Positions 1 to 64,000 of a stretch of DNA of 64,000 nt are shown here, one piece after another. The notes under the pieces are model-generated. The model was not told the DNA's origin. It worked only from the letters and a program-made list of their open reading frames with translations, and ran no database searches. The stretch comes from Brachypterus glaber (taxonomy: Eukaryota; Arthropoda; Insecta; Coleoptera; Kateretidae): positions 7,355,340 through 7,419,339 of the forward strand of contig OY294050.1 of the NCBI GenBank assembly GCA_958510825.1. Reading direction: 5' to 3'. Position 1 is the stretch's first letter, and every line of letters begins with the position of its first letter. The translations under genes and the position numbers were made by a program.

Positions 1-918
1 CTAAAATTTAAAGTAGACACAATATTAGACTCCAAATATATTTTCCAGATACATAAGATTTTTTACAAAAAACTCTAATAGATTTACCCAGACATTAACT
101 AAATTAAATAAGAATTTGACCAATAAGATGTCAGAATTATATGACACATTTCATTTAATTGTTTAAATTCTTAGTCGTTCTTAGTTTAGTGTTAATGATT
201 GGTTTAATTAACCTTTTCTGAATGTATTATTAAACATAAATTTTCTCCAACGACAATGTTCGAAAACTTTTAACTTATAAGTTTAGTTATAACCTAAACA
301 CCCAATTAAGGCAAAAAGAGCATTATTTAAAGTGATAAAGGGCGCTCTTTATCTAAAATTGGATTAATCTCACCAATAATCGGATTTAATTTTGGGGATG
401 GGTATTGTATGATACAAAACAACTGTCTAAAATCCAATAAGGCATTAAAGTTTATCGGGCATAGTGCCGCTATATTCGCGTTTTCCTGCACAGATAAAAA
501 TAATATCCTAAACCAAATAAATATCATTTAAGCAAAGCGAATGTTAACTTTATATTTATTTATTTATTTATTTATTGGTGTAGATACACAGTCATGGAGA
601 GCCCAAAATAAGCTTTTTTCTATTGTTGTATTTTTAATACTGAATGTTATTTTTTAATACATATCTTTTATTTATATCGCCACCATTGGTATTTAATACT
701 TTACGTGTGATATTAAATACTGCAATGTGTGTATTGTATACAAAATGTTGTCATACTAACATAGAGACCGTGCTGGTACATTTGGATCCCCACGCAACAT
801 GTGTTTATTAATACTGTAAAATTTGGTAAATAATATCACAGTTATAGTTTGGTATACTTTAAGTTGTAGATGTTGTGTTATTGATCTAATTTAAAGTATG
901 TTATAGTATTTAGTAAAA
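1..918. other. AT-rich stretch without a recognisable gene
   Basis: No open frame longer than 66 codons and no recognisable protein is seen here. The only notable elements are a short TTTA run near 553-575 and a 21-bp sequence at 463-483 that recurs at 1241-1261. It looks like decayed intergenic DNA. Confidence 0.5.
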
Positions 919-1069
919 TAACAATCAGTAAATAATACCAAAATTTTCATTAGTAATAATACAGAGAAAAGTAAAAAAAAGGATCGATTATTTTGTCAGT
1001 GTGTAATTGTGTGTGGTTGAAATCTTTATTATTACTAATCAAAATTTTGGTATTATTTACCAATTGTTA
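919..1069. repeat. Hairpin-forming inverted repeat (MITE-like)
   Basis: Two arms of about 42 bp, 919-960 and 1028-1069, are reverse complements with about three mismatches. They share the core ACCAAAATTTT / AAAATTTTGGT and are separated by 67 bp. No target-site duplication is evident, so it is either a small foldback element or the inner part of a larger one. Confidence 0.7.
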
Positions 1070-1684
1070 ATTTTTCTGAATAACACGCAATGAAAACAAA
1101 GCGTATTACCTACTTGGAAAAATTTATAGGTATTTTTTTAAGGCAAAATTTTAACTAACCTACTGAATATAATTTTTTTAATGGAACATAACATGTTCGT
1201 TTTTGTTAGAGTAAGATATTATTTTTGTGTGTGTGTGTGGTGCCGCTATATTCGCGTTTTGTGTATACGAATGAAAAGTAGGAAACAAGGATTGTATTCA
1301 AAGGACCTTTTTAAAGCAGATAGCAACCATTTTGTTGCTGTCGATGCATAAGAATAGGACTCAAATATATTGATGGTAAATATTCGTATAAAATATCCTT
1401 TTTTACACCGATATTGAAGAGCTTACAGAAAAAAAACTGATAAATTTTATAATACATGTTTAGACGTTTTATTTAGTTAAAATATACATATATTTACTGT
1501 AGGATTTTAGGTGTTGTAGGGTAAAAAGGGGAAACTTTAACATATTTTTTTCACTACTAGATTTAGAAGGCACCATTACAATTTAGATAGATTTTAAAGC
1601 GAAAAATTAAGTTGTCTTCTACTAGGAGATAATGTAATCAACTGTTTTTTCTTGTAACGTTAGATGTTTCTGTTTTTTGGGGAC

Positions 1685-2095
1685 GACAAATCTGAATCTG
1701 ATAATATTTTTTTTCTAATTTCACCCCCTAAGGGATGGGGGTAGTTTTCGTGGAAATTGCTATATTGGGGTTTTTGAGGTTAATGAAAGTGAATCTGATA
1801 ATAAAAAACTTCTAACCCCCTGAGGGAGATGGTTTTTGTAAAAATTGGTATATTGGGGTTTTTGAGGTTTCTGAAAGTGAATCTGGTAACAAAAAAAATC
1901 TTACTCCAGCCCCTAAGGGGCGAGGGTTAGTTTTATTGAAAATTGATATTGGGTTTTAAGGTCGCTAGAACTGAATCTTAAAATAATTTTTTTCCAAAAC
2001 CACCCCCTCAGGGGCGGGAGCTAGTTTTCGTAAAAATTGGTATATTTGTGTTTTTAAGGTTGCTGAAAGTGAATCTGATAATAAAAAATCAATTT
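1685..2095. repeat. Degenerate tandem repeat, about 4 units of 105-110 bp
   Basis: Successive units contain a CCCCTnAGGG(G) palindrome, then AGTTTT..GTAAAAATTGGTATATTGGGGTTTTTGAGGTT in degraded forms, then GAAAGTGAATCTGATAA. Units are roughly 10-30% diverged from each other. The minus-strand frame running through the end of it has no family signature and is taken as chance. Confidence 0.75.
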
Positions 2096-2177
2096 CACGC
2101 ACGGATGTGAAAAGTGGGAAACCTCTTTTACTGGGCAGTGGATTAGATTTTGTAGGTATCTGACTGAAAGTTGTCCC

Positions 2178-2431
2178 CAACGAACTAACAACTATTCTCT
2201 CTAGAATACGCATACCGTTAATATAAAGTATCGCCAACATCTCGGTTTGTTTGTAAACAAATAGTAGGTATATTCAGGCCTGAACAATAACAATTACCAG
2301 TAACTGTTATTGTTGTCTCTGTTAGAACAAAGCTGTGCAAGTAAGACAGACAAATGTATATGTTGGCTACGTTTTTTTCAGTTTTTACAAATGAAATGCC
2401 TATTCTAGAGGGAACAGTTATTAGTTCGTTG
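2178..2431. mobile_element. MITE, copy 1 (CAACGAACTAA ends, 8-bp target duplication)
   Basis: This 254-bp element has terminal inverted repeats of about 36 bp, starting CAACGAACTAA and ending TTAGTTCGTTG, with an inner TCTCTAGAATACGCAT block. The flanks carry GTTGTCCC on both sides, an 8-bp target-site duplication typical of hAT-like or P-like insertion. A second copy lies at 12046-12298. There is no coding capacity: the 135-codon minus-strand frame across it is a chance opening. Confidence 0.85.
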
Positions 2432-2639
2432 GTTGTCCCCTTTTGCAGTTTGGTCCTTGTTTGAATATTGAACCGACATGTATTCCCAGAGCTTGTATTG
2501 AGCGATTTAGAGTTCCCAAGTTGCAGTAATCTGGATAACAAGCATTTATAGTCACCTATCAAAAAATACAGAAGTATTGCAAGCGTAAATGCAGTTAGTT
2601 TGTATATTAAAACATCACTATGCATTAGGATGCCCAGTC

Positions 2640-3135
2640 AAAATTAAAAAATGGATTTTTTTAGGGTCACACCCCATATAAATGTTCATTTAGGTCAAAA
2701 ACCAACCCTCATTTTTTTTAATTCTGAAAGAGTCGCTTTTTTAACTTCGGACAAAAATTAAGTTATATACTGAAAAATATTTAAAGAGTCTCAGGCCATA
2801 TGCCCTAAAGACCATATTAACCTGCTAAGCACATTACCCATTTTCAACCCTATTTTAAACTCAAAAAAAAAAATATTTAAAAAAATTTAAATATATAGTT
2901 AAATGGAGAATTTCATAAGCTTTAAAATGATGTATCACACGACCCCCCTTTCCATTAAAAAAAATATCCCCCATGTCTCCCTGCCCACATTTTAAGAGCT
3001 GAATGTATTAAGTACCTATATGCTAAAAGATATTTTAAGTTTTCTTACTTAAGAGTTCTAAATTTAAAAAGTCGATATCTCAACTCGTTCAAAAGTTAAG
3101 AGGGGGGGGGGTGACTTTTGGCGGCTCCGTATCTT
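2640..3135. mobile_element. Family A element, 5'-decayed copy
   Basis: The right half, from about 2840, matches the intact family A element at 8693-9425. It has the AAAATGATGTATCACACGAC block, CTGCCCACATTTTAAGAGCT, then GATATCTCAACTCGTTCAAA and a G-run before TGACTTTTGG. The terminal GGACCGCACTGTA is mutated (GGCGGCTCCGTA) and the left half is not clearly recognisable. Confidence 0.7.
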
Positions 3136-4210
3136 AAAAGAAACAGCGTATTTATAACTACAGTATTCTGCGGTAGTTATTTATCCTGTAAACGTAGACC
3201 ATGATGATGATAGAACAGATAGAACAAAAATAATGTATATTAATACTAAAAACAGAATATTCAATATTGCAAATAAATATTTTTTAACCGATTTAAAAAT
3301 AAATTTAAAACGTTTTTTATTTTTTAACTGATTTAAAACGGTTTTTAATAAAACCTCAATTTTATACCAAAAGATAACTTTAGTAAATATTTCCTAGGGG
3401 AAATAAAAGTTTAGCAAAATCAAAAACGTTCCGAAAACTTTGTTATAAAACCATAATTCTTGGCAACTTTCGAATAGGTAACGTTTTCAAATTCATAGCT
3501 TGTAAATTATACATTTTCAATGCATACATTTTATAGAAAATTTAAAAACTGTAATGCCGTATTATACAACGTCAAATTTCCCAAGGGCCATTTTCCGCAA
3601 TGTTTCCAATTTTATGTAGTGTGCCAGAACGCTTTTGGCAAATCGTTTTTTTAAAATAACAAAATTTGCTATTTAATGTCCCAAGAAGCCTGTTTTAAAT
3701 TTAAAAGGGGCTTTCCCCAGTGGCGTGGTGTGGATATAGGTGAGTTAAATTGGATTATATTTCTAAAAAACTTTTTGGAACTTGGATTTGTAATGATCTC
3801 TGCGAGAGGTCCGAAATAAGTGAAAGGTCCAATGCCCGCCAGGCGTCCCGACCCTACACCCCAAGGTTTTCTTATAATTGAGAAATTCATAATGAGAAGC
3901 TCTAAAAGTTGTAGACAACAACTAGCTTAAAAGGGACATGTATACAGGGCCGACGTGAGGCAGAGGTCTGGGTTAAAAAAGCGGTACCTTTCTCACGTAC
4001 ATACTTATAGTTAAATAAAGTTAATATAAGCTTGTTTTGTTTGTTTTACTGTTTAACGTCGTTTTTCGCTGCTATGGCCTAATTGACGGGATATAAGCTT
4101 GTTAAAAAATAATTATTAAAATCCTGCACTCGTAGAATGGCGATTTCTCCCGTTAGATTAGACAGGGACAACAGTTCTACCCAAAAAGGATAGAAGACAT
4201 ACATATACTC
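3136..4210. other. Unassigned intergenic DNA
   Basis: No gene or convincing repeat is seen. A GC-richer patch at about 3700-3870 has a 73-codon frame without family resemblance. CAGGGCCGACG near 3945 resembles the tip of a hAT-type MITE, but no matching second end was found. Confidence 0.4.
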
Positions 4211-4211
4211 C

Positions 4212-4293
4212 CACTTCCACCCAACCAAACAAATTCTGTATTTGTTCTTTGTTGAACAAATACAATATTTACTTGGCCGGGCGAAAAGTGTAA
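4212..4293. repeat. Small hairpin MITE, copy 1 (diverged)
   Basis: An 80-bp palindrome related to the one at 4396-4485. It contains CCAACCAAACAAATTCTGTATTTG and a matching CAAATACAATATTTACTTGG arm, with CACTT..AAGTG at the tips. It is more diverged than copy 2. Confidence 0.65.
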
Positions 4294-4395
4294 CAATTTA
4301 ATTTTTATTAAAGAAATTACTGGCCCCATCTAAATTTTAGTAGAATTATCTTATTCTACAGATTCACATTAGCTATGTTCGTTCGTACCGCTCAG

Positions 4396-4485
4396 TGCTA
4401 CACTTTCCGGCCAACCAAATAAATACTGTATTTGTTGTATGAAAAACAAATACAGTATTTATTTGGTTGGCTCGAAAGTGTAGCA
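4396..4485. repeat. Small hairpin MITE, copy 2
   Basis: A 90-bp near-perfect palindrome starting TGCTACACTTTC and ending GAAAGTGTAGCA. The inner arms are CCAACCAAATAAATACTGTA and its complement, around a short GTATGAAAA loop. The close pair at 4212 suggests local duplication or repeated insertion. Confidence 0.8.
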
Positions 4486-4876
4486 CAAATGAGATAGAAA
4501 TAGGGTAGACGTCTTTTGTTTCATAATTATAGTTGTAGAGATCTCCATTGATGCTACAGTTCTCCAACACTTATATTATTCACTAAATGTATTAATTCAG
4601 TACCTGTAAACAATTTGGGCTCTAGTCCAAAGAACGTCAACTGCATAAGCTACCAAGTTCGTTAAAATTTTCAAAGTTATGGCCGTTTGTCGCATTGGTC
4701 TAATTTAGAATCGAGCCTAATTGCTTTCGGTCACAAAATTCATTTACATAGATTTATTATTTCGAGTATGATGTTAAATATTCACAATTTTCTATTTATG
4801 TACTTAGGGGAAAGTGGGGTAACACCGCTACCGTAGGGAGAAGCTTAATAAGAAATAGTTGTAATATTTTTAGCAC

Positions 4877-5024
4877 TATAGTAGGTATACCCAGTACAAA
4901 GGTCTATTTTTTGTTAAAATGTCCGCTTATTAGCGTTTATTATACGTATATTTTGTAATTTACCTATAATAAACGCCTAATAAACAGAAATTTTAACAAA
5001 ACATGGACCTGGGTACCTACTATA
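4877..5024. repeat. Hairpin MITE, about 150 bp
   Basis: The left arm TATAGTAGGTATACCCAG..GTTAAAATGTCCGCTTATTAG pairs with the right arm ending CTGGGTACCTACTATA. Homology may extend outward, since AATAAGAAAT near 4850 matches ATTTCTTAATCC near 5085. There is no coding content. Confidence 0.75.
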
Positions 5025-6435
5025 TACAACAATAAAGGCTAAAATACATGTTTATTTTTATCTTTACTTATTTAAAAACAATAATTTCTTAATCCGTTAA
5101 AGTTAGCATCTTTAAGAGGGGACCTTTTTATTTTAACAAAAGATTAAAACTAAGTAAATAATGGTTTGATTTTAAAGATAATCATTGTATAGAAAAAAAA
5201 AAACAAAACCTACTTACCACCTAAGTGTAAAATCTTTTTGTCTGAGAATAAATGACAGAAAAAATAATGGTGACATAATTTTGGCCATAAGTAATTTAGA
5301 TATCCTATCTCCATTTATTTATTATTCCTAGAAACACAAACAACTACCTGCTGATATTTTTTGGCTTTTTATACCACACATTTAAGAAACAAAACTTACA
5401 GGTAAACATATAGTTTGACACTCAGACTGAGTAATTATTTCTTTTCAGAAGACAAAAGAAAAGAGAAATATAGCATACCTATATTTTTAGGTTAAGTTAT
5501 GCAAAGAACAACACGCGTGCGAGACTATAGTAAATAAAAACTAGTATATTAAATACTGATGTGGAAAATGTTTCATTTCCTGAGGGAAAGTTAGCTGATC
5601 AAGGGGCGGACAGATAATTCCCGAAGGAAAAATTATATTTTCCGCCGAGGTTTGTATACCGTTTTATTCACAATTTTTACCTATTTTATTAACAATTTTA
5701 TATTTTATGTTCCACGATAAAACTGACACCATCTTTAAATTTATAAACACCGGTAAAGTGAGTTACACTTTTTTGCTTTATCAATGCATGTATAGATGGC
5801 GATCTCTACGAAAATAAAATAAAAAATAACTATTATTTTATATTACTTTCAGAAACTTTCAGAAATGACAATTTAATTGGTTTTAAATTTAATATCTTTT
5901 AGAAATACGAATATATTGCAATTTAAATGTGTATGATGTTATTTTAAAAAAATAAAAGTCCAAACTTTTTGGGTAGTAGAAGTTAACAATACCTGATTTT
6001 CCATCTTTTACGTATGTTATTTCTAAATGATTGTGAATAAACTAAATAAATACAAGCTTAGCTTAGCTTAGCTGCAAGTGTAGCAAAACTATTACTTATG
6101 CATAAAAATAATTCCCTTATTCCCTTTTGTATTCTACATAAAAATTAATGCTATCAATTTGCTGCGGTTAAAAAAATTATTAATTTCTATGAAATTCGTT
6201 GCTTCTCGTGAAACTTAGCGGTCAAATAGGAGTGAAATTTGTTATTTATTAAGTGTTTTTAATGTCACAACATAATAGGTATTATAATATTAAAAAATAT
6301 TTCAACCACAATCAAGCGATAAAATTAGTATAATAAAGAAAAAATATCTGAAACGCAAAAGCGTTTGAAAACTTTTATATTTTAGACGAACAGAATAGAG
6401 GAAATGGACTACACACTTTTTGTCACACTTCCTTT
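5025..6435. other. AT-rich intergenic DNA
   Basis: No coding frame or complete repeat is recognised. A short GCTTAGCTTAGCT run occurs near 6057-6072. Confidence 0.4.
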
Positions 6436-6439
6436 GCCT

Positions 6440-6811
6440 TTCCTCACTTCTAGCAACTCCAGAACACTTCTGTGCATTCGTATGTATTATTAAACACACA
6501 CACACACCAATCCCTACTGCCCATGATATATTTGTATATCTTAGCCAGAACACTTTTGCATATTCGTATGTATTATTAAACACTTTTGCGCATAGATATG
6601 TTTTACCAATCTCTAATGCGCATGATATATTTGTATATCTTTGCGAGAACACTTTTGCGTATTCGTATGTATTATTAAACACGTTTGCGCATAAATATGT
6701 TTCACCCATCTTTTCTGCGCATGATATATTTGTATATCTTTGCCAGAACACTTTTACGTATTCGTATGTATTATTAAACACTTTTGCGCATAAATATGTT
6801 CCACCAAAATG
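6440..6811. repeat. Tandem array, about 4 units of 99 bp
   Basis: The marker CGTATGTATTATTAAACAC recurs at 6479, 6565, 6664 and 6763 (spacings 86, 99, 99). Between markers lie GCGCATGATATATTTGTATATC and GAACACTTTTGCGTATT. Because 99 is a multiple of three, long frames stay open on both strands (a 159-codon minus frame and a 130-codon plus frame). These are by-products of the repeat, not genes. Confidence 0.85.
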
Positions 6812-7095
6812 AATACATTATATATTCAGCAGCGACATTGGAAAGCCTCAATGACGAATCGTTGATTCACTTAGACGTGGAAGATGATGAATCTGAGACA
6901 GAAGTTGAGGTACCTAAAAAAGTTCCTGTTACAGAGGTTCTGGCAGCACTAAAAGTGGTTTCACAATGGGCAGAGCAAAACAATGTTGGCGTTAATGACA
7001 TAGAAAGCTTAAGAAACATTCAAGACAGAGCGGTAGCCATCCACTGGTCAGCTAGAAAGATTCAGACAAAAATTACATCTTATTTTAATCAATAA
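6784..7095 (+). pseudogene. Tigger/pogo-like transposase C-terminal fragment
   Basis: The frame ends in a stop at 7093-7095 and reads through an acidic stretch (LDVEDDESETEVEVP), then helical sequence with VTEVLAALKVVSQWAEQNN and IESLRNIQDRAVAIHW. This resembles the acidic linker and C-terminal helices of Tigger/pogo (CENP-B/DDE) transposases. The DDE core, helix-turn-helix region and any upstream coding sequence are missing, because the frame enters directly from the 99-bp tandem array. The apparent ATG at 6784 or 6799 therefore lies in or next to repeat sequence and is not a native start. The family assignment is by resemblance only. It is a dead transposon remnant and no host function is implied. 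Confidence 0.45.
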
Positions 7096-7329
7096 ACTGG
7101 AAAATTTAACTTAATAAATATGTTTGTAAGTACCTACAATTTTTTTTTTTGAGTAAATTTTAAGTTTAGAGGGCATTTCTGTTAGTATTCTGCATTTATA
7201 AATATACCTTCGATGGTGTGAACATCTCGATAAGATGAACACGTCCGGTTTTTTTGTGTTCACACTAGCGCGAGTCCACTGTAGTTAGATTTAATAGCAT
7301 TTAGTTGGGGCAATTTGTTGAGACTAAAG

Positions 7330-7550
7330 GGTAATAGTATATTATTCAATGAGTGTATAATATTTGCTATTAATCAATGAGGGTGAATTTTGTGACACGA
7401 GCCGATAGGCGAGTGGCCTAATCGCCCGAATACACGAGTAGAATACTATACTTTATCCACGTCTGTTTTGAAGTTTAAACGGTTTATTTTTACAGACTCG
7501 TGATTAATAGGCCTATTAATCTCGGCCGTGGATAAAATTTATAATCTCCA
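7330..7550. repeat. Palindromic module with CGAGCC..GGCGAG core
   Basis: It contains ACGAGCCGATAGGCGAGTGG at about 7397, and outer complementary blocks around TTTATCCACGTC and GCCGTGGATAAAA. The GCC..GGC hairpin flanked by direct CGAG is the same design as in family B and the 7.9-kb repeat. Element limits are unclear. Confidence 0.5.
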
Positions 7551-7889
7551 AATATGCAGATTTATGTTGCCCTGACGATCGATCAATCGACTATGGAATT
7601 TTGATTTTTTGTTTGTTTGAAAGTTATTAAGGGGGTATTTTTTTGTAGAAAAATATATTGGCAATTTGACTGAGAGCCGTACCTAAACATTTCACATTTT
7701 CTACAACATAGTAATACTTAGTGTTTTTTGAACCTTTGTTTACAAAATTTATGATTTTAAAAGAATTAAGTCTTTTCTTTTTAATTTTCTTTAAAACATC
7801 TAATAATCTTAATGGAAACGTATTGTTGACGGGAAAGTCTAGACCAAGTCGGAAAAATAATAATTATTTAGATAACTTATGATTGTTAT

Positions 7890-8500
7890 GTCTCAACTAG
7901 CTTGGGGAAAAATAATTATAAGCCATATATGGCTCGTACATAATAGTATATTAAAGTACTAGTTTCATAACATACGTTTTTAGCGCACGAGTACAAGTTT
8001 AGAAAACGAGCCGCTTGCGGTGAGTTTTCTAAAGTACTAGTGCGCTAAAAACGTGCTATGAAACGAGTGCTTTATACAATTTTTTTCTATTTTGCTCTAA
8101 AGTTTTAAAAAACTTACATTTAAATTGATGACTGATTTAGGGATTTTTGTTTTAAATTGGCATTACCGTTTTCGCCATGTTTAAAATTCTAAGAACGAAT
8201 ATTATTTTGATATATTTTATAGTAATTTCTTCTCTTTTCCACTGCAAGTAACCAAGCCACAATTTTAACAAGGTAAAACATAACCTAAACACAAAATTTT
8301 GTAGAAAATTAAACTTTAAACCGACGCGTCGCGACGTTCACAATTGCACGGCAAATGTCAAGAGATAGACTTTTGTCTGTTGCCAACCCAAAAAAAGTAG
8401 AGACCTCTTATGGGCCTATAAGAACAAGCAAAATGCGTGTGATTATAATCATAATTATGAGCTTATTAGAGTCGCAAAATAGAAAAAAGATATATCTTGA
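7890..8500 (+). repeat. Dispersed repeat, family F, copy 1
   Basis: This ~600-bp noncoding repeat has a hairpin module at its left end (TTTTTAGCGCACGAGTAC ... AGTGCGCTAAAAACG around CGAGCCGCTTGCGGTGAG). The body ends GACCTCTTATGGGCCTATAA ... GCGTGTGATTATAATCATAA. The body is repeated in reverse at 40433-40830. Confidence 0.7.
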
Positions 8501-8692
8501 AATTTGTGAGTTATAGTAGGCCTTTTTTCCTAGACAGGTACAGATTTTCCATCAGGCAATCTTAAGTTATTGCCTAGGATGGAAAATCTAAAAAAATATA
8601 GAATAAAACTGGAGGGTTCTATGAGACATGAGTCCTGGTCCAGGATTCCTAGAGTACATTCACACGATAAATAACTTTATTTAAATAATATA

Positions 8693-9425
8693 TACAGTGC
8701 GGTCCAAAAGTCACCCCCCCCCCTCTTAACTTTTGAACGAGTTGAGATATCGATTTCAAATTTAGAACGTTTAAATAAGACAACTTAAATTATCTTTAAA
8801 CATATATTTGATACTTTTATCTCTTAAAATGTGGGCAGGGGGGCATGGGGGGATTTTTATTTAAATGGAAAGGAGGGTCGTGTGATACATCATTTTAAAG
8901 CCTTTAAAATTCTCTATATAACCATACATTTTTAAATTTTTTAAACATGTTTTTTAAGGTTTTGATTTTTCAGTTTTTTGTGCTAAAAAAATAAATTTTA
9001 AAGTTTTTTTTTTGTTAATTTTTATTTATGTCAACTAAAATTAGTTGAAAAGTATAATTTACTTTTTTTTATTATGAAATTAGGCATTTTTAAAAAATTG
9101 TTTGGATTTTTTAGAGAAATTTTGACAAAAATACCCATTTTCAACCCTATTTTAAATCCAAAAAAAAAAATTTTTAAAAAAATAAAAAATATACAGTTAA
9201 ATGGAGAATTTTATAAGCTTTAAAATGATGTATCACATGACCCACCTTTCCATTGAAAAAAATGTCGCTCCATGCACCCCTGCCCACATTTTAAGAGCTA
9301 AAAGTATCAAATATATGCTAAAAGATAGTTTAAGTTGTCCTATTTAAGAGTTCTAAATTTGAAGTCGATATCTCAACTCGTTCAAAAGTTAAAAAGGGGG
9401 GGGGTGACTTTTGGACCGCACTGTA
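8693..9425. mobile_element. Family A element, intact (TA-flanked, long inverted repeats)
   Basis: A 733-bp element flanked by TA on both sides, with ends TACAGTGCGGTCC and GGACCGCACTGTA. The inverted repeats continue through AAAAGTCACCCC, GAACGAGTTGAGATATCGA and the GTGATACATCATTTTAAAG block. TA targets and TACAGTG tips suggest mobilisation by a Tc1/mariner-type transposase. It has no coding capacity. Related copies or halves lie at 2640-3135, 27001-27250 and 49150-49645. Confidence 0.85.
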
Positions 9426-10375
9426 TATAAATTTATTAGGGTGACCCACCAAAATTTGAAATTGAAAAATTTGGAGGTCTCAACCACCATTAAATTTGTT
9501 CATTGGGGTAAAAGTACAACACTACCCAAAAAACTTGTTGCTATATTCAAGTGTATGAGTAATTGTTTTTTTTTTGTCCAAGGTTGGCAATATCGGTATT
9601 TATAAATCTTCATCGTCGAAATTTAAAAAATTTTAATACTGTTTGCCGAAAATTAGTGATTAAATATTTTTAAGGTCGTTGAAACCAAATCCGATGTTAA
9701 GAATTGAGGATTAAAATGACATTTAATATGGCGCAAGCCAATTTTAAAATTTCGACGCCATATTGGATGCGCCATTTTAAATTTTAATTTTTTAACAACC
9801 TTAAAAACCCTAAATATTGTTCTCTGAAATAAATGAAAAAACTGTAATCTGAAGATTCAAAATTGACGGTCTTCTGGAATTTTGAAATGAAAAACCTTGA
9901 AAATTCTCACTGTGCCCCTATTTTAATTTTGTTCATAAGTTGATAACTTTTTTTTAAGTGTAAAAGAAGATCACCAGCCACGTAAAAAAGAAAAAAATGG
10001 GCCTCAGAAAGCCGAAAAAAAAACTTTGTTCCAGCTCACCATGTTGTTCTTATAGCGTTAAATCGGATAAAAAGTTTTGACTTTTAAATGGGATATTTTT
10101 TAATGCTTTAGTTGAAATAATTGAATATAAACTGTCGCCACGCCGCACGAATTTGCTGCATCTGCTTGAACACCATTTCGGATTACATTTTGTTTGTGAA
10201 AGAAAGGAAACAAGGGAAATTAAGATATGGACTATAATGTAATTGCTTTAAATTTTGTACTAACGCAAAATCAAATAAGAAATTATTTCATAGGACTTTA
10301 GAAAAGAGTTTTCAACTTTTCAGCATGAAAATTCAAACTGGAGCTGAGAAGAAAGTTTTTTCAAACTTAATGGAG
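9426..10375. other. Unassigned AT-rich DNA
   Basis: No gene is recognised. A partial palindrome around 9725-9790 (ATATGGCGCAAGCC ... GATGCGCCATTTTAAA) resembles decayed MITE arms, and similar words occur near 55000. Confidence 0.4.
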
Positions 10376-10379
10376 ATAC

Positions 10380-11040
10380 CGTAGAGGTCGTCACACTTTT
10401 TTTAGATGCTTTTAGACAACCCCTCCTCCATGTCACACATTGTCACAAAGTCTTGCCCCCCTATATGACGTCACACTCTAATTTTACTAAAAAATAATGG
10501 TTTGTTCTTGCGGTGGCAGAGGAGCGGTTACTGCTGGAATTTTGCTTGTAGACGCTGTCCTTGATGTAAAATAATAAAACATGTTGCCTTGTTTTTCGTA
10601 GCGGCTTATTGCAAATTTTTGATTTCTCGTTCCGTATTTTCAACAACGATTTTTCCTTTTTTGAGGTTAAGTCACAATTTATTAACTTCAGTTTGCACAG
10701 TTTGTTTTGATTTACCAGGATGTGCTTTACCATAAGCTTCATAGAACCGAAATCCGACATGACTGTCTTTGATATTCAACTTTTATCGAGAAATATAACA
10801 CTACGAATTCACAATTTGTCAGTGCTGACATCTTAACGTAAAACCATGAAGAAATTCCAACCTCCAAAATATGAAAAAATCTGCTTATCAGAATGTAAAA
10901 AAGTCAAATTGAGTAGGTCAATAAAATTTTTGTTGTGAGATTACACTGGGCCAAGCCCCCTCCCCCATGTCACACTTCGTCACAAATTCCTGACTCCCCT
11001 CCCCCTAAACGTGTGACGTATTTTATGGACGACTCCCTAG
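10380..11040. mobile_element. Putative MITE with GTCACAC/GTGTGACG ends
   Basis: The left end (GTAGAGGTCGTCACAC) and the inverse of the right end (GTCGTCCATAAAATACGTCACAC) are similar. Each is followed inward by a CCCC-rich block with ATGTCACA..TCGTCACAAA..CTTG. The same architecture is seen at 51044-51785. The 99-codon minus frame inside shows no family signature. Confidence 0.55.
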
Positions 11041-11049
11041 GGATACTCT

Positions 11050-11505
11050 AAATACGTAAAAAAATAAAACCGGTTTGTTTTTTCACCCAAAAAAAAAAAA
11101 ATAGGGAGAGTCTTGGCTGCTAGGGTTATGAAGGATTACTATTTTGGGCCTTTCCTAAGGGATCAATGGAGTTTTGATAACAATCCCCCAAAGCAATAGT
11201 ACACTATATCAGTAACGATTTAATCAATGGGTGTAAATTGTTTTTGTTTAAAATATCTCTTAACTAAAATTATAAGCTTTTAACTATGCTATTTAAATAT
11301 TTGTCCCATTTCAAGTGTTGATCAATCTCTATACCTAGATATTTGATACTTTCAACTTCTTTGCGAGACTCTTTTTTAACTCCGGAGTGGGTATGTCATA
11401 TTATGAATGTGGGTATGTATACTGTTAATTATAAGCAAGCGTTAATTTAGCAATAGAAAGGACTAAAATTTATTTACCAAAAATATAATGCAATGCATTA
11501 TTAAA
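11050..11505. other. Unassigned DNA with a GTCTTGGCTGCTAG remnant
   Basis: The GAGTCTTGGCTGCTAGGGTT word near 11108 recurs inside the inverted repeat at 50785-50990. Nothing else is recognised. Confidence 0.4.
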
Positions 11506-11511
11506 GGATAC

Positions 11512-11704
11512 ACTCAAAGTTCAAAAGGTCGTATGTTAATTTTACTTTGTTTTATTTTGCTGCTAAATTGTGGCATTTTAATAAAACGCCACAATTTAGT
11601 AGGCTCTCTAAATAGAGTTGGCATTAAAGTGTGTGAAGTTTAAAAAGTCCTACAATTTAGAACAACAAAGTAAAAATTAACATACGACCTTTTGCACTTT
11701 GAGT
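11512..11704. mobile_element. Hairpin MITE, 193 bp
   Basis: Arms of about 55 bp: ACTCAAAGTTCAAAAGGTCG on the left pairs with CGACCTTTTGCACTTTGAGT on the right, continuing through TATGTTAATTTTACTTTGTT. There is no coding content. Confidence 0.85.
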
Positions 11705-12045
11705 GAGGATATACAGCAAAATTTATTATATTTTATGCCAAGCACACTCTTAAAACTTTGGGGATACCATATCCCATGTTACCTACGCATCACAAAATTG
11801 TTAATCCTATTAGGTGGATTTGCGCACACATATCCAGCCTAGTATTGCTGCTTCGATAAATTAGAATTAACATTATTCACTTTTGGAGGAGATGGCAACA
11901 TAGATAAATTACAATTGAATCGTTTATTTTAAAAACATGATAAGTCCATCTACAGAAACAATATAACAGAATTTATTTTTAGTATATATATGTAATTATT
12001 ATTGTGTACGCACAAACCAGCCAGCAGCTATCGTGGTCCGTGTAC

Positions 12046-12298
12046 CAACGAACTAATAACTCTTCTCTCTAGAATACGCATACCTTAAATATAAATTATC
12101 GCCAACATCTCGGTTTGTTTGTAAACAAATAGATACCTATTCAGGCCTGAACAATAACAATAACCAGTAACTGTTATTCTTGTCTCTGTTAGAACAAAGC
12201 TGTGCGAGTAAGACAGAGGAATGTATATGTTGGCTACGTTTTTGTCAATTTTTACGAATGAAATGCCTATTCTAGAGAGAAGAGTTAATAGTTCGTTG
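12046..12298. mobile_element. MITE, copy 2 (same family as 2178-2431)
   Basis: 253 bp, about 90% identical to the 2178 copy, with the same CAACGAACTAA ... TTCGTTG tips and an internal TAACAGTTACTGG-type palindrome. The flanking 8-mers do not match, so the target duplication is lost. Confidence 0.85.
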
Positions 12299-12627
12299 TC
12301 GTTGTTTTTAATCGATTCACTCTAAAAGTGACACATTTTGTTCATTTGAACAAAAAAATTTTTTTGATCCGCTAACTAAAACTTGTTTTTAAGCTTTTTT
12401 TTTAAATAAGATGCTTTACATTTACTGTAAGATTTATAAAGAAAAGTACGCCTCGTGTAGGACACTCACTTTTAATGCATTGTTTTCTGTTTAAAAACAT
12501 TTTAATGATACAATTATCCAATTCTTCTTCTACTTCTTTAAAAGGTTATTGACGGACTAATCCTTGTTATTCAATTTTTTAGCGGTTTGATTGGATAGCA
12601 ATTTGTCATGGATAACAAGATAGGTAA

Positions 12628-12780
12628 TCAGGCCTATTCACATGTTCCATTGATATTGAGATTTGTGGCAATATTGACGAAAATTGCAAGGTCATTTAAG
12701 TCAACTGTATTAAAACTGCATGAGATTGTAATTTTTGTCAATATTGATAATATTTCAATGGTACATGTGAATAGGCCTGA
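12628..12780. repeat. Hairpin MITE, 153 bp
   Basis: TCAGGCCTATTCACATG at the left pairs with CATGTGAATAGGCCTGA at the right. The inner arms (TTGATATTGAG..CAATATTGAC) also pair with mismatches. Confidence 0.8.
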
Positions 12781-13289
12781 ATAAGACAGTAAAAAGAAAT
12801 ATGTTTTTAAAATTTATTATTAGTAAAAATCGAATAAAAAATGTGTAATACACGGTCAAAAAGTTAAATGTTGATTTCGTAGGTTTATTACCCTCGGACC
12901 GGGGGCCCTCGGCTTCTTAAAACGTAAAAAAATTAACTTTTCGTCCTTCGTATTATAAGTAAATATTCTTCTCTTCCCAAAATTTTTGTAAGTGGACTTA
13001 TCATGTTTTTGAAATGAACGATTTAATTATATCTTTTGGTATTATAGTGGACAAAATGGGAAACAACAAAACATTCACTGCTCAATGAGCAATGGTTGTT
13101 TGTACTACGGATTTGCGTAAAAAATTACTGCTAAATATATTACCAAATGGTATTATATTATAATACGATTTGTGTTAACTGTCGACTAAGTCCAAAACAA
13201 TTGAAAAGCTAAAACGGGGACCATTTTTAGATGGATGACTCTTGATTGTCATCCTAGTATTTAAATAAACATTTAAAAATATATACAGA

Positions 13290-13749
13290 CAGGGCCGTAG
13301 CGAAGATGATTTTTTGGGGAGAGAAGGTCAAAAATTACAACTTATTATAGCCTAAAAATACATCTTTTTTCCTAGACAAAAAAGTTTATGACTAAAAAAA
13401 GGTCCTCACCTTCAAAAAAGCTTTGTCGGTGAAACTTTTAAAAAAAAAATCCCCTAACCAAAATTTTGATGACTAAAAAAAAACGACCTCACCTCCAAAA
13501 AAGCTTTGTCCGTAACAGTCTCCAAAAAAGGTTTATCCGTGGCTAAAAAAAGGTCTCCTCACCTTTTCGTGAAAAATAAAACTATTGTATTTTGAATCCC
13601 TTCAATATACGACTTTGTTTTGTGAAATATGCAACTTTTGTATTTTGAATCCATAAAATATACAACTTTTGTTTTGGATCAATGAAATATACAACTTTTC
13701 AAGATAGGTGGGGGGGGGGCGCTCCCACCTCCGCATAGCTACGGCCCTG
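13290..13749. mobile_element. hAT-type MITE with 8-bp target duplication
   Basis: The 460-bp element begins CAGGGCCGTAGC and ends GCTACGGCCCTG, flanked on both sides by TATACAGA. Its interior is short direct repeats (GGTCCTCACC..CAAAAAAGCTTTGTC and AATATACAACTTTTG). The 60-codon minus frame in it is not a gene. Confidence 0.92.
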
Positions 13750-13757
13750 TATACAGA

Positions 13758-14900
13758 CCGATAAAAAGACAGACAGGCAAACAATCACTTTCAATCCAAC
13801 TCGATTTTTTTGCAACTGGGCAAAATTTAAATTTTCACAAGGTTTTCACAAGCATTGAATGTGGTTTTTTGAGTATAAACGTATAGTTTCAGACTACAAA
13901 GGTTAAAACTATGACGATGTCTTTATAACAATACTAAATTCATATATATGTATAGATTCATAACTTTTATTAGTGCGGATACTATAACAAGAAAAAGCGA
14001 GGGTTGGGTACAATAAAATCCGTTTTCTTTTCTAATACAATTAAAGAAAATAAAATGAACCAATTTTTTCTGATGCTTAATCGTTCACTAGTTGACAGCC
14101 CACATAAAAATACCACGATGTCATGACCATCCTATTTTAAGCAACAACCCACTGAGCATATACTTTAATATGGCGAGATTTCTTCCCAAAAAGTTCTTGC
14201 ACCATATATGCCATACCTATGACTTTCCTTAACTTATTAACGTAATGTGAAATCCTCAGGTAAATTAGAACGCTCCAACTTGCTCTAGTCATGACACTCA
14301 CCCTTGTAGGAACGTTCTATGGAAGTAGTTTGTCCATACTAAAGGTATTGCTCAGTGAGAATTTTTTGGTCTCTAATTCGATTCGGTTGGTACAATCTGT
14401 TTTAAGAAAAGCCTATGATATTTTTGTAAGGGGCTAAGCTTGAAAGGAAAGCGAGCAACTAATCTTTTGTGTGCTCCATCGATGTTCTATAGGGCCCTAT
14501 GATTGATTTGATGCTGGCTGTTGATTACAAGCACTTGGAAGGCTCAAAATTTGCGTTACGTAATACTTGAACCTTTTCTAACTTATAAACCTTAAATTAA
14601 ATTAGATACACTTTATACTTAACTTTATACTCAAGACAAAAGTATAGGTATATTATATAAAGATATCTGCAAGCAAAACCAATTTTTTCCTACGATCTAG
14701 TTAGTAGTTAGTGTCTATTTCCCACCCGTTGCCTATGACAAAGGTTAGAAAGTGGCAATGAGCTGTTTTACATATCTGCTGTCAGATAATTAGTAAACGT
14801 CAAACACACCTTCAAATTGACAAACTAATTTTAAGATAATTTTTGCGTTTTTTTGATTTTTGGGTGTTGGGTCGTAGGAATCATAGTATACGTACCTGGA
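13758..14900. other. Unassigned DNA
   Basis: No coding signature survives. Around 14090-14560 base composition is less AT-rich and may be a decayed transposon body, but no family is recognised. A GCGTTACGTAATACTTGAAC word at about 14552 is the tip sequence seen in MITEs elsewhere in the window. Confidence 0.4.
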
Positions 14901-14904
14901 TGCA

Positions 14905-15010
14905 AAACATTTCTTGCATATCGAGTGCATTTTTACTCGGCTGCGGCTCGTAAAAAAAAAGCGCTCTGGTGCACTAAAAACTAGGTGCTTGGTGCGTAAT
15001 ATACTATTGC
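14905..15010. repeat. Palindromic CGAG module, isolated
   Basis: Contains TTTACTCGGCTGCGGCTCGTAAA, an imperfect inverted repeat, followed by GTGCACTAAAAACTAGGTGC. It resembles the hairpin modules at the ends of families B, D and F. No body was identified next to it. Confidence 0.45.
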
Positions 15011-15357
15011 TGGGTTTGGCTCAAATTGAGTAAAAATAAGGAGAAATGGAACTATGTTTTATCAAGCCCGCGTAATATACGAAAAAATAAATAGTATCCC
15101 GTCGAAAACGAACACATTTCACAATTTATTTCAATTACTAAAAGCGCCCATATATCACTTAAAACGGTTTTGTTACTTCTATTTTGATACGGAATGTGTA
15201 TAACGAAGAATTATACTTCCAGACGTTTTGCAGATCTTAAATATTATTCATTCAAGACTTTTTTACAAAGGTTTTTTTTTATATAAAAAAAATAACCTAT
15301 AATTTTTGTATGGCCACCCTAGGTAGCCCATCCAAAAATTTCATATTGCAGTGTGGA

Positions 15358-16008
15358 ATAGTATATTCTATAACTAGTATGGAATAGACAATATTCCGCG
15401 CGAGCGGAAAGTTTGTCATACGAGCCGGTAGGCGAGTATGACGGTCCTGCGAGCGCGGAATGACTATTCCATAAGTGTTGTAGACTATACTTTTTCTTCG
15501 ACTGCAAATATGAAACACTGTATGGCTTTAAACTGCGGACATGGTTAAAAACAAAGTATTTTGTGACTCGACATTACAAATGCAACAAATCACATATTTT
15601 TAAATCAAGCAATTAATGTTATTTAATAATTTTATCAAATCAGTACTTAAAAAAGATTTTTATTTAATTTTAGCAAATATTTACAAATTATAATGCAAAA
15701 ATATAAGGTTATGTCAGATTGTTTTGACAGATATCAGGTTTAAATATTAAACAATAGACGAGGTAGTTTTAATTTTTTGAACTAAATTAATAAAAAACTG
15801 GTCAAATATTAAGAAAAACTAATAAACTTTATGTAATTTTAACGAAAAAATTTAAATTGCATTAAATTATTCAATATTTCATGGTAAAATCGAGTAAAAT
15901 AAATATATTTTTGCTAATTTTGCTACAGTTTTCTTTACTTTTATAAACAAGATATGGCATTACATGTACTCATTCTAACACTTGATACGGAATATTCATA
16001 CCGTATCT
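15358..16008 (-). mobile_element. Family B dispersed repeat, copy 1 (truncated head)
   Basis: Reverse orientation. It starts with the conserved tail tip (ATAGTATATTCTATAACTAG), then the nested hairpin (ATTCCGCGCGAGCGG..GAGCCGGTAGGCGAGTATGAC..GCGCGGAAT), then GAAACACTGTATGGCTTTAAACTGCGGAC and the AT-rich body. It stops near TACGGTATGAATATTCCGTA, so the TCTACGACTGCTTTAGAATG head is missing. The minus frames of 73 and 62 codons here are hairpin artefacts. Confidence 0.8.
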
Positions 16009-16019
16009 ATCAAAATGAT

Positions 16020-16530
16020 CAAAACTTACGTTACGTAATACTTGAACGTTCCCTTACCTAGAAACTTGAAATTTGGAAAGTTTGTTCCTTTTATGATATA
16101 AGCACCCACTAAGAAGAAATTTTATTCTTGAATTGGGTAAATATAACCTTTCACGTTGCTGTAGTCGGGTAAAAAGAATCCGAATGGATTATAGGATAGC
16201 GTTAAATTTTATTAGTTATGAAAGAATGATTTAAGACGGCATATTGCTTATTAATTTGCCCACCACAGTATACACATAGGTACGTAATTAACCATTCCAA
16301 GGTACATATTTGTATAAATCTTTGAACACTAGAAACTGCATTTATTTTCAGAATTTATACGTATAAATGTATGTAATAAAATTTAGCAATTATTATAATA
16401 ATATAATATTAATAAATAATTATACATATATTTCAGTATCATAATAATATATTAAGTCAAAACTACAAAAGCTAGAAACCGAGCTAGAAACCCTTTTTAT
16501 TCCTTAAACTTTATTTTTCTATGACTGTTT
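16020..16530. other. AT-rich spacer with a MITE-tip fragment
   Basis: CTTACGTTACGTAATACTTGAACG at 16025 matches tips at 14552, 25630 and 34886. The rest is AT-rich without recognised features. Confidence 0.4.
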
Positions 16531-16535
16531 TAGAA

Positions 16536-17294
16536 AAAAGGCAAATATACATACTTTTCAAACATAGAATGAATCCATTCTGGCTCTAGATACGGTATTA
16601 TTCTATGTCAAGTGTTGGAATGGGCACATGTTGTGGCATATGGGAGGATTGGTGTAGTGGACTACCGCGTCGTACTTGACGAGTTTACTACCGAAAATAG
16701 CGTGAGTTCCATTCTCACCGGCGCCGATTTGCCTTTTTCAGTTAATTAATAATTGAAAGGCGAAGGTGTAAGTGAAGCGGACACTCCCTATAAATTGGTT
16801 CGAAAGTCAATTAAAGCCGGTGGTTCCCTCTACTACTAGCCCACACAAGTCCTGGACTTAGGGGATGCTTAATTAAGTAGAATAGTACGGGGTTAAACAA
16901 AAATGTAATATCTTGTCTATAAAAGTAAAGAAAACTGAAGCAAAATTAACAAAACAAATATATATTTTACCATGAAATATTTAATAATTTTATGCAATTT
17001 AAAGTTTTGCTTTGAAATTATATAAGAAGTTTATTAATCCTTCTTAATATCTGAACAGTTTTTAATAATTAATTTAATCAACTTAATTCAAAAAAATAAA
17101 ACTGCTCCATCTATTATTGATTATTTAAACCATGATATCTGTCACAAAAATCTGACATAACCTTCAATTTTTGCATTATTATTTGTAATTTGTATTATTT
17201 GAAAAAGTTTAGTCTATAACACGTATGGAATAGTGATTCCGCGCTCATTGAACCGTCATACTAGCCTGACGGTTCGTATGACAACATATCGCTC
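16536..17294 (+). mobile_element. Family B dispersed repeat, copy 2, interrupted by a SINE
   Basis: The head block (GCAAATATACATACTTTTC..GAATGAATCCATTCTGGCTCTAG) resumes after the SINE at 16643-16909 as TATCTTGTCTATAAAAGTAA. It runs to the GTATGGAATAGTGATTCCGCGCTC hairpin. The copy is cut at about 17294 by the LINE tail that follows, so the outer hairpin arm is absent. Confidence 0.8.
16643..16909 (+). mobile_element. tRNA-derived SINE, copy 1
   Basis: The head reads GGAGGATTGGTGTAGTGGAC (A-box-like TGGTGTAGTGG) and about 70 bp on comes GAGTTCCATTCTCACCGGCGCC, a B box with one substitution. The ~190-bp body includes GCCTTTTTCAGTTAATTAAT and GTCCTGGACTTAGGGGATGC, and the tail is AAACAAAAATGTAA. 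Four copies occur in this window. Transcription would depend on RNA polymerase III and retroposition on a partner LINE. Confidence 0.9.
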
Positions 17295-18015
17295 GCCCTC
17301 CCCCCTTTCCCCGCCCCCATCGCCAATTCATGACAGATGCAACTCCAGCATCAGTGAGACTCACTCCCCCAAATACACTGAAAATAATTTTGCACCCATG
17401 AACACTTTATTGTATCAATGCTTAAAATTCCTTGCCTTTATGCATAAATTCATTAAAACAACAATTTTTTTATTAAATAAATTTTACATTAAGACAACCA
17501 ATTTTAAGCATTGATATAATAAAAAAATTAACAATTAAAAACGTACATCGGTGCAAAACCAATGTAATTTTATTGATATGACGTTCATTTTTATGATCAC
17601 CTTAATTTTTGGTTCAGTGTATCCATTCAAACTAATTCAATCTTACACAAATGAGCCATAGGCACTGAGCCTGTATCTTATCGCTTAGTATTCGAAAAAG
17701 TGTTCAATATATTTGTCGGAAAACCTATTCGTGGCCGCAAAATATCGTTTCCATGCACCTTTTTTTATCCTCACACAACCTCAATGCGAAGAAACCTGTG
17801 CACAGGAAAACCGGATCATCAGCATCAAATCAAGGTTAGTGACATCCCTTTTTCCCTTTCTACACCCTTATTTTACAACCCCCTAAGCAGTTCACTATCG
17901 CTCGTTTTGTTTTCATTAATTTAAAGTCGCTATATGCTAAGTTAGAGAGTTATCGAAGGCATAGTTTTTTTTATCTAATTTAGACATATATTTGAAACAA
18001 ACTACTGATGATGAG
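17295..18015 (+). mobile_element. 5'-truncated LINE, 3' untranslated region only
   Basis: It shares CATGACAGATGCAACTCCAGCATCAGTGAGACTCACTCCCC, AAATGAGCCATAGGCACTGAGCCTGT and the terminal ACTACTGATGATGAGAA with the 3' end of the jockey-like element at 21927-22765. About 300 bp between the shared blocks differ. The start lies inside a family B hairpin. Confidence 0.7.
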
Positions 18016-18470
18016 AATTTTCGATTTATAAAAACTTACAAACATTTATTTTTCATCTAAGCATTTATTTGCTTTTACTAATTTAATTTATCTTTTTAAG
18101 CATAACTTTGATTTATAAAGCTTATTTAATTCCACACTCATACAGCCGCACGGAAATTGATATATTACTTCTATACGTGTAAAAATTTATACGTACTTGT
18201 TATGCTCTTCACAACTCTGGTGCTTAAAAAATATTATACGATGGTTTTTAAATATGCAAGTATTTTAAACCAAAAAGACATTAGGTCAACCTAAGAAGGG
18301 TTCACGAAAGTTGAAAAATAGAACTTCTGGTCGAAACATCTCCATAGCAGTCCAGAAAATTTTTTTTTTGCACGACTGAGACTAAAACGTTATTTTACGC
18401 CCTCTTTTGTGGAACTAAACCTACTGTTTAACTCCGGCATCTGTACCATGCTATCCACAATAGCTGTACA
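18016..18470. other. Unassigned AT-rich DNA
   Basis: Nothing recognised between the LINE tail and the next family B copy. Confidence 0.4.
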
Positions 18471-18475
18471 CTTTT

Positions 18476-19140
18476 TTTCTACGACTGCTTTAGAATGTAA
18501 GCAAATACACACACTTTTCAAACACAGAATGAATCCTTTCTAGCTCTAGATACGGTATGAATATTCCGTATCAAGTGTTAAAATGAGCACATGTATGTCT
18601 CTTGTTTATAAAAGCAAAGAAAACTGTAGCAAAATTAGCAAAAATATATATATTTTACCATGAAATATTGAATAATTTAATGCAATTTAAAGTTTTGCGT
18701 TAAAATTACATAAAGTTTATTAGTTTTTCTTAATATTTGACCAATTTTTTATCAATTTAGTTCAACAAATTAAAACTGCTCCATCTATTGTTAAATATTT
18801 AAACCTGACATCTGTCACAACAATCTGACATAACCTTCAATTTTTGCATTATAATTTGTAAATATGTGCTAAAATTAAATAAAAATCTTTTTTAAGTACT
18901 GATTTGTAAAAATTATTAAATAACATTAATTGCTTTATTTAAAAATATGTTTTTTGTTGTATTTGCAATGTCGAGTCACAAAAAACATTGTTTTTAACCT
19001 TGTCAGCAGTTTAAAGCCATACAGTGTTTCATATTTGCACTCGAAGAATAAGTATAGTCTACAACACATATGGAATAGTCATTCCGCGCTCGCGCGAAAT
19101 ATTGTCTATTCCATACTAGTTATAGAATATACTATTCTTG
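18476..19140 (+). mobile_element. Family B dispersed repeat, copy 3 (near complete)
   Basis: About 665 bp from TTCTACGACTGCTTTAGAATG through the TACGGTATGAATATTCCGTA palindrome, AT-rich body, TTAAAGCCATACAGTGTTTC and a shortened hairpin to TAGTTATAGAATATACTATT. The central GTCATAC..GTATGAC stem of the hairpin is deleted here. There are no terminal inverted repeats and no coding capacity. Confidence 0.85.
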
Positions 19141-19267
19141 ATTTGGATTGAAATAAAATTAAATTTATAAATTAGCCACTGTTGCCTGTTTCTCATATCT
19201 ATGCTGTTTCTCAATAACCACCATGGGGTGGTTTCGATAGTCTGCAGCATTATTTTATCAAAATTCA

Positions 19268-19664
19268 TATAGTCCAGTCAAATAAGAAATGCAAATTTCA
19301 ATAAATTTACACGGACGGTTAGTTTTTCACCGGGTGATTTGCTTAAGGGGTGTCCGCTATCTTGGATTTTAGGGGTGTCTTGCTTAATATGCATCTTATG
19401 ATAAAAATGCATAAAACCAATTTTGTTTAGGAGGAAATTTTCAATAGTTTTTGTTTGGATTATTTTTTTAATATATTAATAACAATCGAGTTAATTCAAA
19501 AACAGCCATGTTGGAGGTAAAATTGTTTTTTTTTTAATTTTTTCAGCCAAATTATTCATCGGACAATAAAACAGGTTATGAGCAAACTTGTAGCTCTTGA
19601 AATTCTCTATAAGTTTCATAAATTAAAAATTTTTAGGTACTTTGGTACGGTTACAGTGGGCGCA
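19268..19664 (+). mobile_element. Family C element, left half
   Basis: It begins ATAGTCCAGTCAAATAAG, then GTTAGTTTTTCACCGGGTGATTTGC, CCGCTATCTTGGATTTTAGG and CCAAATTATTCATCGGA, and reaches ACGGTTACAGTGGGCGC. It stops exactly where the inverted repeat at 19665 begins. The full structure is seen at 62020-63760. Confidence 0.8.
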
Positions 19665-19840
19665 AATCATGCCAACGTTTCACCTAATATTTAGGCTTCT
19701 TCAGGGCTAAATTATTAAATATGCATTAAAACAAACAAATTTGTTGATGTAATGTTTTTGTTTAATTTGTTTGTTTTAATGCATATTTAATAATTTAGCC
19801 CTGAAGAAGCCTAAATATTAGGTGAAACGTTGGCATGATT
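19665..19840. repeat. Perfect 77-bp-arm inverted repeat with CTGAAGA..GAAAC motif
   Basis: The left arm starts AATCATGCCAACGTTTCACC and the right arm ends GGTGAAACGTTGGCATGATT. By eye the arms match without mismatch, around a ~22-bp loop. Each arm contains CTGAAGAAGCC..GGTGAAACGTTGG, a motif common at ends of Penelope-like and other retroelements. Absence of mismatches points to a recent or gene-converted inversion. Confidence 0.85.
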
Positions 19841-20280
19841 ATGTAATGCAATAAAGTGTTTATCAAAAATAAGCCTAAATAAATTTCAAGAAGCATCCTG
19901 TAGGAAATATTAAAACTATATAATATAAAATCAACCGGTTATAATTTACTATTCTATGGTTGTAAAGTTATAAATGTTTTATAATATTTTTTAAATGACA
20001 TTTGATACATAATATTACCTCACTTAATATTTACATAATTATTTAGATAATTTATAACCATTTCATATTTTGAATTATTTTAAACACAGTTCGTTAAAAT
20101 ATTATTGCTTCTTTGATTTATGTCCTATTAGTGATATAAATTATATACCTAACTAAAATTAATAAAACCGAGGAGGTATAAAAATAAAATATTTTCTTTC
20201 AATTAATGAGTCTAATGCTCCCACACAATAAAAATAAATTATTTTGGTTTTAATTTAATAACAGATAAATCAGAAAGTGT
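19841..20280. other. AT-rich spacer
   Basis: Starts with AATGCAATAAAGTGTTTATC, a polyadenylation-like tail adjoining the inverted repeat. Nothing else recognised. Confidence 0.35.
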
Positions 20281-20286
20281 CACCTT

Positions 20287-20425
20287 AGGTTTGTTTTGTT
20301 TCTCGAGAATCGCAGTTCTTAACTGATTCGGAACGTGTGCAGTTGCGATTGAGCACAGCCCAGTTACAACTGCGCCGATTCCGAACCAGTTCAGAACTAC
20401 GATTCTCCAGAAACAAAACAAACCT
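20287..20425. repeat. Hairpin MITE, 139 bp
   Basis: AGGTTTGTTTTGTTTCTCGAG at left pairs with CCAGAAACAAAACAAACCT at right. Inner arms GATTCGGAAC / GATTCCGAACC also pair. The 60-codon minus frame is this palindrome read through. Confidence 0.85.
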
Positions 20426-20534
20426 CTTATATCTTGGATAAACCGGCATAATTTTTTCTGATTAAACTAAGTATAGTAAACCCAAAATACAAAACTCTTT
20501 TAGATATGAAATAGTATTAATTAAATAAGGTGAA

Positions 20535-20685
20535 GAAGCGGAAGAAGTAGTACAAGAGAAACAAGAGAAAGAGAGAAATAATAATAGAAAGAAGAGGAGA
20601 AAGAAGCAGAGAAAGAATAAAGGGAGGAAGAAGAAGGGGAGGAAGAAGGAAAAGAAGAAGGAGAAGCAGGAGAAGAAAACTATTT
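20535..20685. repeat. Purine-rich GAA/GGA microsatellite
   Basis: About 150 bp of almost pure A/G on the plus strand, with interrupted GAA, GAAGAA and GGAGAA units. It can form triplex DNA; no gene. Confidence 0.85.
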
Positions 20686-21163
20686 TTTTTTACGCGAGCC
20701 CTTCTTAACTTTATCTAAGAATTTGTGCCGCAGTAAATATAATATTTGCCACTAATTCTAGTGTTTTGATATGTCAAATTCTCCAGAAATATGCCTATAC
20801 ACCTACCTTTAAATTATATTTTATTAAAATTAAACTCATTGCAGTACATAAGACTTAAATTATGATAAATAAAATAAGACAAATTGATATAAAATATACA
20901 TTATTCAAGGCTTATATTGTTACACCTTTTTTTCATGATTCTTCTTAAAATTTGCATACAAAATGTTACACCCTTCATACATCAAGTGGGCGTATTATGA
21001 AAGAAATATTAAAGATACTTCGACACAATAGGAACCATCCTATTATTTATATTAACATATTATCAATAATTCTATACATAATAAAAACCGTTTCTATAGG
21101 TTTAACATGTATTTTACAAAAGTATATAATAAAATTATAAGATATTATCTATCTTTACATAGG

Positions 21164-21321
21164 TACAGTTGCGATCTTTAAAAAGTACTACACCCAAAAA
21201 TTGTACCATTTAAATCTAACTTGTCACTAGAGTCAATTGAGGATTTAACTAAGTCAGAGATATATAAAACTCACCTCCTCTAGGTTCCATGCTGTAGTAC
21301 TTTTTTTTTATTCCAACTGTA
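21164..21321. mobile_element. Small MITE with TACAGTTG ends
   Basis: TACAGTTGCGATCTTTAAAA (left) pairs with TTTTTTTATTCCAACTGTA (right), with AAGTACTAC/GTAGTACTT inside. 158 bp, noncoding. Confidence 0.7.
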
Positions 21322-21925
21322 CTGTTAGAATGCTCTTACAAGCCGATATGCCAAAAAACCGACTATCAGAAAATACAAGTGCTCCATACATGTATACCTA
21401 TATGCCTGATAAAGAAAATAAAAAGCCGAAACGTTGGTGAATAAAAAGCCGAAGCTATAATATCGAATTCAATATAAAAATCTATAGATTTCTTTGTGAT
21501 GTTTTGTTTTTAAGGTTATAACCCTGTCGGTTATGGCCTATTTATATGTAGTTAAAAAAGTTAAGATTTCTTTCTGATAATAACGATTAATACTAGTTAT
21601 ACTAGTTCTAGTACTAGTATACTAAAGTATACTCGGATCAATATTTTTAAAACTTGAAATTTTATTTAAAAAAACTTGTGTGAATCAAATGCCATTTTTA
21701 AATTTAATATGGATCGTATGAGATCGAATTCATAATAAAAATCTAGATTTCTATGATTTTCCGTTAATTTCCTGATGTTAACTATCAATATGGTCGAAAC
21801 ATGGAATTTTATATAGCCTATGACACGCACGTGAGAGATACAAATCTTTGACGCCCCAATTGTTAAAATTAGCATAGTAGTTTAGGCTCTAGAGTGGCAT
21901 AAATAAACATACATGTATACATACA
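21322..21925. other. Spacer with retroelement-type CCGAAACGTTGG words
   Basis: GCCTGATAAAG..GCCGAAACGTTGG occurs near 21401. This word is typical of ends of several retroelements. No coding sequence precedes the LINE fragment at 21927. Confidence 0.4.
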
Positions 21926-21926
21926 T

Positions 21927-22460
21927 ATGGATACTTTAGAAAAATTACCTCAGATAAATGGCCAACCCATTAACTGGGAAAACCATGCCAAATACCTCGG
22001 CATTACAATCTCCAAAAACTTGACGTGGGATCAGCACGTCAAAAACACCCTCCAAATAGCAAATTGCCGCCTCTCCAAACTCTACCCCTTAATAGGCAGA
22101 AAGAGTCCCCTATCCATTAAAAACAAACTTCTTCTCTACAACCAAACCCTAAAGCCGGTACTTCTTTACGGAGCCCCAGCCTGGAATAAAATCACCCTTA
22201 ACAAAGCGCTCTCAGCAAAACTTCAGGCCTTCCAAAACAAGGCACTCAGAATATGCCTCGATGCCCCCTGGTTCATGAGGAACAACCAGATACACAGAGA
22301 TCTCGAAATGCCCCTCCTAAAAACGGAAATCATCCGCTACAACACGTCTTTTATACAAGACAATTTAGATCACCCAAACCCCCTCATTTCAAACTTTCTA
22401 GATTACGATCATGAAATACACAACACTCACAAAAAGATCAAAAACGTCCTCAACCAGTAA
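21927..22460 (+). pseudogene. Jockey-like non-LTR retrotransposon: reverse transcriptase C-terminus
   Basis: The 177-residue frame starts at the element's 5' truncation, not a native start. It contains AKYLGITISKNLTWDQHVKN at about residues 27-46, the conserved post-thumb motif of jockey-type polymerases. LLYNQTLKPVLLYGAPAWN follows at about 88-106, and then an ALRICLDAPWFMRN block. The catalytic fingers/palm (including FADD) and the endonuclease are absent. The reading frame is intact to its stop, which suggests a fairly young 5'-truncated insertion. Base composition (C-rich, about 43% GC) differs sharply from the surroundings. The matching 3' untranslated region follows at 22461-22765. Confidence 0.88.
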
Positions 22461-22765
22461 TGGTACCCACTAATACAGGACAGATGCATTCCCAGCATCA
22501 GTGAGATAGTCTCACTCCTCCCGCACATCCCTCCTCTCCCTATCCCATCCCTCCCCATCCCCCTCCCACCCACTCCACAGCGCCAAATTATGACAGATGC
22601 AACTCGCATCAGTGAGCAGAGACTCACTCCCCCCAAATTATGACAGATGCAACTCGCATCAGTGAGCATAGACTCACTGCCCCAACTTTCAATTCAGATT
22701 AAATATTTTTTTAGATAAATGAGCCATAGGCTGCGCCTGTCTCTTAAAGACCCAAACAAACTATT
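22461..22765 (+). mobile_element. 3' untranslated region and tail of the jockey-like element
   Basis: Three degenerate repeats of ACAGATGC..CATCAGTGAG..GACTCACT (near 22480, 22590 and 22640), then AAATGAGCCATAGGCTGCGCC and a (GAT)n-type tail ACTATTGATGATGATGAGAA. The 80-codon minus frame is a shadow of this repeat. The same 3' end occurs at 17295-18015. Confidence 0.85.
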
Positions 22766-24630
22766 GATGATGATGAGAAAAATTACCCTTCTTCCGCGTT
22801 GCTGTAGTCGCGTTAAAATGATACTGTTAGGAATATTCTAATTTTGTATATTTTGGATTTAAATTTTTTATGTTTTAAGGGAGCTCCAGCCCTTAATTTG
22901 GTTTGGACTGGCTACGTACCTGATCTATAAAATTAAAGTTATTTTAATTGCAGATGTTGAACACATGATCCCAAAATTCCTTCATTGATGAAATATAAAC
23001 TTAAATTATTTCAAAACTGTGTATGTTAATTTTTCACATTTAAGCTTAATTCTGTTCAGAGAAATTTCCATGAGAGCTAATTATCGTTATCTCAGAGCAG
23101 GGCCGGCTCTGCATCTGTTTAAAATTTTAAAAATCTGCTTTGCTGTAGATCATTTCTAATCAAAATACCTCCTTTAAAGTTTTCCTTGTGGAAATTAAAT
23201 TATGTTTTTTTTAGAATGTAATGGTATATTATGAAATTACTTTGTAACTTAAGCTTTTGGTTTTTCGTGTACTATATTATCTACCTTCTACAGAAAAAAG
23301 TACTGTCAAAATGGAAAAACAAAACCATTCGGGTTTCATAATTCCTTTAAAAAGTACTAGTGTTGTAATGTGAACATAAGTAAATCCTTGTGTGCTTAAT
23401 ACTAATTAGAACGTAGATAAAGAGATTCTCAAATGTTTGCCTAGGGCATCTGAAAGCTTAGCTGCGGTCCTGTTCATAGGCTAAGCTTAGATAAAACTTT
23501 TTCATCAAAAATTTATAGCAGTCTATCAAAAAAGAAATAAACACTGAAACTGTTCAACCGTGAATCTTCACCATTACTCATTATTTTTACTGTTTCAATC
23601 GTAAACTATTAGAATTTGCTTTTTTCACTTCGTTTTGAAGTCATGTAGTTGAGAAATAAATAAAAACTTCATTACAAAGCCTGCCACTGTTGGCATTCAA
23701 GATAGTGTTAGAAATCAAGCGAGTCATGTAATAAGAAACAAAAAAAAAGAATATTGAACATTTTATTACTTATATACGTATCTATTTATTTAGCTGTCTG
23801 TCTGTCTGTCCTTAACGCTAGGTCTTACAATAAAACTTACAACCTACTGTTATAAAATAATAAGTCTAAGTCAATTATAAACACCACAAGATATTTGTTC
23901 CTAAGAGTCTCAGTAGTTAACGATAATTTAATAAAATCAATATGGTGGCTGGCAAAAAACATAAATTATTAGAGTTGAGCCCTTTCCATAGCCAATCCTT
24001 TCATGTCCCTAAAAATTATACTCTATATATCCTATGTTACTTAGCATAGCAATACTTCTTCCTTTTATAATGATTCTGGGCCTGTCTACTTTTCTATTAC
24101 TCCCAGATCACTTTCCACAATACGTTTGATATGGTATAGTTAATATCTAGTAAAATATAAATTGATAACATGTAAAAATTTGGAAATTTGAATAAATGAT
24201 TATAAAAAAAAATTCTAAACTCCCAAGTAGTGTATCCAATAAAAATAAACCTTAAGGTTCATAACCAGGATCATTCTCAGTTTTAGTTTAGTAAAATGCG
24301 GAGTCCATAGCCCTCAAAGCCTGGTTCCTCCACGAAAGGTTCCTCATATTATCCCTGTTTCTTTTTTAAATAACAGATACGGTTTTAGACGGGCGTTCAC
24401 GATCTTCTTCGGTTCCAGTTTTTAAGTAATTATACTAAGAGTGCCAAAAAAGTCGTTATTGATTTTAAAATCATATAAAATATAGAAAAAAATTAGCTTA
24501 TATTATAAGGTACGCTCATTCCCAATTTAAAGAGATTATCTTTATTTGTTAAAAACTTATAGCAAATAAGGTTATCTCTTCAAACTTGGAATGAGAGTAC
24601 CTTTTTATATTGGTTACTTGTTTACAAAAA
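22766..24630. other. Long stretch without recognised genes
   Basis: AT-rich intergenic DNA. Visible items are GCAGGGCCGGCTCTGC near 23098 (hAT-like tip, no partner found) and a short (GTCT)4 run near 23802. Neither strand has a recognisable coding frame. Confidence 0.45.
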
Positions 24631-24632
24631 CA

Positions 24633-25075
24633 GGTTACGGTTACATTGGGCGCTGAAAGTCGAGTTGTGCCCTCCGTAACCGTAAAAAAATACCCATGAA
24701 AATTTGAAATATATAAAACTTATAGTGAATTTCAAGAGCTACAAGTTTGCTCATAACCACTTTATCCTCCGACGAATAATTTGGCTGAAAAATCGAAAAA
24801 AACAATTTCACCCCCAACGTGGCTATTTTTAAATATAACTCGATTGTTATTAGTATAATAAAAAATAGTCCAAACAATAATTGTCAGAAATTTCCTTCTT
24901 AACAAAATTGGTAATTTGCATTTTTATCATAAGATGCATATTTAGCGAGATAACCGCACTCGCCCCTGTAATCCAAGATGGCGGACAACTCCCATATCAA
25001 ATTTATGGGCAAGAATGGGATTTTCTCATCTACTCCGCGGGGACACTTACCTGCGTCAAAAGTTTTAACTGGTAA
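24633..25075 (-). mobile_element. Family C element, right half
   Basis: Starts at the GGTTACATTGGGCGCTGAAA..CCTCCGTAACCGT hairpin, then CATAACCACTTTATCCTCCGACGAATAATTTGGC, TTTTTATCATAAGATGCATATTTAGC and AATCCAAGATGGCGGAC, with the outer end decayed. The frames on both strands (78 and 64 codons) are part of this noncoding repeat. Confidence 0.75.
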
Positions 25076-25685
25076 TTTTTTTCATAAAAAAATCTAAAAT
25101 GATTGGGCTATAACAATTTATGTAGTTTTTGGAACTCTTAGTAAATTTCCTGGCTCCAGTGCACTGGAGTGAGCCGCACCATATTAGATGTGTTAGCGAT
25201 GGACATTCACATATGAGATGGCTCCTCGTTCTATTCCAAAAAAAAATTCTTAAATAAATTTGTACTTATTCTATAACATCATCCAAAGTGTGTTTCTGTG
25301 ACCATTAGTCTATGTCAATGAAGTTACGAAGGGATATACACAGCCATGTGTGTGTTACTCTCTTCGAGTTGGGTGACAACATTAAAAGTTAACTACAATT
25401 CTTTACCACACCTCGAACATTGTCCAACTTTGTTTTAATTTACTTAAACCATCAATAGTGGATCATTGACCTCTAATTACAATACACACACACAATCATT
25501 GCAGTCAATTCAAATTCATTAACACTAAGAGGTCACGATTTGGTTTAATTTAAATTTTTCGTATCACTTATTAAGACTCACTTAATTTCAATTTCTAATT
25601 CATGTCTGTTGTTTTTAGTCTAAGGGAGCGTTCAAGTATTACGTAACGCAAAATTTGGCCATTACCAGTAAAAAAAAATTCGTCC

Positions 25686-25717
<32 letters not shown>

Positions 25718-26340
25718 GCCTGGGTGTAAACTCCCTAACTCCATTTCTACATGAGATATCGACTTGCGGTTTTTTGCATATTGTTTCTTATCGTATTCCG
25801 AAGAGCTGATTAGATCTTGGGGGTAAACGATTGGGGGGGTAAGGGGGTAAAAATATGGTAAAACTCCTTTTTAGCGTTTTTTGTTTATAATTAAGGCAAT
25901 TATTATTGTATTTGGTTAATTTAGCACTTATATAAAATATAATTTTAAATTGGTCAAAAAATTTTATAAACAACGTTTTCCTAAAACGCATTGTTTTCGA
26001 GATTTTGAGGTTTAAAGCAGTAAAAGTTTTTTTTAGCATCTCACATATTTATAACCCGATTTCGAAAAATTATATTTTAAATAAAAGCTCTTTTTAAGCC
26101 CTATAAAAAATGTTATATACAGTTTTTTGCTAGAATATAATGTTTTAAAGATACAGAATTTAAAATCAAACAAAACACCTAGTTTAAAATTTGCAAACTA
26201 GATGGCTCTAGTGTACAATAGTGCCGATGTTTTGACAGGTTGCTTGCAACGTTTCATCTAGTTTTCGAAATAAAATATAATTATTTTGGATTATTTATTT
26301 ATTATGACCAGGAAACCAAAACATGTTTTTAAAAAACCCT
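25076..26340. other. Intergenic DNA with a short microsatellite
   Basis: A MITE tip (GCGTTCAAGTATTACGTAACGC) is at about 25630 and (GTCT)n at 25683-25717 followed by GCCTGGGTGTAAACTCCC. No gene is recognised. Confidence 0.45.
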
Positions 26341-26810
26341 ATGTAAGTTAAAAATGGACTATTATAAGTCACTTACCCAATTATTTATGTATTCTTCCTC
26401 AAGAAATGCGGGTGTTTTAACCAAAAACCTATTCAGCCCACTAAAGTATCTAACATTGTTGACAGCCCTTAAAAATATTAATGTTTTGGTATATTGTTTA
26501 CCATATAATGGTGGTCAAAACTATAATATATTCAAATATATAAATTATTTTAAAGTCTACTACATGGGACAGGATGATGAAGGAAAAAAGGTTAACCTAC
26601 ACAGTCTGTAATAAAACTGGTATACAATGGAGCATGGTCTTTACATAACAAATGGTTTATATAATAAAAATAATAAAAAATATCATATATCGACTGGCAT
26701 CTTTGAGAAGGTCGTAACTCAACATTTCTTGATTTACAGATTTTTCATATGACATATTTACGCATAAATGTGTTAATTGTTTTTATTGCTAATTTTAGAA
26801 TAATACTTTT
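26341..26810. other. AT-rich spacer
   Basis: An 85-codon plus frame at 26354-26611 has no recognisable domain and typical AT-driven composition; it is not called as a gene. Confidence 0.35.
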
Positions 26811-26892
26811 TTAATTCCGTAAAATATTTTTCCTAATCTCCTTTTTCTTTTCTTCTTCCTCGTCCCATTCTTCCCCTTCCTCCTCATCCTCC

Positions 26893-27000
26893 ACATCCTC
26901 CTCCTCCTCCTCCTCCTCCTCCTCCTCCTCCTCCTCCTCCTCCTCCTCCTCCTCCTCCTCCTCCTCCTCCTCCTCCTCCTCCTCCTCCTCCTCCTCCTCC
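26893..27000. repeat. (TCC)n microsatellite, about 36 units
   Basis: An uninterrupted CCT/TCC run of about 108 bp. It creates a poly-glutamate frame on the minus strand that should not be annotated. It abuts the truncated family A copy at 27001. Confidence 0.95.
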
Positions 27001-27250
27001 AACTGTTTAAAAATTAGAAAATATACAATCCAATAGAGAATTTTATTTGCTTTAAAATGATGTATCACACGACCCCCTTTCTATTAAAAAAAATCCCTCC
27101 ATGCCCCCCTGTCCACATTTTAAGGGCTGAAGGTATCAAATATATGCTAAAGATAGTTTAAGTTGTCTTATTTAAGAGCTCTAAATTTGAAGTCGATATC
27201 TCAACTCGTTCAAAAGTTAAGAGGGGGGGGGACTTTGGGACCGCACTGTA
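27001..27250. mobile_element. Family A element, right half
   Basis: AAATGATGTATCACACGACCC, CCACATTTTAAGGGCTGAAG, GATATCTCAACTCGTTCAAA and an intact GGGACCGCACTGTA end. The left half is replaced by pyrimidine-rich sequence and the TCC microsatellite. Confidence 0.8.
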
Positions 27251-28600
27251 TAGTTCAAGTCTATTGTTGGCTTGATTATTATACATATTATTTAACTTGA
27301 TATTTAACCGTTTGACAATAAATATTCAACTTCGTTTTAGGATAAAAAAGATTTAATTTCTTGTATTTGTTTTCAATTTTTATGAATTTTGTTACCATTA
27401 AAAAAAGGACCGTAAAATATTTGAAATAAAAGTTTTTTGTTTCCTAATAGAACTATAGAATGAGGAAACGTCAAAAAATCTTAGGTAAAGACACTTTAGG
27501 GTGGGGGATATGTCAGCTTGGGTGTGTATGGTAAGACTATTTATATTTTTGATTAACCCTGTATCATTTAATCCTGTATATTATGTAAATAAATTATTTA
27601 AAATAATATTAATATTCTTTTTTTCTGAGTGTAAAAGCTCCAGATAGAAAAAATGCATTACATATTCAGGATTAATTCTTAATTGTAAATTTAATCCCCC
27701 GAGATGATTATTTTAGAGTTGACGTTAAGCATCTTTACTCGACAAGTTAAATAATCGTAAAATCTAAAATTAAAAGATTAAAAAAAGTTCGGATTAAAAG
27801 AAAGAAATTGAAGCATTTTATATTTTTAGTATACTTAAATGAATAATAAGGTGGACACAAAATTACAAATTTTCATTTTCTTAACAACATTAATATTAGT
27901 GAAGATTTCGGTTTTTAAATAAAAAAAGTATTTTTTTCATTTATTTTGGGCTTCATTTTCCTCCATGGTGATTGATGATGATTGCTTTTGATCACAAAAG
28001 GAGAGTATCGTATTTTGGGCTAAATCGCCTGCAGCGATAAGATTTTACATGCTTATAGATAGGTATAAAAAATAAATACTTAGCCATAATTTCAACCCTT
28101 TTTACATCCCGGAACATACTTTAATTATTTTAATTGCGAATTTTGAGATATGTTAATGCTGAATTTGGAAACATTACACCTAACGATAGTTGAACTGTCA
28201 AATGTCATGTCATATCAAAATAACTTTGCAAAGTGTGCTGTGTAAACTGCCACTGACTGTTAAATTAAAATACCAAAACACCAAAATTGTTAAGAAATGT
28301 TTGTTTTGATTAATATTAACAAATAAACTTGGTAAATAGTTTTTCATAATTTTTTTTTATAATTTTGCACTTTTTTTTACACTTATTCTCATTTAGCCCA
28401 AAACTCACATTTAAAACGATATCCTTCTTCGGATATAACTGGTTTTAATCCAAAACTAAAAATTTACCTAACGATTTTAATAGTTTAATAATAGTTTTGA
28501 TCCAAAATGACTACATGAATCAATAGATGTCACGAAGAAGATTCAAAAACCGTCAAAACATAATTTTGTGAAAAAGTGGATTTAAACGGGAACCCTCAAG
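27251..28600. other. Unassigned AT-rich DNA
   Basis: No coding frame or repeat with two visible ends was recognised. Confidence 0.4.
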
Positions 28601-28603
28601 ATT

Positions 28604-28831
28604 ATAGTATATTCAACTTCAAGATGCAGTAAGCGTAAACAAACGCACCGATTTAGTGACAGGGTAGGACTCAAAACTAAATATTTCTATATAACGGTCC
28701 ATTGCAATGCATTGTACGCTTCATCGCAAGTGCTCACGTACTGACCTGTTTAATTTTCTACATCACTACTCTAGAAACATTCGAGTGTTTTACTTTTTAC
28801 TTCTACTTCATATTGAAGTTGAATATACCAT
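28604..28831. mobile_element. MITE, about 228 bp
   Basis: TATAGTATATTCAACTTCAAG at left pairs with CATATTGAAGTTGAATATACCATA at right. The interior is GC-richer (GCGTAAACAAACGCACC) and noncoding. Confidence 0.7.
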
Positions 28832-28940
28832 AATTACATTACGCTTAAAAAATTTACGTTTTTGATTTTGACTTCAGCTGCAGCTGCAGTAAATTGACAT
28901 ACCAAAATTTTTACTAACAATTAACTGCTCTTGTAGGTTC

Positions 28941-29166
28941 ACTAACGTCTACGTCCCACATTCAACTCAGTCTTTCGCGCTGTTGCCATGTTGTGCAATT
29001 TAATTTATCCTTGGTTTTTGGTTGTTTTGGTGTTTTTTTTGCTTTGGTTTTTGGTTGTTTTGGTGTTTTTTGCAAAAAAAAACACCAAAAATAAAAGATT
29101 TAATATATCTGCACAATTTGGCAACAGCGCAAAAGACCGAGTTGCATTTGGGACGTAGACGCTAGT
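28941..29166. mobile_element. Inverted-repeat element with 10-bp target duplication (Mutator-like?)
   Basis: 226 bp flanked by TTGTAGGTTC at 28931-28940 and 29167-29176. Terminal repeats of about 55 bp start ACTAACGTCTACGTCCCA and end TGGGACGTAGACGCTAGT-like. Inside, a ~29-bp GGTTTTTGGTTGTTTTGGTG unit is directly duplicated. The long target duplication fits Mutator-like elements better than hAT or mariner. Confidence 0.85.
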
Positions 29167-29176
29167 TTGTAGGTTC

Positions 29177-29565
29177 GTTTATACATTACGCAATTTTACG
29201 CAGTCCTGCAGGGTAGTCTTATTTGTACAATGATCACGTGTCAAAAGTCTTGTATAAAAGCCATAAATATTACCACAAAGTTTTATTCATTTTGATCATG
29301 CTTCATTGAGGTGGTTGATATGAAATATGCTTACAAAATAGCTTTTAATTTCTAAGAATACATTGACTATAATTGGTTTGAAATAGCCTTATTATATGTT
29401 ATATGAAAGGTTTTACATTTGTTATAACAAAATTTAAATATCAATAATTTCTAATGTAATAATTGTTTCATGACTAAAATAAATTCTTCCATAAATTTAA
29501 CAATCAGGCAGAGACGCCTCAGGAGAAAAATTCATATTTGTTGTTTTGAAGTTGGTATAAATGCC
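29177..29565. other. AT-rich spacer
   Basis: Nothing recognised. Confidence 0.35.
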
Positions 29566-29569
29566 AGGG

Positions 29570-29745
29570 GCTTAACCAGGTTCAAATTTTTTGGGGGGGG
29601 GGGGGCTTGAGCCCCCTATATATATATATATATATGTAAAAAATATATGCGTAATTTTAATTTTATAGCTAGATTGGGGGGGAGGGCTTGACAACATTTG
29701 GGGGGTGATAAGCCCCCTCAAGCCTCCCCTAGCTACGCCCATGAT
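29570..29745. repeat. G-rich MITE remnant
   Basis: A G(13) run with GGCTTGAGCCCCC, an AT dinucleotide run, then GGGGGGAGGGCTTGAC..AGCCCCCTCAAGCCTCCCC and CTAGCTACGCCC. The AGCCCCCT/AGGGGGCT palindromes and TAGCTACG tip are typical of hAT-type MITEs. The left tip is unclear. Confidence 0.55.
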
Positions 29746-30615
29746 ACATTCGCACATTGGTTCAAGTGAGTAAAGAATTAACAATAAATGACCCTTAATT
29801 TGAATTTCAAGGCTATATCTGTTGAAAGTTAAAAATGTAACTGTCAACAAATATACCTAACCTCAAAATACAAAGTAAATATTATACTTCAAACAAAATC
29901 GTTATTTTATGCACAGTAGGTATTATACTCTATTTAATGAGAGAATACGACTCTGACATCACCGCGTGTGAACTAAATAGCACACTTTAGGGTAATTGGC
30001 ATTTAGTTCTTAAAACTGAATACATATTTTTTATATAGAACATGTATAGGTATCTAAAAAAGTCATTTATTAAGTCATGACGTCAGGGTGGTATTGTCTC
30101 ATTAAATGGAGTATTAAATTAGCTACAGGTATGCCACTACAAAAAGGGTCTTCCAATGACCCTGAAGGGGAAAAGTGAGTGAACTGAGGCGAAGTAAGAT
30201 GACAGTCTCATGCCCAATTGTTAAAATAAAGTTTAAATATAATTAAATAATTGTAAGAAATTATTACTTGCCATAAAGGTAAGCTTGTTTTAGTTGGCCC
30301 ACTCTAATAATATTACAGCTGGATGATATCAATCTATACTTAAACCCTTTCAATGGGTATTTTATTTATTATTAAAATAAATACCTACTTAAAACCTCTT
30401 AGCTTTTTTTAGAAACACTGGATTTTTCTACATTCTTTTCTTGTTTTCTTTTTTTTTTCCTTTAAAAATATTTGTTTTATTCGTTTTAAATTTACAAAGT
30501 TAATAAAAAAAAATTCTCAACTGGGTATTTTTATATTAAATAGTTTAAAACAGAAAAAATAAATAGAAAAAAAACGAATTATAATTCGTCTTTTCTATTT
30601 ATTCTAATTATCGGA
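29746..30615. other. Unassigned AT-rich DNA
   Basis: No gene. A short repeated theme (TCTCATTAAATGGAGTATT versus the inverse CTCTATTTAATGAGAGAAT) at 29929-30110 hints at a decayed inverted-repeat element. Confidence 0.4.
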
Positions 30616-30619
30616 AAAT

Positions 30620-31335
30620 AGTGTAGAATGATTATGATTGTTTATGATTGTTACCTCAGCCCTTTCAAATGCTCCCTCTATATCAAAGAATACAGTCATT
30701 ATCGAAAAATATTGTAAAATGATTATGATTGTACATGATTGTTAACGATTGTCAAATATTGTCAAGTATTGTTTATGATTGCCATGATTATTCATGATTG
30801 TCGATGCCAAACACTGTTGATGACTGTGAAAGATTGTTAAATGATTGTGAGGATTGTGCCAGATTGATTTATAATTGTCTATGATTGTCTAAGATTTTCT
30901 ATGATTGTCTATGATTGTTAATGATGGTTGATTATGATAATTATAGGTGATTAATGTTGTAAATGGTTGTTTGTGATTGTCGATGATTGTCAATCATTGT
31001 CAAGGATTGTTTATAATTGTCATGCTGGTTTATGATTGTTGATACCAATTTTTTATGATTGTGGAAGACTATTTAAAGATTGTAAAGATTGTGATAAATT
31101 GTTTATAATTGTCTATGACTGTTAATGATTGTTGATGACTCTAATAATTTTAGGTGATTGTTAATTATTGTAAATTATTGTTTATGATTATCGATGATTG
31201 TCAATAATTGTCAGGGATTGTTTTTTATTGTCATGCTTGTCCATGATTGTAAATGATTGTTCATGATTGTCGATAACTGTCAGATAATTGTCAATAATTG
31301 TTTGATAAGTATTTAGTTATGATTGTTCAATAAAT
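30620..31335. repeat. Degenerate minisatellite of TGATTGT words with longer period
   Basis: About 700 bp in which ATTGT or GATTGT recurs roughly every 9-11 bp (TATGATTGTCTATGATTGTCTAAGATT...). A longer pattern with CGATTGTCAA..ATTGTCAAG.ATTGTTTAT.ATTG(T)CATG returns near 30745, 30985 and 31195, suggesting a 210-240-bp higher-order unit. Confidence 0.85.
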
Positions 31336-31612
31336 TAAACCCTTGTAATACAGCCAAAAATCACTCCTAATTTTCAGTCGCTTTTTAATTATTTTCTTCA
31401 AAGGGAATTTTTCGGTATTTCCTGGAAAATAGGACATAAATTTCCTTTTTCTAGATCTAGAAAAGTACAAAAGGCAAAGAAATCAGAAAGACGATTCACT
31501 TGTTAACTTATTAAAGGGAGTGAGATAAATTGAGCTTTTCAGGATATATAACAGTTTTGGAGTGCAGTATTATGCTATTAATTATTAAAAATATAAAATA
31601 AATGATAGTTAT

Positions 31613-32218
31613 TATATACCAAGGTAGAGAAGAAATTTTTTATAGCCGAGCGTATTAAATCCCGAGCTGCCCAGCAGCGAGGGATTTAAGAGTGCGAGGT
31701 TATAATAGTCTTCTCTACCGTAGTTTATATATTAGTTTTTTCACTACTAGCAATATTTAACTATTTTTATTCAAATAATAAAATAAATTATTACAGAAAT
31801 TATATTTCATTGAAATTTTCATAAAAATCAAGAAGCCTTGATCATTGACATTTGCTCAAATAAATACTTTGAACTGACGTTTAAAAATTTAGTTTTTTTT
31901 ACTTTTTTTTCATAATATTTAGGTAATTATTGATCGTATTAATTGGTAATAATTATAATTAATTATAATTAATAATAATTATAATTATATAATTATATTT
32001 AATAAGTAAAAAGTTATTTAAAGCTATTTTCTTGGGTTTAATTAGTAAAAAGAACTGAAACATCTAAAGTGACAGAAATCAATTGTTTATAAAATATACT
32101 CCTACCAGGAGAAAAAAAAATATTATTGCTATAGGTGAAGAAAATTGATTTCACAGTCTGAAAACATAATAAATAATGATATTTTCTAAAGCTAGTAGTG
32201 AAAAAAAATAATATATTA
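31613..32218. mobile_element. Family D dispersed repeat, copy 1
   Basis: The left module is a hairpin (ACCAAGGTAGAGAAG ... CTTCTCTACCGTAGTTTATA) around AAATCCCGAGCTGCCCAGCAGCGAGGGATTT. Next comes TTTTTTCACTACTAGC, an AT-rich body, and a terminal GCTAGTAGTGAAAAAAAAT, the inverse of that block. The body lies in the opposite orientation to that in the copy at 38633. Confidence 0.8.
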
Positions 32219-32660
32219 GTCATAAAAGATTTAAAAATAAAAGATTTAAGTCGATTTAATTTATAGGACGCTTAATTTATATTTGAGCTCTATTAATTTT
32301 TTAATTATAAACTGTAATTTTTATGTACAGAGACAAATGGTGTGTCACTTTTAAAATTATTCTACTGACAGAAATTTGTCACATCCTGGGCGGAACTAAA
32401 TAATATATTCCCATCATCATGATGAATTTATTATTAGTTATTTATATTTAGCATTATTTATTTTATTTTAATTTAGAATTCAACAGTTTCATGCAAAACC
32501 TAAACAATTATGTATTCCTTACACACGATTTTTAGAAAATATTTAAGCCCCCTCCATGTCGTGAAAAATATTCTTCTTTCTCTTCTTCTTCTTCTTTTTT
32601 TTCTTCTTCTACGCCTTCTTCTGCTTCTTTTTTCTCTATATATCAAAATACTACGGGTGT
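32219..32660. other. AT-rich spacer with TTC-rich run
   Basis: A TTC/TTTTTTC pyrimidine run lies at 32565-32635. Nothing else recognised. Confidence 0.45.
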
Positions 32661-32662
32661 TG

Positions 32663-33222
32663 TAGGGGAAGTCGGGGTTAACTGGGCCACAGGGTTAACT
32701 GGTCCACCTGGATTTTATCAAGTTTTTTTATTTTTAATTGGGCCCTGAGGGAAAATACCAGTGACATTTAGTAAGAAGTATTGTTTGCAATATTATAGCG
32801 GATCGTGTTGATCACGTGTAAGTTGTAGTAAAGAAAGTTCATTTTTTTCGATGAAAAGTAAGTATTTACTCACTATTTACCTTAACTTTTATTTTGTAAT
32901 TAATACTTTATTATTAATAGGAGGATCTAGATTAATATTTTACCTTATATATTAAGTATTTTGTTAATTATTCTGCATAATTGCCGCCTTTAACATCTTA
33001 TTAAGTATTAATATTTTATGATTTCATTTAGTGGTGTCACTCAGGGGTTAACTAGACATGGCCAAAATCACTTATGTCAATATTAATTAGTTCGGTTTTA
33101 ACCCTGAGATATATCTAATATTTAACATATTATATTCTCTATTTTTATCTTTGTCTGAGCTATTCATATGTTCCAACTATAGTAATAATCTACCTTTTGC
33201 CAGTTAACCCCGACTTCTCCTA
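32663..33222. mobile_element. Inverted-repeat element, 560 bp
   Basis: Ends TAGGGGAAGTCGGGGTTAACTGG and CCAGTTAACCCCGACTTCTCCTA are complementary with one mismatch. GTTAACTGGTCCACCTGG and GGTTAACTAGACATGG are internal echoes. AT-rich noncoding interior. Confidence 0.85.
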
Positions 33223-33695
33223 TATTTTTATAGTATGAAATAAGATATTGTGCTAAATTTCAGCCCAAAAAAATAAATTAGGGCCTGTACTACTTCATTT
33301 GAATATTTAAATATTCTCGTTACATGAAATACCCTAAATGTATACGTACGTGTTTTGTACTTATCCAATTTCAGAAAATTTACGGTCTCTGTTAGATCGT
33401 AGATATTGTCGACATTTATTAGATTTTGTTACAAAATATCTAATACAAAATGAATGCCTGTAAATAAATTATAAATAGCTATGGTATGGAAGAAGTAAAT
33501 GGGATTATGTAAGGGTTTATGGTCCAAAATGATACATTAGTTAAAAATTACCATTTAATAAAATTACAATAGAAAGATTTTTCAACAAAAATTTCCTAAA
33601 CGACTCTTAAAAAAGCGACAAATCCAAAGAGGGGACAAAAATTATATGAGAATTAATTTTGCATATGTATTTATTAATAAGATGTGGTATTTTAG
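33223..33695. other. AT-rich spacer
   Basis: Nothing recognised. Confidence 0.35.
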
Positions 33696-33698
33696 TTA

Positions 33699-34270
33699 TA
33701 CAGCCTGTTCCAGAACTCGCGTACGGAAATTTGAGGGCATATTAAAAACCCTCTGGAAAATATGAAAAAATATCAAAAAAAATCCATCTTCAATACTAAT
33801 TAAAAAGGAAGCTATTTAATTTGACCAATCCTGTTGCTGATGTTAAATTACCTACAAATTAGTTTTTCCCTACTTATTAGTAACTATGGTTGAATTTTAA
33901 TTGTTGACGCGTGCATTGTTTGAGACTTTCAACTTTAGAATCTTTTTAGGTTATTATATTTTGACAAAACCGACAGAGGCTATCAATTATTCTATTTTTA
34001 TAGGGTCATTCCATCCGGCGGTGGTTTTTTGACATTAATAAATATTTATGTCACATTAATCACAGAATATGTACCTGCAATAATTAAATTTGCATCCATA
34101 GCTACAAATTCAACTTTTAAAGGTAATTTAACATCAGCAACAGTATTGGTCCACTTAAAGCGTTCTTATTTTTGAATTGAACGAAGATGGATTGACATTT
34201 TTTTCATATTTTCCAGAGGGTTTTTAATATACCCTTTAATTTCTGTACGCGAGTTCTGGAACAGGCTGTA
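33699..34270. mobile_element. Mariner-type MITE, 572 bp, TA flanks
   Basis: Flanked by TA, with ends TACAGCCTGTTCCAGAACTC and GAGTTCTGGAACAGGCTGTA. The terminal inverted repeats extend about 95 bp through AAAACCCTCTGGAAAATATG and ATCCATCTTC. No transposase frame. Confidence 0.9.
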
Positions 34271-34884
34271 TATTAGTGATGGTGTGGGCCGATCGTTATC
34301 TAACAGTATTCAGGATTATTTTGTTATTATTATTTTCAAAAATAATCTAAAAGATAGTAATTTCAATACATACTTTGGATAATAAGATTGTTTTAAATAT
34401 AAATATCAATTAATTATTTCTTTTGAATACATTTTTATCAATATTTTTTTGAACTGAAATTAAATGAATTATTAAATTATTATGAGATAATTATGAATCA
34501 TAAATTATGAAATAAGATATAATTATTAATTAAAGGGGTCAATATATAAAGGGGTTATCTGTTATTTCAGTTTAATTTATTGATATTTTTTATTAATCTG
34601 TAATGTTTTTACTATTAAAAAAAAACAAGATAAAAAACGAAAATTTGCCCTTTTAATCAAAACAACATTTTTCAATTTGAAATATAAAAGCACAGTGCAA
34701 ATTAGTTTGAATATATTGACACATTTGTATAGTGAATATACAAATCATATATGAAAATTAAAGTTCAATATTGTTTATAATTCGGTAATTCAAATTTTGC
34801 ATCAACAACTATATACTGACCAAAAATATATAATTATCATTCAAAAATACTAAAACTAGTTATTTCTGTTTTTACTTCCTTCTA
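34271..34884. other. AT-rich spacer
   Basis: Nothing recognised. Confidence 0.35.
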
Positions 34885-34885
34885 T

Positions 34886-35011
34886 AGGGAACGTTCAAGT
34901 ATTACGTGACGCTCCTAGAGGGGAGGGGTTATATTGGAGTGTTACGCCCATGTTAATGGTATAGGAAAATAGCGTTACGGGGTCCAAAATGATCAAAATT
35001 TGCGTTACGTA
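34886..35011. mobile_element. Short MITE with ACGTAA/TTACGT ends
   Basis: Left AACGTTCAAGTATTACGTGACGC and right TTTGCGTTACGTAATAC are related inverted ends around a G-rich 80-bp core. The same tip recurs alone at 14552, 16025 and 25630. Confidence 0.6.
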
Positions 35012-35106
35012 ATACTAATACTAATAAGCCTAATAGTTAAATTTAATAAATTTATAAAGTATACATTTTAGAATAAAAAAAGAAGCAAATTAAGAAGAAG
35101 AAGAAA

Positions 35107-36186
35107 TATATAGGGTAAACGCTCCAGTAATGGACACTGCGTTAGTAATGGACACTTTTTAAAATTGGCTATAAATCCGGTCCTGCGTCGTTAAAACGTA
35201 CTTTAGTTCACACTTTAGTAGTTCCAGTGTTGTACCGCAGCTAACAACAAAGATGTGTCAAATACAAAATATTTTCAAAATGCTTGCCATGTAACTGGTG
35301 TTTTAAAGTTCTAATTGTTTTAAGAGGGATTTTGTAAAGTGAATGTGAATTTTTGAATTTAAAAAGTGCAATAAGAGTTTCTAATGTATATTATACCTTA
35401 AGGCCTATTCAGAAGCTTGCATAAGAACATAAAACATAAGAATGCGATGCCGTGATTGGCTTACAAGATACATGGTGGTACATCAAGCCAATCACGGCAT
35501 CGCATTCTTATGTACTATGTTGTTATGCGAGCCTGTGGATATAAACATGGTGGGTGTCCATTACTGACCAAGGTTTTTTAGTAATGGTCACCAATAATAC
35601 AGGGTTAAAATTAAAATAAAACGAGAGATTCTGTTTAACGAGATATTTTGTTTTACCTTAGAAAATATATACTCAAAGATATGCTCACAGTTTTTGTTAA
35701 ATGTGTCAGTAATGAACATAGTGAGTGTCCATTAATAACCAAGGTTTTTAGTAATGGTCACCAATAATACAGGGTTAAAATAAAAATAAAACCATTTATT
35801 ATGTTTTACCTTAGAAAAGATATAATTTCCAACAAAAAAAAACCGAAGGCAAAAAATGCTAGGGGCACTATAGTGTCCCTGAAATGACCAAATATCTTTA
35901 AAAATAAAATATTTACAATAAATAAATAAATAAATAAAATATGTCCATTACTCAAGCAAATTAAGTTCATTACCCAAACAAACAGGTCCATTACTACCAC
36001 GTATGACACAATTATGTAAAAAATTAAAATTCAAAGTCAGTTTTTAAAATTGAATTTTTACATTTACATAATATGAATATATATAAAATAGGGTTTTAGT
36101 TAACAATTTAAAATTTGAAATTAGTTTATAAACTCCTTAAATACATATTGTCTTGGGTGTCCATTACTGGAAATTTACTCTATATA
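35107..36186. mobile_element. Inverted-repeat element, about 1.08 kb
   Basis: Ends TATATAGGGTAAACGCTCCAGTAATGGACAC and the near-inverse GTGTCCATTACTGGAAATTTACTCTATATA. The words GTCCATTACT and TAATGG recur through the interior, and ACCAATAATACAGGGTTAAAA is directly repeated near 35590 and 35762. A separate hairpin MITE lies inside (35400-35545). No credible coding frame. Confidence 0.8.
35400..35545. mobile_element. Hairpin MITE, copy 1 (nested)
   Basis: Arms ACATAAGAATGCGATGCCGTGATTGGCTT and AAGCCAATCACGGCATCGCATTCTTATGT are perfect complements around about 25 bp, with outer GGCCTATTCAGAAGCTTGCA. The same hairpin in opposite orientation lies in an intron of the glucosylceramidase gene at 60797-60948. 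Confidence 0.9.
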
Positions 36187-36635
36187 GAAAAAAATATATT
36201 TTTTCAATTTTTTAGAATCTTGTCTGAAATCACTTAACCTCGTTTCAGGTTTTAAGAGTTCCTCACTTTTGTACGTTTTAACTTTGAAGACATTTTAACC
36301 GGGTAAAGGCCGTGATTTATTTTGTTTGCTATGTCAATTTGGACATCGATGCCCTATCTAATAGAAAACAAATAGAAATAAATTTTAAACGGCCATAGTG
36401 TTGGGGAATTGAAGAGAACTATGTAGAATGTCCACCGCATCGTAATTTATTTCGCCGGACTAGCTCGTAAAATATTTTGATTGAATGATCAAATAAAACA
36501 ATCTCATCTTTAATTCATTTGTTTCAGGTGGTTTCATTTTAAATTTTTCTCTTACATAAACGATTTACAGTGTAATTTTTAGGTGGGCAATTAAATTTAT
36601 AAATTAAATATTAATAATATGGTTATATTATTATT
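36187..36635. other. Unassigned DNA before the ribozyme array
   Basis: No gene or repeat recognised. Confidence 0.4.
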
Positions 36636-36692
36636 ATAATTTATAATATATTATTCTATCAATCTATTTTCTAATCATCGTAGAGAGTGATA

Positions 36693-36737
36693 TTGGTAGA
36701 CTGACAGTTTCGGGCTGCTAGCCCTCTTCAGTACCAA
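36693..36737 (-). ncRNA. Hammerhead ribozyme 1 (type I)
   Basis: On the minus strand: stem I TTGGTA, core CTGAAGA, stem II GGGCT-AGC-AGCCC, core GAAA, a short stem III (AC/GT around TGTCA), cleavable GTC, then TACCAA closing stem I. All invariant core bases of the CUGANGA/GAAA consensus are present. Predicted cleavage is after the C at 36699. The outer stem I extension is weakened in this unit (ACTCTCTAC instead of ACTCTGTAC). Confidence 0.9.
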
Positions 36738-37037
36738 GAGTCAACTCTGCACGCTGATTAAGAAAACGTTTTTAGACTTTATTCGCAAAAGGAATATAGC
36801 CACTAGATTGATGTAGACTTGTGCGCCATCTATTGCTAGACAACTACTAATACTCTCCTAGTCTGGAGTCTGAATGGTAGCAAGTTGAAGACTTGTGTGT
36901 TTCAAGAACATAGTACCACTAACGTGTGGTTAGACGTAGAATTAGTAAGGACAGAAACTTCTAATTTTAAACAAAATTATAACAATATTAATTTATTATT
37001 CCATCAATCTATTTTCTAATCATCGTACAGAGTGATA

Positions 37038-37082
37038 TTGGTAGACTGACAGTTTCGGGCTGCTAGCCCTCTTCAGTACCAA
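37038..37082 (-). ncRNA. Hammerhead ribozyme 2 (type I)
   Basis: Same core and stems as ribozyme 1. It also has a second helix of stem I, with GTGCAGAGT upstream pairing ACTCTGTAC downstream across an internal loop, the layout that supplies loop contacts in natural fast-cleaving hammerheads. Cleavage is predicted after the C at 37044. Confidence 0.92.
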
Positions 37083-37388
37083 GAGTCAACTCTGCACGCT
37101 GATAAAGAAAACGTTTTTAGACTTTATTCGCAAAAGGAATATAGCCACTAGATTGATGTAGACTTGTGCGCCATCTATTGCTAGATGTAGACAACTACTA
37201 ATACTCTCCTAGTCTGGAGTCTGAATGGTAGCAAGTTGAAGACTTGTGTGTTTCAAGCACATAGTACCACTAACGTGTGGTTAGACGTAGAATTAGTAAG
37301 GACAGAAACTTCTAATTTTAAACAAAATTATAACAATATTAATTTATTATTCCATCAATCTATTTTCTAATCATCGTACAGAGTGATA

Positions 37389-37433
37389 TTGGTAGACTGA
37401 CAGTTTCGGGCTGCTAGCCCTCTTCAGTACCAA
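37389..37433 (-). ncRNA. Hammerhead ribozyme 3 (type I)
   Basis: Identical to ribozyme 2 in core, stem II, stem III and both parts of stem I. Cleavage at this site and at 37044 would release a 351-nt RNA. Confidence 0.92.
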
Positions 37434-37739
37434 GAGTCAACTCTGCACGCTGATTAAGAAAACGTTTTTAGACTTTATTCGCAAAAGGAATATAGCCACT
37501 AGATTGATGTAGACTTGTGCTCCATCTATTGCTAGATGTAGACAACTACTAATACTCTCCTAGTCTGGAGTCTGAATGGTAGCAAGTTGAAGACTTGTGT
37601 GTTTCAAGCACATAGTACCACTAACGTGTGGTTAGACGTAGAATTAGTAAGGACAGAAACTTCTAATTTTAAACAAAATTATAACAATATTAATTTATTA
37701 TTCCATCAATCTATTTTCTAATCATCGTACAGAGTGATA

Positions 37740-37784
37740 TTGGTAGACTGACAGTTTCGGGCTGCTGGCCCTCTTCAGTACCAA
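37740..37784 (-). ncRNA. Hammerhead ribozyme 4 (type I, weakened)
   Basis: Core CTGAAGA/GAAA and inner stem I are kept. Stem II has one change (GGGCC-AGC-AGCCC) that opens the top pair. The upstream outer stem I sequence is lost, because the unit is deleted just beyond GACTC before the junction with a family C fragment at about 37800. Confidence 0.85.
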
Positions 37785-37799
37785 GAGTCACGCTGATTA

Positions 37800-38130
37800 T
37801 GAATAATTTGGCTGATAAATGGAGAAAACCAATTTAACTTCCAACATGGCTATTTTTAAATTAACTCGATTTTTATTAATATATTAAAAACATGATCCAA
37901 AAAAAATTGTTGGACTTCTTCCTCCTTAACAAAATTGGTTACATGAATTTTTATCGTAAGATGCATATTAAGCAACTCACCCCTAAAATTCAAGATAGCG
38001 GACACCCCTTACGCAAATAAACCGGTGAAAAACTAACAGGAGTGTGCTGTTACCATCCACTACTATCCTTTAAAATATCAGCCCGTGTACATTTATTTCA
38101 ATTTACATTTATTATTTGACTGGACTATAT
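37800..38130 (-). mobile_element. Family C element, right-end fragment
   Basis: Starts inside GAATAATTTGGCTGATAAAT, then TTTTTATCGTAAGATGCATATTAAGC, CACCCCTTACGC and GGTGAAAAACTAACAGGAGTG. It continues through TGTTACCATCCACTACTATCC and GTACATTTATTTCAATTT to TATTTGACTGGACTATAT, the complement of the family C left tip. The ribozyme array replaces its left half. Confidence 0.8.
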
Positions 38131-38630
38131 TAATTTTCGAAAAAATACTTGAATTGATTCGCGCATCTGTGAGCCGAAAGGTGCGTGACAAAAAGCCGTT
38201 TAGCGGATCTGTCAAGGACCCCGGCGACAGGTATACCAATTACCGATTCTATAACTTAAATTACTAGATATACCCTGCTCATTAAGAAAGGTACAAGCTT
38301 GTTATTTTTTAATTAATTAAAAATTTAAATTAGGCACCGGCACCTTCCCCGTTATTTTCAGTTATTCTTAACTAGGTATAAAAGCTGAGTGCAAAAATAT
38401 ACTAACCGCCATTTTAATTTAGTTTAAAAAAATCCACCAACTGTTGTTTATTTTTTCTTTCCCCAGGGCAATATAAAGAATCGAAAAATCGAGAATTCGA
38501 GAAAAAATAAAGACAAGAGTGTAATCAAATAAATCAAGACAAGTCGAGATTGACTTCATCGAGAGTCATTATCAATTTTATCAATTTTTTTGGAATTTTA
38601 TTGCTTTTATGAAAGAGCAAAAATAGTAAT
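38131..38630. other. Unassigned DNA
   Basis: A 60-codon frame at 38085-38267 is partly in the family C end and has no recognisable domain. Nothing else seen. Confidence 0.35.
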
Positions 38631-38632
38631 TA

Positions 38633-39160
38633 TATACCAAGGTAGAGAAGACATTTTTTATTATTATTTTTTAAATCCCGAGCTGCGTAGCAGCGAGGGA
38701 TTTAAGAGAGCGACGCTATAATAGTCTTCTCTACCGTAGTTTATATATTACTTTTTTCACTACTAGCACTATTTAACTATTTTTTTCACTACTAGCTTTA
38801 GAACATACTATTATTTATCATGTTTTCAAACAGCGAAATCAATTTTCTTCACATATAGCAATAATAATTTTTTCTCTCCTAGTAGGAGTAAATTTTATAA
38901 ACAACTGATTTCTGTCACTTTAGATGTTTCAGTTCTCTGTGCAATTATTACTAATTAAACCCAAGAAAATAGCTTTAAATAACTTTTTATTTATTAAATA
39001 TAATTAATTATAATTATTACCAATTAATACAATCAATAATTAGCTAAATATTATGAAAAAAATTTTAAAAAACTAAATTTTTAAACGTCAGTTCAAAGTA
39101 TTCATTTGAGCAAATGTCATTGATCAAGGCTACTTGATTTTTATGAAAATTTCAAGACAT
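38633..39160. mobile_element. Family D dispersed repeat, copy 2
   Basis: Hairpin module ACCAAGGTAGAGAAGACA ... AAATCCCGAGCTGCGTAGCAGCGAGGGATTT ... CTTCTCTACCGTAG, then two TTTTTTCACTACTAGC blocks. The body begins CTTTAGAACATACTATTATTTATC, inverted relative to the copy at 31613. It ends near CTTGATTTTTATGAAAATTTCA. Confidence 0.8.
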
Positions 39161-40430
39161 CCTTTCGTGTTCCCAAATGGGGACAAGGTACAATATAGGG
39201 TTAATTTTTGAGAAATGGTCTAGACAAGATCAACTATTTCTTGTCTCGAAAATCTAAACTCTCGATAAGATAAACGAGAAGTTCTTTTCTCGACTCTCCT
39301 AAAACCATAATTACGATGCGCCCGGGCGAAAAACGGGTAAAATGGCTAGTATAGTTAAAAATCGCGAATTTACTTTTCGATTTATTAATCACTCAAATAT
39401 AATTAGATGACTAAAAAAACTCAATACGCCAATTAGCATACCTACCTTTAATATTATGTACACAATTTCTACCCGACATGTTATAATATACATAATATAT
39501 TATCATACTCTACACAGCTCTCGAACTTAAAGAGTATATAAGCTTGTTTTACATCGGCACTTAGTGCTACTAAGAGTGCCGATGTATTGAAATCTTCGCC
39601 GAAAAGTCAAAATCTTTGACACATACAAGGTTTTATTCAATAAATAGCTTAGGAATTCATATTTTTATTAAAAATTTTAATGACATTTACAAGAAAATAA
39701 TTTGACAAGTGACAGTTGAATTAAAATAAATAATTATCCACTCAATAAAGTAAAAGCCACACTGGGGTTATTATTGAGTTTATCTATTTAAAATAAAGCT
39801 GGTAATTGTCTTATTATCTGTATGTATTGGATAAATAAAATAATCTATATTTAAAATTATGATGTTGGTTAAAATTAAGTAACTATTAAAAAAACACCAG
39901 TACTTCACAGAAAAATAAATTATTTAGCTGCAGTTTTGCACAAGTGTATGATATTATTTCGCACACGTATGAAATATGACACTTTCTTACTCTCTAAAAC
40001 GTGTGAAATTTGTCGTTTTCAAGCGTGGTCGTAGGAAAACTAAATATACTATCCACTCCGAAGAGTGTAGTACGGAATGCGAAGCATTACACATTTTCAT
40101 GGATTATGTTAAAATTTAAATTGAAAATAATAAAATATTGTTTGTTGAGGAAAATTGAAAGAACCAATTTGTTTGTAACTATTAATCATTCCTAATTAAA
40201 ATGTTAATTAGGCAGCTCAAATACTGAAGGCTGATTTTATTACCTGTATATATACGGACCTACAAGTATTTTTTACTAAACGAGACCCATTTGCCATATG
40301 CCAAGATTATACGAGGTTTTTAAGATTTCTCTTAAGGTGAATTACAATTAAGTTTTAATTTTTAATTTTTTAAATTTTTAATTCACCATGTTTCAGTTTT
40401 TGAAGAAAACAAACACAGTTTTAATTTTTG
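39161..40430. other. Unassigned DNA
   Basis: A block at 39990-40030 (CTCTCTAAAACGTGTGAAATTTGTCG then GGTCGTAGGAA) also precedes the family B copy at 43090-43140. No gene recognised. Confidence 0.4.
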
Positions 40431-40432
40431 TT

Positions 40433-40830
40433 CTATTTTTTGACTCTTATAAGCTCATAATCACACGCATTTTGCCTGTTCTTATAGGCCCATAAGAGGT
40501 CTGTACTTTTTGTTCTTTTGGGTTGGCAATAGACCTGGCCTATCGCTTGACGTTATTCGTGCAAATGTCAATGTCGCTTTAAAGTTGAATTTTCTACAAA
40601 ATTTTGTGTTTAGGTTATTTTTACCATATTAAAATTGTAGCTTGGTTAATTGCAGTAAAAAAGAGAAGAGATGACTATAAAATATATCAAAATATCATTT
40701 GTTCTTAGTATTTTAAACATGGTGTAAACAGTAATGCCAATCCAAAACAAAAATCCCTAAATCAGTCATCAATTTAAATGTAAGTTTATTTAAATTTTAG
40801 AGCAAAATAGAAAAAATTGTATATATTCAT
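40433..40830 (-). repeat. Dispersed repeat, family F, copy 2
   Basis: Inverse of 8095-8480: CTCATAATCACACGCATTTTGC, CCCATAAGAGGTCTGTAC, AAAATTTTGTGTTTAGGTTA, AATCCCTAAATCAGTCATCAA and TAGAGCAAAATAGAAAAAATTG. The hairpin module seen at 7970 is absent, replaced downstream by an ATT microsatellite. Confidence 0.8.
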
Positions 40831-40854
40831 TTTAATTTTAAATTAATTAAAATA

Positions 40855-40904
40855 AATTGTATTATTAATTATTAATTATTATTATTATTAATTATTAATT
40901 ATTA

Positions 40905-40968
<64 letters not shown>

Positions 40969-40985
40969 AATTATTATTATTATGC
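40855..40985. repeat. (ATT)n microsatellite
   Basis: About 130 bp of ATT/TAATT units with AATTATT interruptions. Confidence 0.9.
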
Positions 40986-41319
40986 ATTTTTAAAGTTTAA
41001 ATTTAAAATTTAATTTTAAATATTATTTATTATTCAGTTCTAAAACTTTTAGAAATATAGAGAAATTTTACGAATAAAAATAGTTGCCGTTCTGGAAAAT
41101 TACTAAAGAAACTTTCTTAAACTAATATTGAAATTTAAAAAAATACAAAAAAGAAAGATAATCTTTAAAAGCCCTAATCCTTGAAATGCTTTAGCCATTC
41201 GCAATATTTTTATATTCAGATAAAAACAATTGTTTTTGTTTTGTTTTTCAAACATATTTTGAATTTCGACACTTTTTAAAATTAATTAAAAATTTCTGTT
41301 TAACTATTATTTTTAATTA

Positions 41320-42176
41320 TACAGTGCGTGCATCAAGTCTGGAATCACCCGATTAACTTTTTATTTACAAGTAAAACACAAAAACCCTCGGATAGGTCGA
41401 TTTTTATTTTTAATTTTGCAAATTATGGTGTAATAAAAGTTATTAAAATTTGCACCCCCTTGCCCCTCACCCCCCAACTTTTTTTTCTTCAAATGGCAAC
41501 CTACCCCTTGTGACACTTCGTTGGAAAGGTAATTTAATAAGCTTTCCAACGGTGTATAATAAAGCCTAATTTGGTAAAGGGCTAATGATAAAATGCACAA
41601 TTTAGTTTATTATAAAGACATGTAAAGTATAACTTTAGTTCACTATAAATGTTCAAATTGATGTCCTTCAGCTCTTTGACAGTGGACAGTAAAAAAACGG
41701 GATTAAAATCGATTAAATAGTAAACATAAAATTGGTCAATAAAAAGAAAAAAAATTGCATTTTTCAACAGGGTATAAAATATTACAATAAGTTTAAAACA
41801 ACCTTATTTAGATTCTCAGGAAGGTGCCAAGTAGGAAATAGGGCAACAATTACCATATTATGCGTAATATTTCACACAAACAATGTTTAAATAAAACATG
41901 CGTTTTTTCATAGACCCTTTAACAAATTAGGCTTTATCATACACTGTTGGAAAGCTTATTAAATTACCTTTCCAATGATGTATCACAAGGGGTAGGTTGC
42001 TATTTGAAAAAAAAAAGTTGGGGGGTGAGGGTGCAAGGGGGTGCCAATTTTGATAACTTTTTTTAGACCAAAATTTGCAGAATTAAAAATATAAATCGAC
42101 CTGTCTGAGGATTTTTGTATTTTACTTGTAACTAAAAAGTTATTCGGGTGATTCCAGACTTAATGCACGCACTGTA
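41320..42176. mobile_element. Tc1/mariner-type MITE, copy 1 (857 bp)
   Basis: Flanked by TA, tips TACAGTGCGTGCATCAAGTC and GACTTAATGCACGCACTGTA. The imperfect terminal inverted repeats reach about 280 bp, through TTGGAAAGGTAATTTAATAAG and AAGCCTAATTTG. No transposase; overlapping 61-79-codon frames are noncoding. Copy 2 at 62274-63127 is almost identical, so activity was recent. Confidence 0.92.
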
Positions 42177-42850
42177 TATTTATTTTTATTTATTTATATT
42201 TATTTATTTTATTTATATAGGTATATATTTATTTTTTTTTATTTTTTTAACAATCATTAGGGGTAAAAGTTACAGTTTTTTTGTAAAAAATGTGTGGATA
42301 TCTGGCACACAAGAAAAAATATCAAAAATCTGTTTGGTTAAATAATAAAACAAAACTAAATAAAATTCATTATAAAAAAATTATTAAATTGGTTCAATTT
42401 AAGTAACTATTAAGAAACCCTTACTTCATAAAAAAAAAACAAATAATTTAGCTGCAGTTTTGTTAAAATTTCCGAAATTGTATGCATCAACCTGGATAAA
42501 TCAATTCAAGTTTACCTTGGATTTTCGTTTGTCTTTTTTAGACTGGACTTTGAGAGTTAAAATTAGTTAGGTTTTGTTGATTTAAATTTTTGTTATCCCA
42601 TCAAAATTAAAACGATTTATAATTCAGAATTATCATAACTAATAAAAAAATTATGATTCTATTACTAAAAAATATAATATATAACAAATTTCTTTATATT
42701 GGTTTTATAAGTTTAGTATTTTACGAAATACAAATATGATTAAATTGTTTGGTTTGGTTTGTTTTGTTTTGTTTTTGATAAAAAATAATGATAAATAAAT
42801 AAAATAAGCATTTTATTCAAAAAATTATATATGTTACGGTTATTTTTTTA
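42177..42850. other. AT-rich spacer
   Basis: A T-rich (TTTA)n-like run follows the MITE, giving a phenylalanine/tyrosine-rich chance frame. Nothing else recognised. Confidence 0.4.
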
Positions 42851-42854
42851 AATT

Positions 42855-43075
42855 AAAATTTAAGCGCGATTATATTATTGCGCAGCAAAAGTATGCCCGA
42901 TTATATTATTGCGAGGTAAAAGTATACTAGATTTTTATTGTCGCGATAATAGTTTTCGTGATAATAATTTTTCGAGGTAATTCCTTTTTCGCGGTGAAAC
43001 CTTTCGCAGTTAAATTATTGCGCGGTAAATGTTTTCTCGGTAAAAGTTTCGCGGTAAATTTTTCGGCTAAATCTC
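42855..43075. repeat. Degenerate short repeats with GCGGTAAA words
   Basis: ATTATTGCGCAGCAAAAGTAT, ATTATTGCGAGGTAAAAGTAT, TTATTGCGCGGTAAATG, TTCGCGGTAAATTTTTCGG and related words recur at 15-30-bp steps over about 200 bp. This is a CpG-bearing island in AT-rich DNA. Confidence 0.65.
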
Positions 43076-43145
43076 TTAGATCCGACAATTTTACTCTCTA
43101 AATCGTGTGAAATTTGTCGTTTTTATAGGTGGTCGTAGGAATTGT

Positions 43146-43862
43146 TTTTTTCTACGACTGCTTTAGAATGTAAGCAAATACACACACTTTTTAAACACAG
43201 AATGAATCCATTCTAGCTCTAGATACGGTATGAATATTCCGTATCAAGTGTTAGAATGAGCACATGTAGTGCCATCTCTTGTTTATAAAAGTAAAGAAAA
43301 CTGTAGCAAAATTATCAAAAATATATATATTTTACCATGAAATATTGAATAATTTAATGCAATTTAAAGTTTTGCGTTGAAATTACATAAAGTTTATTAG
43401 TTTTTCTTAATATTTGGCCAGTTTTTTATCAATTTAGTTCAAAAAATTAAAACTGCTCCATCTATTGTTAAATATTTAAACCTGATATCTGTCACAACAA
43501 TCTGACATAATCTTCAATTTTTGCATTATAATTTGTAAATATGTGCTAAAATTAAATAAAAATCTTTTTTAAGTACTGATTTGATAAAATTATTAAATAA
43601 CATTAATTGCTTTATTTAAAAATATGTGTTTTGTTGCATTTACAATATAGAGTCACAAAAAAACATTGTTTTTAACCTTGTCCGCAGTTTAAAGCCATAC
43701 AGTGTTTCATATTTGCAGTCGAAGAAAAAGTATAGTCTACAACACGTATGGAATAGTTATTCCGCGCTCGCGGGACCGTCATACTCGCCTGCCGGCTCGT
43801 ATGACAAACTTTCCGCTCGCGCGGAATATTGTCTATTCCATACTAGTTAAAGAATATACTAT
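43146..43862 (+). mobile_element. Family B dispersed repeat, copy 4 (full length, full hairpin)
   Basis: About 715 bp from TTTCTACGACTGCTTTAGAATG to AGAATATACTATT. The terminal hairpin is complete. Outer stem TATGGAATAG/CTATTCCATA, middle ATTCCGCGC/GCGCGGAAT and inner GTCATAC/GTATGAC enclose TCGCCTGCCGGCTC. The 74-codon plus frame is a repeat artefact. Confidence 0.88.
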
Positions 43863-44320
43863 TCTGTGCTTGTCTGGGTAAAATATCGCGAATGAATTCT
43901 ATTTTCCAACTTTACAGGATGAATTTATGAAATTTTCAAAGTTTATGTTAAGTCACGCATACTAGAGAGAGTAAATTCCTAAAAGAATGTTTTAACTTTA
44001 GCTTTAGTGTTTCAGTCTAAAGTTCAAAAGGATTTTAATTATACCCTTTAAATTATTATTCTAACATCCAAAACTTTTGAGCGAATACTTTATTAAATTT
44101 TATAATCTGATCTGGCCGGAATATTTAACCCAATTAAGAATAAAAAATTACGAAAAGGTAAACTGCTTAAATTTCCGATTTTTTAATAGCTTTTTTAAAA
44201 AGCCTCTTTGATGGAATTTAGTTTTTTGTATCAAAACTAATTAAAAGTCCCTTTTGCCAGAATATTTATTTTTCTCTTTTTTAATTTTTTAGGATGAATA
44301 ACAATTTGGCAATATTTTTA
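43863..44320. other. AT-rich spacer
   Basis: Nothing recognised. Confidence 0.35.
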
Positions 44321-44324
44321 TACT

Positions 44325-44620
44325 GGAGAATTGGTGTAGTGGACTACTGCGTCGTACTTGACGAGTTTACTACCCAAAATAGCGTGAGTTCGATTCTCAC
44401 CGGCGCCGATTTGCCTTTTTCAGTTAATTAATAATTGAAATTTGGCGAAGGCGTAAGTGAAGCGGACACTCCCTATAAATTAGTTCGAAAGTCAATTAAA
44501 GCCGGTGGTTCCCTCTACTACTTGCCCACACAAGTCCTGGACTTAATGGATGCTTAATTAGGTAGAATAGTACGAGGTTAAACAAAAAGTAAAAATGTAA
44601 AATGTAAAATGTAAAATTTA
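44325..44620 (+). mobile_element. tRNA-derived SINE, copy 2
   Basis: A-box-like TTGGTGTAGTGGACTACTGC and an intact B box in GAGTTCGATTCTCACCGG. The body is as in copy 1 (CACTCCCTATAAATTAGTTC, GTCCTGGACTTAATGGATGC) and the tail is a run of AAAATGTA repeats. Confidence 0.92.
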
Positions 44621-44649
44621 TAACAGAACATCTATATATTTGTAACAAA

Positions 44650-46264
44650 TACAGGGTTATTCAGAAATAAGTTCGAAAAATTTAAGAGGTGATTCTACGT
44701 TAAAAAATATGAAAAAAAGTTCCTATGAGGGTTGGTCCGGAAATGATCCTAAGGAGCTACGACCCTCCTAAGGGTACATCTAAAAAGTAGTTTTTATTTA
44801 ATATTTCTGGAACCCTGTATACCACAGTAACGAATTTTCGCACATGCCTCAGCATTGATAAAGGGTCTCATTTAATGTAATTTTTATTTAGTAATTTTAA
44901 CCAGGGACGTGCAAAATGGGGGGGGGGGGAGATGTCACTTTTTTGACATTTTCTCAATAAAATATTAATCTTTAAATAAAAATACATAAAAAGGTACTCT
45001 TTATGTAACACCGTAGAGCTAAAAAATGCACCAATAAAAATTTCAATACTGCAGAGAGATTCTACATTAAAAACTATGAAAAAAATATTCCCATACACAA
45101 ATATCCAAAATCGCCGTTAAGGGCCTTAAAAAGTGTTACTAGTAAGTAAGTAAGTCAGTAAGTAAGTAAGTCTATATTCGTGTTAAAATATACAAAAGTA
45201 TTTACACTCGTCAAAATAGTACAATAAAAATATAAAAAAATTACAATAAGAATATTTAATCTAAAATGGTAATTAGTAAATACATAAATACAAAACATAT
45301 CACTCAATAATAAAATCTAGAAAATCATTTAAACTATAAAAAGCGTGCTTGCAGAGAATTTCTTTTATAGATTTTTTAAAACTTTTAAAATTCATGTTCC
45401 ACATTCTTTGTGGCAGCTTATTCATAAGCTTCGTTGAAATATATTTGAAACTATTATGTGTTTTACTTAAAAGGTAATATTCACTTCTTATTTGACCACT
45501 ATTCCGTGTATTGTATTGGTGGACATGTTCGCCTAATTTACTATCATTTAAGTTGTTAAATGCAAAAAGTAAGCACTGAAGGATATATAACCACGGTAAA
45601 GTGAGTAAACATAAACTTTTAAATGATTCCTTACAATCGTCTCTACTGTATATCCCAGGCCGCTTAAAATTCTACTCTTTAAGAGGCCGTAGTACTCTTA
45701 AAACTGATTTTCGAACCTAGATGTATAGGAGCTTTTTTTCACAGTTTTTAACGCAGAATCACCCTGCAGTATTTAAATTTTTATTGGTGCATTTTTTAGT
45801 TCCTATTTTTGATGCTCAGAACGTAAAATTGTCTCTTTAATTGCAATTTTCTCGAAAACGGTTGGCTCTGCGGTGTTACATAAAGAGTACCTTTTTTATC
45901 TATTTTTAATTAAAGATTAATATTTTATTGAAAAAATCTCAGAAAAGCTACAGATAAAAAAGTTTGAGGCAAAAAAGTGACATCGTCCTCCAATTTTACA
46001 CGTCCCTGGTTAAAATTACCAAATAAAAATTGCATGAATTGATAGCATTTATCAATGCTAAGGCATGTGCAAAAATGGGCTACTGTGGTTAATAGGGTTC
46101 CAGAAATATTAAATAAAAACTACTTTTTAGATGTACCCTTAGGAGGGTCGTACCTCCCTTAGGGCTCATTTCCGGGCCAACCTTTATAGGATTTTTTTTC
46201 ATATTTTTTAACGTGGAATCCAAACCTATTAAATTTCTTGAACTTATTTCTGAATAACCCTATA
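44650..46264. mobile_element. Large foldback element, about 1.6 kb, with LINE insert
   Basis: Terminal inverted repeats of several hundred bp, from TACAGGGTTATTCAGAAATA to TATTTCTGAATAACCCTATA. They run inward through TTAAGAGGTGATTCTACGTT, CCTAAGGAGCTACGACCCTC, AAAGTAGTTTTTATTTAATA and CCAGGGACGTGCAAAA. The block from TTAAGAGGTGATTCTAC to GAGCTACG is also in the element at 53762, so the two families share subterminal sequence but have different tips. Confidence 0.85.
45304..45680 (-). pseudogene. Non-LTR retrotransposon reverse transcriptase C-terminus, 5'-truncated
   Basis: An ATG-less frame on the minus strand, ending in TGA at 45306-45304, reads PGIYSRDDCKESFKSLCLLT, LPWLYILQCLLFAF, EHVHQYNTRNSGQIRSEYYL and later KLMNKLPQRMWNMNFKSFKK. 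This order (RD.CK..FK....TLP.LYI..CLLF, then H.YNTR, then LP..., then FK..I) is the C-terminal region of CR1/Daphne/Crack-type LINE polymerases. A (CTTA)n-type tail lies downstream at 45136-45172 (AGTAAGTAAGTAAGTC on plus). The catalytic palm is absent. The frame is open for about 115 residues. It lies in the middle of the 44650-46264 foldback. Confidence 0.85.
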
Positions 46265-47420
46265 TAATCAGCTTCCCAATATTAGCTATTGAGGATAAAT
46301 AGTTATTTTAATAGTTATTTTAAATATTATAACCCCAAGTATGACTATGAAATAACACGTTTCTTAAACATCAATAAATTGTATATTCCTGATAAATAGA
46401 TTAAAGTTAATAAACAAATAATTGGTCTATTCGTGAAAATTAAAAATAAGTAATAAATTTTATTAATCACAATTAAATATTTTATTACTATAAATAAACA
46501 GTTTATTTGGTTTTGCCTAGAATATTGGTTACCCCAAATTAAACTTTATAATTATTAGCATTAACACTCATCCTTGGTTCAAGCCAATTAAAAAAATATA
46601 TTATTAATGGCGAAAGAAATAGTTTATTTAACACCAATAAACAGGTACTTAGTTAGAAATAAATATTTAGTTAGAAAAGTAAGTTTATTTCTGGAAAACT
46701 GAATACATTTCCTCTATTTTGTTATAGTTTCCTCTATTTGGTTATAGTTTTAAATTATATTTGCCACAAATATATTTTTCTCTGTGTAAATAAAAAAATT
46801 AAACATATTCTATTTTAAAAATATGCCTATTGAATTCTATTTCCGTTCACAATGATATCCTTCATGTCATTTTATACGAAAAAATTAGACCAGAAAACTT
46901 CTCAAAGGGTAATAAATTCTTCCCACATACATTGTTGTTTGAAGCTTTGACCTGTGAGGTAATTTTGATATTCTATTCGTTAAAGAATTTGGTGCAGTAA
47001 GAAGCAATGTCTCTTTTTATATTTGTTTCATAAACCTTAACAATGTACAACTTGTCACATGTTACACATGTTACATAAAGAAGACACAATACCTATATGC
47101 CCGGACTAGATTATTTTGTTAACGGATGCAGTTTCACGAATCCCAAAATCCCATATAAAATGTGGGATTTAGAAAATGGATTTAACCGATTTTTGAGATT
47201 ACTTAAAAGAAGTTTGACTTATGTTCTAACATTTTCTTGATTGCAATTTATTACTTTATGCTGACTAAATGAGATCATTTTTTTAAATAAATAATTTACG
47301 TTGATATATTATAAAACTATGAAACACACGTGGAAAAACATTTGTATAATATACACCGGAAAAAATCGGATAAGTATACAATGTATTTGAGATAAATCCA
47401 TTACTTGTGGTTGCATTTTA
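46265..47420. other. Unassigned AT-rich DNA
   Basis: No gene or bounded repeat recognised. Confidence 0.4.
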
Positions 47421-47424
47421 ATAT

Positions 47425-48145
47425 ACCGGGTGTCTCAACGAAGCCGACTCGGTCGATATATAGAAAGTATCCACTTTAGAGAAAAACCTTAAAGGAAAAA
47501 GTTGTATGGTTTTAAAAAAGGCACAATCTAAAAATATTTTTAAACATACAGGATGGTCCTCCTAGGGTGCGTAACATCTGACTTAGTTTTTTTAAATGGA
47601 AGGGTATATTTTTTTATTATGTCATCTTACTTTTCATAAAAATACCTTTATTTTATATCATATTATATGGGTCTATTGTTTATAGTTTTTGAGTTATATT
47701 TTTTTTTGAGAGAGAACAAACTTACAAATATTGAGTTTTTTGTAGGACACACTCACTTTTCATGTACGTATCGATTACAATCTCATATCGGCCTGGCGAT
47801 CCTCTTCGAATAAAAAGTAGAACCAAGATTCAGAACTGTCTGATATCTTCGTTACTTTCTTTTCTTGTTGTTTTTTGTTTTGCCATTTTTGTTGTTATCA
47901 ACTACTTCGCATGGCAATATTAGGAACACAGCTACTTAGACAAAAATCTTAAAAAAATAACTTTTTGCTTCTTTATTGAGTGAAACACAAAAGGGGCAAG
48001 GAAGGTGCATGTTTGTGCCTACCTTATTACGCTCTTGTCCTGCAATAATCGATGATACCCAGCTTGCGACAGTCAGAACAATTTTACAAGTTTTTACAGT
48101 TGAAGAGCACGAAACACGAACTGCGTTTTTGTGTACGCCATTACC
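47425..48145. other. Possible transposon remnant with overlapping frames
   Basis: ACCGGGTGTCTCAACGAAGCC near 47430 resembles a MITE tip. At 47936-48185 two frames on opposite strands (about 70 codons each) overlap; neither has a recognised domain. A decayed coding fragment is possible but unsupported. Confidence 0.35.
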
Positions 48146-48149
48146 AACT

Positions 48150-48430
48150 GGGTACATTTACATTTCCATTTACATTTTTGTTTAACCTCGTACTATTCTA
48201 CTTAATTAGGCTTCCCCTAAGTCCAGGACTTGTGTGGGCTAGTAGCAGAGTGAACCACCGGCTTTAGTTGACTTTCGAACCAATTTATAGGGAGTGTCCG
48301 CTTCACTTACACCTTCGGCAAATTTCAGTTATTAATTAACTGAAAAAGGCAAATCGGCGCCGGTGAGAATCGAACACACGCTATTTTGGGTAGTAAACTC
48401 GTCAAGTACGACGCGGTAGTCCACTCCCAT
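48150..48430 (-). mobile_element. tRNA-derived SINE, copy 3
   Basis: Reverse orientation. The B box region reads GGTGAGAATCGAACACACGC on plus (one change). The body TTAACTGAAAAAGGCAAATCGG is present, with a (TACATTTACATTTCC)-type tail at 48150-48180. The 5' end stops at CCACTCCCAT, about 13 bp short of the other copies. Confidence 0.9.
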
Positions 48431-49140
48431 AAATCAGATACATCAGTGTCATCTATGACACAGAGGACGAACTAACAAGTTTAAGAGGGGGGTGGGAATA
48501 TTAGGAACATGTCAATCATTGGCTCACCCACCTCAGGTAATCAGTGTTTTGCAAAAAATCGTATCGTTTAAAATTTTGAATTCAATTTTTGCAGTGTATA
48601 GTTAATTTCCTCCCGTCATACACCATTAGTTAAAACAAACATTTAGTTTTTTGAATTGTGGTATTCAATGGCCGGTTGCGGTTGATTTAATTCTTGGTAA
48701 TAGAAAATTAAATCAAATAATTTGGTTGCAACTTTCCAATTATTTGTAATTTATCCCATTTCATATGAGGATTCCAGGACCATATATTGCTCACAAAAAA
48801 AAAAAAATCTCTAGAGTTCATATTTACAGTTGGAATATATATTGACATAACACGTCATAAAATCAAAAATACGCAAAAAAATTTTGCACGAATAGAAGGC
48901 TTTCCCATAATTTTTTGTAAAATTTCAAAATGGGAAAGCAATAACGAGAAAAAAGCGAAGAATTGAGCACATGATAAATATACTTTCTATTCTAAAAATA
49001 TCTATAGTCAATATAGTCTGATTTTTATTGTACATCTTCTTTAAGAAAGCTGCCACAGCCAAATTGGCTGCAATTTTGACTGCGAAAGTGCAATAAGAGT
49101 CACTTTTTAACTACTTACCTGTGTTAAGGTTTCTTCCTGC
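48431..49140. other. Unassigned DNA
   Basis: Nothing recognised. Confidence 0.35.
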
Positions 49141-49149
49141 AAATTTATG

Positions 49150-49645
49150 GATGGTTTAACCAAGAGGGGTCGTGTGGTACATCATTTTAAAGCTTACAAA
49201 ATTCTCTATTCGACCATATATTTTTGCAGTTTTTTAAGGTTTTCATTTTTCATTTTTTTTTGTAATTTTTTTATTATATCATCAATATTAGTTTAAAAGT
49301 ATAATTGACGTATTTGTAACATGAAATAAACCATTTTTCAAAAATTGTTCCATTTTTTTTAAAGAAATTTTGGCGAAATATCCCATTTTTAACCCTATTT
49401 TAAACCCTCAAAAATTGTTCAGAAAAAATAAAAAGTAATATTTGACCACAATTTTATAATCTTTAAAATGATGTATCACACGACTCCCTTCCAATTTAAA
49501 AAATGTCGCCCCTTGACCCCCTGCAGCCATTGTGCCCCGTAAACATATAGAATATATAACAAAACAATATTTGTTTTATTTAAGTATTCCAAATTTCAAG
49601 TTGATATCTTAAGCCGTTCAAAAGGGAGGGGGCGGAGTTTGGACA
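49150..49645. mobile_element. Family A-like element, diverged copy
   Basis: Inverted pair GTGTGGTACATCATTTTAAAG / AAAATGATGTATCACACGAC, with CCCATTTTTAACCCTATTTTAAA and GTTGATATCTTAAGCCGTTC in the right arm. The TACAGTGCGG tips are lost. Confidence 0.7.
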
Positions 49646-50780
49646 TGCACAACATTTTATTTCACTGGTTCTTATTTTATTGTTAACGATTGGGTAAATC
49701 AACCTTTACATCAGAGTTGCTTTTCATCCGCGAAACGAGTAATATGTGCTTTCGGCAGGAATTAGTAATACGTTAAACGGGTTTAATTTTCTAGCATCAA
49801 GTCTTTTAGTATTAGTTATTTATTTATTTATTTGCTATCTTAGATATACCCCAGAATCGATTTTATATATTTTATAGTGATTGTATGGAAGATGTGCAGT
49901 AAAATGACGAACATGTGATTATATTGGAGTAAGAAGGGAATTTTATGTTTTTTAATCATTTATAATGCTGATAAATTTTGATTTGGAAGCAACTAACACG
50001 TGAAGAAGTTTTTATACGTACAAAATTTTTTATATGGTAGCGCATGCGCAAATATAATTACAAATTAGAAAAAACTGCCTTGGCAACAGCTAACACAACC
50101 AACAGTAAACACGAAAATGAAAGAAGGAAAAGAAAAAGTCTTACAGAAGACTGGAAATTTTATATATTTAAAACAGGAGTGGGCATGGCGAAAAGCCAGA
50201 CAAGAACCACTCTTGGTGAATTGAGTAACTAAGAGGGATCTGGCTAATTATCTCACTGAGAAAAGGCCAAAATAAAGGAATAAGAAGAAGAAGAAGAACC
50301 TTTACATCAACATATTTAAGAGTGTAAAAAATGGCGTACCTAGGTAAAGTTATACTGAAAAAAAAAATTTGCTACGTTTGGAAAAGTCCAAGGTAAGCTT
50401 TTATAAAGTTACTAATTAGTAACAGGAAGGTAAGCCAAAAAAGTTATTGAACAACATATTTAAGCTGTTTTATTCTAAAAATACCCAATTTAATAAAACG
50501 CTTTTGTTAGCCACAATGCTCTACCTCTTGTCCCCTAAAGTGTTGAAAGGAAAAATGTTTTGATGGCAGCAGTAAATACAAATGTATTTTCCCTGAAATC
50601 CTCATATGTGGACAAACGGTTAGTTAGCACTAAATTACAACGCTGCAGAACTGTTTTGAAATTGTATATCTATAGATGCTTCCTGAATTAACTGATGTTA
50701 ATAATGCCTAATATTAAATTTTAATTGGGCATCCTAAATACCAAGGTACCGTCAACCGGGGCTATATCAGCAGGGGTCTG
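49646..50780. other. Unassigned DNA with an AGAAG run
   Basis: A 62-codon plus frame at 50044-50232 (Lys/Arg/Thr-rich) is followed by TAAGGAATAAGAAGAAGAAG at about 50277. This layout resembles the tail of a retroelement, but no family is recognised. Confidence 0.35.
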
Positions 50781-50784
50781 ATTT

Positions 50785-50990
50785 AGCATTACGTAACTCT
50801 CTTTATTGTTAAAGAAAAAAAAATGTTGCCGCTAACAGCCAAGACCCACGCCCAAAAATAAAATTGAGTGAAAAAAAAATTGTATTTTTTACCAAAAAAC
50901 AAAATTGAAGAGGTCTTGGCTGCTAGCTTTACGTATTTATAGGGTGTAAATCTCAGCGTTACGAAGCGTTACAGGGGGGGAAGCCTTCCC
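50785..50990. repeat. Inverted repeat with GTCTTGGCTGCTAGC arms
   Basis: GCTAACAGCCAAGACCCACG near 50833 pairs with GAGGTCTTGGCTGCTAGC near 50918, around A-rich AAAATAAAATTG / CAAAATTGA blocks. ATTACGTAAC occurs at its left edge. Confidence 0.6.
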
Positions 50991-51043
50991 CGGAAAGGGG
51001 CTCAAAAATGCACAAATATTGATTTGCGAATTTAAAGTACAGC

Positions 51044-51785
51044 CTTAGGGGCTGTACATATATTACGTAAAGCAATTTTTCAAAAAAATTGACTCCCCCC
51101 TGTGTAACAAACCGTCACATTTACCAACACCCCCCCCCCTGTGTAACGCGTAACAATATAAAAATTTGTATTTTTTTTCTAACATATCTTGATACAGAAT
51201 TTCGCATAATGCAAGACGGTAAAAAGACGGTGTAAAAATGATACATATTTATTATAATAATACATATAGGACTTAATGTACTTAAACAAAAAATCACTCA
51301 AACTTTAAAAAAATATTCATAATCAATATCACACAGGGCAAAAATTCTAGGTACCTCTTTTTACACTGAGTGTCACATATAACACGTATATTGTTTATGT
51401 ATAGGTACACAAAATAGTACACACATTGGTGTTCTGTGAGTACACATTCCGCGTGAAAATGTATCATCGCCGATGATTCATCGGCAAGATCACGCAAGAA
51501 CAGGGCCGTAAGATCAATCAATCAACAGTTTTTGCACTGATTACTATATTATTTAAATATGCATAGTTTCGTCGATTTTTGTGTGAAAAAGGGAATTATG
51601 GGCCACTAAATAGTAATTTATGTTGAAATAAAAATACATCTGCTAAGCTTAGGAAATAAACATTAAATTTATTAAATTCCGTTAGGTAACGTTTACCTAG
51701 ACCCCCCTCCCCCTGTCACAAACTGTAACAATTTCTCTGACCCCCCCCCTAGGCGCGTTACGTAATATATGGATAGTCCCTTACT
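51044..51785. mobile_element. MITE with ATATATTACGTAA ends and C-runs
   Basis: Left GGGGCTGTACATATATTACGTAAAGC and right GCGTTACGTAATATATGGATAGTCCC form imperfect inverted ends. Each is followed inward by GACTCCCCCC- or GACCCCCCC-type runs with TGTAACA. The layout is the same as 10380-11040. The 75-codon minus frame inside is not supported. Confidence 0.6.
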
Positions 51786-52770
51786 TGAAAATTTCAAATT
51801 TAATATGAAATAAAAGTTAAAACCTATTGACCCGTAACTACTTTACAAGAAGTCAGTTTGAAAATTGCCCAATCTTTTATTACATCCTTTATCTAAAATA
51901 TACCAATTTAAATAAAACCAATTGCCTACCGTTAAAGAAAGAACAAAATACCACAAAGGGCCGTATAGGCATTATTAAAGTTTAAAGTTTTGATCAGATT
52001 TCAAGGATGAATGCTTTTAGAAAAAAGGGTCAAAGGGTACCGCCAAAACTGCTTTGCCGAAGGGGTCAACCCCTTCTTTTATAAATCGAATCGCATTTTT
52101 AGTCTCTTATTACTTTTGTCTAACATTTTGTCGGCATTTTTCTGAAGAAATTTGCACAATAACACCGCATCCACGGCTTTGTAGTTAGAGCACTTTTAAT
52201 TTTTGTACTTTGCTTTATCGGCAAAAATATTTCAATGTGATCCAATTTTTCATTACTTTGTGGGTAGCTTTAATGCTTGTGTAAAATTTCACACGACCAA
52301 AAAAAAATTATATATATATATATATATATAAATTTGCTAATTTTAGCATATTCTTTATTATTTCTTCTTGATTTTAAAAGGGTATTAAAACAATTTTATT
52401 TATTTATTTTTATTTTTTTTATTGTTTGTATCTTATATTACAGTTACAGTATAAAATAGTAAAAAGATACTACTTATTACATACTCTATAGTCGAATTAT
52501 ATCTCCATGTCCCTTTGGAACCCTAGATTTAAACAACCCAATTTTTATTTCTTTTTTTATCAACTTTTTTGAGTTTAGACTGGTCATTGGCAATCACAAA
52601 GTGTTTTTTTTTTGTTGTGTTTTTTACATAGAAAAGTGGGACATATATGTCCCACTGAGTCTCAAAGGTTTAACGATCGAGCGCTGTTGCCAATTTTAGA
52701 CGTTTCTAATTACAAAATACCTAACTAAACCGCGGTGATTTAGTTTGCATTCTAAAATTAAGACGTTTTG
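51786..52770. other. AT-rich spacer with TA microsatellite
   Basis: A (TA)n run lies at 52308-52330. No gene recognised. Confidence 0.4.
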
Positions 52771-52773
52771 TCT

Positions 52774-53382
52774 TACATACATAAAGCTACGGTTTCCTCC
52801 AAAAGTCGCAGTAGCTGACGATTGCGACCGGGTAGCCGCCACCAGGTCGTTACGACCCTACCTGTTTTCCTCGGTCTCGCCAGTCGCCAGTCACCATTCT
52901 GTTAGCTGGCCATTTTATTGTTTGCGAGTATATGCCTTTCAATCAGTATGAATATCTCTAAAAAGTCGCTTCTTTTAATGTTTCTGAATTATCAGGCGGA
53001 AGAAGAGAATCTCCTCCTCTTATTAACATTACATCATTAAGAAAAAAGGGTAAAAGCTGATGAGATGTTTCGGCTGAGAGGTGGAGGGATTTCAAGCAAT
53101 TATAATTGAGTGAAACAGTGAAAGACACTTGTCACAGAGCAAAACCACCTTTTCACCGTCAAATTCGTGACGAATTAGTCGTGAGTCTGCTCTCGGAGCG
53201 GTCAAGCTACCGGCGACCAAACGAACGACGACGGGTAGTTAGTAGTAACGACTCGGCAGCAGCTAGGAAAACAGGTACATTTAAAATGCATTGGAGATGT
53301 CTTAACGACTCGGTCGCGGCTACCCGGTCGCAGTCGTCAGCGACTGCGACTTTTGGAAGAATCCGTAGCTTTACATATATGT
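52774..53382. mobile_element. GC-richer inverted-repeat element, about 610 bp
   Basis: Left ACATAAAGCTACGGTTTCCTCC, AAAAGTCGCAGT and CGACCGGGTAGCCGC pair with right GCGGCTACCCGGTCG, ACTGCGACTTTTGGAAG and ATCCGTAGCTTTACAT. The inner arms TTACGACCCTACCTGTTTTCC and GGAAAACAGGTACATTT pair partly. The frames of 68 and 94 codons are arms of the palindrome. Confidence 0.85.
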
Positions 53383-53761
53383 GTAATTAGCTTGATTAAA
53401 TAGTGGCAACGTAGCAAATTGGTAAAACATGATGTTTCGAAAAATATTTAAAAAGACCCATATAAAAAAAAGTGTTTTTGTTTGCGGTATGTGTGGTACA
53501 CCTTTTTACTAACAAAGAACTTGGAGCTAAAATTAGACTTTACTCAAATATTAATGTATTTATTGATTTAGGTTCAATTGCCACGGTAATTATATTTCCT
53601 TTTTTCTGGATTTTAATCTTTTTTGGCTCCGGTTGTCTAAAAAAAAAAATGAAATAAAGGTAAATAAAAAAATAAATATATAAAAGGTAAACAACAAAAC
53701 AAAAGCAACAACCGATTAAGTGATCCTACTTTCGGCGATCAGTTTTATTTAGACCTGTCTA
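53383..53761. other. AT-rich spacer
   Basis: Nothing recognised; the missing last exon of the glucosylceramidase gene was looked for here without success. Confidence 0.35.
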
Positions 53762-54415
53762 TACAGGGTGATCAGTAACTGTCATGCCAAAATTTAAGAG
53801 GTGATTCTACATTCAAAAATATGAAAAAAAGTTCCTATAAAGGTTGGTCCGCAAATGAGCCCTAAGGGAGCTACGGCTCTTTAAAATTGTAATAAAAATA
53901 AGGTTTTTAATTAATAACTCTGGTACCCTTTAAGCAAGTTTTTGCATGTATACTAGTATTAGTATTAATAAGGGCAATAAGTTTATGTTAATTTTGTTGA
54001 ATTTATCCAGAGGCATCCCTGGACGGAAAAATGTATTAGGCTTAACACATTTTTGCCCCAAACTTTTTTGTGTGTACTTTTTTTTGGATTTTTTTGTAAA
54101 AAATATGGATTCCTTGAGTAAAAATACATAAAAAATGTCATATAGTATAACACTGTAGGAGCAATCTTGTGCCACCAAAAACGTAGGTGTTTTGGTGAAG
54201 AATACTTTTTTGCTCAGTTTAAAATGAAGAAATAACCCTGCAGCATTAGATATATTTTATTGATACTTTTTTCCCCCATTCAATATGTCATCTTCGAAGG
54301 GCCGTAGCTCCCTAAGGTCCCATTTTCGCACCAACCTTTATAGAGACTTTTTTCATATTTTTGGATGTAGAATCACCTCTTAAACTTTGGCATGCCAGTT
54401 ATTGATCACCCTGTA
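53762..54415. mobile_element. Inverted-repeat element, 654 bp (TACAGGGTGATCA ends)
   Basis: TACAGGGTGATCAGTAACTG at left and CCAGTTATTGATCACCCTGTA at right. The inverted arms continue about 140 bp through TTAAGAGGTGATTCTACATT, AAAAAGTTCCTATAAAGGTTGG and AAGGGAGCTACGGC. Subterminal sequence is shared with the 44650 element. Frames on both strands are noncoding. Confidence 0.88.
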
Positions 54416-54567
54416 TTAATACATTATTCAAAATTTGCTTTCTTTTGCCCCTTACCCCCTGGTAGCTTTTCTTCTATACTTTGAGTACAGTTTACACAAA
54501 CCAGTAATCATTTTATTTACAGTCCTGAATTTAAGATAATAATACTACTAATACTAATAATACTTAC

Positions 54568-54845
54568 GGATTATATAAAATTATTGCAGTTAAACCATCA
54601 GGTCTCAAAAACGCCATTACTCTGATTTCTTCATGGTTTAATCTAGTTTCAATCCTTCGAGATCCTGGTACCACATATTTTGAAAAATGTCCCAGAACAT
54701 AAAACATAGGCTGCTTGTAAAATTCTCCCGTCTTATTATTTGCAATAATCGGCGAGTCTACGTTATTTCTGATTATTAAAGGACCTCCAGTGGTATCAAG
54801 GACCATGTTCCAATCCACCCAGGCAACTGCGTTATATTCAAAATT
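54568..54845 (-). CDS. Glucosylceramidase exon 9
   Basis: NFEYNAVAWVDWNMVLDTTG, GPLIIRNNVDSPIIANN, KQPMFYVLGHFSKYVVPGSR and FLRPDGLTAIILYNP. The WVDWNM and FY.LGHFSK.V.PGS motifs are diagnostic. Donor GTAAGT after two bases of a codon (phase 2). Confidence 0.96.
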
Positions 54846-57800
54846 CTTAAAAACAAAATTAAATAGATATTATTACACATCAACACAACAGCTGAAAAAA
54901 TTCCTGGGTTCTGTTAACCGATTCTGAACCTACCTAATGCTCAGTTACTAGCCTTTACTAATTTTCGGCAAAAAATATTGAAATTTTTAAAAATTTTGTT
55001 GCCATATTGGATCTGCCATATTGAATTTTAAATTTTTAAGATCTATTCGGTTTCAGCAATCTCAAAAACCCTATCGAAACTCTAATTATACTATAGTCTG
55101 TTTCATCAAGCAAGATAGTAAATTAAAAATCGCACAGTGAATATTTTCCAAACAGATTCGAATATTGGATGGGCGAATATACTGCGTAGTTTATTTTATA
55201 AAACATAACTATATTCTATACACAAACATATACTGTTCAAACCTGTTGTAAAAATATCTACTGTGCGATTTTTAATTTACTATCTTGCTTGAAAAAACCG
55301 ACCATAGAGTAAATTAGAGATAATGTGAAGTTACTTCATTTAAGTAGAGATGTTATAAAGTTTGTATTTATGAAATATGGTTTGTTTCCTCAAGCAAGAG
55401 AGTAAATTAAAAATCGCACTGTAAATATTTTCAAAACAGATTCGAATATTGGATGTGTGAATATACTGCTATATTCTATACACAAACATATACTATTCAA
55501 ACCTGCTGTAAAAATATTTACTGTGCGATTTTTACTCTCTTGCTTGATGAAACAGACCATAGATGTCTTATGAAAATAGGTTGTTATCGAGTATATATCG
55601 ATACCCCTAAGCAACAAAGCCGTAACTCATATATTGTCATTTTTCACGACAGCTAAATTTCTAAAATATTTTTTTTCTTATTTAAGGGTGGGTAAATGAT
55701 TGAAGTGGAAAAGGAAGTCATGTGATACATCATTAGAAAGCTTATAAATTTCTCTATTTAACTGTTTAAGTATTTATTGTTTATTTACTGTTTGTTTCTG
55801 ATTCAAGTTTAGAATTTCTTACTTTAGTGATTTTAAGTAAACTTTTGCTTAAAGTGGACTGTGGAGAAACCTGAGTAGTACCACCATGTGTGTCTTTTTT
55901 CAAGGCGTTTACCTATGAGTATAACTCAAAATGGGTCTAACTTGAGTTACATCCTTGTTGCTTGGGAGTGTCGATATGTTACAGACTATTTATGTTTTTT
56001 TAGTGTAACAATGGTTACACTGCAGTAACTTAATATTATACTTTAAATAAATATGCTTTCATTCTGAAATATAAAATTTATCCTGTTGTTTCTTACCTCA
56101 AAAATGTCCTTCGCATATTTTTCACCTCTTAACCAACTTCCTAGCTCTACTGCGGGCTCAAGGTTTTGAATAAACCGAAATCCTAAAGGAAAATATCAGT
56201 AAAATAGTGTGGCCTATGGTCTGTTTTATCAAGCAAGAGAGTAAATTAAAAGTCGCACAGTAAATATTTTTACAACAGGTTTGAATAGTATATGTTTGTG
56301 TATAGAATATAGTTATGTTTTATAAAATAAACTACGCAGTATATTCGCACATCCAATATTCGAATCTGTTTTGAAAATATTCACTGTGCGATTTTTAATT
56401 TATTCTTTTGCTTGATCAAATAGACCATAGTTTTAAATTAGTTTACTGGAATCTAATGACTGAAAAATTTTATGGTTTTAGGATCTGTTTTTTTTCTAGA
56501 CTCCTAGAGATCTGAGTATATTTTTTTTTAATAAATTTCTTACCGTTACATGCTTCACTTGAAAGTAAAAATAGGTCCTTTGCAGGAGTTTTAGCGTATT
56601 CTAAAACTTCTGCTGGAGTGATGTCATCCAAATACCAATGAACAGCTACTCCATCAATATATTCCAAAGTAGTTTTATTATTAATCATCTAAAAATACCA
56701 GTCTTACAACCAAATAAAAAAGAAAAGCCTACTAGTATATTTTTATATTCCTACCTTTGTTATATTTGGCAAATACGTCCTTTGATCATCGTGAACCATA
56801 ACTTTAATATCACTAAATTTGGATTTTTTTAAAGTCGGACCTAAATTGGTTCCAATGAAATCGTTCTAAAACAATGTTTTTATTAGCTTTTAAATTAAAA
56901 GTAAATTAATAATTTGGAACTTTTTGATTTAATAAATAAACCATATGCTTGTGCTAGGGGCTCTCCACAATGTGGAGTGCACATTTTCCAAAAAAATTCA
57001 TAAATTCACTTATATACTAGTATATATACTATATAATCTATATAATAAAATCGATAAGATATCTGTCTGTCTCTCTCTGTCTATCTGTCTCTGTATGTCT
57101 GTCTGTCTGTATATCTCTCTATCCTTCCAGAGAAGGTTCATTCCCAAATGTACACTTGGCATCTACATCAAAAACTTGCTGATGAAAAAATTCTGAAACC
57201 CCAAATTTTTCTTTCGGGGACAATAACATGCTTAATATTTAGCACACGCAATTGAGATTTTATTCAAAATAAATAATAATTTCATATTAAAAAAATGGCT
57301 GAACAACATCTCGTCGTATATAACTGACAGCTGTTTTACGATTGACATGCCGGTTGCCTACACTGTGCGCGCGAAAAAAATCACTTTTCTGCTTGCTGTC
57401 ATGGTAACGAGGAGAAAAGTAAAATACTAAGAAATAGGTTATTTTGAAGTCTGAAAACTTCATTTGTTTTTGTAGAAATGTTAACTTTTCTATTAGATCG
57501 TAGAAAAATAAATTATTACCATCTGATCTTCTGTCCACCCCATATCATTAAGAGTAAGGGTATCTTCAAGTCCATTAGCTGGTTCATTCTGAACCGTCAT
57601 TCCCCAAAAATTGATTCCTTCCTTCAAATATTCTTCAAAAAACTTTACAAAATATTCAGCCCAAAGTTGATAATACTCCTTTTTGAGGAATCCCCTTCCA
57701 AACCAATTGTTATTGGTTTTCATCCATATTGGTGCAGTCCAGGGCGATGCGAAAAATTTGATTTTTTGGTTTCTTAAGGAAAGAGCTTCTTTCATATAGG

Positions 57801-60800
57801 GAATCTAAAATTAAACTATATAGTATATTCTATAACTAGTATGGACGGTCCCGCGAGCGCGGAATGACTATTCCATACGTGTTGTAGACTATACTTTTTC
57901 TTCGACTGCAAATATGAAACACTGTATGGCTTTGAACTGCGGACAAGGTTAAAAACAATGTTTTTGTGACTCGAAATTGTAAATGCAACAAAACACATAT
58001 TTTTAAATAAAGCAAAAGTCCAAACGAATGCAAATATGAAACACTGTATGGCTTTAAACTGCGGACAAGGTTAAAAACAATGTTTTTTCTGACTCGAAAT
58101 TGTAAATGCAACAAAACACATATTTTTAAATAAAGCAAAAGTCCAAACGAATGCAAATATGAAACACTGTATGGCTTTAAACTGCGGACAAGGTTAAAAA
58201 CAATGTTTTTGTGACTCGAAATTGTAAATGCAACAAAACACATATTTTTAAATAAAGCAAAAGTCCAAACGAATGCAAATATGAAACACTGTATGGCTTT
58301 AAACTGCGGACAAGGTTAAAAACAATGTTTTTTCTGACTCGAAATTGTAAATGCAACAAAACACATATTTTTAAATAAAGCAAAAGTCCAAACGAATACA
58401 AATATGAAACACTGTATGGCTTTAAACTGCGGACAAGGTTAAAAACAATGTTTTTTGTGACTCGAAATTGTAAATGCAACAAAACACATATTTTTAAATA
58501 AAGCAAAAGTCCAAACGAATGCAAATATGAAACACTGTATGGCTTTAAACTGCGGACAAGGTTAAAAACAATGTTTTTTGTGACTCGAAATTGTAAATGC
58601 AACAAAACACATATTTTTAAATAAAGCAAAAGTCCAAACGAATGCAAATATGAAACACTGTATGGCTTTAAACTGCGGACAAGGTTAAAAACAATGTTTT
58701 TTGTGACTCGAAATTGTAAATGCAACAAAACACATATTTTTTAATAAAGCAATTAATGTTATTTAATAATTTTATCAAATCAGTACTTAAAAAAGATTTT
58801 TATTTAATTTTAGCACATATTTACAAATTATAATGCAAAAATTGAGGGTTATGTCAGATTGTTGTGACAGATATCAGGATTAAATATTTCAAAATAGATG
58901 GAGCAGTTTTAAGTTTTTGAACTAAATTGATAAAAAACTGGTCAAATATTAAGAAAAAATAATAAACTTTATGTAATTTTAACGCAAAAATTCAAATTGC
59001 ATTAAATTATTCAATATTTCATGATAAAATATATATATTTTTGCTAATTTTGCTACAGTTTTCTTTACTTTTATAAACAAGAGATGGCACTACATGTGCT
59101 CATTCTAATACTTGATACGGAATATTCATACCGTAGCTAGAATGGATTCATTCTGTGTTTGAAAAGTGTGTGTATTTGCTTACATTCTAAAGGAGTCGTA
59201 GAAAAAAATTATACTATTTTCTTATTTTTTTTTATAAAGTTACCTTATATTCTAAATCTTCATACTGCAAAGCAAAATTTTCCAAATTAACATCATTTTC
59301 AGTATCATCTAAACTATACCTCCTTATTGAATAATCGGTACCTCCAATTGGTACTCTGCATAAACTATACTCAATGCCGCTTTTTCCAAAATAACTTTCC
59401 AATAAGTAGTTTTGAACTGTTTTGGGCAAAGAAGCAATATTTAGACCTAAAAACGTTTTAGTTATAAATAAAACTTATTGAAGCTTAAAAGAAGAACATG
59501 CTAGATGCTTCATTTTTTCATATTTAAGCATACATATTTATTTGTATTTACCTGTAGAATCAGAAAAAGCTCCTCCAAATCCCAGTATAGTCTGATATTT
59601 TTTAGAGTAATTTATTTCAATTTTAATACTTGTGTCACAATCTTCTTTATGGTGCCAAGTTGACTAAAACATATTTTAATAAAGGCCAGGAACTAAGACG
59701 AAAGCTACCATTATCATATGAAGACCAAGACTTGTGTCAAAGATACCAAGACAAACCAAGTCTCAGTCTTGTTCATTTCTTGGATCAAGTAAAAGTGCCT
59801 GGTTTATATAATATGGTTTCTTGTATTGATTTTTAAAGAAACTTGAACAAAAGATTACAAGTAGATATATCAGCCATTCAATTACCAAATAATCTAGTCA
59901 TTTTAAGTGTTTAAAGAAATTTTTACTTCTTTCAACATACTGCTCCTTTATTGTATATTTTTGAATGTCTAAGCATGAACACCAATATATCCGCACACAA
60001 ATGTAAATTTAGGCGGATTTTCTATAAATTTATTAATTAAAAATGTAAGGTTAATATTTTTGAATAAATTGAATTGAATTACATTAAATTTTTTTTTGTT
60101 TAACCTCGTACTATTCGACTTAATTAAGCATTCTTTAAGTCCAGGACTTGTGTGGGCTAGTAGTAGAGGCAACCACCGGCTTTAATTGAATTTCGAAGCA
60201 GTTTATGGGGAGAGTCCGCTTCACTTACGCCTTCGCCAAATTTTAATTATTAATTAACTGAAAAAGGCAAATCGGCGCCGGTGAGAATCGAACTCACGCT
60301 ATTGGGGTAGTAAAGTCGTCAAGTACGACGCGGTAGTCCACTACACCAATCCTCCCATATAATAATTGAATATAACTCTCAGGAAATAGGTATTACATGT
60401 ATCACAAATACTTAATATTAGAATATTATTTCTTTGTGTGTACTTTTTGTAAACGACAGTAGGTATAAATAAAATAAATATTTTAAATGTTTTTAAATTT
60501 TACCACCATACCTTTTTCAGTGCAACTTTTAGTTTAAATCCTGGATTCTTTTCACTTGTCGTTATTAAGTTATATTGTCCATTTTTAATATTTATTTTTG
60601 GTGCTGTATCACAATACGTTGAATTACAAACACAAACGGCACCTTTTTCTGTCTTTTTTACCGCACAGCTTTTGGAAAATGCACTTCCTTTAAAAAATAT
60701 AAAATATGAAAAATAATTTTAAATTTTTCACATTAGAATCAAACATACCGGGTGTCCCACCAGGTTCTTGACAAGCTATATCTCCGTTATTTTAAGGCAT

Positions 60801-61230
60801 ATCCACAGGGTCGCATAACAACATAGTACATAAGAATGCGATGCCGTGATTGGCTTGATGTGCCGCCATGTATCTTGTAAGCCAATCACGGCATCGCATT
60901 CTTATGTTTTATGTTCTTATGCAAGCTTCTGGAAAGGCCTTAGAATATAAAATACATGGTTAAATTCAGAACGAAATGTATTTTCATATTCTTTGATAAA
61001 AATTGGGGGGGGGGGTGCTATTTGAAAAACCGAAGTTGGAATTAGTTTCAAGGAGGTGGGTAAGCAAGGGGCGGTTTTGGATATCTCAATAAAATCCTCT
61101 TTGGCTCCCATTTAATGATAGACAAATAAAAAAAACCTCAATTTGTACTACAAGCTAAAATAAAAGTACAAAAATGTAACTTACCAGCTAAAATAATAAA
61201 ACATAAAATTTGTAGCACTCTAAAAGACAT
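54568..61230 (-). CDS. Glucosylceramidase (acid beta-glucosidase, GH30), partial: last exon not found
   Basis: The product hydrolyses glucosylceramide to glucose and ceramide in the lysosome. Nine exons join in phase: 61230-61185, 60687-60512, 59663-59552, 59446-59244, 57804-57520, 56865-56755, 56688-56544, 56182-56097 and 54845-54568, giving about 480 residues. Residues 1-20 (MSFRVLQILCFIILAGSAFS) are a signal peptide. CVCNSTYCD follows at about 35-43, ILGFGGAFSDSTG near 99-112, CRVPIGGTDYS near 141-151 and SPWTAPIWMKT near 199-209. The acid/base Glu in TVQNEP is about residue 253 and the nucleophile Glu in SSEACNG about residue 356; their spacing of 103 is close to that of human GBA1. It breaks after LYNP at a phase-2 donor, about 35-40 residues short of family length. 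The ATG has a good AAAACATG context. Introns are repeat-laden. The gene appears functional: no stops or frameshifts were seen. Confidence 0.95.
55092..55306. mobile_element. Family E hairpin MITE, copy 1 (intron 8)
   Basis: TATAGTCTGTTTCATCAAGC and AGATAGTAAATTAAAAATCG at left; the complements TTTTTAATTTACTATCTTGC and CGACCATA at right. About 215 bp with an asymmetric centre (GGATGGGCGAATATACTGCG). Confidence 0.9.
55376..55561. mobile_element. Family E hairpin MITE, copy 2 (intron 8)
   Basis: Same arms and same orientation as copy 1, about 29 bp shorter in the centre. Its two overlapping frames of 75 and 67 codons are palindrome artefacts. Confidence 0.9.
56097..56182 (-). CDS. Glucosylceramidase exon 8
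   Basis: 86 bp encoding FRFIQNLEPAVELGSWLRGE and KYAKDIFE. Its length is not a multiple of three, so skipping it would shift the frame. Flanked by introns with complementary hairpin MITEs. Confidence 0.93.
56215..56429. mobile_element. Family E hairpin MITE, copy 3 (intron 7, inverted)
   Basis: Same family with the asymmetric centre reversed (GTTTGTGTATAGAATATAG ... CTACGCAGTATATTCGC), so it is the full-length complement of copy 1 within one pre-mRNA. Confidence 0.9.
56544..56688 (-). CDS. Glucosylceramidase exon 7 (nucleophile Glu)
   Basis: EYIDGVAVHWYLDDITPAEV, then DLFLLSSEACNG, where Glu of SEAC is the nucleophile. The ATG at its first codon follows an acceptor AG and is internal, not a start. 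Ends phase 1. Confidence 0.96.
56755..56865 (-). CDS. Glucosylceramidase exon 6
   Basis: 37 codons, phase 0: NDFIGTNLGPTLKKSKF, KVMVHDDQRTYLPNITK. The LGP and DDQR..LP motifs are family signatures. Separated from exon 7 by a 66-bp intron. Confidence 0.95.
57060..57125. repeat. TCTG/TCTC microsatellite in intron 5
   Basis: A pyrimidine-rich run of CTGTCTGTCTCTCT units followed by CCTTCCAGAGAAGGTTCATT. Confidence 0.85.
57520..57804 (-). CDS. Glucosylceramidase exon 5 (acid/base Glu)
   Basis: 95 codons, phase 0 at both ends. FFASPWTAPIWMKTN, LWAEYFVKFFEEYLKEGI and WGMTVQNEPANG; the Glu of QNEP is the catalytic acid/base. The nested frame on plus is a shadow. Confidence 0.97.
57820..59208 (-). 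mobile_element. Family B dispersed repeat, copy 5, filling intron 4
   Basis: Reverse orientation, from ATAGTATATTCTATAACTAG to the head GTCGTAGAAAAAA (inverse of TTCTACGAC). It contains a 7-unit tandem expansion. Only about 15 bp (acceptor side) and 35 bp (donor side) of intron 4 lie outside it. The inner part of the hairpin (GTCATAC..GTATGAC) is deleted. Confidence 0.9.
57905..58755 (-). repeat. 123-bp tandem array, 7 units, inside family B
   Basis: CAAATATGAAACACTGTATGG recurs at 57909, 58031, 58154, 58276, 58399, 58522 and 58645. Most units are 123 bp (41 codons), so minus-strand frames of 135 and 183 codons with a repeated VFNLVRSLKPYSVSYLHSF theme stay open. These are not genes. Single-unit versions occur in the other family B copies. 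Confidence 0.93.
59244..59446 (-). CDS. Glucosylceramidase exon 4
   Basis: Encodes GLNIASLPKTVQNYLLESYF, GIEYSLCRVPIGGTDYSIRR and YEDLEYK. Intron 4 after it consists almost entirely of a family B repeat. Confidence 0.95.
59552..59663 (-). CDS. Glucosylceramidase exon 3
   Basis: Encodes HHKEDCDTSIKIEI and the family motif YQTILGFGGAFSDSTG at the start of the barrel. Donor GTAAAT, phase 1. Confidence 0.95.
60088..60356 (-). mobile_element. tRNA-derived SINE, copy 4 (intron 2)
   Basis: Intact B box (inverse of GGTGAGAATCGAACTCACGC), A-box-like inverse of CCACTACACCAATCCTCC, and an oligo-A tail (TTTTTTTTTG on plus). Same strand as the host gene. Confidence 0.92.
60512..60687 (-). CDS. Glucosylceramidase exon 2
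   Basis: Completes the signal peptide (GSAFS) and encodes the Cys-rich start of the mature enzyme, SCAVKKTEKGAVCVCNSTYC, then NPGFKLKVALKK. Ends in phase 0. Confidence 0.93.
60797..60948. mobile_element. Hairpin MITE, copy 2 (intron 1)
   Basis: Same hairpin as 35400-35545, inverted: ACATAAGAATGCGATGCCGTGATTGGCTT pairs with its downstream complement. Outer GGCATATCCACAGGGTCGCA and GCAAGCTTCTGGAAAGGCC. Confidence 0.9.
61185..61230 (-). CDS. Glucosylceramidase exon 1
   Basis: Start codon and 15 codons of signal peptide plus one base (phase 1). Donor GTAAGT at 61184. Confidence 0.88.
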
Positions 61231-62018
61231 GTTTTATCTCATACGGTTTGGACACAACTTAATTAGATGCTATAGTATAATGTACTTATTATACTTATTT
61301 ATACTTTTTATTTATAAGTACATACGAAGTTTAATAATAATAATAATAATCTTATTTATAAGTATGTACCTACAACGTTTTACATTTTTTACCTATTCAC
61401 CACAAATTTTTTTTAAAAACAATTAAAAATTATTTTTAGAATTATAATATTATCTATATTTTGAATGTACAGGTAGGTACACTTATTTATTATTTATTTA
61501 TTTTTGTATTTTATATGTATAGGATGCATCAATGCTTTATAGAACAATTTTATTATTTATTATTATGTTTTATAGAACAATTTAATATTTTTTTTATTAT
61601 AATGAATAACATCACCCGAAGGGGGGGGGGGAGGCAGAAGTGTTACAAAGATAAAATGCGATGTTACCCTTTATAATTTAATAAAAAATTAAATGTGCCC
61701 ATTTTAGGGTTATATAGATATAGTTGAAAAATATGACATGGTCATATCTACTCACCCTGTAGTTTTCTTCTAGACGTATTTGAGCCCAATTAAAAAACAA
61801 AAAAACAAAAAAAGATTTACACAAAACACAGATACATTTTATTATTTATTATTATTTATTATTTTATTATCTATCCAAACTTTTTGGTTTTATGTTCTAC
61901 AGATGCATACATAATTAATCTTAATGTTTTATGTATTTTGTGTTTTATTTAAATATTACCTATATTTTATTTTAAATATTTTTTACAGCATATTAAACAG
62001 TAGTCAAGGATCTGGATA
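61231..62018. other. Upstream region of the glucosylceramidase gene
   Basis: AT-rich, with AATAATAATAATAA near 61333, TTATTTATTATTTATT runs and a G(11) run near 61621. The transcription start is probably within about 100 bp of 61230, but no TATA box or initiator can be assigned with confidence. Confidence 0.4.
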
Positions 62019-62019
62019 T

Positions 62020-63760
62020 TAGTCTAGTCAAATAACGTCATGTTGAAATTGTAATAAATGTACACTGGTTGATATTTTAAAGGGTAGTAGTGGATGGTAA
62101 CAGAACACTCCTGTTAGTTTTTCACCTGGTGATTTGCGTAAGGGCTCCGCTATCTTGAATTTTAGAGGTGAGTGCGGTTATCTCGGTATATATGCATCTT
62201 AAGATAAAAATTCATATTACCAATTTTGTTAAGGAGGAAATTTTCAACAATTTTTGTTTGGATCATTTTTTTATACAGTGCGTGCATTAAGTCTGGAATC
62301 ACCCGATTAACTTTTTAGTTACAAGTAAAACACAAAAACCCTCGGATAGGTCGATTTTTATTTTTAATTTTGCAAATTATGGTGTAATAAAAGTTATTAA
62401 AATTTGCACCCCCTTGCACCCTCACCCCCCAACTTTTTTTTTCAAATAGCAACCTACCCCTTGTGACACTTCGTTGGAAAGGTAATTTAATAAGCTTTCC
62501 AACGGTGTATAATAAAGCCTAATTTGGTAAAGGGCTAATGATAAAATGCACAATTTAGTTTATTATAAAGACAAGTAAAGTATAACTTTAGTTCACTATA
62601 AATGTTCAAATTGATGTCCTTCAGCTCTTTGACAGTGGACAGTAAAAAAACGGGATTAAAGCGATTAAATAGTAAACATAAAATTGGTCAATAAAAAGAA
62701 AAAAAAATGCATTTTTCAACAGGGTATAAAATATTACAATAAGTTTAAAACAACCTTATTTAGATTCTCAGGAAGGTGCCAAGTAGGAAATAGGGCAACA
62801 ATTACCATATTATGCGTAATATTTCACACAAACAATGTTTAAATAAAACATGCGTTTTTTCATAGACCCTTTAACAAATTAGGCTTTATCATACACTGTT
62901 GGAAAGCTTATTAAATTACCTTTCCAATGATGTATCACAAGGGGTAGGTTGCTATTTGAAAAAAAAAGTTGGGGGGTGAGGGTGCAAGGGGGTGCCAATT
63001 TTGATAACTTTTTTTAGACCAAAATTTGCAGAATTAAAAATATAAATCGACCTGTCTGAGGATTTTTGTATTTTACTTGTAACTAAAAAGTTATTCGGGT
63101 GATTCCAGACTTAATGCACGCACTGTATATTAATAATCGAATTATAAATATTTAAAAATGGCCATGTTGGGGGTGAAATTGTTTTTTTCGATTTTTCAGC
63201 CAAATTATTTATCGGAGGATAAAAGTGGTTAAGTGCAGACTTGTAGCTCTTGAAATTCTCTATAAGTTTTATATTTTATGAATTTTTAAGTATTTTGGTA
63301 CGGTTACAGTGGACGCTGGAAGTCGAGTTGCGCCATCTGTAACTGTACAAAAATACCTAAATGAAAATTCATAATAAATAAATTAGAGAGAATTTCAAGA
63401 GCTACAGGTTTGTATATAATCATTTTTATTCTCCGATAAATAATTTGGCTGAAAAATCCAAAAAACCATTTCACCTCCAACATAGCTATTTTTAAATATA
63501 ACTCGATTGTTATTAATATAATAAAAAAATAATCTTTACAAAAATTGTTGGAAATTTGCTCCTTAACATAATTGGCAATAAGCATTTTTATCGTAAGATG
63601 CATATTTAGCGAGATAAACGCATTCACCCCTAAAATTCAGGATAGGGGACACCCCTTACGCACATAACCAGGTGAAAAACTAACAGGAGTATTCTGTTAC
63701 CATCCACTACTACCCCTTAAACTATCAACCCTTGTGCATTTATTGCAATTTGAGCTGGGA
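62020..63760. mobile_element. Family C element, full length, carrying a nested MITE
   Basis: Long foldback. Left TAGTCTAGTCAAATAA, AATAAATGTACACTGGTTGA, GTAGTAGTGGATGGTAACAG and GTTAGTTTTTCACCTGGTGA. The right end carries the complements (TCACCTGG-type, CTGTTACCATCCACTACTAC, ATCAACCCTTGTGCATTTAT). A secondary hairpin (CGGTTACAGTGGACGC ... CATCTGTAACTGT) sits in the right half. Without the 62274-63127 insert it would be about 885 bp. The 107-codon minus frame at 63304-63627 lies in the repeat. Confidence 0.88.
62274..63127. mobile_element. Tc1/mariner-type MITE, copy 2 (854 bp, nested)
   Basis: Flanked by TA, TACAGTGCGTGCATTAAGTC to GACTTAATGCACGCACTGTA, almost identical to 41320-42176. It interrupts family C between GGATCATTTTTT and TTAATAATCGAATT, which are adjacent in other family C copies. 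Confidence 0.93.
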
Positions 63761-64000
63761 CAAATTTTGTTGGACAGACAATTTAAATATGTTTTTCTCT
63801 TTGTCCTCCTAGTCTTATATTAAATTCTGTAAATATGTATTATTTACATTCAAAAATAATCTTTTTTATGCAATATACCTGTTTCAAATTTCAAGTCGAT
63901 TTCTTAAGCCGTTTTCAAGTTATAAGTCTGTATTGGCGCCTTCGCCAAAATTAAAAATATGTTAAATTATACCGAAAAATCGAGTAACTAGAAAATTTAA
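63761..64000. other. Unassigned end of window
   Basis: Contains CAAATTTCAAGTCGATTTCTTAAGCCGTT, a word like those in family A right arms. No gene recognised. Confidence 0.35.

Follow-up and report, generated by a model that had tools for sequence, protein, structure and literature searches.

Which enzyme moves animal retrozymes had been an open question. LINEs or Penelope-like elements (PLEs) have been named, and PLEs are favored through shared ribozymes, tandem copies, and co-occurrence (PMC7229834, PMC7761336, PMC11722881); the first of these papers describes PLEs as a strong candidate helper of retrozymes, and the other two say much the same. In the anole, the PLE reverse transcriptase (RT) starts at two adjacent internal sites of its RNA, with the main start 111-118 nt into the ORF and the ribozyme cut at 26, and the protein cleaves and extends both target strands (PMC11167929). 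A typical Penelope insert of Adineta consists of an inverted pLTR, a 9-bp duplication, and an optional 31-bp tail on one end (PMC3846280). Here we analyze a hammerhead array in a window of Brachypterus glaber DNA (the whole stretch analyzed, 64,000 nucleotides) and its relatives elsewhere in the host genome.

The initial annotation of the window had reported four type I hammerhead cores on the minus strand, carried by units of 345-351 bp. Our own hammerhead descriptor (stem I, CUGANGA, stem II, GAAA, stem III, UH, stem I, in that order) was run over the whole 64 kb and found these four minus-strand hits and no others, while 60 order-1 Markov simulations of the window gave one hit in total at the stem lengths met by all four real copies. 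Independent tandem-repeat detection returned a period of 351 bp with 3.3 copies and a 98% match, confirming the array. The features are listed below, with unit positions numbered such that u1 is the first base after the hammerhead cut.

36646..37800, minus strand: whole putative retrozyme array with four hammerheads, its sense strand being the minus strand (descriptor and tandem-repeat search)
37740..37784, minus strand: hammerhead 1, counted in the sense direction; cleavage predicted between 37746 and 37745
37389..37433, minus strand: hammerhead 2; cleavage predicted between 37395 and 37394
37038..37082, minus strand: hammerhead 3; cleavage predicted between 37044 and 37043; folded
36693..36737, minus strand: hammerhead 4; cleavage predicted between 36699 and 36698
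37395..37745, minus strand: cut-to-cut unit, 351 nt
37044..37394, minus strand: cut-to-cut unit, 351 nt; unit folded (z -3.96)
36699..37043, minus strand: cut-to-cut unit, 345 nt
36646..36649, minus strand: 3' end of the array at the putative proximal start site (about u50-53), tailless type
36946, minus strand: u98 of the last full unit (CTGTCCTTA^), the putative distal start site of other family members (motif position)
37785..37800, minus strand: 5' array end near u292, where 8 bp are deleted; an inverted arm and a significant duplication are both lacking

The units follow one another head-to-tail and have a GC content of 0.36. The u98 motif recurs at 37297 and 37648 and is not an end in the window copy. 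That no protein is encoded, as first proposed, was borne out: the longest stop-free run in two 351-nt units (three laps) is 59 codons. All four copies have type I topology, every invariant core base, and three helices. The three pairing stems originally described are therefore all present, but stem III amounts to an A-U pair plus 2 bp, and stem I is longer than first stated, as an outer helix, GUGCAGAGU/ACUCUGUAC, closes and extends it in the fold of the hammerhead 3 region. Hammerhead 1 has four stem II pairs instead of five, and the stem I flank upstream of it is 8 bp shorter than in the other copies. Folding of the ribozyme region gave a minimum free energy (MFE) of -30.9 kcal/mol (z -4.4) with stem II and the two-part stem I present, and the predicted MFE structure pairs the short stem III region differently from the hammerhead model. 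The whole unit is also strongly self-paired (-94.8 kcal/mol).

A covariance-model hit, proposed at the outset as a check with the RF00163 type of model, was not obtained at Rfam thresholds. In the window, no family scored above its gathering threshold, and relaxing the thresholds over 1601 bp returned no hammerhead either. When 101 bp were searched, the RAGATH-1-hammerhead model recognized the right strand and core at a subthreshold 16.4 bits (E 0.91; gathering score 56.3). Given how short stem III is in this motif, we regard the missing Rfam hit as weak evidence against a hammerhead. A scan of viral contigs with one exact core pattern gave 0 matches.

The window holds several other features. 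On the minus strand, 54564-54869 and 57493-57804 are exons of a GH30 (glycosyl hydrolase family 30) gene. Adjoining a GH30 exon, at 57903-58752, is a tandem array with a 123-bp (or 245-bp) unit and a 98% match, in which the hammerhead descriptor had no match. A 99-bp tandem repeat (6505-6807, 3.1 copies) lies within long open frames on both strands. By eye, 21903-22460 (plus strand) and 45300-45671 (minus strand) resemble C-terminal pieces of non-LTR reverse transcriptases; neither has a Pfam hit.

A 401-bp query against the 648-Mb host genome gave at least 96 matches, which fall in the window itself and at 39 further loci spread over nine contigs. As 40 of 1294 candidates were scored and the best-scoring copies sampled, 39 loci is a lower bound; all 39 were fetched for analysis. 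Units at these loci are mostly 354 bp, and for the most part the family ranges from 345 to 354 bp. Differences average 0.76% within an array (21 arrays) and 1.9% between arrays outside the window, while the window unit differs from the other loci by 4.4% on average and by 3.7% at minimum. At this distance of about 4%, the window array represents a subfamily that is older than, or separate from, the other copies. The initial annotation had named loss of core bases in most genomic copies as one outcome that would refute its reading. Instead, the invariant core bases are intact in 125 of the 128 hammerheads recognized in the tandem arms, a count that tolerates up to 6 edits and that badly decayed copies would escape. 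With the variable site 336 excluded, changes were seen at 22 of 5537 hammerhead positions versus 274 of 33838 elsewhere, about half the rate (Fisher p 3e-4).

Examination of the fetched loci revealed a recurrent insertion anatomy. At 29 of the 39, a shorter inverted arm lies head-to-head on the 5' side of the long tandem arm. The outer ends of both arms cluster at about u50-62 or u97-107, that is, about 53 and 98 nt past the cut, and 27 of the 29 inverted-arm loci pair an end at one site with an end at the other; 14 of them do so in one orientation and 13 in the reverse. The 27 include L038, which was assigned by eye since the script ran into its duplication (26 by script alone). The two exceptions are L029 (u51/u75) and L044 (u82/u50), the latter with several inversions. 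An inverted arm is absent at ten fetched loci and in the window; on the left side, L026 and L031 are cut off by N. Even among these 11 arm-less loci, the right end falls at one of the two sites in all except L020 (u208). The same rule extends to a tiny insertion without a ribozyme at about 1743-1856 of L061, which comprises the region around the two sites and has, as read by eye, one end of each kind.

Arrays terminate at or near target-site duplications. Flanks taken from different loci served as controls, and L026 and L031 were omitted for their N. Duplications of at least 12 bp were found at 20 of 38 loci versus 0.28% of 1406 mismatched flank pairs, and duplications of at least 9 bp at 27 of 38 versus 3.6%; 18 of the 38 loci thus have none of 12 bp or more. 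The candidates are 8-13 bp long in 25 of 35 cases, and the AT content is 0.82 in duplications of at least 9 bp versus 0.71 in the flanks. In the window copy, the candidate is 7 bp, no better than chance. Dispersal to 39 other loci, retention of the core in 125 of 128 copies, duplications above chance, and the absence of coding capacity uphold the retrozyme assignment made from the window alone, and the array is best read as one copy of a metazoan-type retrozyme, protein-less, ribozyme-bearing, and dispersed.

The junctions and ends carry further traces of the insertion process. At the arm-arm junction, microhomology of at least 2 bp was present in 15 of 28 loci (null 17.8%, p 2e-5; L044, with its several inversions, left out). 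In these 28 loci, the unit positions at which the arms join are separated by 7-177 nt; the inverted arm is therefore not a snap-back copy, and this source was ruled out. Overlap of at least 2 bp between target and RNA occurs at 26 of 47 outer ends, compared with a rough expectation of about 8% that we estimated from base composition alone; L017 and L035, whose duplications lie away from the ends, were omitted. The overlap reaches 12 bp at L027. Such overlap is what target priming predicts. Rare variants specific to an array are carried by its inverted arm in five of six testable cases, the sixth being in the end zone, and at site 336, the inverted arm matches its own array in 15 of 17. This sharing of variants indicates that both cDNAs were made from the same or a sister RNA.

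PLEs are resident in the same genome. A search for the GIY-YIG family yielded at least 31 matches, several of them in long frames, with the best 150 of 419 candidates scored. RVT_1 and GIY-YIG occur together in three resident frames, one of the RVT_1 hits being below the cut-off, and Coccinella septempunctata supplies the best named relatives of one resident PLE protein, at 37% identity. We counted 13 head-to-head insertions at distinct places with a duplication of at least 11 bp in a set of 28 PLE-related loci (L048-L075), some of which overlap. Left out of this count were L070, in which the inverted repeat has no match among PLE ends; the paired arms of L059, which are parts of one long inverted pair running beyond the locus; and L052, L058, and L071, whose arms lack an 11-bp duplication. 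All 13 insertions, which form five end families by eye, have one tailed and one tailless end. The duplication touches or overlaps the shared arm end on the tailless side (gap -14 to +1) and is displaced outward by 20-28 nt on the tailed side, where the tail measures 26-36 nt. Counted by hand from an assumed ribozyme cut position, the cut-to-end distances are about 54-60/87, 68/95, and 71/100 in three PLE families, and the tailed end of a fourth is at 98, compared with 53/98 in the retrozyme.

The PLE repeats in L062, L064, L052, L053, L055-L057, and L061 contain hammerhead-like motifs with GAAACGTT and scant room for stem III, and in two PLE families there is an extra base between CUGANGA and stem II. 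At L058 (G000 C556:1-9999), two tandem PLE copies with a 3000-bp period, 97-99% alike, lie beside a complex satellite-like repeat.

Taken together, the fixed paired ends, the same anatomy in resident PLEs, and the published pair of start sites make PLE machinery the most likely mover of this retrozyme. The initial annotation had held that mobilization would depend on a helper retroelement; we retain that view and narrow it to PLE-type machinery on the strength of the paired ends. When the unit was compared by blastn with 10 PLE loci, none of them contained a PLE with the retrozyme's own start-site sequence, and we therefore name no specific helper. We think it very probable that the array belongs to a dispersed metazoan-type retrozyme whose RNA is moved in trans by a PLE RT with its GIY-YIG endonuclease. 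Minus-strand (sense) transcripts would fold into type I hammerheads and self-cleave to RNA of about 351 nt, and the cleaved RNA may be circularized by a host ligase. Downstream of the ribozyme, this RNA would offer two RT start sites, as in PLEs. In single folds a stem-loop spans the two start sites, though no part of the model rests on it. The PLE RT with GIY-YIG endonuclease, acting in trans, would cut both strands of an AT-rich target, and both target 3' ends would prime on a single RNA species, one starting about 53 nt and the other about 98 nt past the cut. At least one cDNA would run round the circle, or along an uncleaved multimer, to give the tandem arm. Joining of the two cDNAs head-to-head, often at microhomology, and fill-in would then leave the target-site duplication.

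Several other explanations account for part of these observations. Target-primed reverse transcription by a LINE, with the inverted arms due to ordinary twin priming, would also yield duplications of 9-13 bp, inverted 5' arms, and junction microhomology, all of which are found in the retrozyme family. However, twin priming fixes only the 3' end, whereas here both outer ends are fixed at two sites, one per end, in 27 of 29 loci. The resident PLEs show the same end pairing in 13 of 13 insertions, and the retrozyme ends inspected have no A-rich or microsatellite tail; we consider a LINE quite improbable as the mover. Harder still to credit is ordinary satellite DNA that spread by unequal exchange with a relict ribozyme. 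The repeats are indeed tandem, and hammerhead satellites are known in cave crickets (PMC2837043), but short arrays scattered over 39 loci and nine contigs, with fixed ends and inverted arms, are not what this predicts, and the duplications in the main refute it. A different question is where the retrozyme came from. It may be an internally deleted PLE derivative, in essence tandem pLTRs, rather than an unrelated retrozyme that borrows PLE machinery. The order of parts, hammerhead and then two start sites, is the same in both, as is the insertion anatomy, and a review proposes that retrozymes arose by PLE reduction (PMC11722881). On the other hand, similarity of the unit to the 10 PLE loci is limited to the separate mini-insertion in L061 and a 27-bp match in L063 (E 0.18), and the retrozyme hammerhead has a stem III, for which the resident PLE motifs hardly have a counterpart. 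We judge this origin rather unlikely; it concerns ancestry and does not exclude movement by PLE machinery.

Within the explanation by PLE machinery, the template may be either a circle or an uncleaved multimeric transcript of a genomic array, in which case the hammerhead would be unneeded for insertion. The units of L022 and of L023 vary in ways that copying from a single monomer circle would not produce, and these arrays look as if copied from a mixed source array. In vitro, moreover, the anole PLE used unprocessed RNA, its ribozyme was dispensable, and ribozyme mutants inserted as before (PMC11167929). Against a multimeric template, the hammerhead is kept in 125 of 128 copies and is slow to change, and arrays differ less within themselves than from one another (0.76% versus 1.9%). 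A further point against it is L040 (G000 C2:9910500-9915900), an array with ten hammerheads in which the nine full units are identical across 3.3 kb except for an A-B alternation at two linked sites. With four of the nine units being B, strict alternation would arise by chance once in 126 by our own arithmetic, and it was seen in one of few long arrays. This pattern is suggestive of a dimeric circle of 708 nt, but unequal exchange or an ABAB source transcript would also yield it. An uncleaved multimer is a possible template, if a somewhat doubtful one.

Returning to PLE machinery as the mover, we lean, with some reserve, toward a general form of the model. We hypothesize that animal retrozymes are satellites of PLEs: the ribozyme would generate an RNA circle, one or two units long, that displays the PLE two-site start module, and on it a PLE dimer would prime one cDNA per cut strand, one at each site, with rolling-circle copying producing the tandem arrays. 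If true, the pairing of one tailed with one tailless end would be a general rule of PLE integration, in which two RTs act on one RNA in one event. The one-of-each rule, with 14 versus 13 loci by direction, also leads to a testable statement, namely that a PLE uses one start site per target strand. Paired fixed ends provide a sequence-level fingerprint that can be checked in any genome. Among titles and the starts of abstracts, we found no PLE-type ends described in retrozymes; subscription papers were thinly covered, and an earlier description is possible.

Of the known systems, pDo500 of cave crickets is likewise an insect tandem repeat with a hammerhead, but it is described as satellite DNA, whereas the present family consists of short dispersed insertions (PMC2837043). 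The plant LTR retrozymes are also non-autonomous retroelements that bear a hammerhead. They have a type III hammerhead, LTRs, a primer binding site, and 4-bp duplications (PMC7229834, PMC7761336), in contrast to the type I hammerhead, the lack of LTRs, and the longer duplications of the window family; the type I topology and the 8-13 bp length of 25 of 35 duplication candidates rule out a plant LTR retrozyme. The metazoan non-LTR retrozymes are much closer: like the window family, they have a type I hammerhead, tandem repeats of about 150-450 bp, no LTR, a GC content below 50%, a dispersed distribution, no protein, and, when present, duplications of more than 4 bp (PMC7229834). The head-to-head arms, the two fixed end sites, and the one-of-each rule of the present family are features that we did not find described in that paper, whose main text lacks the words "inverted," "tail," and "truncated."

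The comparison with Penelope/Poseidon-type PLEs is the converse. The retrozyme has no ORF, and with no RT or GIY-YIG frame in its unit, it is not an autonomous PLE; the unit is 345-354 bp, compared with about 3000 bp in the resident tandem PLE at L058. The overlap between target and RNA at the retrozyme ends also differs from the anole PLE, whose start site is not homologous to the cut DNA (PMC11167929). The tail is about 45 nt in the retrozyme, 26-36 nt in the resident PLEs, and 31 bp in Adineta (PMC3846280). Nevertheless, the retrozyme family and these PLEs share the head-to-head inverted arm, the short duplication, the tail on one end, and two internal start sites with the ribozyme upstream of both (PMC3846280, PMC11167929).
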